DNA of 64,000 nucleotides. Source: Parvularcula mediterranea (GTDB taxonomy: Bacteria > Pseudomonadota > Alphaproteobacteria > Caulobacterales > Parvularculaceae). Below the pieces are notes generated by a model. That model saw nothing but the letters and a program-made list of their open reading frames with translations. It searched no databases and was not told the DNA's origin. Made by a program: the position numbers and the translations under genes. The DNA lies in assembly GCF_013085255.1 (NCBI RefSeq), contig NZ_JABFCX010000003.1:815288-879287 (forward strand), in the 5' to 3' direction. Below are positions 1-64,000 of this stretch, one piece after another. Numbering within the stretch: the stretch's first letter is position 1; every line of letters begins with the position of its first letter.

Positions 1-2
1 CA

Positions 3-65
3 GAACCGCTGACCGTGGCAGAAGAGCCACTGGCCAATGACGAGCCCGCTTCCCGGGCAACCTGA
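3..65 (+). CDS. Possible C-terminal end of an upstream gene (partial)
   Basis: An open frame runs in from the left edge and stops at TGA 63-65, ending in an acidic, alanine-rich tail (the last residues read ANDEPASRAT). It would finish about 22 nt before the preferred start of the permease, with AAAGGAAG overlapping its stop. Only about 20 codons are visible, so no product can be named. Two other frames also stop here (TGA at 10-12 and at 38-40), so this is tentative. Confidence 0.25.
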   Translation, partial: EPLTVAEEPLANDEPASRAT

Positions 66-87
66 AAGGAAGCCCGGTTCTCAGTCG

Positions 88-1938
88 ATGACCTTCGAAG
101 ACCTGCTTCAGCACTGGGCCATGTGGTACACGCTCATCGTCATTGCGGTGACGGTGGTGCTCTATGCCCTCGACCGGTTCTCGATCGAGACTGTGTCAGG
201 TGCTGTGCTCGTCGCGCTGATCGTCCCCTTCGCGCTGTTCCCGCTCACCGATGACCTGACAGGCGCGGTCGTCCTTGATGCGACGGTGCTGCTGACAGGG
301 TTCGCGAGCCCCGCGCTCTTTGCGATCCTCGGCCTGCTGATTGTCGGTCAGGGGATGTACCAGTCCGGCGCGCTCGAATGGCCCACGCAGATCCTCGTGG
401 CCGCCTATGAGAAGTTTCGCTTCGCGGCGGTCATCGTCATCTTCGCCTTCATCATGGTGGTCTCGGCGTTCCTCAACAACACGCCGGTGGTCGTCATGTT
501 CGTGCCGATCATCGCGGCCATCGCGGCGCAGGGCGGGATTACGAGCTCACGCCTGATGATGCCCCTCTCCTTCCTGTCGATCCTCGGCGGAATGTGCACG
601 ACCATCGGTTCATCCACCAACCTCCTGGCCGTCGAAGCGTTCGAGCTGGCAGGCGGTGAGCGGATCGACTTCTTCGCCCTCATGCCCCTCGGCCTCGTCA
701 TGGTCGCGACAGGCGCTCTTTATCTCGTCATTGGCGGTCGGTTCCTCCTCCCCTCGCGGCAGGGACCTAATGACCTCGTCGAGAAGGATGGTCGCCAGTT
801 CGTGGCGCAGATCGAGATCGGCCGCGGCAATCCCCTCATCGGCGTCGCGCCGAAGCTTGGCCGCTTCGAGGAGCTGCCTGACATCACCGTGCGGATGATC
901 CAGCGCAGGGACGAAGTGATCCTGCCGCCCTTTGACGATGTGAAATTGCGCCTTGGCGACAAGCTCATCGTCGCGGGCACGCGGGATGCGCTGACGAGCC
1001 TCCTCAAGAAACGCCCGGAGATCCTCAACAGCTTCATGAGCGAGACCGAAACCATGGAGGGCGCCTCTGGCGAGCTGACCATGGTCGAGGCCGTGGTCGC
1101 GCCCGGTTCGCGGATCATCGGCCGCTCGATCAACCAGATCCGCTTCCGCTTCCAGACCAATTGCGTGATCGTCGGCCTCCAGCGGAAGAGCCGGATGATC
1201 CGCACCGAGATCGCCTCGATCCGCCTTGAAGCTGGCGATGTCCTTCTCATCCTCGGCGACCGTTCGGATGTCCGTGCCCTGCGCGGTGACCGCGACATCA
1301 TCATGCTCGAGCAGTCGATGCAGGAGATCCAGGATCCGGCCCACGCGCGCTACGCGGCCCTCATCTTCTTGGGCGTCGTGGCGACCGCCTCGACGGGCAT
1401 CCTGCCGATCGCCGTCTCCGCCGTGGCAGGCGCAATGCTGATGGTGGCGACAGGCTGCCTCAACGTGCGGCAGGCTTCGCGGGCTGTGGACAGGCGGGTC
1501 TATCTGCTCGTCGGCGTGGCGCTCGGCCTCGGCTTGGCCCTCGACAAGACAGGCGGTGCGGCTTTCTTGGCCAGCTTCATCACCCCGCTGGCTGAGACAG
1601 GCGGACCGATCACCCTGATGGCGGTCCTCTTCGCGATCACCGCGACGCTCACCAACCTGCTCAGCAACAATGCGACAGCAGTCCTCCTGACCCCCATCGG
1701 GGTCAGCGCTGCGCAGGCGGCAGGGATCGAGCCCATCGTCCTCGTGATGACGATCATCTACGCGGCGAACTGCTCCTTCGCGACGCCGGTGGCCTACCAG
1801 ACGAACCTCCTCGTTATGGGCCCAGGGCACTACAAATTCGCCGACTTCATCAAGGTCGGGGTGCCGCTGACCGTGCTCCTCTGGATCGTCTTCCTGCTGG
1901 TCGCGCCGGTCTATTTCAGATCTCAGGGGCTCCTCTGA
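88..1938 (+). CDS. SLC13/DASS-family permease with internal TrkA-C (RCK_C) domains
   Basis: This is an inner-membrane ion-coupled anion transporter of the SLC13 (CitT/ArsB-like) superfamily. Hydrophobic helices in about the first 240 residues are followed by a soluble insert of about 190 residues holding two TrkA-C-like ligand-binding units, then a second helical half. The paired NNTPVV and NNATAV motifs, one in each membrane half, are the inverted-repeat substrate/Na+ loops of the family. The substrate could be sulfate, dicarboxylate or another anion and cannot be told from sequence. I chose ATG 88 (616 aa) because AAAGGAAG lies upstream and the first helix follows soon after; ATG 37 would give 633 aa. 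It stands alone, followed by tandem palindromes. Confidence 0.88.
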   Translation: MTFEDLLQHWAMWYTLIVIAVTVVLYALDRFSIETVSGAVLVALIVPFALFPLTDDLTGAVVLDATVLLTGFASPALFAILGLLIVGQGMYQSGALEWPTQILVAAYEKFRFAAVIVIFAFIMVVSAFLNNTPVVVMFVPIIAAIAAQGGITSSRLMMPLSFLSILGGMCTTIGSSTNLLAVEAFELAGGERIDFFALMPLGLVMVATGALYLVIGGRFLLPSRQGPNDLVEKDGRQFVAQIEIGRGNPLIGVAPKLGRFEELPDITVRMIQRRDEVILPPFDDVKLRLGDKLIVAGTRDALTSLLKKRPEILNSFMSETETMEGASGELTMVEAVVAPGSRIIGRSINQIRFRFQTNCVIVGLQRKSRMIRTEIASIRLEAGDVLLILGDRSDVRALRGDRDIIMLEQSMQEIQDPAHARYAALIFLGVVATASTGILPIAVSAVAGAMLMVATGCLNVRQASRAVDRRVYLLVGVALGLGLALDKTGGAAFLASFITPLAETGGPITLMAVLFAITATLTNLLSNNATAVLLTPIGVSAAQAAGIEPIVLVMTIIYAANCSFATPVAYQTNLLVMGPGHYKFADFIKVGVPLTVLLWIVFLLVAPVYFRSQGLL

Positions 1939-1977
1939 CGGGGACGCGTCCCTTCTTCCTGACGGGAATGCGTCCCT
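1937..1977. repeat. Two near-identical 17-bp palindromic units after the permease
   Basis: Two 17-bp units, 1937-1953 and 1961-1977, differ at two positions and are separated by 7 nt. Each centres on a GGGACGCGTCCC-type palindrome. The first overlaps the stop codon of the permease. They can fold as separate small hairpins or pair with each other. No T-run follows, so a terminator role is uncertain. Confidence 0.6.
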
Positions 1978-2097
1978 GGGCACCCTTGCAAGTCGTAACC
2001 AACCGATTCACTCTAACCCTGTCTCGCAGTAGCGGTTTTGAAGCCACATGCTGCTAAGGGCTCCATTCTAGGGGCCCCGGTTGGAGATCTGTCGTCT

Positions 2098-2820
2098 ATG
2101 AACACCTTCTTCCTGGGGGCACGGTCCGAGTTCTACGTCACAGCGGCATCGGACTGCCCCTATCTTGAAGGCAAGAAGGAGAAGAAGATCTTCACCTTCC
2201 TCGGCGGCGACAAGGCGGCTGAGTTCAACGCGCTTCTCTCCCGCAGGGGCTTCCGCAGGTCCCAGAACATCGCCTATCTACCCGCCTGCGACGGCTGCAA
2301 TGCCTGCCGCCCGGTCAGGATCGTGGTCGAGGGCTTCGAGGATGCCCGCTACAAGCGAACCTTCAAGCGCAATGCCGACCTCAACCGCACCCTGACCCCG
2401 GCCAAGGTCACCGAGGAGCAGTTTTCTGTGCTCCGCGACTATCTCGACAGCCGGCACGATGGCGGCGGGATGCATGACATGACCGTCCTCGACTACCAGC
2501 AAATGGTCGAGCAGACGCCGGTCGACACCGTGATCATCGAGTACCGGGACGAAGCCGGGAAGCTTCTCGCCTGCGCCCTTTCCGACCGGCTCGAGGACGG
2601 GCTCTCCATGGTCTACAGCTTCTTCGACCCCGAAGCCTCGAAGCGTTCCCTCGGCACCTTCATGATCGCCGACCATGTCCGCCTCGCGGGCGAACTGGGG
2701 CTGCCTTATGTCTATCTTGGCTACTGGGTCGATGGCTCACCGAAGATGGACTACAAGCGCAACTTCGCCCCGCTCGAGGTCCTGAGCCGCGACGGCTGGA
2801 CCGTTATGCGCAAGCGCTGA
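2098..2820 (+). CDS. bpt: Aspartate/glutamate leucyltransferase (N-end rule, ATE family)
   Basis: Bpt moves leucine (in some bacteria arginine) from aminoacyl-tRNA to proteins with N-terminal Asp or Glu, creating N-degrons for ClpS/ClpAP. The protein has the family N-terminus (SEFYVTAASDCPYL), the CDGCNACRPVR cysteine motif, and the C-terminal acyltransferase fold ending in LGYWVDGSPKMDYK. I chose ATG 2098 (240 aa) because homologues begin just before the FY(V/L)TA segment and GGAGAT sits about 10 nt upstream; a TTG at 2038 would add 20 residues unlike the family. It lies near clpX and clpP, which fits a proteolysis theme but is not an operon with them. Confidence 0.93.
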   Translation: MNTFFLGARSEFYVTAASDCPYLEGKKEKKIFTFLGGDKAAEFNALLSRRGFRRSQNIAYLPACDGCNACRPVRIVVEGFEDARYKRTFKRNADLNRTLTPAKVTEEQFSVLRDYLDSRHDGGGMHDMTVLDYQQMVEQTPVDTVIIEYRDEAGKLLACALSDRLEDGLSMVYSFFDPEASKRSLGTFMIADHVRLAGELGLPYVYLGYWVDGSPKMDYKRNFAPLEVLSRDGWTVMRKR

Positions 2821-2867
2821 GGCGTCCGGGCCTAGCCAGCACCCCTCAATCGGCTACGCTTCTCGCC

Positions 2868-3650
2868 ATGCGGTTCGTCCCGATGGTCATCGCCAGCATC
2901 TACCTCGCGCTCATCCTCGCGGTGGCGGGCTGCGGGCATGCCCAGCGCGGACTCCTGCCTATGGCGGAGCGTCAGGAGGCGTTGGGGCTCTTCCGGATGC
3001 CGCCCTCTGCCCCCGGTGAGCAGCCGACTGTCTATCTCACCATCGATGACGGGCCATCAACGCATACGGACGAGATGCTCGAGCTGCTGGGCGCCTACGG
3101 CGCCACTGCGACCTTCTTTGTGCACACGGACCATATCCTCACGGAACGGGACCGGGCGGTGCTTAGAGAAGCGGTCGCGAACGGGCACCGCCTCGGCAAC
3201 CATCTACCCGCCGATGAGCGGGCCGATAGCCTCTCGCCTGAGGCGTTTCTTGCCGATCTCACCAGAGCTCAAAGCGAACTCGAAACGATCGCGGGCGTGC
3301 GCCCGGTCCTCTTTCGTCCACCGCACGGGGCGATCAACGCAGCAGCCATGTCCCCCGCCCTTCTTGCAGAAGGCTACATCGCAGCTGATGGGTCTGAACG
3401 GCGGTACGTGTTGGCGAGCTTCATCCCATGGGACGCTGGCGGGGCCACCGAAACTACCCTCCGGGCAATGAACAATGCAGCTGGTGCGCGCTATGCCGAC
3501 GGCATGTCCGAAGCGCTGTTCGACGGAGCAATCGTCGTTTTCCATGACGGGCCGAGAGAGGTGCGCACCCAAACGACTCTCGTCAGCCTACGGCGCTTCC
3601 TGAAGGCAGCGGATCGCAAGGGCTTTGCCGTCAAAGCGCTGCCCCAATGA
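2868..3650 (+). CDS. Polysaccharide deacetylase (NodB/CE4) lipoprotein
   Basis: This is a CE4-type metal-dependent deacetylase acting on peptidoglycan or another N-acetylated glycan at the cell envelope. The N-terminus is a lipoprotein signal with lipobox AVAGC (lipidated Cys22). Motif 1 is TIDDGP (Asp60, Asp61). Motif 2 is GNHLPADE: His112 is present, but Asp116 stands where most CE4 enzymes have the second metal-binding histidine. Motif 3 is RPPHG, motif 4 PWDAG and motif 5 VFHDGP. All other catalytic motifs are kept, so activity with an altered metal site is likely. It converges on clpX across a shared hairpin. Confidence 0.9.
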   Translation: MRFVPMVIASIYLALILAVAGCGHAQRGLLPMAERQEALGLFRMPPSAPGEQPTVYLTIDDGPSTHTDEMLELLGAYGATATFFVHTDHILTERDRAVLREAVANGHRLGNHLPADERADSLSPEAFLADLTRAQSELETIAGVRPVLFRPPHGAINAAAMSPALLAEGYIAADGSERRYVLASFIPWDAGGATETTLRAMNNAAGARYADGMSEALFDGAIVVFHDGPREVRTQTTLVSLRRFLKAADRKGFAVKALPQ

Positions 3651-3673
3651 AAAAGCCGCCCCGGAGGGCGGCT
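3650..3673 (-). terminator. Rho-independent terminator of clpX (probably bidirectional)
   Basis: The stem AGCCGCC (3654-3660) pairs with GGCGGCT (3667-3673) around a 6-nt loop. Read on the minus strand it is followed by TTTTT, the correct orientation for clpX. On the plus strand it starts 4 nt after the deacetylase stop codon and may serve that gene too. Confidence 0.85.
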
Positions 3674-3698
3674 CATCAAAATGGCTTGGAAGTCAGGT

Positions 3699-5021
3699 TC
3701 AGGCGCTTTGGTCCTGAGGCTCGGCTTTCTTGTCTTTCTTCTCGGCGATGACCTTGAGAGGTTCGCCGCGGCCTTCGACGACCTCTTCGTTGACGACGAT
3801 CTCTTCGACGTCCTCGAGGGTCGGCAGGTCGAACATGGTGTCGAGCAGGATGCCCTCCATGATCGAACGCAGGCCACGAGCACCGGTTTTCCGCGTGATC
3901 GCCCGGCGAGCGACAGCGTTGAGGGCGTCGTCACTGAAGGTGAGTTCGACATTCTCCATCTCGAAGAGACGCTGGTACTGCTTGACCAGGGCGTTCTTCG
4001 GGGTGGTGAGGATCTGGACCAGCGCGTCTTCGTCGAGGTCTTCGAGGGTCGCGATGACCGGCAGACGGCCGATGAATTCAGGGATCAGGCCGAATTTCTG
4101 AAGGTCTTCAGGCTCGACACCGCGCAGGACGTCACCGATGCGGCGGTCATCTTCGGCCGCCTTCACCTCGGCACCGAAGCCGATCGAAGCGCTCTCGCCG
4201 CGGTTCTGAATGACCTTGTCGAGGCCAGCGAATGCGCCGCCCACGATGAACAGGATGTTCGTCGTGTCGACCTGCAGAAACTCCTGCTGCGGATGCTTGC
4301 GTCCACCTTGCGGAGGAACAGAAGCGACGGTGCCTTCCATGATCTTGAGGAGCGCCTGCTGGACGCCCTCGCCCGACACGTCGCGGGTGATCGAAGGGTT
4401 GTCGGACTTACGCGAGATCTTGTCGATCTCGTCGATGTAGACGATGCCGCGCTGGGCCCGCTCGACATTGTAGTCCGCAGCCTGGAGCAGCTTCAGGACG
4501 ATGTTCTCGACATCCTCGCCGACATAACCGGCTTCGGTGAGGGTCGTCGCATCGGCCATCGTGAAGGGCACGTCGAGGATGCGCGCCAGCGTCTGGGCAA
4601 GAAGCGTCTTACCCGAACCCGTGGGACCCACGAGCAGGATGTTCGACTTCGCCAGTTCGACGTCGGAATTCTTCTGAGCGTGGTTGAGACGCTTGAAGTG
4701 GTTGTGGACCGCCACAGCGAGCACGCGCTTTGCGAAGCTCTGGCCGATGACATAGTCGTCCAGGACCTGATGAATGTGCTGCGGCGAGGGAACGCCGTCG
4801 CCGGATTTGACCAGCGAGGACTTCGATTCCTCGCGGATGATGTCCATGCAGAGCTCGACACACTCATCACAGATGAAGACCGTCGGTCCTGCGATCAGTT
4901 TGCGGACCTCATGCTGCGACTTCCCGCAGAAGGAGCAGTAGAGGGTGTTCTTGCCGTCGCCCGAGCCGTTCGTACCGCTCGGCCCTGCGCCGTTTCCGCC
5001 CTTGTTGCTGACCTTGCTCAT
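3699..5021 (-). CDS. clpX: ATP-dependent Clp protease ATP-binding subunit ClpX
   Basis: ClpX is the AAA+ unfoldase that feeds tagged proteins, including ssrA-tagged ones, into ClpP. Visible features are the N-terminal C4 zinc-binding domain (Cys29, 32, 51, 54), Walker A GPTGSGKT (132-139), pore loop GYVG (165-168), Walker B VYIDEID (194-200), and the GARGLRS sensor-2 helix. I chose the ATG at 5021 (440 aa) because GGAG lies 8 nt upstream and the 36 residues before it look unlike ClpX. It is downstream of clpP, separated by 189 bp, so it may have its own promoter. A terminator follows it. Confidence 0.97.
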
Positions 5022-5210
5022 CGTCTTACTCCTCAGCGCAGCCCCCGCCCTTGAAGGGCCGCCGCCACATAACGTGACACCGGCTTCTGCCGGCTCGCCC
5101 AGCCTGCCCGATGCCGGGACGCTGCGCAATCACACCAAACGTCAACCTACGCGGCCAACTCTTACATTGGCGTTGCAGAACCGGGGCCAAACTCTGCCCC
5201 GTCATTGTCT

Positions 5211-5855
5211 TTACTTCGCGTCGTCGTCGCCGCCGGCTACAGTGCGGCGGTCATAGACCTGGTCAATCAGGCCGAATTCCTTGGCTTCCTCGGGATTCAT
5301 GAAGAAGTCGCGGTCGAGGGTCTTCTCGATGGTCTCGTAGTCCTGACCCGTGTGCTCAACATAGATTTCGTTAAGGCGCTTCTTGGTCGCGATGATGTCC
5401 TTCGCGTGGCGCTCGATATCGGAAGCCTGGCCTTGGAAACCCGCGGAGGGCTGGTGAACCATGATGCGGCTGTTGGGCAGCGAGTAGCGCATGCCCTTGT
5501 CCCCTGCGGTCAGGAGAAGCGAGCCCATGGACGCTGCCATGCCGATGCAGATCGTCGAGACCTGCGGGCGGATGTAGCGCATCGTGTCATACATCGCGAG
5601 GCCAGCCGTGACCGAACCGCCGGGGCTGTTGATGTAGAAGGCGATGTCCTTCTTCGGGTTATCAGCCTCGAGGAACAGGAGCTGCGCGACGATCAGGGTC
5701 GAGACCTGGTCGTGCACGGGACCTGAGAGAAAGACGATCCGCTCCTTCAGGAGGCGCGAATAGATGTCGAAGCTGCGCTCACCGCGGCTCGTCTGCTCGA
5801 CCACCATCGGGATCAGCGTGTTCATGGTCAGGTCGAGGGGATCGCGTTCGGACAT
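5211..5855 (-). CDS. clpP: ATP-dependent Clp protease proteolytic subunit ClpP
   Basis: ClpP is the serine peptidase chamber that partners ClpX or ClpA. The 214-aa protein has catalytic Ser109 in the MAASMGS motif, His134 in MVHQPS, and a downstream Asp. It also has the GGSVTAG oxyanion strand and the processing-type N-terminus ending in [17 protein letters not shown]. Start ATG 5855 has GGAG 7 nt upstream; a longer frame to 5927 lacks family similarity. The usual upstream neighbour tig is not visible. The 189-bp gap to clpX shows no convincing element by eye. Confidence 0.97.
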
Positions 5856-6049
5856 CGGAAACTCCGGGAAATGACTGCGCAAGGCTTTGCGGCTTGGGGA
5901 CGTAAGTAGGCTTGGTGGACGTGACAAGCACTCGGTTAATGCTGCGTTGAAACGCCCGAATTCGCCAAATGCAAGAAGTTTAAAACAACCCTTGCAAGTT
6001 CCATCACGGAACTGCTACCTCTGGTTGAGTGCTCGCTGGAGGGGCTATC

Positions 6050-6685
6050 GTGCATCAGGTCTTCGCATCGGCTGTCATGTGGGCAGCCCTTCTCGTTTCG
6101 CCAAGTGCCAACGCCGCCGTGGTGATCGAGATTACGGAAGTGAGCGGCGATGTTCGTTTTCAGGTCAGCGGTTCCCTCAACACGATCGGGCTCAACCCGC
6201 TGAGCAGCGGGATCACGGAAGACACCGAGCAAGGCTTCATGAACGCTGCCCGCGGGGTCTTCGTGAACCTGCCCTTCGGCGCGTTCTCGGACGACTCGGT
6301 GCCCTACAGGGCGTTCCAGGCCTACGGCACCAACCTGCCGCCCCGTTTCGGGACACTCGATGCGAATGAGCGCGGCGCGCCGAGGGGCGATGCCTTCGGT
6401 CTCACCCGCGCAGGGGTCCTGATCCTGCCCGACGACTATGTCAGCGGCACGGCCCTCAGCGCACAGCTTATCTTCTTCGGTCGTGATCTCGACGATCTCG
6501 GCCTGACGAGGGGAACCCGGGATACGGCGAGGTTGGCGAACGGCCAGTCCGTCGAGTTCGTCGTGCCCGGGGACCCGCCGCCTGCGCCTGTGCCAACCCC
6601 GGCTGCGTGGATCGGCATGGTCACCGGTGCGGCGCTTCTCGCCCGGATGGGGAAACCCCGCGGTCAGCTCTTCTTCAAGCGGTAG
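6050..6685 (+). CDS. Exported protein with PEP/VPxPA-CTERM-like C-terminal anchor
   Basis: Function is unknown. GTG 6050 has GGAGGGG 5 nt upstream and is followed by a signal peptide ending SPSANA. The mature part is about 190 residues with no recognised domain. The C-terminus has proline-rich PAPVPTPAAW, a hydrophobic helix and a basic tail with two arginines, the architecture of exosortase/archaeosortase-sorted CTERM proteins, although the exact VPLPA signature is degenerate. The 3' end overlaps convergent panB by 22 bp. The start is uncertain; an earlier GTG at 6029 adds 7 residues. Confidence 0.72.
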   Translation: MHQVFASAVMWAALLVSPSANAAVVIEITEVSGDVRFQVSGSLNTIGLNPLSSGITEDTEQGFMNAARGVFVNLPFGAFSDDSVPYRAFQAYGTNLPPRFGTLDANERGAPRGDAFGLTRAGVLILPDDYVSGTALSAQLIFFGRDLDDLGLTRGTRDTARLANGQSVEFVVPGDPPPAPVPTPAAWIGMVTGAALLARMGKPRGQLFFKR

Positions 6686-7485
6686 GTTTCCTTCTCACCC
6701 GGAAAGGTCCGTGCTCGGACGTCCCTTGCGTAGGCTGCAGCAGCTTCGTCGATCACGCCCGCCATATCCGCGTACCGACGGACGAATTTCGGCGTCCAGG
6801 CGAACATGCCCATCATGTCCGGCGTCACGAGGATCTGGCCATCGCAGGACGCCGAGGCACCGATGCCGATCGTCGGACAGCTGACCATCTTGCTGATCTC
6901 TGCAGAGAGGGCTTCGTCGGTGCCCTCGATCACCATGGCGAAAGCGCCAGCCTCGTCAGCCGCCCTGGCTTCGGCGATGATCATGTCACGCTCGCTGTCG
7001 GTCTTGCCCTTCGCCTTGAACCCGCCAGTGACGAGCTGCGCCTGCGGCCTGAGACCGACATGGGCCATGACCGGGATGCCGCGCTCGGCCATGAAGGCGA
7101 TGGAGTCCGCCGCGTAGATGCCGCTCTCAACCTTCACCGCGCCGCAGCCTGTCTCGGCCACGACCCTCCGTGCACTGTCGAAGGCTTGCTCTTTCGAAAT
7201 CTCATAGCTGCCGAACGGCAGATCGACGACCACCAGCGCCTTGTCCGCGCCGCGCATCACCGCCTGCCCGTGAAGGATCATCATCTCCAGCGTGACACCC
7301 ACAGTGGAGTCCATGCCGTGGACAACCATGCCGAGGCTGTCGCCCACAAGAAGAAGATCGCAGTGGGAATCAAGCGCCTTGGCCGTCGGTGCGTCATACG
7401 CCGTCAGGCAGACAATCGGCTCGCCGCCCTTCCGCAGGCGGATCGAAGCGGCAGTCTCCGCCTTGCGTTCTCTCTGGGCACTCAT
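6664..7485 (-). CDS. panB: 3-methyl-2-oxobutanoate hydroxymethyltransferase
   Basis: PanB adds a hydroxymethyl group from methylene-THF to ketoisovalerate, giving ketopantoate, the first committed step of pantothenate/CoA synthesis. The 273-aa protein shows VGDSLGMV, the metal-binding Asp/Glu region (VKVES), AHVGLRPQ and DGQILV motifs, and full family length. Its ATG overlaps the stop codon of the TerB gene (TGATG), so it is probably translationally coupled at the end of an apt-terB-panB operon. panC is not adjacent. Confidence 0.96.
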   Translation of the reverse strand: MSAQRERKAETAASIRLRKGGEPIVCLTAYDAPTAKALDSHCDLLLVGDSLGMVVHGMDSTVGVTLEMMILHGQAVMRGADKALVVVDLPFGSYEISKEQAFDSARRVVAETGCGAVKVESGIYAADSIAFMAERGIPVMAHVGLRPQAQLVTGGFKAKGKTDSERDMIIAEARAADEAGAFAMVIEGTDEALSAEISKMVSCPTIGIGASASCDGQILVTPDMMGMFAWTPKFVRRYADMAGVIDEAAAAYARDVRARTFPGEKETYRLKKS

Positions 7486-7925
7486 CAGTGAGCCGCCGGT
7501 TTCAGCGCATCAGCCTGCGCGCGGGTGAAGCCGAGGAAATCGCGGATCGAGGACATCAGGAGGTTCTCCGAAAGCTCCTCACCATCGGACCCCACGACAC
7601 GCCAGAGCTGGGTGATCAGGGTCTCCTGATCCTCCCGGTCGAGCTCCTTCGCCGCCGAGGCGAAGAACACGAAACTCCGCGCACCCGCGAAGAGGAATTC
7701 CTCGGCTTGATCGCGCATTGCCCGCGCTTCGGGGTTGGGGACGTGGAAGAGCTTCATCAGCGCCGCCGCCGCCATGTCCCGCTCAACATCAGTGTAGTTG
7801 CCGTCCCGGTGCGCCGCCACGACGAGCAGGCCCGCCGCGCCAACCTCCGGGGTCACCTTGGCGGCTTGCGTGCTGCCGTCACCGTCGCCCGGGAAGAGCC
7901 ATTCGGAGAGCTTGTCGATGACCAC
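7485..7925 (-). CDS. TerB-family tellurite-resistance-like protein
   Basis: A 146-aa mainly helical protein with the TerB/DjlA-N fold: acidic residues in GNYTDVERDM and REDQETLITQLW match the metal-binding helices of that family. The exact role is unknown; related proteins take part in membrane-associated stress responses. It starts at GTG 7925 with GAGGAG upstream and lies between apt (3-bp gap) and panB (TGATG overlap), which implies co-transcription. A second, distinct TerB protein is at 28507-28941. Confidence 0.82.
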   Translation of the reverse strand: MVIDKLSEWLFPGDGDGSTQAAKVTPEVGAAGLLVVAAHRDGNYTDVERDMAAAALMKLFHVPNPEARAMRDQAEEFLFAGARSFVFFASAAKELDREDQETLITQLWRVVGSDGEELSENLLMSSIRDFLGFTRAQADALKPAAH

Positions 7926-7928
7926 GTC

Positions 7929-8456
7929 CTACTCCTCCTCGAAAGTCAGGAGCGAGAAGGTCTCGACCCCGACCTCGGAAAGCTTCGCGCGGCCAGGAAG
8001 GTCGACCAGCTCGACCACGAAGGCCGCACCGACGACATTACCGCCTGCCGCGCGGAGGAGTTTCGCGCTCGCAGCCGCCGTGCCGCCGGTCGCGAGGAGA
8101 TCATCGACCAGAAGGACCTTCGCGCCCTTGGGCAGCGCGTCCTCATGCACCTCCAGCGTGTCTTCGCCATACTCGAGGGCATAGCTCTCTGTGATCGTCT
8201 TGGCCGGCAGCTTGCCCTTCTTGCGAACCGGCACGAAGGCGACCTTCAGCCTGTCGGCAACAGCCGCACCAAAGATGAAGCCCCGCGCTTCAATCCCGGC
8301 GACATGGGTGATTCCCGCATCGCTGAACGCAGCGGCCAGCGCTTCACAGGTCTGGGCAAACGCCTCGGGCTCACCCATCAGGGTGGTGAGGTCCCGGAAG
8401 ACAATGCCGGGCTTGGGGTGGTCAGGGATGGCCCTGATCGTCGACTTCAAATCCAT
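7929..8456 (-). CDS. apt: Adenine phosphoribosyltransferase
   Basis: Apt salvages adenine to AMP using PRPP. The 175-aa protein contains the type I PRTase PRPP motif LLVDDLLATGGTA, the flexible-loop segment and the adenine-site region GIEARGF. ATG 8456 has a strong AGGAGG 4-5 nt upstream; the 27 residues before it in the same frame are not family-like. It is first in an apt-terB-panB unit and divergent from the cytochrome c gene, with about 60 bp between the two starts. Confidence 0.96.
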   Translation of the reverse strand: MDLKSTIRAIPDHPKPGIVFRDLTTLMGEPEAFAQTCEALAAAFSDAGITHVAGIEARGFIFGAAVADRLKVAFVPVRKKGKLPAKTITESYALEYGEDTLEVHEDALPKGAKVLLVDDLLATGGTAAASAKLLRAAGGNVVGAAFVVELVDLPGRAKLSEVGVETFSLLTFEEE

Positions 8457-8518
8457 GGAGCCTCCTCTATGACGAATTCCCGCATGGTGCTCTGCAAAAA
8501 GAGAGGTAGGTGGACCCC

Positions 8519-8959
8519 ATGATGACCCGGCTGGCAAGTCTCACCTGCGCCTTAGTTCTCCTCGCTGCCTGCGGCGGCGGAGGGGAGGAGCCCCTGCCCT
8601 CCGACGAGGAGCGTCTCGCCATGCCTGCTGACCCGGTTCTGGGGCGGAGGCTCTTCAGGCAATGCGCCGTCTGCCACGATGTCGGCGAGGAGCCGCGGCA
8701 CAGGGTTGGCCCTAATCTCAACGGCATCATGGGCGCCGAGGCCGGGCGGCATCCGGACTTCTCTTATTCGGCTTCCCTCAAACGCTCAGGCCTTGTCTGG
8801 GACGAAGAGACCCTCGACGCCTATATCGAGAAGCCTCAGGCCGTGATCCCCGGCGGGCGCATGGCCTTTCAGGGTGAGCCCAGCGAAGCGAATCGCCGGG
8901 ACATCATTGCCTACCTCAAGGAAGCGACGGCGCCTCAGCCGGAACCGTCTGAAGACTGA
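8519..8959 (+). CDS. Class I cytochrome c, lipoprotein
   Basis: This is a monohaem c-type cytochrome for periplasmic electron transfer. It has a lipoprotein signal with lipobox LAAC (Cys18), the haem motif CAVCH (Cys49, Cys52, His53), the VGPNLNGIMG loop and an axial methionine in GGRMAF, typical of cytochrome c2/c550-like proteins. ATG 8519 follows GAGAGGTAGG; GTG 8510 is inside that sequence and less likely. The acidic tail overlaps the 3' end of the convergent M28 peptidase by 44 bp. Confidence 0.9.
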   Translation: MMTRLASLTCALVLLAACGGGGEEPLPSDEERLAMPADPVLGRRLFRQCAVCHDVGEEPRHRVGPNLNGIMGAEAGRHPDFSYSASLKRSGLVWDEETLDAYIEKPQAVIPGGRMAFQGEPSEANRRDIIAYLKEATAPQPEPSED

Positions 8960-11102
8960 CGGTCCGGGTCCTGTGGCCCCTATGAACCGGCAAGTGCGTC
9001 TTGGGCAGAGCATCGGCCATCGCCGCGTACTCCGGCGGCAAACCGTAGACCGTGTGGAAGAGCTGCCACTCCTGCGCCTCGCCGTTGGTCTCGACCTCGA
9101 AGGCTGCGCTGTCGCAGGCCCTCCCGATGCAGGTGAAGCTGAACCCGCCCGGCTCTGAGCGCTCAAACCTCTGGCCCATGAAGGTCATGGCGGTGACGCC
9201 AGCGTCCGATGGGATGCGGAGCAGGGTCTCATCAGCCCCGGCCGTGCGCAGCACCAGCCCGCCATCGGGTCCGCTCGTGACCTGCGCCTCCGGGCCGGTA
9301 CGAAGGTCGACAGGCGCGCGGAGAAGGCCTGACCCGTAGCCTGGAACATCGCCCCTCTCGAAGGAGAGCGGGGCCAGTCTCTCGGCTGGGTCATCATTCG
9401 TGTAAAGAGTGACGAAGCTTGCGCCCTCCGCGGTGACATGGGTGAGGTTGAGATGGGCTGGCCTCTCAAGCGTATAGGCAGGAAGCAAGGCGGCGGCGAT
9501 CATCCCGACGAAGGCGGCGCCTCCTGCAGTACCCAGTGCCATCTTCAGCACACCCCGTTCCGCCAGCGGCATGAGCACGAGCGTGATAAGAACAGATGCC
9601 ATCACCGGCGTGACCCATGAAGGGCTGAAGCTGAACGTCCATTCGAGCATCTGCAGCATCGGTGCCCAGACCATCACTGCGAACGCTGCGGAACCCACAA
9701 GGGCCCACTTGCCGATCTCTGGCTTCCACGCAGCAACTCCAAGTGCCAGCAGCCCCGCGATCAGCGGCACGGCGAAGAGGATGCCCGCCCCGCCGATCAC
9801 GTAACTCAAGATTGCTCCGCATAGGGAGAAGAACAGCCACCCTGCTGCACCGCGCCTGATCGGGTCGGTGTCCCGGGGCAGGATGCCGAGCGCTGCGACG
9901 CACCCCAGGAGGGCGCCCCCATAAAGCGCGAGCCTGAACCCGACCGGATTGGCGATCCAGAAGGACGTCTCGGCCCTCACCAGCTTCAAGACGAAGGCAA
10001 CCACGATGGCCGCGAGGAGAGCGGCAGCCACTGCCAGCACCGGGACGGCCTCGATGCGAAGGCCATGAACAATCCTCTCGCCCCTTGGCCAGAGGGCAAC
10101 ATAGCCAAAGGCGACGAGCCCGAGCCCGATCAGGGCAAAACCGACCATCGGGGACATCGTCACGAACCCTCGGCCGAGAATGTCCGTGAACAGAAGCTTG
10201 CTACCACTGCCCTCGAGGCCGTCTGCCAGGTAAGCCTCCAGCGCGCCAGTGGCCAAGGTTCCCATGTGAGCGATGCTGCGCTCGCTGAGCACATCGAGAT
10301 TATCCGTCGACGTATGATAGTTCTCAACACCCGCCAGGATCGCGAGGTTGATGCCCGCATAGCCTTTGGGCAGGAACACCGTCAGGTCCGTGTCGTTCGG
10401 CATCATCTCGTAGACATCGGTCATGACCGAGTTCGAGACCCTGAAGCCGCCCTGCCCGGCGAAGAGGTTCACGGCCGGTGCATTCGGAGAGCTTGTCTGG
10501 AACATCATCACCGGACCGTGGGAGCCGCGGGCCTCCATGTTGATGACGAACGCCACATCGTCCCGGTCCGGATCGTTCTTGACGAAGTCTACCGCACCGA
10601 GGAGACCGACTTCTTCCCCTTCGTTGAGGAGGAAGATCACGGGCCGTTCAAGGTCCCGGCCCTTGAGCTGCTCGGCGATTTCGAGAAGCGCTGCAACGCC
10701 AATGCCCGCATCACCCGCGCCGGGGCCCGTTGGCACACTGTCATAGTGGGCGGAGAGGAGCGCAGCGCCGCCGCCATCTGGCCCGGCGCGAAACACCACG
10801 TTCCGCACCCGCGCACAGCGGGCCCAGCCTTCGCCATTGCGGCAGGCCATGTTGTCGGTGACGCGCGGTGTGTAGCCAAGGGCTTTGATCTCCTCGATCA
10901 GGCGCGCACGGACGGCATCGGCCTCCTCCGTGTCCACTGTATGAGGGGTTCCTTCGGTACCGATCACCCGGGCAAGCCGCGCTTTGGCTCCGGCGGTGTC
11001 GAAGTCGGCACTCCCCGGAGAGGGCGGGTTGAGCATCCCCTCCGTCAGCACGAGGAAGGCAAGGACCAGAAGCCCTGCCAGCGGTAGAATGATCCTGCCC
11101 AT
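8916..11102 (-). CDS. M28-family metallopeptidase with C-terminal membrane domain
   Basis: A predicted di-zinc aminopeptidase anchored in the envelope, similar in layout to the eukaryotic ER aminopeptidase (FXNA/ERMP1) group. After an N-terminal anchor helix comes an M28 domain with the zinc ligands His119 and Asp131 (AHYDSVPTGPGAGDAG) and the catalytic pair in NEGEE (163-164). About eight hydrophobic helices occupy residues 320-560, followed by a soluble C-terminal beta-rich part of about 170 residues. It lies 27 bp after the serine hydrolase gene on the same strand and is probably co-transcribed. Its substrate is unknown. Confidence 0.9.
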   Translation of the reverse strand: MGRIILPLAGLLVLAFLVLTEGMLNPPSPGSADFDTAGAKARLARVIGTEGTPHTVDTEEADAVRARLIEEIKALGYTPRVTDNMACRNGEGWARCARVRNVVFRAGPDGGGAALLSAHYDSVPTGPGAGDAGIGVAALLEIAEQLKGRDLERPVIFLLNEGEEVGLLGAVDFVKNDPDRDDVAFVINMEARGSHGPVMMFQTSSPNAPAVNLFAGQGGFRVSNSVMTDVYEMMPNDTDLTVFLPKGYAGINLAILAGVENYHTSTDNLDVLSERSIAHMGTLATGALEAYLADGLEGSGSKLLFTDILGRGFVTMSPMVGFALIGLGLVAFGYVALWPRGERIVHGLRIEAVPVLAVAAALLAAIVVAFVLKLVRAETSFWIANPVGFRLALYGGALLGCVAALGILPRDTDPIRRGAAGWLFFSLCGAILSYVIGGAGILFAVPLIAGLLALGVAAWKPEIGKWALVGSAAFAVMVWAPMLQMLEWTFSFSPSWVTPVMASVLITLVLMPLAERGVLKMALGTAGGAAFVGMIAAALLPAYTLERPAHLNLTHVTAEGASFVTLYTNDDPAERLAPLSFERGDVPGYGSGLLRAPVDLRTGPEAQVTSGPDGGLVLRTAGADETLLRIPSDAGVTAMTFMGQRFERSEPGGFSFTCIGRACDSAAFEVETNGEAQEWQLFHTVYGLPPEYAAMADALPKTHLPVHRGHRTRTVSLQTVPAEAPSLP

Positions 11103-11129
11103 TTTCTCTCTCCCCTGCCCTGCCTGCGC

Positions 11130-12356
11130 CTAAAGCCCTGCGCGCCGGACGCGGGTCATGTCGTCAGGGAGCTGATTTTTGATGGCACGGAAGAGCTGCA
11201 CAAACTCCGGCTTCTCCACGACAGGCCCCCTGTCGGCGCTGACCATCACAATCACTGCGCCAAGGTCGGGATCCATGTGAACGAACTGCCCATTGTAGCC
11301 CTGCATGGTGAAAGAGCCTTCGTCGCCGCCGGGCAGCCAGAATTGGTAACTGTAGCCGAGCTGGCCATCACCGCCAGGCTCATGGCTCGCCTGCGGCGGT
11401 GTACGGACCATGTCGACCCAGCCCGCAGGCAGGATGCGCTCCTCACCGAAGACGCCGTCCTGCACATAGAGCTGGCCGAGCTTGGCATAGTCTTCGAGCG
11501 TCAGCTGAAGGCAGCAATAGCCGAGCTCCTTCGCCGCGATCCCCTGCCGGTCGGTCAGCCATGAGCCACCCGAGTACCCAAGCGGCTGGGCCAGCTTCTC
11601 GTTGAAGATCTCGATCAGCGACATGTCGTAAGCGCCGCGAAGGACGCCAGCCAGCACTTGCGTGTTGGAGGAAATGTAGTCGAGATCCTGACCCGCCGGA
11701 CGGTTCCTACGGTGGGCACGGACAACGTCGTCCACGTCCTTGTTCCAGAGAAACGTGTCGACGAAGAGCTTGCGAATGTCCGACTTCGGGTTTTCGTAGT
11801 TCTCGTCAAAGTCGATGCCTGACGACATCCAGAGGAGGTGCCTGATCGAGGTATCGCCAAAGTCCGTGCCCGCATAATCCTTTGCGTAGCGGCTGGCCTT
11901 GTCCTCGAAGCTCTCGATCACGCCCTCTTCGACCGCAATGGCCGTCAGCGTGCTGATGTAGGACTTCGCGACGGACCATGAGGTGAACCGGTCCTCAGCA
12001 TCCGCTTCACCGAAATAGCGCTCGTGGACCACCACGCCGTCTTTCAGGACCAAGATCCCCTGCACGTTCCGGCGGGCTGCATAGTCTTCGAACGTCCGCT
12101 CCGCGCCGTCCCATTCATAGCTCACCGACAGCGGCGTCACCGCGCGGGGGAAGGTGGTGACGAACTCACCGGGCTCGACCTCGCGGGAGGGATAGACCGT
12201 CTCCATCCGGCGGAAGACCTCGCGGCGGTCCTCGATGTTCACCATCGCGATCACTTCGCGTGGCGAAAACTCAGAGCCGGGGCGCACATACCAGAAGGCA
12301 GCAGCGATCACGCCTGCGCACAGAAGGGCGAAGGCTGGCAGCAGCAGCTTTTTCAT
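11130..12356 (-). CDS. Serine hydrolase, class C beta-lactamase-like
   Basis: A 408-aa beta-lactamase/penicillin-binding-like hydrolase with one N-terminal membrane or signal segment. The catalytic SxxK is Ser128-Val-Ala-Lys131 in TSWSVAKS. The YISSNTQ segment provides the tyrosine motif. The third KTG/HxG motif is not obvious; the MQGYNGQF segment may take its place. Proteins of this group are usually esterases or amidases, not true beta-lactamases. It is followed directly by the M28 peptidase and preceded by COQ9 on the same strand. Confidence 0.88.
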   Translation of the reverse strand: MKKLLLPAFALLCAGVIAAAFWYVRPGSEFSPREVIAMVNIEDRREVFRRMETVYPSREVEPGEFVTTFPRAVTPLSVSYEWDGAERTFEDYAARRNVQGILVLKDGVVVHERYFGEADAEDRFTSWSVAKSYISTLTAIAVEEGVIESFEDKASRYAKDYAGTDFGDTSIRHLLWMSSGIDFDENYENPKSDIRKLFVDTFLWNKDVDDVVRAHRRNRPAGQDLDYISSNTQVLAGVLRGAYDMSLIEIFNEKLAQPLGYSGGSWLTDRQGIAAKELGYCCLQLTLEDYAKLGQLYVQDGVFGEERILPAGWVDMVRTPPQASHEPGGDGQLGYSYQFWLPGGDEGSFTMQGYNGQFVHMDPDLGAVIVMVSADRGPVVEKPEFVQLFRAIKNQLPDDMTRVRRAGL

Positions 12357-12377
12357 AAGGGGCGTTCCTCGTGGTTC

Positions 12378-13085
12378 TTATTTTCCCGAACCGTAGCGGA
12401 ACCTTCCCAGAAAGCCCACGATGTCCGCGGGGTCAGGGGCGGCCTCGGTGACCCGTCCCTTGAACTTCTCAAAGCTCATCAGGTTGCCGAGCCTCGCGTC
12501 CAGGAACGCCCATGTCTCGGCATAGGGGTCGTCTGCCGCCGCATCGCCGCTGTTCCCGAACCAGTTGGCGAGGGTCGATGTATAGACCGCCGAGAGTGTC
12601 ATCCTCTTGGAATACCAGTTGAAATCGGTGCTCTTGTCTTGGGTGGCACGCCACATCGCATCGGCGGTCTGCCAGACAAGTTTTGCGCCGAGGCCGCCAT
12701 GGTGGGGGAGCGCCAGCGTCGCAGCCGCTCTCCTCGCCGCCTCTCGGTTCCAGTCCAGCTGCTCGATGCGCTGCTTCACCAGCCAGCGGATCTTCTTGGT
12801 AATGCCGTGGGGCTTGGGGTTCTCGGCCTCGAAGGCCTCGACCATCGCGCGGTCCTCCTCCTCCGACCAGAAGGCGAGCACATCGCCAATCCCGCCGGGG
12901 AAAAGCCTGTCCACCAGCCCCTCCTCGATCGACCCCGCAGGCAGGTCCGCGCGCTTTGCCGCAACGTCTAGCGTCTGCCGGGTGAAGCCCTCAAAGGCTG
13001 CTTCGCTCAGGAGTTCGTCAAGAATGGCGCGGCGCAGGGCCTCGTCGGCGCCATTTCCTTGTGTCTTGGTGGTCGCATCGTTCAT
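12378..13085 (-). CDS. COQ9-family ubiquinone biosynthesis protein
   Basis: A TetR-like-fold protein of the COQ9 family, which binds lipids and presents ubiquinone intermediates to the hydroxylase COQ7. The conserved C-terminal part holds DxAMWRATQDKSTDFNWY-type residues (TADAMW, DFNWYSKR) and the WAFLDARL stretch typical of alphaproteobacterial COQ9. ATG 13085 (235 aa) is preferred over TTG 13121. In many alphaproteobacteria this gene lies next to rpsU, as here (divergent, about 100 bp apart). Confidence 0.92.
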   Translation of the reverse strand: MNDATTKTQGNGADEALRRAILDELLSEAAFEGFTRQTLDVAAKRADLPAGSIEEGLVDRLFPGGIGDVLAFWSEEEDRAMVEAFEAENPKPHGITKKIRWLVKQRIEQLDWNREAARRAAATLALPHHGGLGAKLVWQTADAMWRATQDKSTDFNWYSKRMTLSAVYTSTLANWFGNSGDAAADDPYAETWAFLDARLGNLMSFEKFKGRVTEAAPDPADIVGFLGRFRYGSGK

Positions 13086-13182
13086 GACAAAGCCATATTC
13101 CCTTGGCAGAAGCCTCGACAAGGCGCGAATTGCCCTTTATGGGCACGCCTTCGCTGAAGCTGCCACCTGAGGAGTGAGACCC

Positions 13183-13392
13183 ATCGTTAACATCGTCGTG
13201 CGCGACAACAATGTCGAGCAAGCCCTGCGCGCCCTTAAGAAGAAGATGCAGCGCGAGGGAACCTTCCGCGAAATGAAAGCCCGTAAGTTCTACGAGAAAC
13301 CCTCGGAGAAACGCGCTCGCCAAAAGGCTGAAGCCGTTCGCCGTGCGCGCAAGCTGCAGCGCAAGAAGATGCAGCGCGAGGGTCTGGCCTAA
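13183..13392 (+). CDS. rpsU: 30S ribosomal protein S21
   Basis: S21 is a small basic protein of the 30S subunit needed for early initiation. The sequence matches alphaproteobacterial S21 throughout ([17 protein letters not shown], then a KPSEKRARQ-type basic helix). The start is odd: GGAG at 13171-13174 is an ideal Shine-Dalgarno 8 nt before an ATC codon at 13183, which aligns with the family N-terminus M-V-N-I-V-V. GTG 13174 overlaps the SD itself, and GTG 13198 would remove the first beta residues. So either a rare AUC start is used or one of the GTG codons is. A terminator follows. Confidence 0.93.
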
Positions 13393-13430
13393 GCCAGCCC
13401 GCGCCCCGGCGCTTCAGCGTTTATGATGAG

Positions 13431-13461
13431 AGCCGCCCGGTCCTGCCGCGGCGGCTTTTTT
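13431..13461 (+). terminator. Rho-independent terminator of rpsU
   Basis: AGCCGCC (13431-13437) pairs with GGCGGCT (13450-13456), followed by TTTTTT. It lies 38 bp after the rpsU stop codon. Confidence 0.88.
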
Positions 13462-13476
13462 CTTGGAGTTTTCCGA

Positions 13477-13576
13477 TCTCACAGCGCGTGGCGCGTCCAT
13501 CGTCGTTGGCGCTACCGTTTCGCTACTCGAGCGCAGGGGGGCGGCGGGCCCGACCGGTCCGGACGTCCGGTCGGGC
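13477..13576. repeat. Interspersed palindromic element, copy 1
   Basis: The leader TCTCACAGCGCGTGGCGCGT (continuing CC, 13477-13498) and the 10-bp inverted repeat GCCCGACCGG/CCGGTCGGGC (13548-13557 and 13567-13576) both recur after rpoH at 37709-37766. Here the two parts are 49 nt apart; in copy 2 they are 9 nt apart. It sits just after the rpsU terminator. Confidence 0.7.
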
Positions 13577-13614
13577 GCCTTCCAGCGGAGGGCTTGCTTC
13601 TGGTAGCTGCTCGG

Positions 13615-14151
13615 CTACTGACTGGCCTGCAGGAACTTCGAGTTCCGCAGGAGAGCCGCGGAGATCAGCGAGATCACGAGGCCCACAGGGAAAAGCTCGA
13701 GAAACGTCACGGGGATCCGGAAGAGCGGATTGGCGTATTGCTCGGCCATGGTCGCCATTTTGGCCTTGAGCGCCTCGATCTCCGAAGCTGTCGCGCCGCC
13801 GTCTGCGGCCTTCTCCACCACCGATGCCGTGTAGCTGTCGATGAAGCTCGACCCAGTCGTCGCGATGTAAACTTCCCAGACCAGCACATAGGCCACCCCT
13901 GCAAAGGCTGAGATGAGGAGCCCGAGGCTGAGGCCTGTCCAGAAGGTGATCACCCCGCCCTGAGCAACGTCGCGATACCGCTTGATGGCGAAGAAGATCA
14001 CCGACAACGCGAGCAGCATGACGAGATAGCCGAGCCATTCGAGGCCCGCCATGTCGGCGTTTTCTCCCCCCGCGAGGCTCAGCGAGAGCGTATTGACGAT
14101 GATGATGATGGCGCCTGCGATGGCGCCGTAGATGGCTGCGGTTTTGATCAT
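13615..14151 (-). CDS. DUF4199-domain membrane protein
   Basis: A 178-aa protein with four hydrophobic helices (about residues 5-25, 38-57, 70-93, 148-170) and a soluble loop between the third and fourth, matching the DUF4199 family of unknown function. It is co-oriented with and downstream of a membrane-anchored LuxR-type regulator, a pairing seen in other genomes. Two palindromes of the type TCACCC-N4-GGGTGA lie 64-79 and 101-116 bp upstream of its ATG, suggesting direct control by a LuxR-type regulator. Confidence 0.85.
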   Translation of the reverse strand: MIKTAAIYGAIAGAIIIIVNTLSLSLAGGENADMAGLEWLGYLVMLLALSVIFFAIKRYRDVAQGGVITFWTGLSLGLLISAFAGVAYVLVWEVYIATTGSSFIDSYTASVVEKAADGGATASEIEALKAKMATMAEQYANPLFRIPVTFLELFPVGLVISLISAALLRNSKFLQASQ

Positions 14152-14214
14152 TGCGAGGTCCTTCCCCGGTTGCTGATGACCGCTTCCGTGAGCCCCGCCG
14201 CTCGGTCATTCCTA

Positions 14215-14230
14215 TCGCCCACATGGGTGA
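14215..14230 (-). promoter_or_regulatory. Putative LuxR-type operator upstream of the DUF4199 gene
   Basis: The plus strand reads TCGCCCACATGGGTGA, one mismatch from a perfect TCACCC-N4-GGGTGA palindrome. It is nearly the same as the perfect copy at 22445-22460. It lies 64 bp upstream of the DUF4199 start codon. Confidence 0.55.
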
Positions 14231-14251
14231 TTCCGAGCATTTCTGCGTCTT

Positions 14252-14267
14252 TCACCCGTTCAGGGGA
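14252..14267 (-). promoter_or_regulatory. Second, degenerate copy of the palindrome
   Basis: TCACCCGTTCAGGGGA has a perfect left half-site and four of six matches on the right. Its centre is 37 bp from that of the copy at 14215 and it overlaps the stop codon of the LuxR-type gene. Confidence 0.4.
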
Positions 14268-14709
14268 TGAGCGAGAGCTCCTTCGCCTTCATCACCGCCT
14301 GCGCCCTGCGGCTGACGTCCAGCTTCTCGAAAAGGTGGGAGAGATGCGTTTTCACCGTATTGGGTGAGATCTCGAGAGCCCGCGCGATTTCCTTGTTCGC
14401 CATTCCCTGCCCCAGCAGCTCGAGCACGGCGCATTCGCGCGAGGAGAGACCAAGGACCTCAATGGCAGCTTCATTGCGAGAGAACCCTTCACGGTCCTTC
14501 GGAACCGTCAGCTGGCGACCCATCCAGATGCCAAGCAGCACGAACAGCACCGCGACAATGATGACGTAGGCCTCGGCCGGGAACATCCGGGCGGCGCGGC
14601 GATACTCGAGCCAGCTGAGCGCGAACGCAGCCAGAGCGAGGAAGCCCGCATAGGCTGCCGCGCGGCCCAGCCCGAACTTCTCCAACTGCCGCCAAAGCTG
14701 CGCGAACAC
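14260..14709 (-). CDS. Membrane-anchored LuxR-type transcriptional regulator
   Basis: Two N-terminal transmembrane helices (about residues 17-35 and 47-65) precede a C-terminal LuxR/GerE helix-turn-helix with the typical LSSRECAVLELLGQGMANKEIA and SPNTVKTHLSHLFEKLDV-type segments. There is no receiver domain, so it probably senses a membrane or envelope cue directly. GTG 14709 (149 aa) puts the first helix near the N-terminus as in relatives; the upstream extension to 14844 looks non-coding. It is upstream of DUF4199 on the same strand and divergent from the thioesterase gene. Confidence 0.85.
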   Translation of the reverse strand: MFAQLWRQLEKFGLGRAAAYAGFLALAAFALSWLEYRRAARMFPAEAYVIIVAVLFVLLGIWMGRQLTVPKDREGFSRNEAAIEVLGLSSRECAVLELLGQGMANKEIARALEISPNTVKTHLSHLFEKLDVSRRAQAVMKAKELSLIP

Positions 14710-14847
14710 GGGATACGCCTGCCTTCTCCTGCCCTGATGGAACCCTGCTGGAGCCCGTGGCCCAGCGTCAACAGCGGGGCTGCATCCGCCTCGCCTCCCC
14801 GAATGGCTTCCGCTACGAGCGCTGCAAATAGAATGAGGAAACACCCC

Positions 14848-15297
14848 ATGTCAGCCTATGAAATGGTGAAAGACCAGCTCTCCAAAATGGTGCCCTTCGC
14901 GATCCATACCGGCGTCGTTATCGACGAGCTCTCCGGCGAAGGCGCGACCTGCCACCTCGAACAGCGCGGCGAGGTCGAGAATCACATCCAGTCGATGCAC
15001 GCAGGCGCCCTCTTCGTCCTCGGCGAGCAGGCGTCAGGCGCGGCCTATGCTGGCGCATTTGTCGACCGGATGATGGCCCTGCGCCCTGTCGCCGCCAAAG
15101 CCGAGATCAGCTACCTCAAGATCGCCAAGGGCACGATCACGGCCAAAGCCAAGGTCCGCGACGACGTCGACGGCCTCAAGGCCAAGCTCGATCAGGACGG
15201 CAAGGTGGTCTTCGCGGTCGATGTCGATCTCTTCGACGCCGATGAGCTCCATGTCGCCAGCATGGTCGTGGACTGGCACGTCAAGAGCCTCAGCTAG
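14848..15297 (+). CDS. Hotdog-fold thioesterase (DUF4442/PaaI-like)
   Basis: A 149-aa single hotdog domain protein. The helix segment SMHAGALFVLGEQASGAA carries the family HAGA signature, followed by beta strands in which the residues ISYLKIAKG match DUF4442/PaaI thioesterases. It probably hydrolyses an acyl-CoA or acyl-ACP; the substrate is unknown. ATG 14848 has GAGGAA 7 nt upstream. It precedes pirin by about 100 bp with a hairpin in between (GCGGAGC/GCTCCGC near 15316-15340), so it may be a separate transcript. Confidence 0.87.
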   Translation: MSAYEMVKDQLSKMVPFAIHTGVVIDELSGEGATCHLEQRGEVENHIQSMHAGALFVLGEQASGAAYAGAFVDRMMALRPVAAKAEISYLKIAKGTITAKAKVRDDVDGLKAKLDQDGKVVFAVDVDLFDADELHVASMVVDWHVKSLS

Positions 15298-15400
15298 CGC
15301 TTTGCGATGCGCGCGGAGCAGCTTTGCGCTCCGCGTGGCTACCGGAACGGCGCTGGAACTCCGATGTTTCCTTCAACGAAGCGAACAAAGGAGGCCAATC

Positions 15401-16129
15401 ATGTTCGACGCCGACATCAATCGCGAAGACACCATCATCCGCCGTGCGGAGGAGCGCGGCCACGCCGATCACGGCTGGCTGAAGTCCGCCCACAGCTTTT
15501 CCTTCGCAGGGTACCACGACCCCGACTGGATGGGCTTTGGCCCCCTGCGCGTCATCAATGACGACCAGGTCGCGGGCGGCGCCGGTTTCCCGATGCACCC
15601 CCATGCGGACTTCGAGATCTTCTCCTACGTTTTGGAGGGCAAGCTCGAGCATAAGGACTCGATGGGCAATGGCTCTGTCGTGAAGGCTGGCGGTGTTCAG
15701 TACATGACCGCCGGCACTGGCGTCAGGCACTCCGAGTTCAATCCGGACACGGAGAACCCCGTCAAGTTCCTCCAGATCTGGATGGTGCCTGAAGAGAGCG
15801 GCGCGAAGCCGGGCTATCAGACCCTCGACATTCCGCCTGCGGAGAAAGACGGCAAGCTTCGCCTCTTCATCTCGAAGGACGGACGTGAAGGCTCGATCAA
15901 GACCCTCGCGCCGGCGGAAGTCTACGCGGCCCACATGACCGAAGGTCAGGAGACGCGCTTCACTCTGCCTGAGGGCCGGAAGGCCTACATCCACCTCGCT
16001 GAAGGCTCGGCGCAAGTGAACGGGGAACGCCTCTGGCGCGGCGATGCCATCGCTCTCTCCGCACCCGGAGAGGTCACGCTCTCAGGCGGCGAAGAGGCAG
16101 AGGTTTTGCTCTTCGACCTTAAAGCCTAG
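15401..16129 (+). CDS. Pirin-family bicupin protein (YhaK-like)
   Basis: Pirin proteins are Fe-binding bicupins; bacterial ones include quercetin dioxygenases and redox-linked regulators. The N-terminal cupin has the metal site HPHADFEIFSYVLEG (two His plus Glu) and the later His in GVRHSEFN. The 242-aa length and the DHGWLKSAHSFSFA start segment are characteristic of YhaK. ATG 15401 follows AAAGGAGG by 6 nt, one of the best ribosome sites in the window. A strong terminator follows. Confidence 0.93.
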   Translation: MFDADINREDTIIRRAEERGHADHGWLKSAHSFSFAGYHDPDWMGFGPLRVINDDQVAGGAGFPMHPHADFEIFSYVLEGKLEHKDSMGNGSVVKAGGVQYMTAGTGVRHSEFNPDTENPVKFLQIWMVPEESGAKPGYQTLDIPPAEKDGKLRLFISKDGREGSIKTLAPAEVYAAHMTEGQETRFTLPEGRKAYIHLAEGSAQVNGERLWRGDAIALSAPGEVTLSGGEEAEVLLFDLKA

Positions 16130-16138
16130 AAACAGAGA

Positions 16139-16167
16139 AGCCCGGAGCATCACGCTCCGGGCTTTTT
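16139..16167 (+). terminator. Rho-independent terminator after the pirin gene
   Basis: A perfect 10-bp stem AGCCCGGAGC/GCTCCGGGCT (16139-16148, 16154-16163) with a 5-nt loop and a TTTTT tail. It may also stop the convergent DUF481 gene only weakly, as no T-run lies on that side. Confidence 0.93.
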
Positions 16168-16174
16168 CTTATCG

Positions 16175-16930
16175 TCAGAAATCATACCCGATCGACGCTT
16201 GCAGCAGCGTGTCTGTGGACTGTCGGCCGTCCGGTGGATCGGTGTTGTGGATCACACGGTAGGAAATCCGTGAGCTGATCTTCTCGGTCAGCTTGGTCTT
16301 GAGGGAAATCGTGTTGTTGATCTGGGCGTTCTCGTCCGAGATCGTGGCGTCGAGGCTTTGCTCCAGGGTGACGTTCTCGCGGATCACGTGGCGCAGGGTT
16401 TCACCGAGGAAGACCGCGAGGGTGCCCTCTGTGCGCTCGAAATCGTCTGGCGCGTTCTGGGGCCTGGTCCGCTCAAGATACTGATAACCAGGACCAACCA
16501 GCAGGGTCAGCCTGCGATTGGGCCGGTCATAAAGGGAGTGGCCGAGTCCGCCGCCGACGAAGGCCTGGCGGTCAAAGCCTGAGAACTGGTCTTCGCCATA
16601 ACGGCCGCGTCCGTAGAGGAAGCTGTTGTCACCGGTTTGGATTTCGATCCTGTACTGACCATGCCAGCGGTTCTGCGTGACGACCGAGGTCTCGGTCCCG
16701 TCCCTGCGCTGGGTCGCCTCGGCATAGTCCCCTGCGGCTTCGAAGGCGTGGGTGATGGGCCCGAACTTCCGCGCAGCGTCGAAGCGCGCGCCGATGACGG
16801 CGTTCTCGGTGTTCCCGCTCGCTGCGGAGGCGTTGAACACGACCTGTCCGTCCCAACCGTCTTCCCCCTTCTTGAGGTCGGCCAGGGCAATGAGCGTTGA
16901 CGCAAGGATGAGCGGGGCCGTGCTCAGCAT
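16175..16930 (-). CDS. DUF481 outer-membrane beta-barrel protein
   Basis: A 251-aa protein with a short signal peptide and a YdiY/DUF481 beta-barrel: alternating hydrophobic strands, the SASGNTENAVIGA opening motif, and a C-terminal strand ending in aromatic phenylalanine (SIGYDF), the usual signal for outer-membrane insertion. DUF481 proteins are salt-inducible outer-membrane proteins of unclear role. ATG 16930 has GAGGT 5 nt upstream. It lies downstream of the rpsA terminator on the same strand and is probably separate. Confidence 0.9.
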   Translation of the reverse strand: MLSTAPLILASTLIALADLKKGEDGWDGQVVFNASAASGNTENAVIGARFDAARKFGPITHAFEAAGDYAEATQRRDGTETSVVTQNRWHGQYRIEIQTGDNSFLYGRGRYGEDQFSGFDRQAFVGGGLGHSLYDRPNRRLTLLVGPGYQYLERTRPQNAPDDFERTEGTLAVFLGETLRHVIRENVTLEQSLDATISDENAQINNTISLKTKLTEKISSRISYRVIHNTDPPDGRQSTDTLLQASIGYDF

Positions 16931-16997
16931 GGGGACCTCTTTGCAGAGGGCCGTAAAGAGAGCGCTAAATGTGGTTAACGCTCGCGTGAAAAGGCAA

Positions 16998-17025
16998 AGA
17001 AAAAGCCGGCCCCTGGGGGCCGGCT
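16998..17025 (-). terminator. Rho-independent terminator of rpsA
   Basis: On the minus strand AGCCGGCCCC pairs with GGGGCCGGCT (17016-17025 with 17004-17013), followed by TTTTTCTTT. It starts 25 bp after the rpsA stop codon. Confidence 0.88.
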
Positions 17026-17050
17026 CCATTCGTTTCGCTAAGCCAGAAGC

Positions 17051-18751
17051 TTACGCGTCGTCGGTGTCCTTGAGCGCTGCGCCCAGGATATCGCCGAGCG
17101 ATGCGCCGGCATCGGCCGAGCCATACTGTTCGACGGCTTCCTTCTCCTCGGCCATTTCGCGGGCCTTGATGGAGAGGGAGAGACGACGCGACTGACGGTC
17201 GATGGCGACGATGCGTGCATCGATCTTGTCGCCTACAGCGAAGCGCTCGGGGCGCTGCTCGTTGCGGTCGCGCGAGAGGTCGGACTTGCGGATGAAGGCC
17301 TTCGGACCACCATCGCCGCCAACGCGAACCTCAATGCCGCCATTTTCGACAGCCGAGACTTCACAGGTGACGTCGTCGCCTTTCTTGAGCTCGCCAATGG
17401 CATCCATCGGGTCGTTGGCGACCTGCTTGATGCCGAGCGAGATACGCTCTTTGTCCGGATCAACGTCGAGGACTTTGACAGAGACCGACTGGCCTTTCTC
17501 GTAGTCCTGGATGGCAACGTCGCCAGCCTTGTCCCAGTCGAGGTCGGAGAGGTGGACCATGCCGTCCATGTTCTCGTCGATGCCAACGAACAGACCGAAC
17601 TCGGTGATGTTCTTGACTTCGCCCTCGAGGATCGAGCCAACAGGGTTCTTCTCTGCGAAGGCTTCCCACGGGTTCGACAGGGTCTGCTTGAGGCCGAGGG
17701 AGACGCGGCGCTTGTACTCGTCAACTTCGAGCACCATGACGTCGACTTCCTGACCCGGCTCGACGATCGAGCTCGGCGGCATGTTCTTCTTGACCCAGGA
17801 CATCTCCGAGACGTGGACCAGGCCTTCGATGCCGTCCTCGATCTCGACGAACGCACCGTAGTCGGTGATGTTCGTTACCTTGCCTTTGAAGACTGCGCCC
17901 ACCGGATACTTGGCCTGAACACCTTCCCACGGATCGGGCTGGAGCTGCTTCATGCCGAGGCTGATGCGCGAGGTTTCCGGGTTGATCTTGATGATCTTTA
18001 CACGGACAGTATCGTTGACATTGAGCACTTCCGACGGGTGGTTGACCCGCGACCAGCTCATGTCGGTGACGTGAAGAAGACCGTCGACGCCCGGGGCGAG
18101 TTCGACGAATGCACCGTAATCGGTGATGTTCTTCACGACGCCATCGCGCTCGTCACCCTCGTTCAGGTCACGGACGACTTCTTGCCTGTGTTCAGCACGA
18201 TCCTCTTCGAGAACCGAACGGCGCGAAACGACGATGTTGCCGCGGCGCTTGTCCATTTTCAGGATCTTGAACGGCTGCTCGAGGTTCATGAGCGGCGTTG
18301 CATCGCGGACAGGGCGGATATCGACCTGGGAGCCGGGCAGGAAGGCCACGGCGCCGCCGAGGTCGACGGTGAAGCCACCCTTGACGCGGTTGAAGATCAC
18401 GCCGTCGACGCGGTCCTCGTTTTCGAAATTCTTCTCGAGACGTTCCCACGCTTCTTCGCGGCGGGCTTTCTCGCGGGAGATAACGGCTTCGCCGTGGGCG
18501 TTCTCGACGCGGTCGATGAAGACATCCACCTGGTCGCCGACGCTGACGGAGCTTTCGCCGTCCTTGATGCCGAATTCGCGAAGCGGGACGCGGCCTTCGG
18601 TTTTCAGTCCGACGTCGACAATCGCCATGTCTTTTTCGATGGCCGTGATGGTACCTTTGACGACGGTTTGTTCAAAGCTCTCGCGGTCAACGACCGAGGC
18701 TTCGAACATCTCGGCGAAATCTTCGACCGAGGGGTTCATGGTTTCAGACAA
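17051..18751 (-). CDS. rpsA: 30S ribosomal protein S1
   Basis: S1 brings mRNA to the 30S subunit. The 566-aa protein has six S1 (OB-fold) repeats, recognisable from the recurring VTDYGAFVE/ITDYGAFVEI/ITEFGLFVGI strands, followed by the EISRRLSLSIKA-type end of the last domain and a short acidic tail. ATG 18751 gives the usual N-terminus. In most alphaproteobacteria cmk lies directly upstream; here cmk is 4.3 kb away at 23016, with accessory genes in between. The 258 bp upstream hold the rpsA leader and the start region of the divergent hydrolase. Confidence 0.97.
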   Translation of the reverse strand: MSETMNPSVEDFAEMFEASVVDRESFEQTVVKGTITAIEKDMAIVDVGLKTEGRVPLREFGIKDGESSVSVGDQVDVFIDRVENAHGEAVISREKARREEAWERLEKNFENEDRVDGVIFNRVKGGFTVDLGGAVAFLPGSQVDIRPVRDATPLMNLEQPFKILKMDKRRGNIVVSRRSVLEEDRAEHRQEVVRDLNEGDERDGVVKNITDYGAFVELAPGVDGLLHVTDMSWSRVNHPSEVLNVNDTVRVKIIKINPETSRISLGMKQLQPDPWEGVQAKYPVGAVFKGKVTNITDYGAFVEIEDGIEGLVHVSEMSWVKKNMPPSSIVEPGQEVDVMVLEVDEYKRRVSLGLKQTLSNPWEAFAEKNPVGSILEGEVKNITEFGLFVGIDENMDGMVHLSDLDWDKAGDVAIQDYEKGQSVSVKVLDVDPDKERISLGIKQVANDPMDAIGELKKGDDVTCEVSAVENGGIEVRVGGDGGPKAFIRKSDLSRDRNEQRPERFAVGDKIDARIVAIDRQSRRLSLSIKAREMAEEKEAVEQYGSADAGASLGDILGAALKDTDDA

Positions 18752-19009
18752 GAGTATGCCTCAAATGCAGCAGGGCTGCGGGTTCTAGGCTTCCGGAGCT
18801 GTCGCGGAGGGCACGCGGAAGCAAGGTTGGACAAGGGCCAGCAGGACACGAATGACGGACCGTCAGGTTCGGATGCTAAAGCGCTTGTCCTCCTCTAAAG
18901 CCACGTCAAACGCGCAAGGAACTGGCCTCGCGACCCGCGCTCCCTATGGAAAAGATGGCCTGCGCGCAAGGTCTGTTGGTCAGGGGGTTCCGCCCCCATC
19001 TTGGGCCCT

Positions 19010-19813
19010 ATGCTGCTGAACCGCCTCCTGCTGCCCGCCGCGCTCTTCCTCACCGCATGCGCGAGCGTGCCCGCTGAGCCCCCTGCCCATGACCTCCATG
19101 CCGAGGTGCGGGGTGATGGGGAGCCCCTGATCGTCTTCATCAACGGCAATGGCGCCACGCTGTCGGTCTGGGACGGCATCGAGGCGGCCCTGCGCGAGGA
19201 TGGCGTGACGGCGCTCCTGACCGATCGGGATGGCCTCGGCGGAACAGCGCTTGGCCCGAGGCCCTATCGCATCGAGGATGAGATCGCCTCCCTCCGAGCG
19301 ACGATCGCGAAGCTGCCAGATGGGCCGCAGGAGATGATCCTCGTCGCCCATTCTTATGGCGGATTGATCGCGGCGGGCCTTGCCGATGAGGAGAATGTGG
19401 CCGGCGTCGTGCTCGTCGATGCCCTCGTGCCGGGTGCCATGACCCAAGAGCTGGTCGAGGAGACGCTGGCGACCTACCGCCCGCAATATGAAGCCGTGCG
19501 CAAGCAGGCCCCTGACGTGGCGGCAGCCATCATCCCTATCGTCGAGGCCTACCCGGAAACTGCCGATGCGGTCTCCGGCATGGCCTGGCCTAATGGGCTG
19601 ACGCTCATCATTATCGAAGCTGAGAATCCGGCAGGAGGCCCTGCGACCCAGGCCGCAACAAGGTCGGCCTACCGAAGGCTAATCGCGGAGAACCCCGGTT
19701 CCCGCACGCTGGTGATCGCTGAACGGAGCGGACATCAGGTCATGCGCGACAGGCCGGATCTTGTCGTCGAAGCCATCCGTTCCCTGATCAAAGAGATGCG
19801 CGCTGAAGGCTGA
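19010..19813 (+). CDS. Alpha/beta hydrolase lipoprotein
   Basis: A secreted alpha/beta hydrolase of 267 aa. The lipobox is LTAC, the nucleophile elbow is AHSYGG with the serine in place, and the catalytic histidine is in ERSGHQVM near the C-terminus. The oxyanion region FINGNGATLSVWD is typical. The substrate is unknown. ATG 19010 lacks a clear SD; TTG 19001 is an alternative. It is the only plus-strand gene between rpsA and cmk and converges on the LuxR-pseudohydrolase gene, whose hydrolase domain, unlike this one, has lost its catalytic residues. Confidence 0.87.
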   Translation: MLLNRLLLPAALFLTACASVPAEPPAHDLHAEVRGDGEPLIVFINGNGATLSVWDGIEAALREDGVTALLTDRDGLGGTALGPRPYRIEDEIASLRATIAKLPDGPQEMILVAHSYGGLIAAGLADEENVAGVVLVDALVPGAMTQELVEETLATYRPQYEAVRKQAPDVAAAIIPIVEAYPETADAVSGMAWPNGLTLIIIEAENPAGGPATQAATRSAYRRLIAENPGSRTLVIAERSGHQVMRDRPDLVVEAIRSLIKEMRAEG

Positions 19814-19818
19814 GCAGC

Positions 19819-21492
19819 TTAGCCGCTGAAAATGTCGGCAATCGTCTGCGCCACGAAATCTGGTCGTTCGTAGAGGGCCAGCTGGGCAAGGCCATCCATC
19901 CTGACCGCGCGGCACGAGGGGTTGGCCGAACAGAATGCTTCGACAGGCTCCATCGGCATGAAGTCATGCTCACTGCCGTGAATGAAGGTCCACGGGGGCG
20001 ATCCCTCCAACAGGTCTCCCTCCCAGTCCGAGGTCCACCGCCCGATATCCCAGGCGATCTGGTCTGAGTTTTCGAAGCAGTAGGCGATGAGATCCCTGGT
20101 GATCTGCCAGTAGCGGGGTTCTTCTGTCAGCTTCCGGTCGCGGGGGCTGTCGTTGAAGAAGTACTCGACCGTCCGCTTCTCACCCACGAGCCCGCTCTCG
20201 AAGAGACCTTTGGCCACGCGGTAGCCGAGCCTGAGGGCTGCAGGGGAAAGGTGAGCCGCCTTGAAGCTCCGCCGCATGGGCCGCGAAGCGCTACCGAAGG
20301 CTTCGGGAGCTTGCGGGGCGCCGGTGGAAATGAGGACCGTACCCTGAAAATTCGTCCGGTCGCGGATCTCCTTGGCCGCCTCTGCTGCGAGGATCCCCCC
20401 TTCCCTGTGACCGGCGATGACCAAGGGCTGGTCACGCCTCAAGGGAATAGCTTCGAGCAGGTACCGCGCGAGGCTGGCGCCGTTTTGCGCGCTGTCATCA
20501 TGCCGGGAGGAACCGCCATGCCCCGGGCGATGGGGAGCAATGATGCGGAGCCCGCGATCAGCCACGGCTTCGCGCCATCGTTCATCCTCCCACGGAAGAC
20601 TTGATGTCGTGAGGTACAGGACGAGCTTTCCGTCAGGAGCGCCATAGGTCGAAACCGCAAGCTTCCGGCCGTCGCGCAGTGTGTGCTCCTTGGTGGAGAA
20701 TGCGCCGCTGGCCCTCCCCGTGCTGATCGCAGGCGCATCGGCTGACGAACCAACAAGGAAACGCAGGCGTGCGACAAGGAAGAGAAGACCAGACTGCTTG
20801 TGCTCACCGGTTTTGGTCTGAACCGATTTGAGCTGGGACCTGATGGTCTCGGGACTCTTTCCCGCTTCCGATGCGATTTCCGCGACCGCTTTACCTTCGC
20901 TCAGCAAGCGGACGACATTTATCTCCGCCGGGGTCAGGGAGAACCGCGTTTTCAGAGCTTCGCTCAGGCTTGGCGACCAGGCGGTGGCTTCGAACTGAAC
21001 CAGCACGAGCGGCCCGGGTGATCTTCGTGTGGGGATCGTGCTGACACTGACGATCAAGCTGCCGCCCTCGGGCGCGGCAAGAACATGAAGCCGCTGGTCC
21101 GGCGAAGGTGGCCACTGGTCCTCGAAGCTCCCGGCAAGCTCGTCGCCGAGCCCATGCTCCTGCTGCGCCTCACGCCCGGCTTCATTGCCGGCAAGCACCC
21201 TGCCATCCGCGCCCAGCAGCAGCGCCGGCGCAGGGATGAGCTTGAGGATGGCCTGGGGCTCAAACGCAGGGTCGAGCCGTGGGTCGTGCGCGAGGTCCTC
21301 AGCCCGCTTGAAGTGCTGACCAAGATCCTCCGTGGTCAGCCTTTCATCGGGAAGGCCGAGCGCGTCTTCCCACGCATCCATGAGCGCTTCAAAACTCTCA
21401 GGATCGAGCGCTGCATCATAGGCAACCTGGATCAACCTGCTGATCAGCTGGTCGCTTTTCTGGCGGTCGTCGGCTTGAGGCGAGGTTTTCAC
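19819..21492 (-). CDS. LuxR-type regulator fused to a catalytically dead alpha/beta hydrolase domain
   Basis: A 557-aa protein in three parts: a PAS-like N-terminal region (about 75-170, with LLLGADGRVLAGNEA), a LuxR/GerE helix-turn-helix (about 183-225) and a C-terminal alpha/beta hydrolase fold (about 265-557). The nucleophile elbow reads GHREGG, so the catalytic serine is Arg363. The expected catalytic histidine region reads MDGLAQLALYERPD, with no histidine. The acid position (Asp510) remains. The fold is therefore likely a ligand-binding sensor, comparable in principle to the plant receptor GID1. It follows the VPxPA-CTERM gene by 40 bp on the same strand. Confidence 0.9.
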   Translation of the reverse strand: MKTSPQADDRQKSDQLISRLIQVAYDAALDPESFEALMDAWEDALGLPDERLTTEDLGQHFKRAEDLAHDPRLDPAFEPQAILKLIPAPALLLGADGRVLAGNEAGREAQQEHGLGDELAGSFEDQWPPSPDQRLHVLAAPEGGSLIVSVSTIPTRRSPGPLVLVQFEATAWSPSLSEALKTRFSLTPAEINVVRLLSEGKAVAEIASEAGKSPETIRSQLKSVQTKTGEHKQSGLLFLVARLRFLVGSSADAPAISTGRASGAFSTKEHTLRDGRKLAVSTYGAPDGKLVLYLTTSSLPWEDERWREAVADRGLRIIAPHRPGHGGSSRHDDSAQNGASLARYLLEAIPLRRDQPLVIAGHREGGILAAEAAKEIRDRTNFQGTVLISTGAPQAPEAFGSASRPMRRSFKAAHLSPAALRLGYRVAKGLFESGLVGEKRTVEYFFNDSPRDRKLTEEPRYWQITRDLIAYCFENSDQIAWDIGRWTSDWEGDLLEGSPPWTFIHGSEHDFMPMEPVEAFCSANPSCRAVRMDGLAQLALYERPDFVAQTIADIFSG

Positions 21493-21532
21493 CCCGCCTA
21501 GCCATCACATCCCGCGCCGGAGCGCAACGGGA

Positions 21533-22378
21533 CTAAGCTCCGCGGCGACGGAACCCGAGGACACCAAGCCCGCTCAGGAGTAGGAGAGCAGCACCCGGGA
21601 CCGGGACTTCGGTCGACGACAGGAACGCAGGATCCGAGGCCGCCAGCGACAGGCCATCGGTGGTCAGGAAGCTGATATAGCCGGTGTTGCCGAAATTGCT
21701 GGAGGCGAAACCCGTCCCCTGAGGGTTCACCGCGCTGACAATCGCGAAGCTCAGCATAAGGGTGATCCGCTGGCCATCATTGGCGCCGATCGACACCGAG
21801 AGCAGCTCGTCCACATCGAGGATTGGCTCCGGCGGAATGGAGCTGCCATTCACCGACGTATCAAGCGATCCGTTCACGTACTGATTGACAGCCGAGAACG
21901 TGTCCGAGACCGTCTCGAGGCGAGGATTGAAACGCGACGCCTGGATCGTCGAGCGGACGTTGGTGGAGCCTGCATCACTCAAGGCTGTCAGGAGGCCATC
22001 GAAGGCAAACTGGAAGGTCGCCGTCCCCGACCCGCTGGCGATGAAGGTCTCGGTGATGGTCAGCGAGACGGACGAGCGCGCATCATTCCGGCGATTGGGA
22101 TTGGTGTCGAGGTCTGCGCTGGTCTCAGCTTTCAGGACCCCGGTCACGGGATCGAACGTCAGGTCCACCGCAGCGGTAGCCGCGCCGTCCGTGGCTTCGA
22201 GACTTTCGCTGATCGGTCCATTGATCGTACCGCTCAGGCCGGTGATCCCCCCACCAACGCTGGCGTCCGCATTCTCCCGGTCATTGGCCGCGGCCCGCAC
22301 GCTCCCCGTGATGGTCGCCGCTTCAGCTGCGCCGAGCATCACGGCGATGGCTGCCGTTGCTTTCAATAGTCGCTTCAT
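21533..22378 (-). CDS. VPxPA-CTERM sorting-domain exported protein
   Basis: A 281-aa secreted protein of unknown function. It has a signal peptide ending in GAAEA, a beta-rich mature region, and a textbook C-terminal sorting signal: VPVPGAALLLLSGLGVLG followed by FRRRGA, as recognised by exosortase-type systems. It is upstream of and co-oriented with the LuxR-pseudohydrolase gene (40-bp gap), so the two are probably co-transcribed. A perfect TCACCC-N4-GGGTGA palindrome lies 67-82 bp upstream of the ATG. Confidence 0.87.
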   Translation of the reverse strand: MKRLLKATAAIAVMLGAAEAATITGSVRAAANDRENADASVGGGITGLSGTINGPISESLEATDGAATAAVDLTFDPVTGVLKAETSADLDTNPNRRNDARSSVSLTITETFIASGSGTATFQFAFDGLLTALSDAGSTNVRSTIQASRFNPRLETVSDTFSAVNQYVNGSLDTSVNGSSIPPEPILDVDELLSVSIGANDGQRITLMLSFAIVSAVNPQGTGFASSNFGNTGYISFLTTDGLSLAASDPAFLSSTEVPVPGAALLLLSGLGVLGFRRRGA

Positions 22379-22444
22379 CTCATCCCCCGTCTTGAGTCAC
22401 GAATTTGGCATCTTCGTTTTCGGGGGCTTACGGCGGATTGCCCA

Positions 22445-22460
22445 TCACCCGTTTGGGTGA
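22445..22460 (-). promoter_or_regulatory. Perfect TCACCC-N4-GGGTGA palindrome upstream of the VPxPA-CTERM/LuxR unit
   Basis: The sequence TCACCCGTTTGGGTGA is a perfect inverted repeat with 6-bp arms, centred about 75 bp before the start codon at 22378, the usual distance for an activator or repressor. Near-identical sites precede the DUF4199 gene, which lies beside another LuxR-type regulator. It could also fold as a weak hairpin behind nothing in particular, as the next gene upstream (22481) ends before it. Confidence 0.55.
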
Positions 22461-22480
22461 AATCGGAGCTCTGGACCCGA

Positions 22481-22942
22481 TTATTCGCCGGGCGTGGGTG
22501 CCATATTGTAGATCACCTTGGAAATGGTCAGGCCGCCGGCATCGGTGCGCTCTAGGAGGATCAGGTTCTTCGTCTCGAAGCGGAAGACATCGTCCGACCC
22601 CTCAGGCCCGGCCGAACCAACAACCCTGCCCTGCACGACGACAAGGTCATCGAAGCTTTCAAGCTCGACGATCTCGTGGGTCGTCCTGAGGTCAACACCC
22701 ACCCCGACGGTCGAGAGATGCGCGCGAAGGGCTTCGGTGCCCCGGTGCTCACGCTCCCCGGGGACAAGGATGACGGCGTCGTCTGCATAGTTGGCGAGCT
22801 GCGCTTCGACGCTCAGTGTACGGTCGTCGAGATCGGAGAGAATTGCAAGGGCAGCCTCGCGGTCTGCTTCAGGGACGACTGGAGCACTGCACGCTGAAAG
22901 CGCACCAGCCACAAGCGCCAAGGTCCAAACGATTCTCTTCAT
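22481..22942 (-). CDS. SnoaL/NTF2-like lipoprotein
   Basis: A 153-aa protein with a lipoprotein signal (lipobox LSAC) and an NTF2-like/DUF4440-type fold: an N-terminal helix, NYADDAVILVPG, RGTEALRAHL and the paired beta strands of the cone. Such domains can be enzymes or just ligand binders; no catalytic residue can be assigned. ATG 22942 is chosen since the signal peptide starts there. It lies between cmk and the VPxPA-CTERM gene on the same strand. Confidence 0.82.
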   Translation of the reverse strand: MKRIVWTLALVAGALSACSAPVVPEADREAALAILSDLDDRTLSVEAQLANYADDAVILVPGEREHRGTEALRAHLSTVGVGVDLRTTHEIVELESFDDLVVVQGRVVGSAGPEGSDDVFRFETKNLILLERTDAGGLTISKVIYNMAPTPGE

Positions 22943-23015
22943 ATCCGCCCCCATTCGTTGACGGAGGGTCATACCAGAAGGAGCAGCCGCTGGCAGCCCG
23001 AGCCCGTCGCAGATC

Positions 23016-23663
23016 TCAGGCTTCCATCGCTTTTCGGATATTGTCGATAATCCGGGAGGCCCGGCCCAGCACCTCGTCAGGGGTCAGTTTCGAGGTGTCG
23101 ATGATCTCCGCCTCGGCCGCTGGTTTGAGAGGGGCCTCTTCGCGGTTCTGGTCGCGCTCGTCACGGCGCTTCAGCTCTGCGAGCGTGTTTTCGAAGGTCA
23201 CGCTCTGGTCCTGCACGCGCAGCTCTTCATAGCGGCGCTTGGCGCGCTCCTCGGCACTGGCGGTGATGAAGAACTTCACCGTGGCATCGGGGAAGATGAC
23301 CGTCCCGATGTCGCGCCCGTCGAGCACAGCACCGGGAGGGGTGAGGCCAAAGCTCCGCTGGAAATCGAAGAGCGCCTTGCGCACCCCTTCATGGACAGCG
23401 ACGAGGCTCGCGCCGCGTCCAACCGTCGGGGTCCTGAGATCAGCCGTGCCGAGAGCTTCGGGGTCGAAAGCTCGCGCGACTTCCGCCGCAGCCTCGGCAT
23501 CCCTTGGATCCAGGTCATCACGCAGCATCAGCCACGCCACACCCCGATAGAGCGTACCGGTGTCGAGGTGCTTCAGCCCATAGAGGTTTGCGAGCCGCCG
23601 GGAGAGCGTCCCCTTCCCACTGGCCGCGGGTCCGTCGATCGCGATGATAAGAGGCTTGCCCAT
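23016..23663 (-). CDS. cmk: Cytidylate kinase
   Basis: Cmk phosphorylates CMP and dCMP. The 215-aa protein has the P-loop GPAASGKGT at residues 11-19, the LDTGTLYRGVAW substrate segment, the LDGRDIGTVIFP motif and a C-terminal DTSKLTPDEV stretch, all as in the family. It is unusually distant from rpsA, with which it normally forms an operon. Confidence 0.96.
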   Translation of the reverse strand: MGKPLIIAIDGPAASGKGTLSRRLANLYGLKHLDTGTLYRGVAWLMLRDDLDPRDAEAAAEVARAFDPEALGTADLRTPTVGRGASLVAVHEGVRKALFDFQRSFGLTPPGAVLDGRDIGTVIFPDATVKFFITASAEERAKRRYEELRVQDQSVTFENTLAELKRRDERDQNREEAPLKPAAEAEIIDTSKLTPDEVLGRASRIIDNIRKAMEA

Positions 23664-23828
23664 CGGCCGCGCTTATCCGGGGTTCGCGGGCTTGAGGCAA
23701 GATCAAACACCGGCAGTCAGCGTCTCGGGGGCCTTGCAACCTCCGAGCGAACCGCACCGTGGAAATACAGGTTGTCGCAGCGTGTGGTTAACCAATATCA
23801 CAATAGCGTTAGAATTCGGGGAACCGCT

Positions 23829-24401
23829 ATGAAGAATGCCGTAATCTCAGCCGTCGTGGGCCTAGCCGCCCTCGGCACCGCCAATGCCGCCATCGTCGAC
23901 CAAGGCGCAACCACCGTCGGAGGCGGCGGGGGTATCGAGCTGGTCTCAGGCGGTAACGCTATCTTGCAGGCGAATGGCCTCTACAGTTCTCAGACCACGA
24001 CGCCTGCGTCCGACTGGGTCTGGACCGACAATGGCGACCAGACCACGACGTGGACGTTCACCTTCGACCTTACTGGCTTCGATAAATCCACAGCCGTGCT
24101 TTCGGGCCTTTGGGGTGTCGACAATACGGGCACGATCGACCTGAACGGTACGCAGATCGCAAACCTACCGGTGGTCACAACGGCCAACTTCACGAGCCTG
24201 ATCAGCTACAGCACATCCGATAGCTCGCTGTTCAACATGGGCATGAATGTTCTAACCTTCGTCCTCTCCGACGCAGGTGGCCCCGAAGCCTTCAGGGCAA
24301 CAGCGACCGTCGAAGCCGACACGTCGGCCATTCCGGTTCCGGCGGCACTGCCGCTGTTCCTCGCTGGACTTGCTGTCGTCGCCCGCAAGCGCCGCAAGTA
24401 G
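23829..24401 (+). CDS. VPxPA-CTERM sorting-domain exported protein
   Basis: A 190-aa secreted protein of unknown function. It has a signal peptide ending TANA, a Thr/Asp-rich beta-sandwich-like mature region with aromatic residues (SDWVWTDNGDQTTTW), and the C-terminal sorting signal VPAALPLFLAGLAVVA with a basic RKRRK tail. ATG 23829 has GGGGAA 5 nt upstream. No TCACCC palindrome is seen in front of it, unlike the gene at 22378. It has its own terminator. Confidence 0.86.
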   Translation: MKNAVISAVVGLAALGTANAAIVDQGATTVGGGGGIELVSGGNAILQANGLYSSQTTTPASDWVWTDNGDQTTTWTFTFDLTGFDKSTAVLSGLWGVDNTGTIDLNGTQIANLPVVTTANFTSLISYSTSDSSLFNMGMNVLTFVLSDAGGPEAFRATATVEADTSAIPVPAALPLFLAGLAVVARKRRK

Positions 24402-24428
24402 TCCTTGGAGGAAGCTCCATCAAACATG

Positions 24429-24457
24429 AAAACGGCGCCCCTCGGGCGCCGTTTTTT
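24429..24457 (+). terminator. Rho-independent terminator after the VPxPA-CTERM gene
   Basis: AACGGCGCCC and GGGCGCCGTT form a perfect stem around CTC, followed by a run of seven or more T. The A-run on the other arm makes it partly bidirectional, and the convergent amidohydrolase ends at 24457. Confidence 0.92.
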
Positions 24458-26052
24458 TATTGCGCCTCGCCCGATACCCAGCGGCCGTTGATCATCGTCG
24501 CCACAGCCCGCGCTTGCGAGGGGCCTGCGAACGGGTCGCCCTCGAAGATTGAGAGATCCGCAGCGAACCCAGGCGCAAGCGTGCCGATGGAACCGCCCCG
24601 ACCGATCGACAGGGCGGGCGAGGTGGTGAAGAGCGCGAGCGCCTCGGCGCGGCTGAGCGCTTCCTCGGGATGCCAGCCTTCGCCGGAGAAGCCTTCGAGG
24701 TCCTGCCGCACATGGGCTGCGTAAAGCTCGATCCGAGGGTCACCCTGCTCCACAGGAGCGTCCGAGCCGAAGACGATCAGCGTGCCCTCGCCCGCCAGGC
24801 TGTTCCACGCATAGGCGCCGCGTAGGCGCTCCATGCCCAGCCTCTCGGGCGCGAAGTGGAGGTCACCGATAGCGTGGCTCGGCTGCATCGAGGCGATGAC
24901 CCCGGTGCTCGCAAAGCGGTCAAGGTCGACCGGGTCGACGATCTGGGCGTGCTCGATCCGCAGGACGGCCTTGGGGAAGTCCTCGCGAAGCTCTCCGTAC
25001 CAGGAGAGAATGTCGTCATTGGCCTGATCACCGATGGCGTGGGTCGTGATCTGGAGGCCGTTCGATGCCGCCTCGCGATAGACCCCCATCGCATCATCTT
25101 TGGTGAGGAGGCGCAGTCCAATCGTGGCAGGCTCATCAGAGTACGGCTCTTTAAGGAGAGCACCGCGCGAGCCGAGAGCGCCATCGGCATAGAACTTGAC
25201 GCCGAGGTTGCAGACGAGGCCCGTCGCGTCGCAACCCGGCCCCTCCTCGATCACCGTTCCCATCGCATCACGGGTGACGAAATTGGCAACCCGCAGTGGA
25301 AGCTCGCCGGCTGCTGCCAGCTCCTTGAGGAGCGGCAGGTCCTCTCCGTCCACGGACATGTTATGCACCGAGGTCCAGCCGCGGGAGGCATAGGTCTCCG
25401 CGCCGAGGCGCAAGGCTTCCCGGCGGCGCTCGACGTCCAGCTCAGGCATAAGCGGCATCACAAGATCCATCGCATAGTCGATAAGATAGCCCGTCGCCTG
25501 ACCGTCGGCGTCCCGCACGATGCGCCCGCCCTCAGGATCCTCCGTGTCGGCATCAATTCCTGCCGCCTCGAGCGTTGCCGTGTTCACCGCCATGGCGTGG
25601 CCGTCCGCACGGGTCAGGAGAACGGGACGGTCGCTGACGATTTCATCAAGGTCACGGCGGTCGAGGGCCCTGCCTTCCGGCCAACCCGTCTCAATCCAGC
25701 CCCTGCCGATGATCGCGCCCTCGGGCTGCTCCTCGGCAGTTCTTGCGAGCGCCCGTTTCACGTCCTCGACAGACCGTGCGCTGTCGAGGTTCAGGGTCAT
25801 TTCCCTGAGGCCGATCCCGAGAAGGTGCACATGGCTGTCCGTGAGGCCGGGGAATGCCGTCTGGTCATCCGCGAGGCGAGTACGGCATGTGGCGGGTACG
25901 GACGGCATGTCGCTCGCCTTGCCAACCTCGCGCACCTTACCGCGCGCGATGGCGACCGCCTCATGGGTGCCGGTGGGCAGTTCGATCCGCCCTTCGATCA
26001 CACGGAAATCGCATTCCGTCTGCATGGTGAGCATCAGCATGAGCGCGAGCAT
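24457..26052 (-). CDS. Amidohydrolase (YtcJ-like, N-acyl/imidazolonepropionase-type fold)
   Basis: A 531-aa metal-dependent hydrolase of the amidohydrolase_3 family. It shows DSHVHLLG (metal-binding HxH), the later His in THAIGDQAND and RIEHAQ, and the Asp in VFGSDAPVEQGDP. A short hydrophobic N-terminus suggests export. YtcJ-type enzymes have poorly known substrates. It ends 11 bp after pyrD begins its own upstream neighbourhood on the same strand (pyrD stop 26064), so pyrD and this gene may be co-transcribed. Confidence 0.9.
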   Translation of the reverse strand: MLALMLMLTMQTECDFRVIEGRIELPTGTHEAVAIARGKVREVGKASDMPSVPATCRTRLADDQTAFPGLTDSHVHLLGIGLREMTLNLDSARSVEDVKRALARTAEEQPEGAIIGRGWIETGWPEGRALDRRDLDEIVSDRPVLLTRADGHAMAVNTATLEAAGIDADTEDPEGGRIVRDADGQATGYLIDYAMDLVMPLMPELDVERRREALRLGAETYASRGWTSVHNMSVDGEDLPLLKELAAAGELPLRVANFVTRDAMGTVIEEGPGCDATGLVCNLGVKFYADGALGSRGALLKEPYSDEPATIGLRLLTKDDAMGVYREAASNGLQITTHAIGDQANDDILSWYGELREDFPKAVLRIEHAQIVDPVDLDRFASTGVIASMQPSHAIGDLHFAPERLGMERLRGAYAWNSLAGEGTLIVFGSDAPVEQGDPRIELYAAHVRQDLEGFSGEGWHPEEALSRAEALALFTTSPALSIGRGGSIGTLAPGFAADLSIFEGDPFAGPSQARAVATMINGRWVSGEAQ

Positions 26053-26063
26053 GGCGTCTCTCC

Positions 26064-27098
26064 TTAAAGGGCCGCTCCCACGGCATCGTCGATTGTCTTG
26101 AAGCCTTCAGCCTTGAGGAGCTGAGGAAGTTCTTCGAGCATGCGCGTGACGAGGCCAGGGCCCTGGTAAATCAGCGCGGTGTAGAGTTGGACGGCAGAGG
26201 CGCCGTTCTTGATTTTGGTGAAGGCGTCCTCGGCCGAGGTGATCCCGCCCACGCCGATGAGGGGCAAGCGGCCGCCCAGTTCGTTAGCGAAGTCCCGCAG
26301 AACCTCCGTGGACATCTCAAAGAGAGGCTTTCCCGAAAGCCCGCCCTTTTCTGCGGCGTCAGAGCTCTTCAGCCCATCGCGCGAGAGGGTCGTGTTCGAG
26401 ACGATCATGCCATCGACCCCGCTTTCGAGCGCAGCCGCAGCAATGTCAGCCTTGTCCTCGTCGGTCAGGTCCGGCGCGACCTTGACGAAGACAGGCTTGG
26501 ACGTCGTCCGGGCAGCGATCACGCGGGAGAGAAGTCCAGCAAGCGCCTCACGCCCCTGCAGGTCACGAAGACCCTCCGTGTTCGGAGAGCTGACATTCAC
26601 GGTCAGGAAGGAGACATCGTGCTCAAGCGCCTTGAGACTCGTCACATAGTCGCCGGCCCGGTCTTCACTGTCTTTGTTGGCACCGAGATTGATCCCGACG
26701 ACACCGGGCTTCCCAGCCCTCGCCTTAAGACGTGCACCGATGGTCTGGAGGCCGTCATTGTTGAAGCCGTAGCGGTTGATGACCGCATCATCCTCACGCA
26801 GCCTGAAGACCCGCGGGGAGGGATTGCCCGGCTGGGGCCTAGGGGTGACAGCACCCACCTCGGCAAAGCCGAAACCCATGGCGAGCAGCGCGTCAGGAAC
26901 CTCAGCATTCTTGTCGAACCCCGCAGCGATGCCGATAGGGTTCGGAAGGTCCATACCCGCAATTCGCGTCCTGAGCGCCGGGTCGACAAGGCCATGGTAG
27001 CGCGGGGCAAAAGGAGACTTCAGCCCACGGATCGTAGCTTTATGCGCCTCCTCAGGAGGCAGCAGCGTCAGCGCCTTCGTGGCCAGATCGCCAAACAC
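26064..27098 (-). CDS. pyrD: Dihydroorotate dehydrogenase (quinone), class 2
   Basis: This enzyme oxidises dihydroorotate to orotate in pyrimidine synthesis, passing electrons to quinone at the inner membrane. The 344-aa length, the N-terminal membrane-association helix, PIGIAAGFDKNAEV, the FMN-binding VNVSSPNT segment with the class 2 catalytic serine, and GVGGITSAEDA all fit the family. It lies 11 bp downstream of the RimB-RimK fusion gene on the same strand. Confidence 0.96.
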   Translation of the reverse strand: MFGDLATKALTLLPPEEAHKATIRGLKSPFAPRYHGLVDPALRTRIAGMDLPNPIGIAAGFDKNAEVPDALLAMGFGFAEVGAVTPRPQPGNPSPRVFRLREDDAVINRYGFNNDGLQTIGARLKARAGKPGVVGINLGANKDSEDRAGDYVTSLKALEHDVSFLTVNVSSPNTEGLRDLQGREALAGLLSRVIAARTTSKPVFVKVAPDLTDEDKADIAAAALESGVDGMIVSNTTLSRDGLKSSDAAEKGGLSGKPLFEMSTEVLRDFANELGGRLPLIGVGGITSAEDAFTKIKNGASAVQLYTALIYQGPGLVTRMLEELPQLLKAEGFKTIDDAVGAAL

Positions 27099-27109
27099 GG
27101 CCGCCCGCC

Positions 27110-28510
27110 TCAGGCTGCGGAACCGACGCGGCGCCTGCGCTTGATGGCGCTCGCTGCACGTCGTTCGATATGCTGGAAGACGAGGTCCGCCACGTCCTTC
27201 TTTGAACTGGCCTCAATGCCCTCAAGACCGGGGCTCGAATTGACCTCGAGCACCTTGGGACCCGTTTCAGAGCGCAGGAGATCGACGCCGGCGAACCCGA
27301 GGCCGAGGGACTTGGCAGCCTTCAGCGCCACTTCACGCTCTTCCTTTGAGATTTTGACCAGCTGCGCCGTGCCGCCCTGGTGGAGGTTCGAGCGGAACTC
27401 TCCGGGTGCGGCCGTTCTCTTCATCGAAGCAACGACCTTTCCGCCAATGACGAGGCAGCGAATATCTTCGCCGTTCGCTTCTTTCACGAATTGCTGGACA
27501 AGGAAGTCAGCCTTCAGATTACGGAAGGCCGAGATCACCGACTCAGCGGCCTTCTTGGTCTCCGCAAGGACGACGCCCTTGCCTTGGGTCGATTCAAGGA
27601 GCTTCAGGATGATAGGCGGTGTACCCATCAGTTTGATCAAGCTATCCGTATCCTTGGGCGACGAGGCAAACGCCGTAACCGGCATGCCAATCCCGTCCCG
27701 CGCGAGGATCTGGTGGGCATAGAGCTTGTCACGGCTCGCAAGGATCGCATCGGAGCGGTTTATGCAGTAGGCGCCCGTCGTCTCGAACTGCCTGACCACA
27801 GCTGTTCCGTATGCGGTGATCGACGAGCCAATCCGCGGGATCACCGCATCATAGCTTGGCAGCGCCTTGCCGTCGTAGTGCACCTCGGGCTTCTCGGCAT
27901 TGATCAGCATGTAGCAGCGGGACGTATCGATTGGCTCGACCACGTGGCCGCGCGCCTCACCAGCTTCGATCAGCCTCCGCGAGGAATAGATCTTCGGCTC
28001 CTTGGTCAGGACCGCGATCCTCAGTGCACGTTTCTGCGGCGCGCGATTGATCAGCTTGTCGTAGGCATCATAGCTGAGCTCAGGCTGCCTGTGGCTCTCC
28101 GTGGGCACCACCGTCGGCGCACCGCCGGGGAAAGCTTCCAGTGCCTGACGGCCGAGCAGCATGTGATAGGCCATGCCCCCACGATCACTCAGTGTCAGGA
28201 GGATTGGCCAGCTCTCTTCGCCGAATTGGATCTTGGTCTCAATCGTCCAGCGCCGTTCGGTCTCACCGTTTGACGACGTAACGTCGCGGCGGTCGAGGAC
28301 GTCTGCGGAGCAATAGACTTCGAAGTCAGGCCGCTCCGGGATCGGATGGACGCCGAAGCGCACTTTCGGCTTACTGGACGGCCCGAAGGGCTCAACCGAG
28401 AAAGCGTGCAGGGCTGACGTCTTCGCGCCCGTATCGACCTTCGCCTTGATCGCCGGCAGCCCGAGCGCCGGAAGGGCGATCCACTCTTCCCAACCGAGCT
28501 CCAAGGTCAA
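27110..28510 (-). CDS. RimB-like zinc-protease domain fused to a RimK ATP-grasp ligase
   Basis: A 466-aa fusion. Residues about 1-140 match the RimB/ATP-dependent zinc protease family ([11 protein letters not shown] aspartic-protease-like loop). Residues about 160-450 match RimK ATP-grasp ligases, which add glutamates to ribosomal protein S6 ([44 protein letters not shown]). RimB and RimK are separate, interacting proteins in other bacteria. The start is TTG 28510, overlapping the TerB stop (TTGA). The target may be S6 or another protein; this is inferred from the family. Confidence 0.9.
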
Positions 28511-28941
28511 ACCGGCGCCTCCATGGTCATGTGGCGTGCCCGGGCGGCATGCTCGATGGCTGCAGCACCCTCATCGGTGACACCCAGCTTCTCGCGGACG
28601 AGTTCAAGGATGCGGATCTCTTCGAGGTTCAGGCTCTCATCGGCGGTCACGACATCGACCACGGCAGCGTAAGCCGTCTCGATCAGATGCTCGGGCAGCG
28701 CTGCGTGCGCCGCGTCGATGACCTTGTGAAGACCGCCGTCAGAACCCATCAGCTGGCCAGCCTGCTCGGCGTGGGCAACGAGTTCTTCCTCGTGCTGCTG
28801 GGTGAAGACCGGGAAAGTCCTGACCACCCGGCCAATGGTCCTGAGCTCGGAAGGGTTGATGGAGCCGTCGACTGCGGACGCCATGATCATCAGATAGATG
28901 ATCGCCTCCTGAGGCGTAAGATTGGGAGGTGTCGTCGCCAT
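28507..28941 (-). CDS. TerB-family protein
   Basis: A 144-aa helical protein of the TerB/DjlA-N group with [12 protein letters not shown] and [11 protein letters not shown] acidic helices that can bind metal. ATG 28941 has GGAG upstream and gives a shorter, better N-terminus than 28959. The stop codon overlaps the RimB-RimK start, so the two are translationally coupled. It is different in sequence from the TerB protein at 7485. Function unknown. Confidence 0.84.
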
Positions 28942-29034
28942 ACCGGGGCTCCTTCGCAAGCACGTCTTTTCGCCTGAGGCCCTATCCAGTGGCGGGGCGG
29001 GGCGTCAACGCACAGTGCTGACACAAGCGAGGGA

Positions 29035-30111
29035 TCAGCGCTCTGCCGTTGCCTCACGGATGGCCTTGGCCCTGTCTTTCAGCCCGGGATGCGAGGAGAG
29101 CCACGAGCTTTTCTCATCCGCGTCAGCGCCGGTGAGGGCCTCGAGCGCTTCAAGGAGCGCCATCGGGTCGAGGCCTGCAGCGGCAGCCAGCTGCGCACCG
29201 GTACGGTCCGCCTCCCGCTCGCTCCGGCGCGACACGGAGAGGTTGGAGAGCACCGCGCCCTGAACCACCGCATCCTCGGCCAGCGCCGAAAGGTCCCCTC
29301 CGAGAAAGAGGATCAGAGCCCCCACCCCTGCGGAGCGGTAGAGGGCATAAAGCCCGTGCCTATGGTGCACATGGGCGATCTCATGGGCGAGCACCGCCGC
29401 GACCATCTCGTCCTCTTCGAGCACGTCGAGAAGATCATCGGTGACCACGACCTGTCCGCCGGGCAGCGCGAGGGCATTGGGACCAATCGCTGGCGCGTGG
29501 CGGAAGTCGAGCCTGAAGACGACATCTTCCCGTGCCCAGGGCTGGTTTTCGTAGGCAGAAACCAGCTCAGCGAACGCCTCCTGGAGAGCTTCACGGCGGC
29601 TCTCATCGGCCTCGGTTTCGCGGAACAGGGTGGCGTCGAGGCTCCGCATGGAACCCGCTGCGATGGCTCGCTCCGCCTCCTGCGGCGTGCGGTCGACCGC
29701 AGCCTGGGTGGCTGCTGGTAGGCCAAAGACCGTGATCCCGATGAGGGAGACGACCACGAACACGACCGCGACGAGGATCGCTGGAAGGCTGCCTTCGAGC
29801 GCTGACAGCGCGCCTCTGCCAAAGCCGCCGAACGCCCTGTCGATACCGTCATTGTCGTCGGTCTCGAACGTCCAGCTTCCTATCATCTCGACCCTTCGCG
29901 GGACCGAGCCGAGACGCGCGGAGATCGCGACATCGCCCCGCGCCTCTTCTGCGAGAACGGGTCCGCCGCCAGCCTCCGCGATCCTGACGAGCTTCCGCTC
30001 TACGGTCAGGCGGGCAGGCACAGGGGTGCCTGAACCTGCCCGGTAGAACTTGCCAGCGACCGGCGTGATGTCAGAGGCCGATGCCAATATCGATGCCTTC
30101 CATGTCGACAT
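29035..30111 (-). CDS. M48-family metallopeptidase with internal membrane helix
   Basis: A 358-aa membrane peptidase. A soluble N-terminal part is followed by a transmembrane segment (about 110-132), then the M48 domain with HEIAH (243-247) and the third zinc ligand in SEREADRTG. The C-terminal TPR-like tail ends in WLSSHPGLKDRAKAI, typical of this group. Its start overlaps the DUF898 gene by 41 bp, so the pair is translated together; the same pairing occurs elsewhere, hinting at a shared role in envelope protein quality control. Confidence 0.92.
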   Translation of the reverse strand: MSTWKASILASASDITPVAGKFYRAGSGTPVPARLTVERKLVRIAEAGGGPVLAEEARGDVAISARLGSVPRRVEMIGSWTFETDDNDGIDRAFGGFGRGALSALEGSLPAILVAVVFVVVSLIGITVFGLPAATQAAVDRTPQEAERAIAAGSMRSLDATLFRETEADESRREALQEAFAELVSAYENQPWAREDVVFRLDFRHAPAIGPNALALPGGQVVVTDDLLDVLEEDEMVAAVLAHEIAHVHHRHGLYALYRSAGVGALILFLGGDLSALAEDAVVQGAVLSNLSVSRRSEREADRTGAQLAAAAGLDPMALLEALEALTGADADEKSSWLSSHPGLKDRAKAIREATAER

Positions 30112-31162
30112 ATTCTTCGCCGATGACGCCCTGGGTTTCTTTCACGCTTTCGACGAACTGGTCGAGCGGGCCGCCCGGGATGACGAACGTGTTCTCGGCA
30201 AGGAACCGGCTGAGCCTGATCCGTGCCCACGGGATGAGGAAGCCCAAGGAGACAGCGACCGCAATGAGGTTCGAGAAGATGATCCACGCGTACTTGCGCT
30301 TGGAAACCGTGCTGTCGAACCGGTGGTTCCCGTCGAGGACAAGCTCGCGGAACACGATGTTCCGTACACCGGCGCGGTAGACGTAGATCAGGAGCGCTGC
30401 CGCAAGCATCATGAAGTAGGCTGGGATGATCGCAGCAATCACGCTCGCAGGCAGGGTGTCGCCCTCAAGGCCGGCTTGGCTGGACGCGATGATGGGGCCC
30501 ACGATCAGCGCGAGCGCCCCTACGTACAGAAGAACGCCGACGACAAAGACCCCGCCGAAGAGGCCATAGAGCTTGCCGAGCGGCACTTGGACGTCAAACC
30601 CGCGGTCGCCGAAGCTGAAGCGCTTGTAGGCCCATTCCTGCGTCCACTTTGTGACCACCGGAATGCCGAGGCCGAGGGTCACCACCGAAAGGATCGGCGC
30701 CAAGTACATGATGACGAAGGTCGGCCAGTAATCCGTGCGGAAATCGAAACCGACATTCCGCCAGCGCGTCACGCGCGACTGGAACCTCAGCGCCCGGCTA
30801 ATGAGCCACGGGAAGAGGAAGAAGAAAACAATGAGCAGCGCCACACCGGCCTCGGGCACATACTGGGCGAGGACGTTGAAAGCGACCAGCACGGCGAAAA
30901 CGATGAGCCGCGCGATGAGGATCTGCATCGGCTTGGCCGCATAGTGGAAAGCGTCGCCATCAAGCCGGGTCGAGCCGTAGAAGTAGCGGTTCGTCCTGAC
31001 CTTCGCCCACGCCGAATAGACCCCGAGGGTCGCGATCGTAAGGAGGAGATTGACGATCCAGATGCCGAAATACTCGCCGGCCTTGCCGTGAAACTCGAAG
31101 GGAAGTCGTGCCTCGGAGGCGTGCGGCTGCTCGCTCTCCGCAGTGGTGGAAGTGTCTGTCAT
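30071..31162 (-). CDS. DUF898/YjgN-family membrane protein
   Basis: A 363-aa protein with several hydrophobic helices. It contains the FEFHGKAGEYFGIWIVNLLLTI and WAKVRTNRYFYGSTRLDG-type motifs of DUF898, occurring twice in partly repeated form (the second as RKYAWIIFSNL...WARIRLSRFL). Function is unknown. It overlaps the M48 peptidase gene by 41 bp. Confidence 0.9.
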   Translation of the reverse strand: MTDTSTTAESEQPHASEARLPFEFHGKAGEYFGIWIVNLLLTIATLGVYSAWAKVRTNRYFYGSTRLDGDAFHYAAKPMQILIARLIVFAVLVAFNVLAQYVPEAGVALLIVFFFLFPWLISRALRFQSRVTRWRNVGFDFRTDYWPTFVIMYLAPILSVVTLGLGIPVVTKWTQEWAYKRFSFGDRGFDVQVPLGKLYGLFGGVFVVGVLLYVGALALIVGPIIASSQAGLEGDTLPASVIAAIIPAYFMMLAAALLIYVYRAGVRNIVFRELVLDGNHRFDSTVSKRKYAWIIFSNLIAVAVSLGFLIPWARIRLSRFLAENTFVIPGGPLDQFVESVKETQGVIGEEYVDMEGIDIGIGL

Positions 31163-31356
31163 GGATGCTCTGCCCTGCTGTCCTGTGACCCTGCTACCTG
31201 CAGTTCTTCTCCTAAGACAATGCTTCCCTTTCCAGTTTTATCACTGCGCAGATGGTCGAGGCCTCGCGATGCCACCAAGGAACTCTCTTCGTCAGCCTAG
31301 AAATGATCGCAAGCGGTGGAGGTGACAAAGCCGGGCCACAAGCTTACCTCGCCGCA

Positions 31357-32268
31357 ATGAACGCGAGCGCTCCCACCTCCCCCGCCGAGACCCGCACGGG
31401 CTTTCTCTCTGCGCTTCTCTGCTATTTCTGGTGGGGTGCGCTGCTGCCGGTCTTCCTGATCGCGCTGAAGTCCGTACCGGCGGATCAGGTGCTCGTGCAC
31501 AGGATCGTCTGGTCGGTCCCCTTCGGCGCGCTAATCATCATCTTCCGCAAGCAGATCCCCGAGGTCGCCCGCGCCCTGCGCCAGCCCAAGGTGATGCTCG
31601 CCATGCTGGGCAGCTCGGCGATGATCGCGGTGAACTGGCTGATCTATATCATCGCCGTTCAGAACGAGCGTCTCTTCGAGGCAGCGCTCGGCTACTACAT
31701 CAACCCGCTGGTCTACGTCCTCGTGGGGGTCGTGCTGCTGGGCGAGAAGCTTAGCGTGGCCAAACAGGTCGCCGTCGGCCTCGCGACCGTGGGCGTTGCG
31801 ATCCTGACCGTCTACGGCGGGCAGTTCCCGACGGTCTCACTCATCCTAGCGGTGACCTTCACGGCCTATGGTCTCTTGAGGAAGCTGACGCCCATCGGCG
31901 CGATGCCGGGCCTCTTTATCGAAACGCTGATCCTCACCCCTGTTGCCCTCGGCTGGCTCTTCTTCGGGCCGGTTCAGGAAACGGCCTTCGGCCAGGACCT
32001 GGGGCTGACAGCGCTTCTGGTCGCTGCGGGCCCGATGACGGTCATCCCGCTTCTCGCCTTCGCTATTGCGGCGAGGAGGCTGCCGCTCTCGGTGATCGGA
32101 TTTCTCCAATTCATCGGCCCTACGCTGCAATTTCTCGTGGGGCTTCTTGCGGGCGAGGCGTTCACGCGGCCACACCAGCTCTGCTTTGCGTTTATCTGGA
32201 CAGCCGTCGCGGTCTTCGCCTTCGACTCGATCAGGTCGGCGCGGAAGAAACCTGCGGTGGAGGGGTAA
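31357..32268 (+). CDS. rarD: EamA/RarD-family transporter
   Basis: A 303-aa drug/metabolite transporter superfamily protein with about ten helices, of the RarD (chloramphenicol-sensitive) subgroup: the opening LSALLCYFWWGALLPVF, VHRIVWSVPF and GYYINPLVYVLVGVVLLGE are diagnostic. ATG 31357 starts just before the first helix; no strong SD is seen and ATG 31303 is an alternative. The transported compound is unknown. Confidence 0.88.
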   Translation: MNASAPTSPAETRTGFLSALLCYFWWGALLPVFLIALKSVPADQVLVHRIVWSVPFGALIIIFRKQIPEVARALRQPKVMLAMLGSSAMIAVNWLIYIIAVQNERLFEAALGYYINPLVYVLVGVVLLGEKLSVAKQVAVGLATVGVAILTVYGGQFPTVSLILAVTFTAYGLLRKLTPIGAMPGLFIETLILTPVALGWLFFGPVQETAFGQDLGLTALLVAAGPMTVIPLLAFAIAARRLPLSVIGFLQFIGPTLQFLVGLLAGEAFTRPHQLCFAFIWTAVAVFAFDSIRSARKKPAVEG

Positions 32269-32395
32269 AGGTCGGCGGGGCACCTTGAGGGGGAACGAGG
32301 GGAGCGGCACCCCGCCTGAGGCTACCGAAGCAGCCCTCGAAAAAGCAAATGGCAGAGAATTCGCGAGATTGAACCCCCCAAGGCCCCGTATTTGC

Positions 32396-32719
32396 TTACA
32401 TGTCGGTTAGCGCCGCGAGGACCGGAATCTCCGTTCGCGCGCCGGTTGCAAGGTTAAGGAGTAACACCCGCTGTTCGCCCTCGGGGCCCTCGATCAGGAA
32501 AAGAGCTTTTCCGTCAGAGTGGCTCACGTGAGACACTTTCTCGCCGACCTGAAGTTCGATAGCCGAGATGTCACTTTGTTGCGTGACAGCCGGTCGCGTG
32601 ACAAGCAGAGTTATCAACACTGCAGTCCCGCCGAGCAGCAAAAGGCCAAGCCCAAGGGCAATGGCCTTGGCGACGCCAACGGGAATGGGTGAAGCGGGCA
32701 TTTCTGGCGAATCGGTCAT
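32396..32719 (-). CDS. DUF6476-family single-pass membrane protein
   Basis: A 107-aa protein with one transmembrane helix (about 20-40) and a short extracytoplasmic beta-rich domain of about 60 residues. It matches the alphaproteobacterial DUF6476 family in size, layout and location beside rluD. Function unknown. ATG 32719 is preferred; 32728 is also possible. Confidence 0.75.
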   Translation of the reverse strand: MTDSPEMPASPIPVGVAKAIALGLGLLLLGGTAVLITLLVTRPAVTQQSDISAIELQVGEKVSHVSHSDGKALFLIEGPEGEQRVLLLNLATGARTEIPVLAALTDM

Positions 32720-32782
32720 GGCCCGCATTTGACAGAAGGCTCCGAGATTTGCACGGGGCGCACGGTGAGAGATCCTATCCAT

Positions 32783-33772
32783 ATGACCGCCCTGGAAGGC
32801 ACCGGCGAGCGCATCGACCGCTGGCTGGCCGAACGTACGGACTATTCCCGTACCCAAGTGAAGAACCTCATCAAGGAAGGGGCTTTGACGTTGAGCGGGG
32901 AGGCCATGACCGACCCGACCCACAAGATCGCCGAAGGCGACGAGATCGCGCTGGTCCCTCCCCCGGTGAAAGACGCCGACCCAGAGGCCGAGGACATCCC
33001 CCTCGATGTCCTCTTCGAGGACGAACATCTCATTGCGCTGAACAAACCCGCAGGGCTCGTCGTGCACCCAGCAGCGGGCAATTGGTCAGGCACGCTGGTC
33101 AACGCTCTCCTCCACCATTGCAAGGACTCGCTCTCTGGCATCGGCGGCGTGGCGAGGCCGGGGATCGTCCACCGGCTCGACAAGGACACGTCCGGCGTCA
33201 TGGTCGTCGCCAAGAATGACGAGGCCCACAGGGGCCTGAGGAGGCTTTTCTCCGTGCACGATATTGAGCGCAGCTACCTCGCGCTCATCCATGCCGACCC
33301 TCGCCCCGCGTCAGGGACCATCGACATCCCCATCGCGCGGTCCAAATCCAACCGGCTGAAGCGCGAGCTCGACATGAACTTTAGCCGCCCCGACGCCCGC
33401 GAGGCGGTGACCCACTACAAGCGTCTGGAGGCCTATGGCGAAGGCCGGGGCAAGGTGGCTGGTGAGCCAGTCGCAAGCCTTGTTCAGTGTACGCTGGAGA
33501 CAGGCCGCACCCACCAGATCCGCGTCCACCTCTCAGGCACCGGGCACCCCCTCATCGGTGACAGGCTCTACGGCAAATCGGGTGTCGCAGGCCTTCAGGG
33601 TGCTGACGATATCACCGTGGCTGCACGGGAAGCTGTGCGCAGCTTCTCGAGGCAGGCGCTCCACGCAGCCATCCTTGGCTTCGAGCACCCCGTCACCGGT
33701 GACGACCTGCGCTTTGAAAGCGAACCGCCTCAAGACTTCCAGGACCTCCGCGCCGCACTCCGCGCGCTCTGA
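32783..33772 (+). CDS. rluD: 23S rRNA pseudouridine synthase RluD (RluA family)
   Basis: RluD forms pseudouridines 1911/1915/1917 in helix 69 of 23S rRNA. The N-terminal S4 RNA-binding domain (about 1-60) is followed by the catalytic domain with RLDKDTSG, carrying the active-site Asp. LETGRTHQIRVHL and RQALHA are further family motifs. Length 329 aa from ATG 32783; a GTG at 32765 would add 6 residues. Confidence 0.95.
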   Translation: MTALEGTGERIDRWLAERTDYSRTQVKNLIKEGALTLSGEAMTDPTHKIAEGDEIALVPPPVKDADPEAEDIPLDVLFEDEHLIALNKPAGLVVHPAAGNWSGTLVNALLHHCKDSLSGIGGVARPGIVHRLDKDTSGVMVVAKNDEAHRGLRRLFSVHDIERSYLALIHADPRPASGTIDIPIARSKSNRLKRELDMNFSRPDAREAVTHYKRLEAYGEGRGKVAGEPVASLVQCTLETGRTHQIRVHLSGTGHPLIGDRLYGKSGVAGLQGADDITVAAREAVRSFSRQALHAAILGFEHPVTGDDLRFESEPPQDFQDLRAALRAL

Positions 33773-33787
33773 CGAAAGGCTCGAACC

Positions 33788-33970
33788 ATGGCGAAGAAAA
33801 TGGGCAAGAAGGAGCGCCAGCAACGCGCCGAAGGCTTCTTCATGATCATGGGCGGCATCGTCCTGTGCCTCCCCGGCGTCTTCTATGGCCTCCAGGCCTG
33901 GCCCTTCATCCTCGGCGGGGTCATCCTCATCCCCCTCGGCATCTGGCGCCGCAGCTCGGCGATGCGCTGA
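33788..33970 (+). CDS. Small protein with two transmembrane helices
   Basis: A 60-aa protein with a strongly basic start (MAKKMGKKERQQR) and two predicted helices separated by a Gly/Pro turn, ending in RRSSAMR. It starts 15 bp after rluD with GAAAGG upstream and shares its strand and high GC, so it is probably real and co-transcribed. No family is recognised. Confidence 0.65.
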   Translation: MAKKMGKKERQQRAEGFFMIMGGIVLCLPGVFYGLQAWPFILGGVILIPLGIWRRSSAMR

Positions 33971-34174
33971 CAGATCGCCGCAGCTGCGTGGCGCACGCGA
34001 GCTAGCGCCATGATCGGTCATGAAAGAGCTGATGTTATCGCATATCGGGCTATTGATTTGCTTGAATTAACCATGTCTGCTCCCCGCAATTGGGGGTGAA
34101 ATCATGGCACGCGAGACCCGAAGACGGGTGCTCGACTGGGCCGGCCTCCAGATAAACGAGGAGGTATCCCGGAA

Positions 34175-34684
34175 ATGAAACGCACATTCCTTATCGCCGG
34201 AGCGGTCGTGACCGCTTTGGCGTCAGCGTCCGCCACGACGCTTGAAAAGCTGACCTTCAAGGAGGCTGTGAAAGCCGCCGAAAGCGCTGTCGTCGCCCGC
34301 GCGCTCAGCTCGTCCGTCGTCAGCGAAGAGGGCCAGACCTACACGGAGACGACCTTCGAGATCACCAGCGCTGCCTTCGGCGAGCCTGGCTCGACCGTCA
34401 CCCTGCGCTTCCCCGGTGGCCAGCTGAGCGGCACACTCGTCCCGATGGGCGAAGTCAGCGCCGGCAGCCCCACCTTCTTCGAAGGCTCTGAGAGCCTTCT
34501 CCTCATCGACGAGACAGACGACGGTTCCGCAGTCGTCGGCTTCAACCAGGGGATCTACCCCGTTCTCGGTAATGGCATGGTCGCGCTCCCGCGCGAGCAG
34601 GGCGGCATGATGTCCGTCTCCGATGCCTTCACCGTCATCAACGAAGCCCGCACCGCAGCCGAAGACAGCCCGGAAACTCCGTAA
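34175..34684 (+). CDS. Small exported partner of the metzincin protease
   Basis: A 169-aa protein with a signal peptide (cleavage about residue 20, after SASA) and no recognised domain. The segment FKEAVKAAESAVVARALSSSVVSEEGQTYTETTFEI resembles the exported proteins encoded just before matrixin-type proteases in other bacteria, where they may be chaperones, inhibitors or secretion partners. This is inference from layout. GAGGAGG lies upstream of ATG 34175. The GC-rich palindromic CCCCGCAATTGGGG (34082-34095) is 80 bp upstream. The next gene starts 36 bp later. Confidence 0.75.
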   Translation: MKRTFLIAGAVVTALASASATTLEKLTFKEAVKAAESAVVARALSSSVVSEEGQTYTETTFEITSAAFGEPGSTVTLRFPGGQLSGTLVPMGEVSAGSPTFFEGSESLLLIDETDDGSAVVGFNQGIYPVLGNGMVALPREQGGMMSVSDAFTVINEARTAAEDSPETP

Positions 34685-34720
34685 GCTGACGTCTCTCTTC
34701 GAATAGGATTTGATCGTACA

Positions 34721-36610
34721 ATGAAAAAACTTCTTATGCTCACGGCCGCGGCTGCCACACTCGGCAGCACGGCCATGGCCCAGGGTGGCCGCCAGCTCGA
34801 CATCATCGCGCTCCCGACCGCTGTCGTGGATGTCCGTGGTGACACGTTCCTGCAGCGCGAAACCGTTCCGATCTTCTGGGACGAACGCTGCGCCTCGGTG
34901 GAATACACCCTCAACACCGCAGGCCTGCCGAACCAATTCATCGGTGGGCCGACGGTTTCGCAGGCTGATACAGTTGCTGCGATCCAGGCAGGTCTTGACC
35001 GCTGGAACGACAACCCCGCCTCCTATATCGAGATGAACATCACCTCGGAGCGCAATCTTGGCTTCAAAACTCGCGCAGGCGGTGACTTCATCAACGAGGT
35101 GACCTTCCTCACGGCCTCGAACTTCACTGCGCTCGCCTCCTCACCGTCGACGTCGCTCCTTGCGGACTCCGTCTTCAACCCCGGCGACGACCTCAATGGT
35201 GACGGCAACTCCGACGTCTTCGACCCGGCAGTCGAAGGCAGGAACACCTGCTTCGACGCTGACGGTGACGGCGACATCGAATTCCCGGCAGGTTTCTACC
35301 GTGCAGGGACGATTCTCGACAATGACGTCCAGTTCAACATCGGCGTCCTCTGGGAGACATTCCCGACGAACACTGGCGGCGTGGACATCGACGCAGTTTC
35401 GACCCACGAGTTCGGCCACAGCCACGGGCACAGCCACACCTCGCTGAACCAGATCTCGTTCACCGATGGCAGCAGCACCACAATGTTCCCGTTCATCGAC
35501 GCGAACGATGCGCAATCGGAGCTGACGACCCGGACGCCGCATACGGATGACCTCGCCCTGTCGGCCTTCATCTACCCCGAGGGCAGCTCGGACGAAGGCA
35601 TCGCAGCGCTCCAGCCCGGCGATATTTCTTTCGAGGCCGTCTATGATGTCATCGAAGGCAGCGTCGTCCGCGACGGCGTCAATGTCTCGGGCGCAGCCAT
35701 CACCGCGATCGACGAGAACGGTGAGCGCCAGGTGACCGGCATTTCCGGCCGCGCCCTCGTATTCGAAAGCGCAACCGGTGCCCTCAACATCTTCTCGCCG
35801 GAAAGCTTCCCGACCGGCGACTTCGAGATGGCTGTTCCGAAGGGGACCTACACCTTCGAACTGCAGGCCCTGGACGGCACACCCTTCGCGGCAAACCGTG
35901 TGTCGACCAACGCCAACATTGGCTTCATCCTCGGCCAGCAGGACTTCCCCCAGGAGCTCTTCGACAAGAACCAGGAGAGCGACACCGAGGTGAAGCCAGC
36001 CAAGTCAAAGGCCGTTCGTTCAGGCGACAGCCTCGCCAAGGCCATCGACTTCGTCACCAACCGAGAGGACACCGTTCGGAACCATGACGGTGCTCTGGAC
36101 TTTGGCGGCTTCAACCTCGTCGGCGTCACCAGCGTGCAGTATGCTGAACGCTTTGCAGGCGCTGACGTGCTCGCAGCACTCGACGCCAACCAGGCGCTGG
36201 TGAGCGGAAACATCCTCACCGGCACCTTCGATGCGAGCGAGCCCGTCCGGTTCGACCGCGTCACTCTCTCCCTCGGCAAGGACGACGGCGAAGGCGGATT
36301 GGTCTTCGAGCGTGAGCTCAAGACTGTCGAAGGCCCGCTTGGCGAAGACGGCGACTACGTCACCGCAGTCTTCAACGGCGCCAAAGGCCTCGCGAAGAAG
36401 ATCGAGCAGGCTCTCAAGAAAGACCCGAGCCTCGATGTGATCCTCGTGATCGAAGCCGACGCGCTTCAGATCGGTGCATCCGGTCAACCTCCGGCACAGG
36501 TCCGTCTCGACACCAGCGCTGCCGGGACGTCCTACGTTTCCTTCAACGGTGCTGAACTGAGCTCCATCGGCCTGACCAACATGATGGAACTGCGGTTCGT
36601 GCCGAACTAA
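34721..36610 (+). CDS. Secreted matrixin-type metzincin metalloprotease
   Basis: A 629-aa secreted protein with a signal peptide ending in TAMA. The metzincin zinc site HEFGHSHGHSH (HExxHxxGxxH; His229, Glu230, His233, His239) is complete, and Met255 in TTMFPF fits the Met-turn. Two Ca-binding-like Asp loops (DLNGDGNSD, about 157-166, and DADGDGDIE, about 179-187) lie just before it. The C-terminal 320 residues form beta-rich domains, probably adhesive. It is a likely exoprotease; the substrate is unknown. It is followed by a strong terminator. Confidence 0.92.
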   Translation: MKKLLMLTAAAATLGSTAMAQGGRQLDIIALPTAVVDVRGDTFLQRETVPIFWDERCASVEYTLNTAGLPNQFIGGPTVSQADTVAAIQAGLDRWNDNPASYIEMNITSERNLGFKTRAGGDFINEVTFLTASNFTALASSPSTSLLADSVFNPGDDLNGDGNSDVFDPAVEGRNTCFDADGDGDIEFPAGFYRAGTILDNDVQFNIGVLWETFPTNTGGVDIDAVSTHEFGHSHGHSHTSLNQISFTDGSSTTMFPFIDANDAQSELTTRTPHTDDLALSAFIYPEGSSDEGIAALQPGDISFEAVYDVIEGSVVRDGVNVSGAAITAIDENGERQVTGISGRALVFESATGALNIFSPESFPTGDFEMAVPKGTYTFELQALDGTPFAANRVSTNANIGFILGQQDFPQELFDKNQESDTEVKPAKSKAVRSGDSLAKAIDFVTNREDTVRNHDGALDFGGFNLVGVTSVQYAERFAGADVLAALDANQALVSGNILTGTFDASEPVRFDRVTLSLGKDDGEGGLVFERELKTVEGPLGEDGDYVTAVFNGAKGLAKKIEQALKKDPSLDVILVIEADALQIGASGQPPAQVRLDTSAAGTSYVSFNGAELSSIGLTNMMELRFVPN

Positions 36611-36632
36611 TCGGCATCCTAGAAGTATAGAG

Positions 36633-36664
36633 AGGGCGGCGCAGGCACCTGCGCCGCCCTTTTT
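36633..36664 (+). terminator. Rho-independent terminator after the metzincin gene
   Basis: A 12-bp stem AGGGCGGCGCAG/CTGCGCCGCCCT with a 4-nt loop and TTTTT tail, 22 bp after the stop codon. Confidence 0.93.
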
Positions 36665-36785
36665 CATGCCCTTCAGCCAAACTGAGCCAAGGGGTTCCAA
36701 TCTGGCCGATGCGTCACCATATCCGTGAAGACGACGAATGAGCGCTTGTGTTCATTATCAAGCGTAAGACGTGGGAACATCATTC

Positions 36786-37703
36786 ATGGCCGGTAATGCC
36801 CTCACCACCACAAGCGGTGCGCCGCTGACGCCTGAAGGCGGTCTCAGCCGCTATCTCTCGGAAATCCGGAAGTTTCCGATGCTCGAGAAGAACCAGGAAT
36901 ACATGCTCGCCAAGCGTTTCCTGGAGCATGACGACCCGGATGCGGCGAAGCAGCTGATCACCTCGCACCTGCGCCTCGTGGCCAAGATCGCCATGGGCTA
37001 TAGAGGCTACGGCCTGCCCACCGGCGAGGTCATCTCCGAGGGCAATGTCGGCCTCATGCAGGCGGTGAAGAAGTTCGACCCTGAGAAGGGCTTCCGCCTC
37101 TCCACCTACGCCATGTGGTGGATCAGGGCCGCGATCCAGGAATACATCCTGCGCTCCTGGTCCCTCGTGAAGATCGGCACCACGGCGGCCCAGAAGAAGC
37201 TTTTCTTCAACCTGCGCAAGATCAAGGGCCAGATCGATGCCGTCGACGAGGGCGACCTCAAGCCTGAGGAAGTCGATTTCATCGCCACCAAGCTCGGCGT
37301 CAGCGAGGACGACGTCGTCTCGATGAACCGCCGCATGGCGGGCGGCGACAACTCCCTCAACTCGCCCATGCGCGGCGATGGCGAAGGCACCGCCGAATGG
37401 CAGGACTGGCTCGTCGACGAGAACGCCGTCAACGCCGAGGCCCAGCTTGCCAAGGACGACGAGTTCGACACGCGGATGGAGCTCCTCCAAACCGCCATGG
37501 GCGAGCTCAACGAGCGCGAGCAGCACATCCTCCAGGAACGTCGGCTCACGGAGGATCCCAAGACCCTCGAAGAGCTCTCTGGCGAGTACGGAGTATCCCG
37601 CGAACGCATCCGCCAGATCGAGGTCCGCGCCTTCGAGAAGCTCCAAAAGGCCATGAAGAAGCTCGACAAGCAAATGCGCCAGGGCACTGCTAAAGCCGGT
37701 TAG
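36786..37703 (+). CDS. rpoH: RNA polymerase sigma factor RpoH (sigma-32)
   Basis: RpoH directs RNA polymerase to heat-shock promoters. The 305-aa protein has region 2 (SHLRLVAKIAMGYRGYGLPTGEVISEGNVGLMQAVKKFDPEKGFRLSTYAMWWIRAAIQEYILRSWSLVK in part), the RpoH box before region 3, and region 4.2 ending in GVSRERIRQIEVRAFEKLQKAM. ATG 36786 fits the family start (GTG 36771 adds 5 residues). Control may be by mRNA structure and by Hsp-dependent degradation, as in relatives. A palindromic element follows. Confidence 0.96.
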   Translation: MAGNALTTTSGAPLTPEGGLSRYLSEIRKFPMLEKNQEYMLAKRFLEHDDPDAAKQLITSHLRLVAKIAMGYRGYGLPTGEVISEGNVGLMQAVKKFDPEKGFRLSTYAMWWIRAAIQEYILRSWSLVKIGTTAAQKKLFFNLRKIKGQIDAVDEGDLKPEEVDFIATKLGVSEDDVVSMNRRMAGGDNSLNSPMRGDGEGTAEWQDWLVDENAVNAEAQLAKDDEFDTRMELLQTAMGELNEREQHILQERRLTEDPKTLEELSGEYGVSRERIRQIEVRAFEKLQKAMKKLDKQMRQGTAKAG

Positions 37704-37708
37704 CTTTG

Positions 37709-37766
37709 TCTCACGGCGCGCGGCGCCTCCGACGGGGCGGCCCGACCGGCCGGCGCCCGGTCGGGC
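37709..37766. repeat. Interspersed palindromic element, copy 2
   Basis: TCTCACGGCGCGCGGCGCCT (plus CC, 37709-37730) and the inverted repeat GCCCGACCGG/CCGGTCGGGC (37740-37749 and 37757-37766) match copy 1 after rpsU; the stem arms are identical. It lies 5 bp after the rpoH stop and could act as its terminator, though no T-run follows. Confidence 0.7.
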
Positions 37767-37792
37767 GCTTGGGCGCCTAGCGCGCTCGCAGG

Positions 37793-38659
37793 TCAGTCGA
37801 GCACGGTGTAGGCGTAGACCACGCGGTTCATTTCCCTGAGGAGGCGATTGCTCTGGGTTGCGACCTTGGCCATCTCCTCGTCGGTGGGCAGGGATCCGTC
37901 GATGGCAGCCGTGTAAATCGGCGCAAGGCCGCGGTAGATTGCATCCACTTTTCCAAGCCCAACCGCGGCGATGCCCTTAGGCTGCAGCATTCCGTCTGTA
38001 CCGCCTTGGAGCGAGGCGTGTGAGGTCTCAAACGTTGCCGCTGTCTGCATAAGGGCTTTGCGATTGACGTCCGCCCCCTGCCCAGCCTTCACGAAGCAGA
38101 GCTCCTTCGCAGCCTTCTGGGAGAGCATCCGCTGGCGTCCGGCAACGTTGATCGTCCGCCCCCTGACAGGCTCGACATTCCCGCCAAGTGCATGAACCGT
38201 CTCTATCAAGCTGACGGCGTCATTCATCCGCTTGAGGAGCGCGTTACTCTGCTGGCCGAGGCTTTCGAGACTGGCGAGCTCTGCACTCCCTTGAGAGAGG
38301 ACCTCTTCGACAGCACCGGAGAAGGGCAGCCAAAGGGCCTCGACGTCGGCAAGCAGCTCAAGCACCCGCTCATCACGCTCAGGCAGAAGCCCTAGCTCCG
38401 GGTCTCCATCCTTCAGTCCCCGGAGAACCTGTCGAAAGGCAGCATGGGCCGAACGGAGCTCTTCGAGCGCCTCTTTCGCACCCGTATCGATCGCGATCAT
38501 GCAGGAAGCCTTCGCCATCTTCTGGGACAGCATGCGCTGGCGGCCAGCAAGGTTGATCCTGGCCCGCCCGTCCTGGCTCACGGCGGCAGTGTCGAGAGAT
38601 GCACCCGAAGCGCTCATCATAAAAGGTGTAAAAATGGCAGTAGCAATAATATCTAACAC
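37793..38659 (-). CDS. Exported protein with two PilJ/NarX-type sensor domains
   Basis: A 288-aa protein with a short N-terminal signal and two copies of the type IV pili chemotaxis-transducer N-terminal (PilJ) domain, each opening with INLAGRQRMLSQKMAK or INVAGRQRMLSQKAAK. This motif resembles the P-box of nitrate/nitrite sensors NarX and NarQ. No output domain (kinase or MCP) is present, so it may bind a ligand for a partner. GTG 38659 is the start; sequence upstream is AT-rich for this window. Confidence 0.87.
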   Translation of the reverse strand: MLDIIATAIFTPFMMSASGASLDTAAVSQDGRARINLAGRQRMLSQKMAKASCMIAIDTGAKEALEELRSAHAAFRQVLRGLKDGDPELGLLPERDERVLELLADVEALWLPFSGAVEEVLSQGSAELASLESLGQQSNALLKRMNDAVSLIETVHALGGNVEPVRGRTINVAGRQRMLSQKAAKELCFVKAGQGADVNRKALMQTAATFETSHASLQGGTDGMLQPKGIAAVGLGKVDAIYRGLAPIYTAAIDGSLPTDEEMAKVATQSNRLLREMNRVVYAYTVLD

Positions 38660-38854
38660 GGATTATCTCGCAGCTTTCCCCCGGAGCCACACAAAGGCTC
38701 TCTTGGTAAAGCGACGACTACCGATTAGTCTAAAATTAGATGAGAGCGGCAAACAAATGTCCGCACACCCTCTGTCTTTATCATAAGCGAAGGCTCTGAT
38801 TGAGAATCCTCCGAAAGCAGACAATTCTCATAAAACTGAAGCAACTTTTGTCTA

Positions 38855-40000
38855 CTACTGATCCGCGGCTCCGGTCAGGTACATCGCAGCGGCGATCATC
38901 TCATCATTGGCCTGATCTTCATTAGTGAAGAAGGTATAGCCCCAGCCATTCTCCGGGCTGACCATGACGAAGCTCGTGTAGCCCGAATTGTTCCCGCCGT
39001 GGGTGTAGAGATAGCCAAACGGCGTTTCGTAGACGGAGAAACCGAGCGCCCAGTCAACGAGGCCAAGCGCGCGAGATGGCTCGTCCTCCGGGATCGGGGA
39101 GTTCTGTCCTTCAAGGAAGGTGGCCGTCGCCTCGTCGGAGAGGATGTCGCCCTCCATGAACGCGATCATAGCCTTGGCGTAATCGTCAGCGGTCGAATGG
39201 ACGGAGTGCGCAGCACCGAAGCCGCTGTCTTCGCCGCCATAGTCGAGGTCAGGCTCAAGCGCCGCACCATCATCATAGCCCGTCGCCTTCCGGTCCGTCT
39301 CACCGTCTGACTGCACGAACGTCGTATCGCGAAGCCCGGCGGGCCCGGCGATCCGGTCGACGAAGACTTCATCAAGGCCAAGATCATCCGTATCGAGATT
39401 GTGCTTCAGCACCTCTTCGAGATATTCATAACCTTCGCCAGAGTAGATGAAGGCCTCCCCTGGGTCCGCCTGGAACCTGAGGACGTTTTCTGGATCGCTC
39501 CAGCGCCAATTGGGAAGCCCCGTCTGATGGCTCAGCACCATGCGCGCGGTGATCTCTTGGGCGCGGGGGTCATCGGTCAGGTCCGGGTGCGGATAGTACT
39601 CATAGAGCGGCTTAGAGAGGTCGAGAACGCCCTCTTCTGCGAGCTTGACCGTCAGCATACCAAACAGTGGCTTGGAGAGCGAAGCAGCTTCGAAAAGCGT
39701 GTCGTCCCCAATCGGTTCCCCCGCCTCAACATTGGCGAGCCCGAGATTGCGCGAGTAGACGATCTCATTGTCGTTGATGATCGCCACCGAAAGTCCCGGC
39801 ACGGCACCGCTGGCGATGAAGCCGTTGAAAAAGGCGTCGATCTCTTCAGTCCCAACAGCGACCCCGTCGAGACGGCGAACCTCAGCAGCGACGGCCTCAG
39901 CCTCGGTTTCCGTGGGCTCCAGCGCTGGGGCTTCGGTGGCCTCCTGGCTACAGCCTGCGGCCAGTGCCGCGGTCCCTAGAATGATGGATGCTCTGATCAC
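38855..40000 (-). CDS. Serine hydrolase lipoprotein, class C beta-lactamase-like
   Basis: A 381-aa lipoprotein (lipobox LAAGC). The catalytic SxxK is Ser107-Leu-Ser-Lys110; YSGEGY is the YxN-like tyrosine motif; THGGNNSGY is the third (KTG-like) motif. It is similar to bacterial esterases and D-aminopeptidases. A second member of the family, only distantly similar, is at 11130. It is not linked to a transporter or regulator, so a true beta-lactamase role is doubtful. Confidence 0.88.
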   Translation of the reverse strand: MIRASIILGTAALAAGCSQEATEAPALEPTETEAEAVAAEVRRLDGVAVGTEEIDAFFNGFIASGAVPGLSVAIINDNEIVYSRNLGLANVEAGEPIGDDTLFEAASLSKPLFGMLTVKLAEEGVLDLSKPLYEYYPHPDLTDDPRAQEITARMVLSHQTGLPNWRWSDPENVLRFQADPGEAFIYSGEGYEYLEEVLKHNLDTDDLGLDEVFVDRIAGPAGLRDTTFVQSDGETDRKATGYDDGAALEPDLDYGGEDSGFGAAHSVHSTADDYAKAMIAFMEGDILSDEATATFLEGQNSPIPEDEPSRALGLVDWALGFSVYETPFGYLYTHGGNNSGYTSFVMVSPENGWGYTFFTNEDQANDEMIAAAMYLTGAADQ

Positions 40001-40092
40001 GACGCGTCTTCCTTCCCTGAAAGCCGATCAAAGATAGGGACGTCAGGCGAGGTGTTCCAGAGGATGGCTGCAGTGCGCCACGAACCCGTCAC

Positions 40093-40707
40093 TCAGTGAA
40101 CAATCACACCCGGAAGCTCGTCGTCCGACCCAGGCTCTCGCGGCAGGCTTGGACCCAAGAGATCCGCCAGCTGGTGCGCTGTGTCTTTCAGCCCTTCGGT
40201 CATCCGGTCAGCGGCCATTTTCTCCGAGAGCCTGGCCGCGAGTTCCTCCCATGCCTTGGGTTCGACGGCCTCGCGGGCTGCGTCATCGGGCAGGATTTCG
40301 ACGCGGTGCTCGCGCAGGGAGACGAAGACAAGGACCGCTGCCCGCGCTGTCGTTCGCCTTAATCCGTGGGCGAAGAATTCTGCCTGCGCCGCCGCTTTCA
40401 CGTCCCGGCTGACCCGGTCCTTACCCACGAAGAAGCGTCCTGCTGCCAGCATGGGCAAGACGGCTGCGAGGATGGCGAAGAGAAGCAGCTGCGCGATCCA
40501 GATGATCAGCGCTGGGATCTGGGTGAACGGAAGCAGCACGGCCGGGAGGGCAAGCGACGCAACCGCCGCCGCCATCGTCTCCACGGACGCGTAGTCGGTG
40601 GCGCCTTTCCTGACCATCAGGACGATTTCTGCGCTGGTCCGGGTTTCTGCGTCCTTGACGGCAGCTTCGAGCTCGGCGCGTTCGCTGTCGGTGATGATGT
40701 CTACCAT
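40093..40707 (-). CDS. TPM-domain membrane protein (second of the lemA cluster)
   Basis: A 204-aa protein with the TPM_phosphatase fold (TDSERAELEAAVKDAETRTSAEIVLMVR at the start) and two hydrophobic helices about residues 45-90. TPM domains act in envelope assembly, for example photosystem II repair in plants; the bacterial role is unclear. ATG 40707 overlaps the preceding TPM gene's end by 7 bp, so the two are translationally coupled. Confidence 0.87.
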   Translation of the reverse strand: MVDIITDSERAELEAAVKDAETRTSAEIVLMVRKGATDYASVETMAAAVASLALPAVLLPFTQIPALIIWIAQLLLFAILAAVLPMLAAGRFFVGKDRVSRDVKAAAQAEFFAHGLRRTTARAAVLVFVSLREHRVEILPDDAAREAVEPKAWEELAARLSEKMAADRMTEGLKDTAHQLADLLGPSLPREPGSDDELPGVIVH

Positions 40708-41513
40708 GAGCCTGAAGCTCCTCCTCCGCCGAAACTTCCTCCGCCTCCGGAGAAACCGCCTCCGAAGCCTCCGCCCCCGCTGGACCAGCCGCCACTTCGG
40801 GACGCGCCCTTGGCGAGCTCGCTGGCAATGATCCAAGCCAGGGCATCGCCATTGCCGCCATAGCGTCTGCGCCGTTTGCGGTCGCTAACATAGACGATGC
40901 CCCTCCGTGAACGGAAGATAGAGGGGAGAACGAAAATCACGATGAAAATGACGAGCGGCCAGGGGAATTGACCCTCGCTCTCGGCCACAGGCCTTTCGCC
41001 AGCGCGGCGGCGGCGGTCGAGCCATTCGGCCTCTTCACCCTTCAGGACAGTAAGCATCCCATCCACGCCTTGGATGACGCCCGTGTTGAAATCGCCAGAT
41101 CGAAAGGAGGGAACGATACGCTCACGAATGATCACGTCAGACAGCGCGTCCGTCAGGGTCCCCTCAAGGCCGTAGCCAACCTCAATCCTCAGGGCACGGT
41201 CGTTCGGCGCGACGATCAGCAGCGCGCCATTGTCGAGAGACCTCCCATCCTCGCCATCCGCCACGCCAATCCCCCATGCGCGGCCAAGCTCCACGCCATA
41301 GCGCTCAATCGGAAGGCCCTGAAGGTCAGCGACTGTCACCACGACGATCTGGTCGGAGGACTGCTCCTCCCATGCCGCAAGCTTTTGCGTCAGCGAGGCT
41401 TCGGCCTGGGGCGAAAGGATGCCCGCCGCATCGACCACGCGGCCTGTCAGCTCCGGGAAATCCTGAGCCGAGGCGAGGCCAAAGCTCAGGACAATGATGA
41501 TCAGAAAGCGCAA
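40701..41513 (-). CDS. TPM-domain protein, YgcG-like
   Basis: A 270-aa protein with a signal peptide (ending ASAQ), a TPM domain (VVDAAGILSPQAEASLTQKL, then GIGVADGEDGRSLDNGALLIVAPNDRALRIEVGYGLEG), a transmembrane helix about 190-207, and a glycine/serine-rich C-terminal tail, all typical of YgcG proteins. It lies 4 bp after lemA and overlaps the next TPM gene by 7 bp. Confidence 0.92.
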   Translation of the reverse strand: MRFLIIIVLSFGLASAQDFPELTGRVVDAAGILSPQAEASLTQKLAAWEEQSSDQIVVVTVADLQGLPIERYGVELGRAWGIGVADGEDGRSLDNGALLIVAPNDRALRIEVGYGLEGTLTDALSDVIIRERIVPSFRSGDFNTGVIQGVDGMLTVLKGEEAEWLDRRRRAGERPVAESEGQFPWPLVIFIVIFVLPSIFRSRRGIVYVSDRKRRRRYGGNGDALAWIIASELAKGASRSGGWSSGGGGFGGGFSGGGGSFGGGGASGSW

Positions 41514-41517
41514 CGGG

Positions 41518-42105
41518 TCAGCCGTCGTCGCCGAAGCTCACGGTCGGCGCGGTCTGCGCTTCGGGCACGGCTTCGAAGGTGGCAGCCTTCTCATACTGGC
41601 CGTTGAAGATCGCCGCGACCCAGCGGTCAGGCAGCACCATGAACTCGCGATTATAAATGCGGACGCTCTCGATATAGTCGCGCCGCGCCACGGCGATCCT
41701 GTTCTCGGTGCCTTCGAGCTGGGACTGCAGCGCAAGGAAGTTCTGGTTCGATTTGAGGTCAGGGTAGCGCTCCACGGTCACGAGGAGCCTAGAGAGTGCA
41801 CCCGAAAGCCGCTCCTGCGCCGCTTCGAACTGGGCAAGCTTGGCGGGGTCCGTCAGGTCATCAACGGAGAGCTGGATCTGGCTCGCGCTGGCCCGCGCTT
41901 CGGTAACCTCGCGGAGCACCTCGCGCTCCTGACGCGCGAAACCCTCGACGGTGTTCACGAGGTTCGGGATCAGGTCGGAGCGGCGCTGGTACTGGTTCTG
42001 GACCTCGGACCACGAGGCATCGAGATTGTTCTTCTTGTCCGGGACATCGTTGATCCCGCACGAGGCGAGCATCACGGCGGACATGATGAGGGCAATGAGG
42101 CGCAT
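41518..42105 (-). CDS. LemA-family lipoprotein
   Basis: A 195-aa LemA protein with lipobox LASC and the family core: NLDASWSEVQNQYQRRSDLIPNLV, long helices and IYNREFMVLPDRWVA near the end. LemA and TPM proteins often form one operon, as here (lemA-ygcG-TPM), and may act together in envelope maintenance. ATG 42105 has AGGAGAG 6 nt upstream. Confidence 0.95.
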   Translation of the reverse strand: MRLIALIMSAVMLASCGINDVPDKKNNLDASWSEVQNQYQRRSDLIPNLVNTVEGFARQEREVLREVTEARASASQIQLSVDDLTDPAKLAQFEAAQERLSGALSRLLVTVERYPDLKSNQNFLALQSQLEGTENRIAVARRDYIESVRIYNREFMVLPDRWVAAIFNGQYEKAATFEAVPEAQTAPTVSFGDDG

Positions 42106-42389
42106 CGGTCTCTCCTGGTGGCCAACAGGTCGCATATAGGGCCTGACGGGGTGCAACGCAGCCGCCTTTTCGCAGCTTGGAACTTTTCCACATCGCAGCG
42201 GCCGAAACGCTCAGATTTCGGGCCTCCAAGGACTCATCCGCTCAGGAGGCCATATTTTGCGCCTGCGAGCGCGTGCAGCGCACACTATGTTGCGGAAACG
42301 TTACACTTGCAGGCTTCTGTCAATTATGGCCTTGCCTATCGCATGAAATGCCTTTTTCCTTTCGCGGTTGCGAAAAGGGAACTCCATCA

Positions 42390-43760
42390 ATGCGGCGGAT
42401 CGCCAAACTCCTCTCACTCTCGCTACCCGCGCTCTTGAGCGTCGGCGTGGCATCGGCTCAGGAGGCGGCACCCGCGGTGACGCCCGAAGTCGCTTTCATC
42501 TTCAACAGCTTCCTGTTCCTCGTGGCCGGCATGGTCGTGATGTTCATGGCCGCAGGCTTCTGCATGCTGGAGGTCGGCCTCGTCCGCTCCAAGAACGCAG
42601 CCACGATCTGCCTCAAGAATATCTCGCTTTTCGCCATCGCGGGCATCATGTTCTGGCTGATCGGCTACAACATCACCTACCCGGGCGAGTTCAACGGCGT
42701 CTTCGGTTTCGCAGGGGCCTTCTGGGGCGGTGCAGGCGAAGCGGATCTCGAGACCGGCTACGCGGCCAGCTCCGACTGGTACTTCCAGATGGTTTTCGTC
42801 GCGACCGCGGCGTCGATCGTCTCCGGCACCCTGGCTGAGCGCATCAAGCTCTGGCCGTTCCTCGCGTTCGTCGCGGTCCTCACCGGTGTCATCTACCCGG
42901 TGCAGGCTTCGTGGGAGTGGGGCGCAGGCTGGCTCGACGGCCTCGGCTTCTCGGACTTTGCAGGCTCGACCCTCGTTCACTCGACCGGCGGCTGGGCAGC
43001 GCTCATGGGCGCCCTCTTCCTCGGCGCGCGTGAAGGCAAGTACGGCAAGAACGGCGAAGTCGCGCCCTTCCCGGGCTCGAACCTGCCGCTTGCGACCCTC
43101 GGCACGTTCATCCTGTGGCTCGGCTGGTTCGGCTTCAATGGCGGCTCGGTTCTCGCCCTTGGCACCGTCGAAGCGGCGACGCAGGTCTCTGATGTCTTCA
43201 TCAAAACGAACCTCGCAGCAGCGGCCGGCGTCCTCGTCGCCGTGGGCCTCAGCCAGGTCATCTACGGCCGGGTCATCCTGCCCTTCGCCCTCAACGGCGC
43301 CATCGGCGGCCTCGTGGCGATCACGGCAGAGCCTCTCATGCCTTCGATGCCGCTCGCGGCGTTCATCGGCGGTGTCGGCGGCGCCATCGTGGTCGGCGGT
43401 GTTCCGCTCCTCGACAAGCTGAAGATCGACGACGTGGTCGGCGCTATCCCGGCTCACCTCTTTGCAGGCATCTGGGGCACCATGGTTGTGCCGCTGTCGA
43501 ACCCTGACGCGAGCTTCGGCGTGCAGTTCCTTGGCGTAATCGCCATCGGTGCCTTTGTCTCGGCAGCTTCGGCGATCGTCTGGGCCGTCCTCAAATACAC
43601 CTCCGGCATTCGCTCGGATGTGGAGCATGAGCGCGATGGTCTCGACATGGGTGAGATGGGTCTCTCGGCCTATCCCGAGTGGCCGTCGGACACGGTCACC
43701 ACGGCTCCGGCTACGCCTGCTGCAGGCTCCGCCCCTGGCGCAGCGCCAGTCGGCGCCTAG
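42390..43760 (+). CDS. amt: Ammonium transporter (Amt/MEP family)
   Basis: A 456-aa Amt with a cleavable signal peptide (ending ASAQ), about 11 transmembrane helices and the signature DFAGSTLVHSTGGWAALMGA, including conserved twin-His pore region residues. The usual partner glnK is not next to it; the downstream gene is convergent. Stops of the two convergent genes share one CTAG (43757-43760). The 284 bp upstream show no clear sigma-54 box. Confidence 0.94.
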   Translation: MRRIAKLLSLSLPALLSVGVASAQEAAPAVTPEVAFIFNSFLFLVAGMVVMFMAAGFCMLEVGLVRSKNAATICLKNISLFAIAGIMFWLIGYNITYPGEFNGVFGFAGAFWGGAGEADLETGYAASSDWYFQMVFVATAASIVSGTLAERIKLWPFLAFVAVLTGVIYPVQASWEWGAGWLDGLGFSDFAGSTLVHSTGGWAALMGALFLGAREGKYGKNGEVAPFPGSNLPLATLGTFILWLGWFGFNGGSVLALGTVEAATQVSDVFIKTNLAAAAGVLVAVGLSQVIYGRVILPFALNGAIGGLVAITAEPLMPSMPLAAFIGGVGGAIVVGGVPLLDKLKIDDVVGAIPAHLFAGIWGTMVVPLSNPDASFGVQFLGVIAIGAFVSAASAIVWAVLKYTSGIRSDVEHERDGLDMGEMGLSAYPEWPSDTVTTAPATPAAGSAPGAAPVGA

Positions 43761-44104
43761 ACGCCCGGCGCGTCATCATCATGGCCACTCGCGTCCGAAT
43801 AGAACGCAGTGGCCATGAGCCCGGCGGCGAGAACAATCGTCGCCAGCACCCCGGCTCCCAGTTTCAGAAGAACTGAGAGCCGCATCTCCAGGAACTGGGC
43901 AGGGACAAAGAGAACGGCGAGCACGACCACGAGAACAAGCACGCCAATCGTCCAGCCCATCATCCGAAGCGCCCGTCCACGGGCGCTTTTTTCTTGGGCG
44001 GGGAGTGCCTCCCGAGGCTCTGCCTCCGCCTCGCCCCCGCCATAGGTCAGGGTCTCTGGCGCGGCGTCATCGCGGGGGTCAGGCTGTTCGGGCGTGGTGC
44101 TCAT
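43757..44104 (-). CDS. Small membrane protein with two helices
   Basis: A 115-aa protein with an acidic, proline-rich cytoplasmic N-terminus, two transmembrane helices (about 49-68 and 78-98) and an acidic C-terminal tail. No family is recognised. It lies between convergent amt and the membrane hydrolase gene on the same strand as the latter. Confidence 0.68.
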   Translation of the reverse strand: MSTTPEQPDPRDDAAPETLTYGGGEAEAEPREALPAQEKSARGRALRMMGWTIGVLVLVVVLAVLFVPAQFLEMRLSVLLKLGAGVLATIVLAAGLMATAFYSDASGHDDDAPGV

Positions 44105-44163
44105 GGCGGGGAAATAGCGCCGGGCCTGCGAAAGAGCCAATCCCCGACCCCTTCCCTTTTCCG

Positions 44164-45630
44164 TCAGGCGAGCTTGTGCCGCAGGTCTCTCAGGATGACA
44201 TCGCTCTCGAACGAAGGCGTCGGCGTCAGGCCGAAGCGGACAATCAGCTCCGCCGCCAGCTGCTTCGCAAAGAGCGGCGAATGGAAATAGGCGTTGTGAA
44301 GGAGCTCCGACCGCTCAAACTTCATGGACTGCGCCACAAGGTCCGCACCTTTAGAATCGAGCAGCTCACCTGACGAGAGAAGCTCTCGAAGCCGCTGGAT
44401 CGCCTCACCGGCATCGTTGGTCGAGGCGGAGATCATCTCCTGCTGAACCGCCTTGGGCAGCGTGCCCACGGTGGGCTGACTGAAGTCGAGACCCGGGGCG
44501 ACCTGATCGATCGTCTCACCGAAGCCGTCATCACCGAAGCTCTGACTCTTCAGCTGGGCCGTCAGGAAAGCCGAGAGGCCCGGCGTCGCCACCAGCGACA
44601 CCAGCAACGCGATCCCTGCGGAGAGGATGATCAGCGTACCGACAGGAACCAGCGCGAAGAGACCGAGCACACCGCTCAGGGCCTCCGACTGAAAGATGCG
44701 GTCGGCAACACCGCCGGGCTCAGCCGCGGCAGCGCCCGCATAAATCGCATCCTCGGCCGGATCGATCACCTCCTCCTGGAGCGCGACAAAGCCGTCCGCC
44801 AGCGCCGTCGGCGGTGACAGCCCTTGCAGGTCCAGCGCATGCATCAGGAAGAAAAAACCAACGAATACAAAGCTCATCGAGGAGAAGAGCGCCACGAACA
44901 CGGTCTTCATCTTGATGAGCTTCGGCGAGACGGTTTTGGCCTTGATCAGCCCATTGATGGCTTCGTCCTGATCATGGTTCAGGGCCACGTACCGGTCGGA
45001 AAAATGCTCCGCGAGCGTATTATCCCGGAAGATCTTCTGCCGCCGCGTGTTCCGGAAACTGTAGGCGTAGAGCACCACGAGAATGACCGCAGCGAGGATG
45101 AACTCCACCGAGAGCACGAACTCGTTGATGCCGCCGCCGAAATTCCTGATCCGCTCACCGGCATAGGTACCGGTCGCCATCTCGGCGATCTTCACCGTGA
45201 TCAATCCGAGCGCCACGAGCAGCATCAGACGGCCAGCAACGTCAAAGCGAGAAAACGGGTTCCGGTTCGGCCTGAACCGGAACATCGGAGTACCGACCGT
45301 GACGAACCCTCGAACGAGGTCGCAGCATTTCTGCCCGCGCCTCAGATAGAGAAGCAGCAGCGCCTGAATCGCAGCGGAGCCGCCATGGCTGTGCCCGACA
45401 ACAATCGGCGGGTCCTCGCAGTCATGGATAGCGCTCGCCAGCTTGGTCCCGGTACGGCGGCGATCAACCTCGGAGTTAGCGCCCGACCAATGGAACGGAG
45501 CAATCTCAAGGTCTTCGGCCACGTGATTCTGAAGCTCGACCATGAAAGGCGAGCCCTTCTGCCACCAGCTTTCGCCAGTGTCGGAGTCCCTTCCCGCGAA
45601 GGTCCCATGAACCGTGATGAGCCTGACCAT
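44164..45630 (-). CDS. Membrane-embedded alpha/beta hydrolase
   Basis: A 488-aa protein with an N-terminal alpha/beta hydrolase domain (VHGTFAG oxyanion loop, nucleophile elbow GHSHGG with Ser81) and then four hydrophobic segments (about 125-145, 165-185, 240-260, 335-365) with soluble parts between. Such lipase-like domains tied to membrane helices occur in effector-type and envelope proteins; the role here is unknown. ATG 45630 is preferred over a longer start. The nucleophile is intact. Confidence 0.85.
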   Translation of the reverse strand: MVRLITVHGTFAGRDSDTGESWWQKGSPFMVELQNHVAEDLEIAPFHWSGANSEVDRRRTGTKLASAIHDCEDPPIVVGHSHGGSAAIQALLLLYLRRGQKCCDLVRGFVTVGTPMFRFRPNRNPFSRFDVAGRLMLLVALGLITVKIAEMATGTYAGERIRNFGGGINEFVLSVEFILAAVILVVLYAYSFRNTRRQKIFRDNTLAEHFSDRYVALNHDQDEAINGLIKAKTVSPKLIKMKTVFVALFSSMSFVFVGFFFLMHALDLQGLSPPTALADGFVALQEEVIDPAEDAIYAGAAAAEPGGVADRIFQSEALSGVLGLFALVPVGTLIILSAGIALLVSLVATPGLSAFLTAQLKSQSFGDDGFGETIDQVAPGLDFSQPTVGTLPKAVQQEMISASTNDAGEAIQRLRELLSSGELLDSKGADLVAQSMKFERSELLHNAYFHSPLFAKQLAAELIVRFGLTPTPSFESDVILRDLRHKLA

Positions 45631-45743
45631 TGCCGCGCCCCCTATAACGCTAACGCATGTTAAACTTTCAGACGGCTTTCGGCAATCGAGGTCAGGCGAA
45701 GCCCTCTTGCTCACCCCAGCGGCGGCGGGCAAAGCCTTTCGCC

Positions 45744-46445
45744 ATGAGTATTTTCATGTTGCCGGAAGAGTTTGATACGCCCCAGGGCCGCAAGGATGCC
45801 TGGAGATCTCTTTGGCTCGTCGACCACGGCTTCATGCGGAAGGTCTCGAAGAACGAGCACTGGATCTCCGATGAGATGGTCCGCTCGGCTCAGCCCTCCC
45901 CGAAAGACATCAAGGAGTGGGCAGGCCGGGGCCTCAAGACGATCATCAACCTGCGTGGCCTCAGGAACAACCCGCGGCAGCCCGGCTACTGGCATCTCGA
46001 GCGTGAGGCCTGCCGCGAGGCGGGGATCGAGATGGTCGACCTGCGTGCTTACTCCCGCGAGGCGCCGAAGCCCGAATTCATCTTCGAGATCGACCGCCTC
46101 TTCCGCGAGATGGAGTACCCGGCGCTGATGCACTGCAAATCAGGCGCGGACCGGGCCGGGATCGGGAGCTTCCTCTACGAATTCCTGAAACAGGAGAAGC
46201 CGATCGCCGAAGCCCGCGAACAGCTCTCCTTCAAGTTTGGCCACATCAAGCAGGGCAAGACGGGCGTCCTCGACCACTTCATCGACACCTACGAAGCCCG
46301 GGCAAAGGCCGACGGCGTCGAGCCGAACCGCGAGCATTTTCTTGAGTGGATCGGCACTGACTATGATCGCGACGCCATCCGCGCGAGCTTCGAGCCGCAG
46401 GCGCTCGGAAGCCTCCTCACCGAAAAGATCCTTCGCCGGGAATAG
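45744..46445 (+). CDS. Dual-specificity/tyrosine protein phosphatase
   Basis: A 233-aa phosphatase of the DSP/PTP-like group. The active site HCKSGADRAG has Cys131 and Arg137 (HCx5R), preceded by LRGLRNNPRQPGYWHLE, where NLRG is the typical bacterial DSP segment. ATG 45744 starts the conserved N-terminus. The substrate is unknown; bacterial homologues act on Tyr-phosphorylated proteins or lipid/glycan phosphates. It is divergent from the membrane hydrolase gene and followed by a large inverted repeat. Confidence 0.88.
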   Translation: MSIFMLPEEFDTPQGRKDAWRSLWLVDHGFMRKVSKNEHWISDEMVRSAQPSPKDIKEWAGRGLKTIINLRGLRNNPRQPGYWHLEREACREAGIEMVDLRAYSREAPKPEFIFEIDRLFREMEYPALMHCKSGADRAGIGSFLYEFLKQEKPIAEAREQLSFKFGHIKQGKTGVLDHFIDTYEARAKADGVEPNREHFLEWIGTDYDRDAIRASFEPQALGSLLTEKILRRE

Positions 46446-46454
46446 AAGAAAAGC

Positions 46455-46520
46455 GGGAACGCAAGCTTCTGTCGCTGAGTTGCGGGATAGCGCCTCTCGC
46501 GCCCAGAAACTTGCGTTCCC
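46455..46520. repeat. 17-bp inverted repeat with 32-nt spacer
   Basis: GGGAACGCAAGCTTCTG (46455-46471) and CAGAAACTTGCGTTCCC (46504-46520) are inverted copies with one mismatch. The spacer holds a smaller GCGC/GCGC hairpin. There is no T-run, so it is not a simple terminator. It lies between the phosphatase stop and the HTH regulator and may be a small RNA, mRNA structure or relic of a mobile element. Confidence 0.6.
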
Positions 46521-46742
46521 CGGATGCTGCAACCGGTGCGGGGGATAGCCCGCGGAGCTGCTTCATCCTTTTCGTGACTGCCCCCGGCCCTCTCCCCTCA
46601 AAGCTGGCCGGGTCGGCAATCACGCTCATTGCCGGGTGGGGCCTGAGCTGTCCCCGGTTTGGGCTACGCTCGCGTTCGCGTGAAGGCGCAGCGGCGTGCG
46701 CCAGGGGTTGCATCAGGTTGCATGGGCGTATATTGCACCGCG

Positions 46743-47624
46743 ATGGCCATTCGAGATTTTCCTGAAAAACTAAGGATGATCCTGAAGATCCTCGTGGTCA
46801 GCCGCACCGGACTGGCGGCTGGCCTCAATGTGGATAAGTCGCTCGTCGGCCGTTGGGCGTCGGGCGCGGTGAACCCTTCCGAACACAATCTTGCTAAGCT
46901 GACCCGCTATATCGGCGAGCGAATCGATGGCTTCACCGTCCTCGACTGGGAGCGGGACCTGACGAGCTTTGCGGGTCTCATCGGCGCGGAGCAGCCTGCA
47001 GCCTCCTCCCCCTTCGGCGATATGATCCCGGCCAGCTTTCTCGAAGCCTCCCGGCAGCAGATTGCGTACCGGGGCAAAAGCTATTGCGGCCTCTGGCGCT
47101 CGACCCGGGCGTCCTTCGACCTCCCCGGCCGGTTCATCCATGACCTTTGCCTCATCGGCGAGGACGGCAAGGGTGGCCTCCGTTTCATCGCGGGTGTCGA
47201 AGGCGTCCGCTACGAGGGCTTCAGCCTGATGCTGGAGCACCAGAGCTTCTCGATGTCGTTTGACCACGACGCGCGAACGATCATGTTCTCGATCTACAAT
47301 GGCGTAGCGCGACAGCGGCCCCAGGTCCTCGACGGCCTGAACCTCGCGACCTTGCGTGACGCGGGCGGCTCCCCGGCTGCATCGGCAAGCATTCTCCAGC
47401 GTATTGGCGAGGTCACGGGCGATCCTGACAAGGACCTCGAGCTCTACGAAGAGGCCCTCAAGACGCACAATCCGCTGGCGGAAGAGGGTTCGATTGATCC
47501 CGAGATCGCCAGGCACCTGACCCGAAACGTCCAATCCGAGACCGAGGGCATCATCAGGCTTCTTTACGGGCAGACCATGTCGCGCGGATCGCGGATTGAC
47601 GAGCTGGTCGGCGATAGAAAATAG
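46743..47624 (+). CDS. HTH transcriptional regulator with unknown C-terminal sensor domain
   Basis: A 293-aa protein. Residues about 5-65 form an XRE-like helix-turn-helix (VSRTGLAAGLNVDKSLVGRWASGAVNPSEHNLAKL). The rest (about 85-290) is an unrecognised globular domain. ATG 46743 is the likely start; ATG 46722 adds 7 residues. It stands just upstream of YeaH and on the same strand, so it could control that cluster. Confidence 0.8.
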   Translation: MAIRDFPEKLRMILKILVVSRTGLAAGLNVDKSLVGRWASGAVNPSEHNLAKLTRYIGERIDGFTVLDWERDLTSFAGLIGAEQPAASSPFGDMIPASFLEASRQQIAYRGKSYCGLWRSTRASFDLPGRFIHDLCLIGEDGKGGLRFIAGVEGVRYEGFSLMLEHQSFSMSFDHDARTIMFSIYNGVARQRPQVLDGLNLATLRDAGGSPAASASILQRIGEVTGDPDKDLELYEEALKTHNPLAEEGSIDPEIARHLTRNVQSETEGIIRLLYGQTMSRGSRIDELVGDRK

Positions 47625-47700
47625 CGCGGGGATAAATCTCCCGAGAGTTTCATGTCGCCCCTAGGGGACTTGGTTAGCAATTATGGTTACTCTGGTAGCC

Positions 47701-49011
47701 ATGTCGCACTTCATTGATCGCCGCCTCAATCCCAAGGGCAAGTCGCTCGGCAATCGGCAGCGCTTTTTCCGGCGCGCCAAGGGCCAGATCAAGGAGGCGG
47801 TGAACCGCTCGCTCCGTGATCGGTCGGTGAAGGAACTCGACAAGTCCGGGAAGATCTCGATCCCTTCGAAATCGACAGCCGAGCCGCGCTTCCGCCTCGA
47901 TGGCGCATCGGGACAGCGGCAGCATGTCCATCCAGGCAACAAGGAATTCACCACCGGCGACCGCCTGAGAAAACCGCCCCAGGGCGGGGGCAAGGGCGGC
48001 AAGGACGCGTCTGACTCGGGGGATGGAGAGGACAATTTCTCCTTCACCCTCACCCAGGAGGAGTTCCTCGATATCTTCTTCGAGGATCTGGAGCTGCCAA
48101 ACCTCGTCAAGACCTCCCTCAAGGAAATGACCGCGTGGAAGTGGCGCCGCGCAGGGGTCACGGTCACCGGGGCGCCAACCAATCTCAACCTCGTCCGCAC
48201 CATGAAGAATGCCCATGGGCGTCGGCTTGCCCTCAAGCGACCTTCGGGCGCGGAGATCAGTGAGCTGAAGGAGCGGCTTTTCGCGCTTGAAAGGGTCGCT
48301 CAGCCCACCGAAGAACAGATTGCCGAGCAAAAAGCGGTGCTCGCCAAGCTCGAAGAGCTTGAAGCGCGCCGGCGCTGGGCGCCCTATATCGACCCGCTGG
48401 ACGTGCGCTACAACGCCTTCTCGCCCCAGCCGATCCCGACGACCGCAGCCGTCATGTTCTGCCTGATGGACGTTTCGGGCTCGATGGGTGAGCGCGAGAA
48501 GGACCTCGCCAAGCGGTTCTACATGCTCCTCTACCTCTTCCTCCAGAAGCGGTACGAGAAAGTGGACGTCGTCTTCATTCGGCATACGCACCATGCGGAG
48601 GAAGTGGACGAGGAAACCTTCTTCTACTCCCGCCAGTCAGGCGGTACGATCGTCAGCACCGCGATCGAAGTGATGCAGGAGATCCAGCGAGACCGTTACC
48701 CGACCCAGGACTGGAACATCTACGTGGCGCAAGCCTCGGACGGCTACACCCAGTCCGGCGACGCCCAGCGCTGTGTCCAGCTCCTCAACGAGGAAGTCCT
48801 GCCAATCCTTCAGTACTACGCCTATATCGAGATCCTCGACGAGCGTGAGATGGACGTCTTCTCCGACCCCGACGCCGGCGCCGAACTCTGGCGCGCCTAC
48901 CGTTCGATCACGGACGACCGCTTCGCCCAGACACGGATCGCCCACCCAAGGGACATCTTCCCGGTGTTCCGCGAGCTGTTTTCGAAGGAGCGGAAGGGGA
49001 AGGCGGCGTGA
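47701..49011 (+). CDS. YeaH/YhbH family protein (DUF444)
   Basis: A 436-aa vWA-like protein of the YeaH/YhbH family. It has the start SHFIDRRLNPKGKSLGNRQRF, the vWA metal-site motif MDVSGSMG and the SGGTIVSTAI segment. In enterobacteria it is encoded with the kinase PrkA (YeaG) and SpoVR (YcgB) in a starvation/nitrogen-stress operon. Here prkA is not visible within the window. The downstream membrane gene begins 1 bp after the stop codon. Confidence 0.93.
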   Translation: MSHFIDRRLNPKGKSLGNRQRFFRRAKGQIKEAVNRSLRDRSVKELDKSGKISIPSKSTAEPRFRLDGASGQRQHVHPGNKEFTTGDRLRKPPQGGGKGGKDASDSGDGEDNFSFTLTQEEFLDIFFEDLELPNLVKTSLKEMTAWKWRRAGVTVTGAPTNLNLVRTMKNAHGRRLALKRPSGAEISELKERLFALERVAQPTEEQIAEQKAVLAKLEELEARRRWAPYIDPLDVRYNAFSPQPIPTTAAVMFCLMDVSGSMGEREKDLAKRFYMLLYLFLQKRYEKVDVVFIRHTHHAEEVDEETFFYSRQSGGTIVSTAIEVMQEIQRDRYPTQDWNIYVAQASDGYTQSGDAQRCVQLLNEEVLPILQYYAYIEILDEREMDVFSDPDAGAELWRAYRSITDDRFAQTRIAHPRDIFPVFRELFSKERKGKAA

Positions 49012-49012
49012 G

Positions 49013-49420
49013 ATGTTCCTTTTAGTGAGCACCTTATTGCTGGCGGCTCTTGCTGGTTTGGGCTGCCTAGTCGGTCATTTGTTTTTTCAGCTCAGCTTCC
49101 GGTTGTTGGCGGAAATGTCGTCTGTTTCGATCAAGAAATCTCTGGTACTGATGTCGTCCATCGCTCTTGCGACGGCCTTGTGCGCCCTCAGTATACTGTC
49201 GTATCTATTTGTTGCTTCGATACTGACTGGAGATTCAGTCGTTCACGCACTTGATATGAGCCGGCCGGTGGCGCACCTCATAGGAAGCGATGTGGAGAAG
49301 CCCCTTCAGACATTTCGGTTCTGGTTGTTTTTGGCCTCGACAAGCGTGTCGGTGCTCGGGCTTCTACTGTCCTATCGTTGGCATAGGGATCGACTTGCAC
49401 AGATCGGGGTGGATTGGTGA
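49013..49420 (+). CDS. Small membrane protein inserted in the YeaH-SpoVR cluster
   Basis: A 135-aa protein with three to four hydrophobic helices and no recognised family. Its codon use is visibly lower in GC (many TTG, TTT, ATA codons) than its neighbours, which suggests recent acquisition. It starts 1 bp after YeaH and is probably translated with it. It is not part of the usual prkA-yeaH-spoVR layout. Confidence 0.7.
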   Translation: MFLLVSTLLLAALAGLGCLVGHLFFQLSFRLLAEMSSVSIKKSLVLMSSIALATALCALSILSYLFVASILTGDSVVHALDMSRPVAHLIGSDVEKPLQTFRFWLFLASTSVSVLGLLLSYRWHRDRLAQIGVDW

Positions 49421-49497
49421 TGAGAAGATTGATCGTTCTCAGACCCACCGCTGTCGTCGTCGTAGGTAGTCGCGCAACAGTTCGAATTGCACTCTAA
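49420..49497 (+). CDS. Possible 25-aa coupled ORF
   Basis: ATG 49420 overlaps the previous stop (TGATG) and reads 25 codons to TAA 49495-49497, giving a basic, valine-rich peptide (MRRLIVLRPTAVVVVGS...). The rhodanese SD (AAGGA) begins at its stop. It may be a leader, a coupling ORF or chance. Confidence 0.3.
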   Translation: MRRLIVLRPTAVVVVGSRATVRIAL

Positions 49498-49506
49498 GGA
49501 CAACGC

Positions 49507-49914
49507 ATGCTCCCCCTCCTCACCGCCCTCCTCCTCTTCACAGCCTCGCCTGACATCGGCACCCCGAAAAACGGCGTCATTCATCTGACGGCGGAGGAAG
49601 CGGCTGAGGTCCTCAAGGCGAACCCGGACATCACCGTTCTCGATGTGCGGACGCGGGGCGAGTACCGGGCTGGCCATATCGAGGGCGCGACGCAAATCAA
49701 CTATTTCGCGCCGGGGTTCCGGGAGCGGCTCGAGAAGCTCGAGAAGAGCAATGCCTACCTCGTCCATTGCAAGACAGGCGGGCGGTCCTCGCGGGCTGTG
49801 CGGATCTTAAAGGACCTCGGGCCTGAAACCATTTATCATCTCGACGGCGGTATCGTAGCCTGGCGGAAGGCCGGTCTGCCGACCGTGACCGAGAGCAAGG
49901 AGGCGACAGAATGA
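49507..49914 (+). CDS. Rhodanese-domain protein, exported
   Basis: A 135-aa single rhodanese domain with a short N-terminal hydrophobic segment. The active-site loop HCKTGGRSSRA has the catalytic Cys88; TVLDVRTRGEYRAGHIEGA precedes it. Such proteins bind or transfer sulfane sulfur. Its stop overlaps the SpoVR ATG (ATGA at 49911), so the two are coupled, which is unusual for a spoVR gene. Confidence 0.9.
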   Translation: MLPLLTALLLFTASPDIGTPKNGVIHLTAEEAAEVLKANPDITVLDVRTRGEYRAGHIEGATQINYFAPGFRERLEKLEKSNAYLVHCKTGGRSSRAVRILKDLGPETIYHLDGGIVAWRKAGLPTVTESKEATE

Positions 49915-51410
49915 GCGCCACACTGAAGAGCGAGAAACTCCTCTGGGACGAGGCAGCCTGGACCTTCGAGGATTTGCAGCGGAGCTTCGACGCGATCGAG
50001 GATATCGGCCTCAATGATCTCGGCCTCGACGTCTACAAGAACCAGATCGAGATCATCACCTCCGAGCAGATGCTCGACGCATACTCCTCCCACGGCATGC
50101 CGCTGATGTACCGCCACTGGTCCTTCGGCAAAGCGTTCGCCCGGGACTCGATGAACTACCAGAAGGGCTATACGGGCCTTGCGTACGAGATCGTGATCAA
50201 TTCTGATCCGTGTATCGCCTATCTCATGGAGGAGAACTCCATGACGATGCAGGCGTTGGTGATGGCCCACGCCTGTTTCGGCCACAACCACTTCTTCAAG
50301 AACAACTACCTTTTCCGTCAGTGGACGGATGCTTCCTCGATCCTGACCTATCTCGACTTCGCCAAGAAATATATTGCGAAGTGTGAGGACGAATATGGTT
50401 GGGAAGCGGTCGAGCAGACCCTCGACGCGGCCCATGCGCTGCAGGACCAAGGCGTCTTCCGCTACAACCGTCCGCCTAAGCTGTCGCAGACCGAGGCGAT
50501 GGCCAAGGTCGAAGCGCGGCTCGAGCATGAGCGCGAGAACTTCAACGACCTCTGGCGCACCCTGCCCCAGCGTGAGGAAGACCCCGAAGCCGCCGAAGCC
50601 CGGCTCGGCGAGGTGCGGAACATCAAGCTGCCGGAGGAGAACCTCCTCTACTTTGTCGAGAAGGCGTCACCGTCCTTGCGGCCATGGCAGCGCGAACTCA
50701 TCCGTATCGTGAGGAACGTCAGCCAGTATTTCTACCCCCAGAAGCAGACCAAGGTGATGAACGAAGGCTGCGCGACCTTCGTGCACCACTACATCATGAA
50801 CGAGCTGCATCGCCGGGGCCAGATCACTGACGGCGCGATCCTCGAATTCCTGCATTCGCACAGCTCCGTCGTCTTCCAGCCGGAGTTCGATGACCGCCGC
50901 TATTCGGGCATCAATCCCTATGCGCTTGGCTTCGCGATGATGGAGGACATCGTCCGTATCGTGACGGACCCGACCGAGGAAGACCGCGAGTGGTTCCCGG
51001 CCATGGCAGGCCACGGCGACTGGCGCGCGGAGCTGCGCTATGCGTGGGAGAACTTCCGCGATGAGAGCTTCATCCAGCAATATCTCTCGCCCAAGGTCAT
51101 CCGTGATTTCGGCTTCTTCGCCCTAGGCGATGATGGCCGGAAGCCCTACTACCGGGTCAACGCGATCCATGATGAGCGGGGCTACCGCGACGTGCGGAAC
51201 AGCCTCGCATCCATGTATGACCTCGGCATGCACGAGCCGAACCTACAGGTCATCGGCGCCGATCTCGAAGGCGACCGTACACTGAAGATCAGGCATACGG
51301 TCTATAAGGACCGCGTCCTCAATCCGAAGTCGAAGGAAGCGGTGATGACCCACCTCAAATTCCTCTGGGGCTACGACGTGACCCTCGAGCAGGAGAAGGC
51401 TGAGGCCTAA
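49911..51410 (+). CDS. SpoVR/YcgB-family protein
   Basis: A 499-aa SpoVR-family protein with the motifs MPLMYRHWSFGKAF, HACFGHNHFFKNNY, NEGCATFVHHYIMN and INPYALGFAMMEDI. SpoVR works in spore cortex formation in Bacillus, and in Proteobacteria in stress-linked operons with PrkA and YeaH. Here it is coupled to the rhodanese gene. Confidence 0.95.
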   Translation: MSATLKSEKLLWDEAAWTFEDLQRSFDAIEDIGLNDLGLDVYKNQIEIITSEQMLDAYSSHGMPLMYRHWSFGKAFARDSMNYQKGYTGLAYEIVINSDPCIAYLMEENSMTMQALVMAHACFGHNHFFKNNYLFRQWTDASSILTYLDFAKKYIAKCEDEYGWEAVEQTLDAAHALQDQGVFRYNRPPKLSQTEAMAKVEARLEHERENFNDLWRTLPQREEDPEAAEARLGEVRNIKLPEENLLYFVEKASPSLRPWQRELIRIVRNVSQYFYPQKQTKVMNEGCATFVHHYIMNELHRRGQITDGAILEFLHSHSSVVFQPEFDDRRYSGINPYALGFAMMEDIVRIVTDPTEEDREWFPAMAGHGDWRAELRYAWENFRDESFIQQYLSPKVIRDFGFFALGDDGRKPYYRVNAIHDERGYRDVRNSLASMYDLGMHEPNLQVIGADLEGDRTLKIRHTVYKDRVLNPKSKEAVMTHLKFLWGYDVTLEQEKAEA

Positions 51411-51413
51411 GCC

Positions 51414-52037
51414 TTACTTTGCCACCAGTGACCCTGCGAAGGTGAGTTGCACCTTGTCGCGGACGAGGGCGCGCATTTCGGTCATGCCGAATTCCGACCG
51501 GCTGAGCTCGATCTCACCCATGAAGCCGACCTGGTCCTTCGGACACTGACGAAGGTCTTCGCAGTCGAGGAGGATCGAGAAGGTAGCAGGCTTGGTCACG
51601 CCCCGGATGGTCAGCTGCCCCTCGACAGTGCCAAGGCCCGTGCCGCTCCAGCCCTTGAGCGCGCCCGAAAAGATCGCCTTCGGGTGCTCCTCGACATTGA
51701 ACCAGCCTTCAGACTTGACGAGGTTCTCCGACCACTGATTGCCGATTTCGACGGACGAGAGGTCCACAGTCGCCTGCACGTTCACCTCGTCTTCGGAGGC
51801 CATGACGATATCGACCGCGCCGTCGAACTTCGAAAAGGTCCCGTTGACGGCCGGAAACGCGACAGGCCGCGCGGAGAACTGGATCGAGGCATCGGCAGGC
51901 GCGAGAGCATAGGTCTGCGTCGGCAGGGTCCTGAGGGCCTCGACGGTCAGGGAGTTGGCTGGCTGCGGCGCACTGGTCGCGCAGGCCGCCAAAAGGAAAG
52001 CCAAGCTGAAGGCAAGTCTCTTACGCCCGTGCACCAT
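51414..52037 (-). CDS. YceI-family lipoprotein
   Basis: A 207-aa lipoprotein (lipobox LAAC) with a YceI beta-barrel lipocalin-like fold that binds polyisoprenoids: ASIQFSARPVAFPAVNGTFSKFDGAVDIV, EIGNQWSENLVKSEGWFNVEEHPKAIF. ATG 52037 has GGAGGA upstream. It is convergent with spoVR with only 3 bp between stop codons. Confidence 0.92.
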   Translation of the reverse strand: MVHGRKRLAFSLAFLLAACATSAPQPANSLTVEALRTLPTQTYALAPADASIQFSARPVAFPAVNGTFSKFDGAVDIVMASEDEVNVQATVDLSSVEIGNQWSENLVKSEGWFNVEEHPKAIFSGALKGWSGTGLGTVEGQLTIRGVTKPATFSILLDCEDLRQCPKDQVGFMGEIELSRSEFGMTEMRALVRDKVQLTFAGSLVAK

Positions 52038-52126
52038 GACAGTCCTCCCTTTCAGAAGATGAGTGAGTGTGCTCGACAATGGTAGCGCAGCGCAAGGGGG
52101 CGTCTCGTTTTCATGGCTGCGTCCCT

Positions 52127-52708
52127 TTACCACCCTTCAGATCCCGGGGCGCCCTTGATGGGCCCTGTGATCTTGCTGGTGACCCAACCGGCATAATAGC
52201 CGCCGGGCTGGGGCGTTGCGCGTTCATCACCGACCCAGACTTCGTCCATGGGGTCGGCGTAGAAGACAATCATGCCCGAAATACGGCCGTAACCCTGGCC
52301 GAGGTCATCAAGAGGATCGGGATAGGTGTAAGCTGCGCGAGTCGCGGTCTTGCCCCGGTGGACGACGTCGAAGTAGCGCGCCTCCCCCTTCCACTCGCAG
52401 AAGGTAGCGGCAGAGCTTGGGTGCAGGACGCCCTCGCGAACGTCATCGGCGGGGAAGTGGTAGACAGGTGCTCCAGCCGTTTCGACGACCTTCAGCCCGC
52501 GGTCAGTGGCGGCGATGACCTCACCGGCGAAGACGACCTTCAGGGATGCGCCAGCCTCCCTCACCTCAGGCGGGCGAGGGTAGTCCCAAACACTCTCCTG
52601 GCCCGGGCCGGGGGTCTCGATCCGCGGGGGGCGCCGGGAAAACTGCCAGCTCTCCCTGTGCTCTTGGAGACGGCGGCGGAAGGCGGGATCGTCGGGTAAG
52701 TCTGCCAT
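52127..52708 (-). CDS. DUF427-domain protein
   Basis: A 193-aa protein with an N-terminal extension and a DUF427 domain (VVETAGAPVYHFPADDV, FCEWKGEARYFDVV, AYTYPDP, IAFYADP-like segment). Function is unknown; DUF427 proteins are small beta-rich folds. It is downstream of ssrA on the same strand, with about 50 bp between. Confidence 0.9.
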   Translation of the reverse strand: MADLPDDPAFRRRLQEHRESWQFSRRPPRIETPGPGQESVWDYPRPPEVREAGASLKVVFAGEVIAATDRGLKVVETAGAPVYHFPADDVREGVLHPSSAATFCEWKGEARYFDVVHRGKTATRAAYTYPDPLDDLGQGYGRISGMIVFYADPMDEVWVGDERATPQPGGYYAGWVTSKITGPIKGAPGSEGW

Positions 52709-52760
52709 AGCACAAACCTAGTTCGCGCTCGGAAAGCGCAAGGTGACAGCGGCAGAGAGG

Positions 52761-52793
52761 GAAAATGCCGGGGTTCTGTTGCCAGGCCCCCGG
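52761..52793 (-). terminator. Likely terminator of ssrA
   Basis: On the minus strand CCGGGG and CCCCGG (52788-52793 with 52768-52773) close a hairpin holding the tmRNA 3' segment, followed by CATTTTCCC. In mature tmRNA the same bases probably form part of the terminal helices. Confidence 0.6.
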
Positions 52794-52852
52794 CGGCCCC
52801 GCCTAGCGCTGATAAGGCACTAGGGCTTTAAGGCGGTTAATTTCGCACTGCG

Positions 52853-52894
52853 TTACGCAGCGAGAGCAAAACCTTCATCGTAGTTGTCATTTGC
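52853..52894 (-). other. tmRNA tag reading frame
   Basis: Thirteen codons and TAA encode ANDNYDEGFALAA, ending in the LAA/ClpX-recognised C-terminus. It is preceded by the resume codon for alanine. It is not a classical gene but the internal mRNA-like part of ssrA. Confidence 0.92.
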
Positions 52895-53094
52895 AACTAT
52901 AATAATGGCCCAATAACGGAGGCCATCCGAACGAAAGCAGAGCCTTTACACGTCTGTCGATGCTATTTCGGCCCCTCCGAAACTCTCACCTTTGCTTGGT
53001 GAGAACTTGGGTGGAGCCGCCGGGTACCGCCCCCGGGTCCAGTCCGCTTATTACGAACGCCATTTATCGTCATAGCTGCCGAAGCAGCACCCAA

Positions 53095-53124
53095 GATATA
53101 GGCGAGAAATCCTGCAGATGTAAG
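53095..53124 (-). promoter_or_regulatory. Candidate sigma-70 promoter of ssrA
   Basis: On the minus strand CTTACA (53119-53124) and TATATC (53095-53100) are separated by 18 bp and precede the estimated 5' end at 53090 by about 5 bp. Four of six bases match each consensus box. Confidence 0.5.
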
Positions 53125-53133
53125 ACCACGGGC

Positions 53134-53166
53134 ACGAAAAGGCCGGACACCATGGGGGCGCCCGGC
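53134..53166 (-). terminator. Terminator of the helical/CBM-like protein gene
   Basis: A 10-bp stem with two G-U pairs (GCCGGGCGCC with GGTGTCCGGC on the minus strand; 53157-53166 and 53142-53151) and loop CCCAT, followed by CTTTTC. It is 24 bp after the stop codon. Confidence 0.7.
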
Positions 53167-53189
53167 TCAAATCGGTGAGAGGCGAGAGC

Positions 53190-54488
53190 TTAGCGGAGAC
53201 TCGCGAAACCAAGGTCACCAAAGAGGGTGGCAATCCGGCTGTAACCTGCCTCAGCTGCCCCGGAGGTTTCAGCGATACCGCCAAGAAGCGCGTTCTGCTG
53301 CACCGCTGAGAAGCTTGTCAGCCGTGAGGCAGAGAATCGGTCGGCACGTTTCTCCGCGACATCCTTCAGGACCTCTGCCCCGCGCTGCTGGGCGTCGAGG
53401 ACAGCCTGAAGGTAGGGATTGGCTTCAGTGGCAGCGGTTTCGGTCGTCGTGCCTTCGGCGATCACAGCGTCGAGGCGCGCGCGCTCTTCGTTCACCAGCG
53501 CTTCGAAGGCTTCGAGCGACATGCCGCGGATCTCGCCCTCGTTTCGGATCTCGCTGACGGCGAGGTTGCTGTCCGTCTTGGGATCGTAGTCGGCGTCCTT
53601 CGTGAAGAGCAGCGCGTCGACTGCGGTGCCCGTCTCGCGGACGAACATGCTGATCGTCTGAACGCCCGCCTCCTTCACCTCGAAGGTCACGCGGTTGCCA
53701 TTATGGGTATCGCTGGTGCCCCAGGAGAGCTCGCCTGCGTCCATCGTCACGCCACCTTTGCCGGTGAAAATCTCACCGTTGAAGCCGAGGTGGACACTGT
53801 TGGAGTCCGTGTCCCCTTTCACCGAAGCCGTACCTCGGACGAAGACCGAGTAGGTGCCTGCCTCCTCGAAGTTGATGCGGTAGTCGACGCGGCCCGACTT
53901 CTCGCGGACGTCATCGGCGTTCTGAAGGCGCGTCGAACGACCCTCCTGCACGGCGACGAGCATATCGTTCTGCTCATTGGCAGCGAAGTTGAGGCCGCTC
54001 CTGTTGTTGCTGATGGCGCTGTATTGCTCGGCATCGACGAGGACGAAGCCGCCTTCAGCCTGATAAGTCGCCTTGCCTTTGCGGAGCACCTGTTCCGCCT
54101 CCGCGACCTTCTCGGCAAAGGCGGCAGGTGCGTCCATCGAGCCCGTCAGAACATAGCCGCCGCGCGCAGAGTTCTTTGCGCTTTCGACGAAGCTGTTCAG
54201 AGCCTCGAGGTCGGCAGCTGCTGCTTTGGCTGCCTCGGACGTGGTTGCCACCAGCCGCGAGGCGAAACCGCCGCTCTCGAGGAGGCGCCTGGTCTCACTG
54301 ATCTCCGAGCTGACCCGGCCGAGCGACTGACCATAGCCGCGGCCTGCCCGGTAGATTGAGGTCGCGCCCTCGGCCTGAAGGCCAGCCCTCGAAGCGATCT
54401 CGGCGACCTGCTTGCCGGTGTTGGCGGCGGCAATGAACGAGGCGTTCTTGGAAGCTGCGTTGGCGGCGGCGGTGGCGATCATGGACAT
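53190..54488 (-). CDS. Helical protein with central carbohydrate-binding-like beta domain
   Basis: A 432-aa protein of unrecognised family. Residues about 1-145 and 310-432 are helical, Ala-rich and coiled-coil-like. Residues about 147-303 form a beta-sandwich that resembles CBM6/35/malectin-like modules (FVLVDAEQYSAIS start, VDYRINFEEAGTYSVFVRGT, VHLGFNGE, AGVQTISMFVRETGTAVDALLFT end). There is no signal peptide. Helical ends around a variable beta centre recall flagellin, but the flagellin motifs are absent. ATG 54488 has AAAGGA 7 nt upstream and a small GACCC/GGGTC stem ahead of it. It was perhaps exported by a non-Sec route. Confidence 0.6.
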   Translation of the reverse strand: MSMIATAAANAASKNASFIAAANTGKQVAEIASRAGLQAEGATSIYRAGRGYGQSLGRVSSEISETRRLLESGGFASRLVATTSEAAKAAAADLEALNSFVESAKNSARGGYVLTGSMDAPAAFAEKVAEAEQVLRKGKATYQAEGGFVLVDAEQYSAISNNRSGLNFAANEQNDMLVAVQEGRSTRLQNADDVREKSGRVDYRINFEEAGTYSVFVRGTASVKGDTDSNSVHLGFNGEIFTGKGGVTMDAGELSWGTSDTHNGNRVTFEVKEAGVQTISMFVRETGTAVDALLFTKDADYDPKTDSNLAVSEIRNEGEIRGMSLEAFEALVNEERARLDAVIAEGTTTETAATEANPYLQAVLDAQQRGAEVLKDVAEKRADRFSASRLTSFSAVQQNALLGGIAETSGAAEAGYSRIATLFGDLGFASLR

Positions 54489-54866
54489 GGTTCATTCCTT
54501 TAAGAGGACCCGCATGGGTCGTGGTGTCGTTCGAATGCTCGCCATAATTGTCTCAAAGTCTGAAGAAATCGGTATAAAATCACATACCCATCGCTAACGC
54601 GCTGTTCACCACCGCAACCAAGGCGTGAAGCGGATTTTGGTGTTTGGTGACCGGAAAATGACCGCAGAACGCAGGGCTTGAGAGGCTTTCTCGGAAAAAT
54701 TTTTTGCGATTCCGCGCATTTTTTTTCGCGGCCCGCGACGGCGCTCCACCCGCTGTGGTGGAGGATGCTCAGGTAATGGGAAGCATTCTCACGACCGCGC
54801 GGGGCGGCGTGAGCGTTCCGCCGTGGCGCGTGTTCCCTCCCCAGCTTTCACTAGGGAGACCGCCCC
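54489..54866. other. 378-bp divergent intergenic region
   Basis: Holds the leader of the minus-strand gene, A/T runs at 54695-54705 and 54719-54726, a perfect 7-bp hairpin CTCCACC/GGTGGAG (54744-54763), a CTCACG/CGTGAG stem (about 54788-54813), and the leader of the M15 peptidase gene. No small gene is seen. It probably holds the promoters of both flanking genes. Confidence 0.5.
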
Positions 54867-55793
54867 ATGTTCCGCAGCCTTCTTCTCTCTACCGCCGCCC
54901 TCGGCCTTGCCCATGCCGAGCCGCTCACGGTCCAGGTGCAGGACCTGACCGTGACCCATGACGTCTTCTTCGCCCCGATGATCCCGGGCGAAGTGCTGGA
55001 CGTTCAGGTGATGGGCCGCCCCAGCGAGAACGAGGTGAGTTTCAAGGTCCCGGGCGAAGGCGATGCCCTCAAAGGCGAGGTGAAGCTTGCCTGGAAGGCG
55101 CCGGACGAGCCGGGCCACTACCCTATCGAGATCCGCGACGAGACGAGCGGGGACATGATGACCCTCAACGTCTTCGTCAGCCATCCGATGAGCGCGGTAA
55201 TGGACGGAGAGCTCAACGGCTACCGGATCGGCCAGTATGAGAAGACGCCCCTGCGCGGTCTTGACGCCTACCTGCCGCCCGAAGGCTTCATCGAGGTCAC
55301 CGACGAAACGCGCGACATCAAGGTCTCACCGCATTTCACGCTCGGCCAGTTCCTCTGCAAGCAGCAGCCCGAGGCGGAGAAGAAGTACCTGATCCTGCGG
55401 CCTGAACTGCTCCTGAAGCTCGAGAAGGCTGTGGGCCTCATCGAGGAAGAGGGCTTTGACGTGAGCACGCTCTTCGTGATGAGCGGCTACCGCACTCCCT
55501 GGTACAACAAGGCCATCGGCAACACGACGGTCTACTCCCGCCACCTCTACGGCGATGCAGCCGACGTCTTCGTCGATATCGCGCCAAGGAACGGGGTGAT
55601 GGACGACCTCAACCGCGACGGCGTGGTCAACAAGGCCGACGCCAACTTCCTCTATGATGCGGTCTCGCGCATGGCCGCGAAAGACCCCGACATCGTCCTG
55701 CGCGGCGGCATCGGAAGCTATGCAGCGAATGCGAGGCGTGGCCCCTTCGTCCATATCGACACCCGCGGCACCCCTGCGCGGTGGGGACGTTAA
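54867..55793 (+). CDS. M15-family peptidase (DUF882/YcbK-like)
   Basis: A 308-aa exported protein with a signal peptide ending in AHA, an Ig-like N-terminal region and an M15_3 peptidase domain. The zinc-site motifs are present: SGYRTPWYN, SRHLYGDAADVFVD (His and Asp ligands) and GPFVHIDTRG (His ligand). Relatives cut peptidoglycan peptides. It is 47 bp upstream of thyA, so it may be in one transcript with it. Confidence 0.9.
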   Translation: MFRSLLLSTAALGLAHAEPLTVQVQDLTVTHDVFFAPMIPGEVLDVQVMGRPSENEVSFKVPGEGDALKGEVKLAWKAPDEPGHYPIEIRDETSGDMMTLNVFVSHPMSAVMDGELNGYRIGQYEKTPLRGLDAYLPPEGFIEVTDETRDIKVSPHFTLGQFLCKQQPEAEKKYLILRPELLLKLEKAVGLIEEEGFDVSTLFVMSGYRTPWYNKAIGNTTVYSRHLYGDAADVFVDIAPRNGVMDDLNRDGVVNKADANFLYDAVSRMAAKDPDIVLRGGIGSYAANARRGPFVHIDTRGTPARWGR

Positions 55794-55839
55794 TAAATCA
55801 GGCTGTGAGGTCCTGAGAATCGGCGCCTAGGATAGGGCC

Positions 55840-56634
55840 ATGCGCGCCTATCATGACCTGCTCGAACGTGTCCTTCAGGACGGTATCACCCGAGACGACC
55901 GGACGGGGACGGGGACGAAGTCCGTCTTCGGCCACCAGATGCGGTTCGATCTCTCCGAAGGCTTCCCGCTGGTCACGACCAAGCGCGTGCACCGCAAATC
56001 GGTGATCCACGAGCTCCTCTGGTTCCTGCGAGGTGAAACCAATGTCCGCCCGCTGCAGGAAGTCGGTGTGAGCATCTGGGACGAATGGGCCGACGAGGAC
56101 GGTGAGCTTGGCCCGGTTTACGGTGCTCAGTGGCGCTCGTGGCCTGACCCGCAAGGCGGGACGGTCGACCAAATCGCCAAGGTGCAGGACGCCCTGCGCC
56201 AGAACCCTCATTCCCGCAGGCATGTGGTCAGCGCCTGGAACCCTGCCCTCGTCGATGAGATGGCCCTGCCGCCCTGCCACTGCCTGTTCCAGTTCTACGT
56301 CGCGGACGGGAAGCTTTCCTGCCAGCTCTACCAGCGTTCGGCGGATATTTTTCTCGGCGTGCCGTTCAACATCGCCTCCTATGCCCTTCTGACCCATATG
56401 ATGGCTCAAGCCACCAATCTGGAAGTCGGAGATTTCGTGCACACACTCGGAGACGCACACCTTTACCTCAACCATGTCGAGCAGGCGGAGCTTCAGCTCT
56501 CCCGCGAGCCGCGCGCCCTGCCGACCCTGTCACTGAACCCGGATGTCCGCGACGTGACGGCGTTTCAGTATGAGGACATCACTGTCGAGGGCTATGACCC
56601 GCATCCGGCGATCAAGGCGCCGATCGCGGTTTGA
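55840..56634 (+). CDS. thyA: Thymidylate synthase
   Basis: ThyA makes dTMP from dUMP with methylene-THF. The 264-aa protein has catalytic Cys146 in [11 protein letters not shown], the [11 protein letters not shown] phosphate-binding loop, and the conserved terminal segment. It is coupled to folA: the stop overlaps the folA TTG (TTGA), so the two enzymes of the folate cycle are translated together. Confidence 0.97.
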
Positions 56635-57170
56635 GCGGCCCTGTCCGCATAGCCCTCGTCGCGGCCCAGTCAGAGAATAGCGTCATCGGCAAGGACGGAA
56701 ACCTTCCGTGGACGATGAAATCGGACCTGAAATGGTTCAAGTCCATCACCACGGGCAAGCCGGTCGTCATGGGGCGGAAGACCTTCGAGTCCCTCGGCAA
56801 GCCTCTTCCCAACCGCACCAACATCGTCGTGACCCGTCAGGGCGACTATGAGGTCGAGGGCGCTCTGGTCGTCCACGGGATAGACCGTGCCCTGAGGATT
56901 GCAGAGATGGACGCCCAGCAGAACGGGCAGGAAGAGCTCTGCGTTATCGGTGGCGGCGAGATCTATGCCGAGACCCTGCCCCGGGCGAGCCGCATCTATC
57001 TCACCGTGGTCGAGACCGAGCTTGAAGGCGACACGCGCTTCCCTGAGCTTGATCGCGAGGAGTGGCAGGTGACGGAAGCCGCGCGGATCGAAAAATCCGA
57101 CAAGGACGACCATGACGCGCGCATCGAAGTCTGGGCCCGCGCAACGCCAGAGCAGGAGCCCGGGCTCTAG
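56631..57170 (+). CDS. folA: Dihydrofolate reductase
   Basis: FolA regenerates tetrahydrofolate for ThyA. The 179-aa protein has the N-terminal [10 protein letters not shown] loop, the [26 protein letters not shown] cofactor segment and [12 protein letters not shown] near the C-terminus, giving the full family fold. It starts at TTG 56631 within the thyA stop codon. It is convergent with DUF2254; their stops share CTAG (57167-57170). Confidence 0.96.
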
Positions 57171-58546
57171 GCCTTGCCCCCGAACCAGGCGCGGCTGTTG
57201 CGAAGGCGACGCCGCGCTTTTTTCGACGACAGCAGCGTTTGCGCCTCGTCATAGCGCCGCACCACTTCGTCCCTCCACGGCGTATTGGGGTTCAGCGCCT
57301 TCACCTCCGCAATGAACCGGTCAAGCTCTTCGGTGACCTGCGTCCGGCGCTTTCCCTGGGGCAGGTCGTCCGCGATTTCCGTCAGCACCATGACGAGATG
57401 GAGGGCCGCGTTCCGGTCTCCCGCTGCGTAGGGCCTGACGCTGCCAAACGCGCGGTCGATGAAGTCGTAGAAGCGCAAAGGTTCCACTTTCACCCGGACA
57501 GGGTCGCTCGTCGTCTCAAGGGGCCGGTCCCCGAAACTGTTTGCCGCCGCGCGCATCCAGTCCATGCAGGCTATCGCCGTCTGGGGGTCATTCACACCCG
57601 GCGAAAGCGCGCGAATGCCGATCTCGTTAAGGGTATCGACGAGGAAGAGGATGTTCTGATCGAAGGTTTTCTGGCCTCCAACGGTTACGCTCTTGCAGAC
57701 GGTGGTGACCAGTTTCTCGGCAACCTCCTGGTCGTTCGTATAGAGATCGAAGACTTCGTCCTCCTCCGTGACGAACTCTCCGGGGCGATATTGGAGCTCG
57801 ATATAGGCATCGTGATCCAAGGCACATTTCTCGAGCCTGGCGATGTCGATGGACCGGATATAGCCGCAATCATTAAGCGTGACGCTCGTCCGCGTCCTGC
57901 TGGCAATCACTTTCGGCCAGTCAGGCGGATCGTCAGGGAGATCGTCTGAGCTGCCCGTATAATCGTTGGGGAAGATCTCGCTGACCGACGCCCTGAGCTT
58001 CTGGCCCAGTGACGTGGTAAGGTTCTGAATGTTGATGGACGCCGGTATGTGATGGAAGAAATAGATCAGCATACCGATGGCTGAAATCGTGAGGAACAGT
58101 GTCGTCAGGATCGAGTAATAGGGAACGAAGGGCTCAAGATCCGTATCGCCCGTAACATCCCTCACTGTACCGAGGATCAGGAGCGAATAGACGAACGTCC
58201 CGACGAAGATGCCCAAGGTGACCTGGTTGCCCCGGTCGCGCATGAAGTTGCCGATGATCCGTGGGCCATAGTTGCCGCTGGCAAAGCTCACCGCCGCGAT
58301 GGTGATGGAGAAGGTGATGCCGACAACGCTGATGAGCGACCCTGCGATGGCCGACAGGATTGCCCGCGCCCCGTCAGGCTCCCTCACCGCAAGGAAGCCG
58401 ATCTCGCGGATCGCATCGGCGCTGACCTGCGTATCGAGCCAGAATGTCGCGGCGGCAAGAATGAACGCGCCGAGGACCATGACCGACGGCACGAACCAGT
58501 AGCTGGCGCGCACCGTGCGCAGGAGGGTGATAAACCTATTGTCCAT
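57167..58546 (-). CDS. DUF2254-family membrane protein
   Basis: A 459-aa protein with an N-terminal region of four hydrophobic helices (about 20-175) and a soluble C-terminal half. The segments SITIAAVSFASGNYGPRIIGNFMRDRGNQVTLGIFVG and GVNDPQTAIACMDWM are typical for DUF2254. Function is unknown. It stands alone, convergent with folA. Confidence 0.92.
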   Translation of the reverse strand: MDNRFITLLRTVRASYWFVPSVMVLGAFILAAATFWLDTQVSADAIREIGFLAVREPDGARAILSAIAGSLISVVGITFSITIAAVSFASGNYGPRIIGNFMRDRGNQVTLGIFVGTFVYSLLILGTVRDVTGDTDLEPFVPYYSILTTLFLTISAIGMLIYFFHHIPASINIQNLTTSLGQKLRASVSEIFPNDYTGSSDDLPDDPPDWPKVIASRTRTSVTLNDCGYIRSIDIARLEKCALDHDAYIELQYRPGEFVTEEDEVFDLYTNDQEVAEKLVTTVCKSVTVGGQKTFDQNILFLVDTLNEIGIRALSPGVNDPQTAIACMDWMRAAANSFGDRPLETTSDPVRVKVEPLRFYDFIDRAFGSVRPYAAGDRNAALHLVMVLTEIADDLPQGKRRTQVTEELDRFIAEVKALNPNTPWRDEVVRRYDEAQTLLSSKKARRRLRNSRAWFGGKA

Positions 58547-58585
58547 CGGGAGGACATTGTCCCCCCGCCGGCGCGGTCAAGCGGC

Positions 58586-59944
58586 TCAGTCGCTCGTGAT
58601 CAAGTGAAGCTTGGTCTGCCGGCCATCGAGATAGCGCACGGTTTCGCCGTCGAAATAGGCATCCTCCTCCGCGCGAAACTCGACATCCTGGCCATCCCAT
58701 TCAGGCACCGTGACCGTGGTATTGAGCTCGATCGACCAGGCGGTGTCGGCGCGCATCTTGCGCATCCCCTGCGGGTGATCCGTCCCCTGATCGTCCCACC
58801 AGCCGATGGGGCTGCCCCCGCCATGGCCGTGATAGCCGATGCCGTGAGAGTAGAAGCTTGGCCGAAGGCCATCTGCGAGGGCTGCCTCGCGAGCCTTGCC
58901 GAGGACCTCGTTGCTGGTCAGGCCCACCTCGAAACTGTCCGTCAGGTGATCCGTGGTCCGATTGAGGGCGGCGAGACCATCGCGAAGGCCCTTAGGCGCT
59001 TCCGTCTCTCCGGGCTTCAGGACATAGGCATGCTGCTGGGTATCGGTGTTGAGGCCGAGATAGGTGATCCCGAAATCGACCCAAAGGAGATCGCCCGGTT
59101 GGATCACATCGCCGCTCGGCAGGCTCTGGCCAGACCCCGTCGGGGTGTACTGATTAGGTCGCTGGATCTGCACCGAAGGGTGGAACCAGACCTTCATGCC
59201 GAGGGCGTTGACCTTGTCCCGCATCCACCAGCGCACATCGTCCGCCGTGGTGACACCCGGCTCAATCACCCTGCTCGAGAAGGCCTCGTCGATGATATCG
59301 TGGGCAATGCGGACGACCCCTGGATAGACGGCCATTTCTGACGGCACGCGGGTTTCGAGCCAGTCGAGCGCGAGCGCTTCGGCGCTGACCACGCGTTTGT
59401 TGTACTTCTTTGGCAACGCTTCCACCAGCTCCGTGTACTGGGTATGGGACATGCCATCCGCCAGCGCTTCGAGCGATGAGGTGTTGAGCCCGATCGTCTC
59501 CGGGTCACGCTCCGCGATGATCTCGGCCAGTCGCGCCCATTGGTCAGGCTGCTCCTCTGGCACCCACGCGGAGGGGAACAGCTCGCCCATCGGGTATCGC
59601 GCCACAGTGAGACGTTCGACCCTCTTTCCGTCATCATGGAAAACGAGGATCGTCCGGCGGCGGGCGGAAATCCACCGTGCAGGGAGCATCGTCTCGACAA
59701 CGGGGTCCTCATTGTATTCCCGCGCGACCATAATCCACATGTCGATGCCGCGCTCGCGCATCAGGGTCGGGATCAGCGCATCCAGCCGCTCAGCCAGCCA
59801 CGCATCGCGCTGCTCGGCGCGTTCCTGCATGGAGAGGATGCGCGGCCGCTCGGCGCGCTCTCCCGTCGTGGCACCTTCACCGAAGGCTGGCGCGCTCGCG
59901 AGACCAAGGGCCATCAGCCCACCAATCATTCCCTGACGAAGCAT
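58586..59944 (-). CDS. M24-family metallopeptidase, exported
   Basis: A 452-aa protein with a signal peptide (ending PAFG) and a pita-bread M24 domain resembling Xaa-Pro aminopeptidases. The metal ligands lie in DFGITYLGLNTDTQQH, HGIGYHGHGGGSP and the final Glu residues (SIELNTTV, VEFRAEEDAYF). Most M24 members are cytoplasmic, so export is notable. It lies upstream of a hairpin-rich repeat. Confidence 0.88.
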   Translation of the reverse strand: MLRQGMIGGLMALGLASAPAFGEGATTGERAERPRILSMQERAEQRDAWLAERLDALIPTLMRERGIDMWIMVAREYNEDPVVETMLPARWISARRRTILVFHDDGKRVERLTVARYPMGELFPSAWVPEEQPDQWARLAEIIAERDPETIGLNTSSLEALADGMSHTQYTELVEALPKKYNKRVVSAEALALDWLETRVPSEMAVYPGVVRIAHDIIDEAFSSRVIEPGVTTADDVRWWMRDKVNALGMKVWFHPSVQIQRPNQYTPTGSGQSLPSGDVIQPGDLLWVDFGITYLGLNTDTQQHAYVLKPGETEAPKGLRDGLAALNRTTDHLTDSFEVGLTSNEVLGKAREAALADGLRPSFYSHGIGYHGHGGGSPIGWWDDQGTDHPQGMRKMRADTAWSIELNTTVTVPEWDGQDVEFRAEEDAYFDGETVRYLDGRQTKLHLITSD

Positions 59945-60024
59945 GCGGCTGTCTCCTCAAACCTTTTCCGCGATGTAGCAGCGCCGGGCTTGGCTGAAAA
60001 CGGGATGACGCAGGCGCAGCGCCC

Positions 60025-60156
60025 ACCTCTCCCTCGGGGAGAGGTCGAAGGCTGACGCAGTCAGGCTTCGGGTGAGGGCTTCTGGGGCATAAGCGTTCGA
60101 GCGAAGATCGCCCTCACTCGACATCAAAGATGTCGATCTCTCCCGGAGGGAGAGAT
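60025..60156. repeat. Five-hairpin intergenic repeat-like element
   Basis: A 132-bp run of stems: ACCTCTCCC/GGGAGAGGT (60025-60045), GAAGGCTGAC/GTCAGGCTTC (60047-60069, one mismatch), a wide GTGAGGGC/GCCCTCAC stem (60072-60117), TCGACATC/GATGTCGA (60118-60136) and ATCTCTCCC/GGGAGAGAT (60136-60156). The outer stems and the central pair give overall dyad symmetry, as in MITE/REP-like intergenic elements with CTCTCCC/GGGAGAG ends. Confidence 0.65.
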
Positions 60157-60175
60157 GAGCGCGGCGCCGACCTGA

Positions 60176-60625
60176 CTACAGAGCCAGCGCATCCCGGCTC
60201 TTCACCGTGGTGAAGATCTCCGCCTCGAGCTTCCACTTGCCCTCCACCTCGCGCCACTTGGCGGTGTAGTCGCCGCGCACCTCGCTGCCGTCAGCCTTCT
60301 CAGGCTTCCCGACCCACGTGCCGAGTTCGGTGACGATGGGCTCCTCCTCGGAAGGCAGTACGCAGCGCGGCGTCCGCACGTAGACGAAGCGCCCGGCCTG
60401 CGCGAAGTCCGCGCGCCAGACTTCGACCTGGGCATCCCGGCCAGAGATCACCCCGCTGTCTGTGCCGGTGACCAGCACCGCGTCCTCCACCAGAAGACGC
60501 TTGATCGGCCCGGTTTTCTTCTCGGCGATCGCCCGGTTGAAGGCCGCCCGCGCCTCGGTGATCGGGTGGTCCAGCCTGCAATCGAGCTCCTTGTCGGCGA
60601 GCAGCGAAGCGATGAGATCGAGCAT
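60176..60625 (-). CDS. SnoaL/DUF4440-like NTF2-fold protein
   Basis: A 149-aa cytosolic protein with an NTF2-like fold: helices at the N-terminus, LLVEDAVLVTGTDSGVISGRDAQVEVWR, and closing strands GDYTAKWREVEGKWKLEAEIFT. The function cannot be inferred. ATG 60625 has AAGGA 8 nt upstream. It is divergent from nuoH. Confidence 0.83.
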   Translation of the reverse strand: MLDLIASLLADKELDCRLDHPITEARAAFNRAIAEKKTGPIKRLLVEDAVLVTGTDSGVISGRDAQVEVWRADFAQAGRFVYVRTPRCVLPSEEEPIVTELGTWVGKPEKADGSEVRGDYTAKWREVEGKWKLEAEIFTTVKSRDALAL

Positions 60626-60763
60626 GGCTGAGGTCCTTCTTCTGGGGCCCAACCGCCCTGCCCGATAGGATGCGCCCGGTCCACGGCGAAAACTGCGCTC
60701 AACAAGGCCCCGCGGCACCGAAAACGCTTGAGCTTTCGCGCCCTCCTCGGCTATCGGCGCGCC

Positions 60764-61828
60764 ATGGAATTCCTTACGACCCGCGATTGGACGAACCCGC
60801 TCCTCGGGACGACCACCACGCTGATCCAGGCGCTGACGCTGCTCGTCGCGATTCTGGTGAGCCTCGCCTTCCTGCTGCTCTTCGACCGCAAGGTCTGGGC
60901 AGCCGTTCAGATGCGCAAAGGGCCCAACGTCGTTGGCGCGTTTGGCCTGCTCCAGTCCTTCGCGGACTTCTTCAAGTTCGCCTTCAAGGAAGTCGTCATC
61001 CCCGACGGCGCGGACAAGACCGTGTTCCTGATCGCGCCGATGCTGAGCTTCGTGCTGGCGGTCATCAGCTGGGCCGTGATCCCGGTGGGCGCAGGGCTCG
61101 TGGTCTCCGACATCAATGTCGGCATCCTCTACCTCTTCGCGATCAGTAGCTTGGGCGTTTACGGCATCATCATGGGCGGCTGGGCTTCGAACTCGAAGTA
61201 CCCGTTCCTCGGCTCCCTCCGTTCGGCAGCGCAGATGGTCAGCTATGAGGTCTCCCTCGGCTTCATCATCATCTCGGTGCTGCTGCTCGTCGGTTCGATG
61301 AACCTGTCGGACATCGTGATGAGCCAAGACCGCGGCGCAGGGATCCTCAACTGGCACATGCTGCCGCTCTTCCCGCTCTTCGTGATGTTCTTCATCTCGG
61401 CCCTGGCGGAGACGAACCGCCCGCCCTTCGACCTCCCTGAGGCCGAATCGGAGCTCGTGGCCGGTTATCAGGTCGAGTATTCCTCGACCCCGTATCTCCT
61501 CTTCATGATCGGCGAGTACATGAACATCGTGCTGATGTGCTCGATGACGGTCATCCTCTTCATGGGCGGCTGGCTCTCACCGTTCGGCGACTTCCTCGGC
61601 CTCAACGCAGCGTGGCTCGGCCCGATCTGGTTCGCACTCAAGGTCGTCTTCATCTTCTTCATGTTCGCTATGGTGAAGGCGATTGTCCCCCGTTACCGCT
61701 ATGACCAGCTCATGCGCATCGGCTGGAAGATCTTCCTGCCCACATCCGTCGCATACCTGATGGTCGTCGCAGGCCTTATGCTGGCGTTCCCCGGTCTCGC
61801 CGACTGGTTCCATTCCTGGAGATCGTAA
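60764..61828 (+). CDS. nuoH: NADH-quinone oxidoreductase subunit H
   Basis: NuoH is the membrane arm subunit at the quinone site of complex I. The 354-aa protein has eight helices and the motifs [40 protein letters not shown] and [28 protein letters not shown] 60764 gives the normal N-terminus. The gene starts a nuoH-nuoI pair 1 bp apart; nuoG upstream and nuoJ downstream are missing, so the nuo operon is split here. Confidence 0.96.
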
Positions 61829-61829
61829 G

Positions 61830-62318
61830 ATGTCCCGCGTAGCTCAGGCGCTCAAAGGCGCCCTTCTCACCGACTTCGTCTCGGCCTTCTGGCTGGGCCT
61901 GAAGTACTATTTCCGGCCGAAGTTCACGGTGAACTACCCCTACGAGCGCGGCGCCATCTCGCCCCGCTTCCGCGGTGAGCACGCCCTCAGGCGCTACCCC
62001 AACGGCGAAGAGCGCTGCATCGCCTGCAAGCTCTGCGAAGCCGTCTGCCCGGCTCAGGCCATCACCATCGAGGCCGAACCCCGCGAGGACGGCAGCCGCC
62101 GCACCACGCGCTACGACATCGACATGACCAAGTGCATCTATTGCGGCTACTGCCAGGAAAGCTGCCCGGTCGACGCGATCGTCGAAGGCCCGAACCTCGA
62201 ATTCGCCACCGAGACCCGCGAAGAGCTGTTCTACAACAAGGACAAGCTGCTCGCGAACGGCGACCGCTGGGAGCGGGAAATTGCCCGCAACATCGAACTC
62301 GACGCGCCCTATCGCTGA
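61830..62318 (+). CDS. nuoI: NADH-quinone oxidoreductase subunit I
   Basis: NuoI carries the two 4Fe-4S clusters N6a/N6b between the peripheral arm and the quinone site. The 162-aa protein has both CxxCxxCxxxCP motifs ([12 protein letters not shown] and [12 protein letters not shown]) and the [20 protein letters not shown] segment. It is 1 bp after nuoH and overlaps queE by 38 bp. Confidence 0.97.
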
Positions 62319-63048
62319 CCTGAAGCTCGCCGTCGACGATGTCGGCGGTCCGGAGATCTTTCGCTCGTTCCAGGGCGAAGGCCCGATGCAGGGGCGTGTG
62401 CGGACGTTTATCCGCCTGTCAGGCTGCAACCTCCACTGCCGCTGGTGTGACACGCCCTACACGTGGAACTGGCAGGGTACGAACTACCGTCACGTGGACA
62501 GCGAGAAGTTCGCGCCCGCCAAGGAGATGACCAAGCTCGGTCTCGCCGAGGCGCTGGACCGCATTGTTGCGCTCAATGCCCCTGGCGTCGTCATCACGGG
62601 CGGTGAACCGCTGATGCAGCCCCGCCAAGTCCTCGCGCTGACCCAGGCCATCAAGGGCACGCGGGCCGACATCTCCGTCGAGATCGAGACAAATGGCACC
62701 CTCGCTCCGCACCCGGACCTTATCGAAGCCGTCGACCTCTTCATGGTCTCCCCCAAGCTCAGGCATTCGGGCAACGATCCGGAGGTCCTCTCCCTTGGCA
62801 TCGAGAACTTCCGCGAGGTGAAAAACGCGCAGTTCAAGTTCGTCGCCAAGCGCCAGACCGACGTCATTACGGTGAGCCAGGCGACGAGAGGCATCGACTC
62901 GCGCCGCGTCTGGATCATGCCCGAGGGCCGGAACGCCCGTGCGCTGAACAATTCGCTGAGGAAGATTACAAGGGCGACGTTACGGCGAGGCTTCAACCTC
63001 ACCGACCGCCAGCATATCCGCCTCTTCGGCGACAAGCGCTCGACCTGA
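62281..63048 (+). CDS. queE: 7-carboxy-7-deazaguanine synthase
   Basis: QueE is a radical SAM enzyme making the deazaguanine core of queuosine. The 255-aa protein has [14 protein letters not shown], the radical SAM motif CNLHCRWC, then TGGEPLMQ and the VKFA-like segment [14 protein letters not shown] 62281 overlaps the nuoI end (38 bp) and has GGGAG upstream. Other queuosine genes are not nearby. Confidence 0.93.
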
Positions 63049-63051
63049 ACG

Positions 63052-63738
63052 CTAGCCCGTGACGCTCGCAGACGTTGCGGCGGTAGAGCCTGCGATGGTC
63101 GCCGCCAGGATGGCGGCCTTGACCGCTTCGATGGCCTGCGCGGTCGCCTCGGCAGCGGGACCCGATCCCTCGCTGATCTCCTTGATGCGGTCCTTGTGCT
63201 CTTTCAGCTTCGCCTTGTCGAAGTTCCGGCGGAGGAGCCCTGCGCTGTTTGCCAGCGCAATCAATACCGCATCGCGCGCCGTCGGCGTGCCGAAATTGAA
63301 CATCGCCATCTCAAGGCGCCGTTTGAGCGCTGCTTCGGGTTCGGGATTGGCTTCGGGATAGACCGTATAGGGAAAGATCCAGAGCGCCTTCTTCTGTTCA
63401 CGCCGCAGGATCCCCTTGTCCACGAGAACCTGGCGCAGCGGTTCGAGAAATTTCCTCCGCCCACCCACTTGCGTAACCAGGCGCTGCGGCTTGCGGTCGA
63501 GGCCTTTCTCTTCCCACGCGGCGAGCACGGCATCCGTATAAGGATGGCTCATGGGAGGCGTGGCGCTTTTGACGAAGCGCAGCTTCTTCCCCTCGCCGCG
63601 GGGTTCGAGCGCCTCTTGAAGCACGAGTTCAGCCAGCGCTGCGCCCGCTGCGAGGTAAGACGGGTAGGCGCCGACCTGCCGCCCCGACACATCGTCGAGG
63701 GCAAGCAGCAGCACCTCTTCAGGAAGGTTCAGTGTCAT
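63052..63738 (-). CDS. GPP34/GOLPH3-family phosphoprotein-like protein
   Basis: A 228-aa protein matching the GPP34 (Golgi phosphoprotein 3) family, known in eukaryotes for phosphoinositide binding and also found in bacteria. The start MTLNLPEEVLLLALDDVSGR, then LAAGAALAELVLQEAL, RKFLEPLRQVLVDKGIL and DAVLIALANSAGLLRR fit the family. The function in bacteria is unknown. It lies downstream of uvrB on the same strand. Confidence 0.88.
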   Translation of the reverse strand: MTLNLPEEVLLLALDDVSGRQVGAYPSYLAAGAALAELVLQEALEPRGEGKKLRFVKSATPPMSHPYTDAVLAAWEEKGLDRKPQRLVTQVGGRRKFLEPLRQVLVDKGILRREQKKALWIFPYTVYPEANPEPEAALKRRLEMAMFNFGTPTARDAVLIALANSAGLLRRNFDKAKLKEHKDRIKEISEGSGPAAEATAQAIEAVKAAILAATIAGSTAATSASVTG

Positions 63739-63787
63739 GAAAGCCCCTTTCTCTTAAGTAAGATATGGGGACGATCATGCCCCGCCG

Positions 63788-64000
63788 CTAGCTCGCGGCG
63801 AGATCCAGTTCCTGAAGCTTCTTGATTTCATCGCGCAGCTCCGCCGCCTTCTCGAAGTCGAGATCGGCTGCCGCTTCGCGCATCTGCTTCTCCAACCCGG
63901 AGATATGCGCCTGCAGGTTCGGACCGGGCGCGTAGGCCGCCCGCTCTTCTGCCATGGCGCCCATGCCGGTCTTGGGCGAGGTGAGCTTCTGCGAGGAGAA
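63788..64000 (-). CDS. uvrB: Excinuclease ABC subunit B, 3' end (partial)
   Basis: UvrB locates DNA damage in nucleotide excision repair. Only the last 70 codons are in the window: the C-terminal UVR domain with ISGLEKQMREAAADLDFEKA and ELRDEIKKLQELDLAAS before the TAG stop at 63788-63790. The gene continues to the left on its own strand, that is beyond 64000. Confidence 0.95.
   Translation of the reverse strand, partial: FSSQKLTSPKTGMGAMAEERAAYAPGPNLQAHISGLEKQMREAAADLDFEKAAELRDEIKKLQELDLAAS

Follow-up and report, generated by a model that had tools for sequence, protein, structure and literature searches.

The LuxR/TraR quorum-sensing receptors carry an N-terminal autoinducer-binding sensor and a C-terminal helix-turn-helix (HTH), and the GID1 plant hormone receptors act through protein partners and are not known to have a DNA-binding domain. 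In Bacillus subtilis and other bacteria, the RsbQ/RsbP-PAS module uses an α/β hydrolase that signals with a PAS domain (PMC3183031). The main text of that paper describes RsbQ as a separate protein whose catalytic triad is conserved and required, reports phosphatase, histidine kinase and diguanylate cyclase outputs for such modules, and does not contain the term ‘LuxR’. Among NarL/FixJ/LuxR regulators, NarL has a phosphorylated receiver domain as its sensor. An engineered NarL 7-2-7 site is given as TACCCCTAAAGGGGTA (PMC4549865).

The regulator analysed here lies in a 64,000-nucleotide stretch of DNA (the window), with the following domains:

19819–21492, minus strand: LuxR/NarL-type regulator with a predicted C-terminal α/β-hydrolase pseudoenzyme domain; ORF of 557 aa with a GTG start
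20806–20940, minus strand: GerE/LuxR helix-turn-helix, residues 185–229; Pfam GerE 23.5 bits, exactly at the curated cut-off of 23.5
19846–20604, minus strand: α/β-hydrolase domain, residues 297–549; Abhydrolase_6 38.7 bits (cut-off 26.3), with direct PDB sequence matches

An earlier note on this DNA had placed a LuxR HTH before the hydrolase part, and the GerE match, at its cut-off score, agrees. Among 27 family members scanned with Pfam, GerE was found at E 0.01 or better in 25 and Abhydrolase_1 in all 27. A family profile searched against the PDB matched 9wlv over the hydrolase domain (E 1.3e-37), and the profile matches across the C-terminal domain of the regulator point to a hydrolase fold. 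The PAS-like region that had also been claimed fared less well: PAS_4 reached E 0.11 in the regulator, and no PAS family reached E 0.01 or better in the 27 members, although a distant PAS fold may be present in the family. The Pfam scan found neither a receiver family nor an autoinducer-binding family in the 557-aa protein.

As in the RsbQ/RsbP system as presented in PMC3183031, an α/β hydrolase appears here as a signalling part. However, the hydrolase is fused to a LuxR-type HTH output, the triad is mostly lost in the family and the profile searches give a PAS domain no firm support; where that module has a conserved triad and a separate hydrolase gene beside a PAS protein, this regulator is a fusion without the triad. 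It shares the GerE-type HTH with NarL/FixJ/LuxR regulators, and a 16-bp dyad at the locus has the same layout as the NarL 7-2-7 site; in place of the receiver through which NarL senses, which Pfam does not find here, a hydrolase pseudoenzyme domain is predicted after the HTH. Like LuxR and TraR it would be a one-component sensor with a LuxR-type HTH, but its HTH is central, with the hydrolase domain at the C-terminus, and Pfam detects no autoinducer-binding family. The GID1-type receptors, too, resemble the regulator in having a domain derived from a hydrolase, a broken triad and proposed small-ligand binding; this comparison is one of analogy, and the regulator differs from GID1 in having a DNA-binding HTH.

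Family alignment and direct alignments to solved hydrolases assigned the catalytic columns as follows:

20404–20406, minus strand: Arg363, nucleophile (Ser) column, motif GHREGG
19966–19968, minus strand: His509, catalytic-acid column; Asp510 is one residue further on
19882–19884, minus strand: Gln537, catalytic-His column

These placements bear out the earlier reading of an Arg at the nucleophile position and no His at the base position, and they supply the residue it had left unnamed, Gln537. Asp510, which had been taken as the retained catalytic acid, is off by one residue, the column itself holding His509. Nor did the alignments put another Ser or His into the nucleophile or base column. 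A catalytic α/β hydrolase has a Ser, Cys or Asp nucleophile, an acid and a His; since Arg363, His509 and Gln537 occupy these columns, the usual mechanism should be absent, and we consider its loss in the 557-aa regulator very probable.

The HTH–hydrolase fusions form a proteobacterial family in which the hydrolase triad is mostly gone. Of 111 non-redundant fusions, 96 have no complete triad, so that its loss is a family-wide rule and not a local accident; 12 have Ser-Asp-His, two Cys-Asp-His and one Asp-Asp-His. Twenty-one carry a nucleophile without the His (Ser in 11, Cys in one, Asp in nine), and two have Asp and His but no acid. In the other 73 the nucleophile column holds a residue other than Ser, Cys or Asp, and 61 of them lack the His as well. 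By comparison, among 17 hydrolases in which no HTH was detected, 14 have Ser-Asp-His. The three exceptions were L043 (Arg-Asp-Thr), a 642-aa relative whose HTH profile match was not significant; L144 (Gly-Asp-His), a 356-aa frame that may be a genuine exception or a copy that has decayed, and whose genome also carries the fused L087; and P0003 (Ser-Thr-His), in which the alignment did not place the acid. Relatives sharing the Ser-to-Arg change were looked for, and the query was the sole Arg-nucleophile protein among the 111 fusions, L043 being one further case outside them. We therefore rejected a conserved Arg at this position as a family feature.

For this census, 16 of 144 rows were dropped, all of them near-copies (above 85% identity) except for one short row, L022; the drops include L150 (Ser-Asp-Phe), a contig-edge piece and near-copy of L094. 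The 111 fused rows still include five short or truncated pieces (<480 aa). Alignment A1 leaves out L022, L023 and L024, which are cut or have no hydrolase domain. Among named genomes, a single-protein query gave no confirmed close relatives, and the closer alignment A2 as query gave 23 loci, five of which (L079–L083) match the HTH stretch only. In a tree of 124 rows built with the three catalytic columns removed and without P0003, L144, L063 (a short copy) and L073, the query fell in a clade of 81 rows (SH-aLRT 99). Ser occurs in two of these rows, and Ser and His together in none; one member, L037, has Asp-Asp-His and may be an active enzyme. A formal test for correlated loss of Ser and His gave four independent pairs on the starred branches and a median sign-test p of 1, and this proposal was dropped.

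The regulator has two close neighbours:

21533–22378, minus strand: 281-aa exported protein ending in a VPxPA/PEP-CTERM tail; co-directional with the regulator and 40 bp upstream of it
19001–19813, plus strand: convergent α/β hydrolase with an HSYGG Ser motif and a His in the base column; next gene downstream of the regulator

The first is the VPxPA-CTERM gene of the earlier note, found at the spacing and on the strand it gave. The tail of its product reads VPVPGAALLLLSGLGVLGFRRRGA, and the C-terminal motif is plain by eye. PF07589 scored 21.4 bits in the genome-frame scan, above its cut-off of 20.7, which the 18.8 bits of the protein scan did not reach; NCBIfam PEP_CTERM scored 13.9 bits (cut-off 16). 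The genome itself has one Exosortase_EpsH match (E 3.0e-68). A simple scan of the minus strand from 18900 to 23100 found no terminator-like sites. The CTERM gene probably shares an operon with the regulator, and we rate control of it by the regulator as likely. The earlier note had named retention of this neighbour in homologues as a check, and for this particular gene conservation was not supported: it was found in one of 119 related genomes, its own, with no match in the other 118, and the two closest relatives of the regulator, L180 and L199, have no CTERM neighbour.

The association with surface-protein genes nevertheless recurs across the family, as the earlier link between regulator and exported protein would have it. 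CTERM tails were found in seven of 207 immediate neighbours, the query’s among them, versus none of 438 other ORFs (Fisher p 3.3e-4), and signal peptides were in mild excess (81 of 209 neighbours versus 116 of 420 background ORFs, p 0.003). Both counts use simple ad hoc rules, and some gene starts are surely wrong because genes were called by a longest-ORF rule. Pfam scans covered 124 of 139 de-duplicated neighbours (150–1500 aa, longer genes being left out) and 145 of 334 background ORFs. Among the matches listed for the neighbours, PEP-CTERM came first (5), with the CS1-pilus usher domains TcfC and CooC_C in three neighbours each and YadA_head in two; none of these was among the best 25 of 257 background families. 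Part of the fusion family thus has surface-protein genes as neighbours, which code for pilus ushers, YadA adhesins, trimeric or classical autotransporters, and FG-GAP, RTX or cadherin-like proteins besides the CTERM proteins. An active hydrolase as neighbour is not a family rule, hydrolase families being found in four of the 124 neighbours (among the matches listed); the query’s convergent hydrolase was the only strong match to a profile that itself includes this partner. By eye, that hydrolase has a lipobox-like N-terminus.

In front of the CTERM gene lies a putative binding site:

22445–22460, no strand assigned: candidate operator TCACCC-GTTT-GGGTGA, NarL-type dyad of 16 bp; the CTERM start codon follows 66 bp downstream

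The description of this site as a perfect palindrome holds for its two 6-bp arms; these are separated by a 4-bp spacer, and such repeats are common, with 19 inverted-repeat pairs with arms of at least 6 nt in a 1,011-bp stretch. The palindrome alone therefore means little and was rejected as evidence, its meaning coming through comparison across the family. The dyad T..CCC-N4-GGG..A, a pattern generalised after the query’s palindrome was known, occurred at 27 sites beside 26 of 105 family regulators, some of these flanking sites coming from related loci, versus a mean of 1.18 and a maximum of 5 in 200 dinucleotide shuffles and 0 to 4 sites with other spacers. It was missing within 350 bp of the remaining 79. 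Enrichment was about 4-fold over other intergenic DNA (25 sites in 28,961 bp versus 10 in 46,043 bp) and 11-fold over all other sequence of the loci, both backgrounds including the query’s own site; the intergenic control scores this site as ‘other’, since it is separated from the regulator by the CTERM gene. The bare core CCC-N4-GGG was not special (55 sites, versus 50 with N5 and 41 with N6).

A matrix for the dyad matched at 35 of 117 (including the sites that built it), and its best match in the window was the 22445 site (20.2 bits), which was not in the building set. The second best, at 14215, has a different LuxR gene next to it; dyads of this kind are thus not peculiar to the hydrolase-fusion family. 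In the query’s own genome, exact TCACCCN4GGGTGA occurs at two places, and with up to one mismatch at 32 versus one for a control pattern; the degenerate dyad, at 10 places versus 6 for the control, is not clearly enriched, and we rejected a genome-wide regulon of many sites. The expectation that homologues keep the palindrome was not borne out at the two closest relatives, where no convincing dyad was found (best 5.2 bits at L180 and 8.2 at L199). A regulator-associated site at 22445 does fit the enrichment beside family members and the 16-bp layout of the NarL 7-2-7 site, and on these patterns the dyad is a reasonably likely operator of the regulator.

What the hydrolase domain does could be read in other ways. 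It may be a structural relic that supports a dimer or contacts a protein, with no small molecule involved, in which case the N-terminal region alone would govern the regulator. Among the 99 fused rows that lack a Ser-His pair, the nucleophile position belongs to the more variable columns (rank 234 of 281), and many different residues occur there, as would be the case for an unconstrained position. The scaffold around the former active site, however, is conserved: Arg322, Pro417 and the His of the HG loop (in the query Thr295) make up the top five columns together with Gly284 and Arg276, and the Gly two positions past the nucleophile ranks 12 of 281. Gln is the commonest residue in the catalytic-His column of the fusions (32 of 111) and never occurs together with Ser (0 of 23). 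Conserved scaffold and recurrent Gln suggest a pocket that has been kept and remodelled, and we consider a mere relic rather unlikely. Conversely, the domain could still be an enzyme, working through a Cys or Asp nucleophile or other residues, with the regulator sensing its own turnover. The 15 relatives with complete triads, and RsbQ, a signalling hydrolase that requires its triad according to PMC3183031, are in keeping with this, and some family members may therefore be active. For the query it is very improbable: its columns hold Arg, His and Gln, and no row of its clade combines Ser and His, L037 with its Asp-Asp-His notwithstanding.

A different doubt concerns the surface-gene neighbours and the dyad. 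Both might be coincidental if regulators and variable surface genes come together in mobile or fast-evolving regions and if GC-rich dyads are frequent anyway. The query’s CTERM gene is indeed lineage-specific, a CTERM neighbour is missing at most regulators, and the locus is rich in inverted repeats. Against this, the same-locus control for CTERM tails is clear (0 of 438), as are the shuffle, spacer and intergenic controls for the dyad, and in five of the seven CTERM cases a dyad or variant lies in the DNA that separates the regulator from the CTERM gene or precedes them, with weak scores in two (L064, 7.2 bits; L078, 8.4 bits). Coincidence is therefore unlikely in our judgement.

We somewhat favour, as the best explanation overall, a one-component pseudoenzyme regulator that controls the CTERM gene and itself through the dyad. 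The NarL/LuxR-type HTH would bind the 16-bp TCACCC-N4-GGGTGA dyad as a dimer, in front of a predicted two-gene unit of an exported, CTERM-tailed surface protein followed by the regulator. The C-terminal domain, its scaffold kept, its triad columns changed and the usual catalysis not expected, would most likely have either a small molecule or a partner protein bound to it and relay this state to the HTH. The regulator would thereby tune both the surface protein and its own level. That the domain senses a small molecule has, in our estimate, a little under even chances.

In the literature searched (mostly titles and abstract openings, partly the best 20 of 222), we found no earlier description of an HTH–hydrolase fusion family. 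We tentatively suggest that this large and apparently undescribed one-component family may have turned a hydrolase into a receptor, by repeated loss of the catalytic residues on a retained scaffold, with a former nucleophile position that is variable and perhaps sets specificity, and with local action on surface genes through NarL-type dyads. Because intact relatives survive, the passage from enzyme to receptor could be followed within one family. If this is true, the family would be a bacterial counterpart to the plant hormone receptors that derive from hydrolases, and since it has both intact and broken members, the change from enzyme to receptor would be directly testable. It would also mean that surface and adhesion proteins of Alphaproteobacteria and further Pseudomonadota answer to undescribed cues, and it would give a concrete DNA site at which to test this.

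The 557-aa regulator (the query) belongs to a gene arrangement in the window, which corresponds to C2:815288-879287 of the 3.2-Mb genome:

19001-19813: hydrolase gene with an HSYGG motif, convergent with the regulator gene, 5 bp between the two
19819-21492, minus strand: regulator gene, 557 aa
21533-22378, minus strand: gene for a CTERM-tailed exported protein
22445-22460: dyad TCACCC-GTTT-GGGTGA, 66 bp upstream of the start codon of the CTERM gene; 20 bp separate it from the next gene

The CTERM and regulator genes are co-directional with a gap of 40 bp, and a simple scan found no minus-strand terminator-like site between them. There is no second match to the regulator in its own genome and none to the CTERM protein in 118 other genomes; the sole match to the convergent hydrolase among these, at E 1e-20, is in genome G004 (47% identity). 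This Ser-motif hydrolase could make or remove the regulator's presumed ligand. A second gene with a VPxPA-like CTERM tail (IPVPAALPLFLAGLAVVARKRRK) is the plus-strand ORF 23391-24401, some 1 to 2 kb away from the CTERM/regulator pair.

Pfam places a GerE domain at residues 185-229 of the query and Abhydrolase_6 at 297-549. In direct comparison with solved hydrolases, GHREGG aligned opposite GHSMGG and hence Arg363 opposite the nucleophilic Ser, as an earlier note had read it. From about residue 502 to its end the query gave a gap-free alignment with the predicted hydrolase 7dq9. In the printed columns, counted by hand, Gln537 is opposite the His of SGH, which bears out the missing base-column His, and His509 and Asp510 are opposite Asp and Asn, respectively. 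Asp510 had been taken for a retained acid; that reading fails, as His509 fills the acid column. The family profile, aligned across the domain of 9wlv, has ‘a’ opposite the nucleophile Ser and ‘q’ opposite the His. Each of the query's three triad columns is therefore altered.

Such loss is common among proteins that fuse an HTH to this hydrolase domain. After reduction of 125 fused proteins to 111 non-redundant ones, 96 lacked a complete set of residues in the nucleophile, acid and His columns; complete sets were Ser-acid-His (12), Cys-acid-His (2) and Asp-acid-His (1). Proteins without the His carried Ser (11), Cys (1) or Asp (9) in the nucleophile column, and two had Asp and His with no acid. 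The remaining 73 had no Ser, Cys or Asp at the nucleophile position, 61 without and 12 with the His. Gln occupied the His column in 32 of the 111 and in none of the 23 with Ser. Ser-Asp-His was found in 14 of 17 hydrolases without a detected HTH, these being the best-scoring matches to the same profiles and thus a non-random sample of hydrolases. The other three are L043, L144 and P0003 (L numbers denote loci of relatives), of which L144 may be a true exception. L043 (1489-3414) has Arg in the nucleophile column, as in the query, and even a relaxed search found no significant HTH there. Members of family f189, from another class of the same phylum (L101, L088, L094, L100, L090, L093, L108 and L110), keep Ser and Asp, with Ala, Ser, Asn or Phe in place of the His. 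GID1 shows this pattern of kept Ser and Asp with a replaced His; the likeness of the query itself to GID1 is drawn as an analogy.

A tree of 124 hydrolase domains, built with the three catalytic columns taken out, grouped 80 fused proteins, the query included, with L043 in one clade of 81 rows (SH-aLRT 99). Ser occurs in two of these rows (L097 and L118), both without His. L037 (1492-3129), a fused regulator, has Asp-Asp-His, the pattern of dehalogenases or epoxide hydrolases, and its hydrolase domain may be active. Outside the clade, intact and broken members are mixed (Pseudomonadales MAGs, one alphaproteobacterial MAG and f189). The tree requires at least 7 changes at Ser and 13 at His, although it is a quick tree in which no single branch sets the outgroup apart and gain is indistinguishable from loss. 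The query forms a set of three (100) with its nearest kin in the tree, L128 (Cys-Asn-Gln) and L002 (Ala-Asn-Gln). Among 99 fused rows without the Ser-His pair, the nucleophile, His and acid columns ranked 234th, 184th and 34th in conservation of 281, the top five being Gly284, Arg322, Arg276, Pro417 and, in the HG loop, a His (Thr295 in the query). These ranks fit a kept pocket of varying floor, and also a relaxed constraint at one position.

The regulator has matches in 24 of 119 genomes, its own included, the others at 23-36% identity (E at most 1e-10). At E at most 1e-40, matches were found in 41 of 398 genomes drawn phylum-wide and 49 of 249 drawn order-wide; a class-wide search at 1e-15 gave 140 of 385, mostly single-domain matches. 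Carriers include Henriciella, Marinicaulis, Parvularcula, Robiginitomaculum, Hirschia, Antarcticimicrobium and Cohaesibacter, and MAGs of Alphaproteobacteria, Gammaproteobacteria and Pseudomonadales. At several loci two family regulators lie close together (L062 6072-9773, L072 7815-11446, L063 3-2755, L076 and L077), overlapping by 4 bp at L072.

Near-matches to the query dyad cluster beside other regulators when the spacer is exactly 4, with 7 sites as against 0-2 for any other spacer; permuted arms gave 0-1 sites, except TACCCC with 7. The pattern T..CCC-N4-GGG..A, broadened after these results had been inspected, occurred 28 times in 79,943 bp flanking 117 regulators versus 22 times in the remaining 696,336 bp. 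For the 105 regulators with distinct flanks, 27 sites lay beside 26, some of them related loci (e.g. L218/L219, L268/L270), compared with a mean of 1.18 and a maximum of 5 in 200 dinucleotide shuffles; other spacers gave 0-4 sites, and arms that were reversed or had different outer letters gave 1-3. Because the bare core was unremarkable (CCC-N4-GGG 55, N5 50, N6 41), the signal sits in the core together with the outer T and A. Against the remaining intergenic DNA of these loci, a stricter control, enrichment was about 4-fold (25 in 28,961 bp versus 10 in 46,043 bp, p 8e-5). A matrix built from the 27 sites, with the query site left out, gave 22445-22460 the top score in the window, 20.2 bits out of a possible 25.1, and reached at least 9 bits beside 35 of 117 regulators (sites used for training are counted) versus 4 of 117 when the flanks were reversed. 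The second-best site, 14215-14230 (TCGCCCACATGGGTGA, 19.7 bits), lies directly upstream of a 178-aa ORF (13615-14151, minus strand) and after another LuxR-type ORF (14260-14844, minus strand), an arrangement resembling the query locus with a different LuxR gene. Across the query's genome, 32 places carry TCACCC-N4-GGGTGA with no more than one mismatch, 5 of them inside the 64-kb window, versus 1 for the pattern read backwards.

Immediate neighbours of 117 unique regulators were compared with the rest of the ORFs at those loci. CTERM tails, a feature suggested by the query, which is itself one of the 7, were found in 7 of 207 neighbours versus 0 of 438 others (Fisher p 3.3e-4), beside the query, L064, L078, L187, L075, L212 and L233. 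The two genes have a dyad or a variant of it between or before them in the query, in L187 (14.3 bits) and in L075 (two copies, 18.1), with weaker ones at L064 (7.2) and L078 (8.4, overlapping the regulator's predicted start); the L064 dyad and one L075 copy are so placed only on condition that the CTERM starts lie downstream of the longest-ORF call. None was noted at L212 or L233. Signal peptides, by a crude rule, were found in 81 of 209 neighbours versus 116 of 420 others (p 0.003). Twenty neighbours picked for their exported look were scanned with Pfam.

Pfam matches of exported-looking neighbours
L224, L236, L238: YadA head repeats
L256: autotransporters flanking one regulator on both sides
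L061, L073: CS1-pilus usher domains
L068, L184: FG-GAP with cadherin-like or RTX repeats
L273: RHS repeats
L275: HYR/PKD/laminin-G
L206: Omp85
L279: lipase-like protein
L233, L075: PEP-CTERM above cut-off; L212, L078: slightly below
L260 (860 aa), L061 (194 aa), L187 (CTERM-like): no Pfam match

When neighbours were sampled at random and de-duplicated, PEP-CTERM led the families (5 of 124), followed by hydrolase families (4), TcfC (3), CooC_C (3) and YadA_head (2); none of these was among the 25 families listed for 145 background ORFs, where the list stops within the two-member families and up to 2 members could escape. Eight genomes of the query's family hold 8 to 28 CTERM matches each, weak ones counted. 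Counting against the link, most family regulators have no surface-type neighbour, and the query's CTERM protein lacks a counterpart in the 118 other genomes. The proposal that homologues keep both the CTERM neighbour and the palindrome holds in part: both are enriched across the family, but the nearest kin L180 and L199 show no dyad of note and, in place of a CTERM neighbour, have pairs of exported genes (232 and 514 aa, 231 and 507 aa) that resemble one another on visual comparison, which also speaks against the link.

At the level of sequence, the HTH, the broken triad, the co-directional gene pair and the upstream dyad are established. We propose that a regulator dimer would bind the dyad and either raise or lower transcription of the CTERM gene and of the regulator itself, with the pseudohydrolase domain sensing a ligand or partner. 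That Arg363 together with His509 might suit an acidic ligand is a guess. The dyad has the same layout as an engineered NarL 7-2-7 site, TACCCCTAAAGGGGTA (PMC4549865), as expected of a GerE-type dimer. Among documented cases of a hydrolase serving in bacterial sensing, the closest that we found is RsbQ with the PAS domain of RsbP; as described in PMC3183031, RsbQ differs in being a separate, triad-dependent hydrolase with other output domains. No description of such HTH-hydrolase regulators was found in the literature searched, whose coverage largely excludes subscription journals. The regulator would be of the one-component LuxR-type kind, the new part being a hydrolase pseudoenzyme as its presumed sensor.
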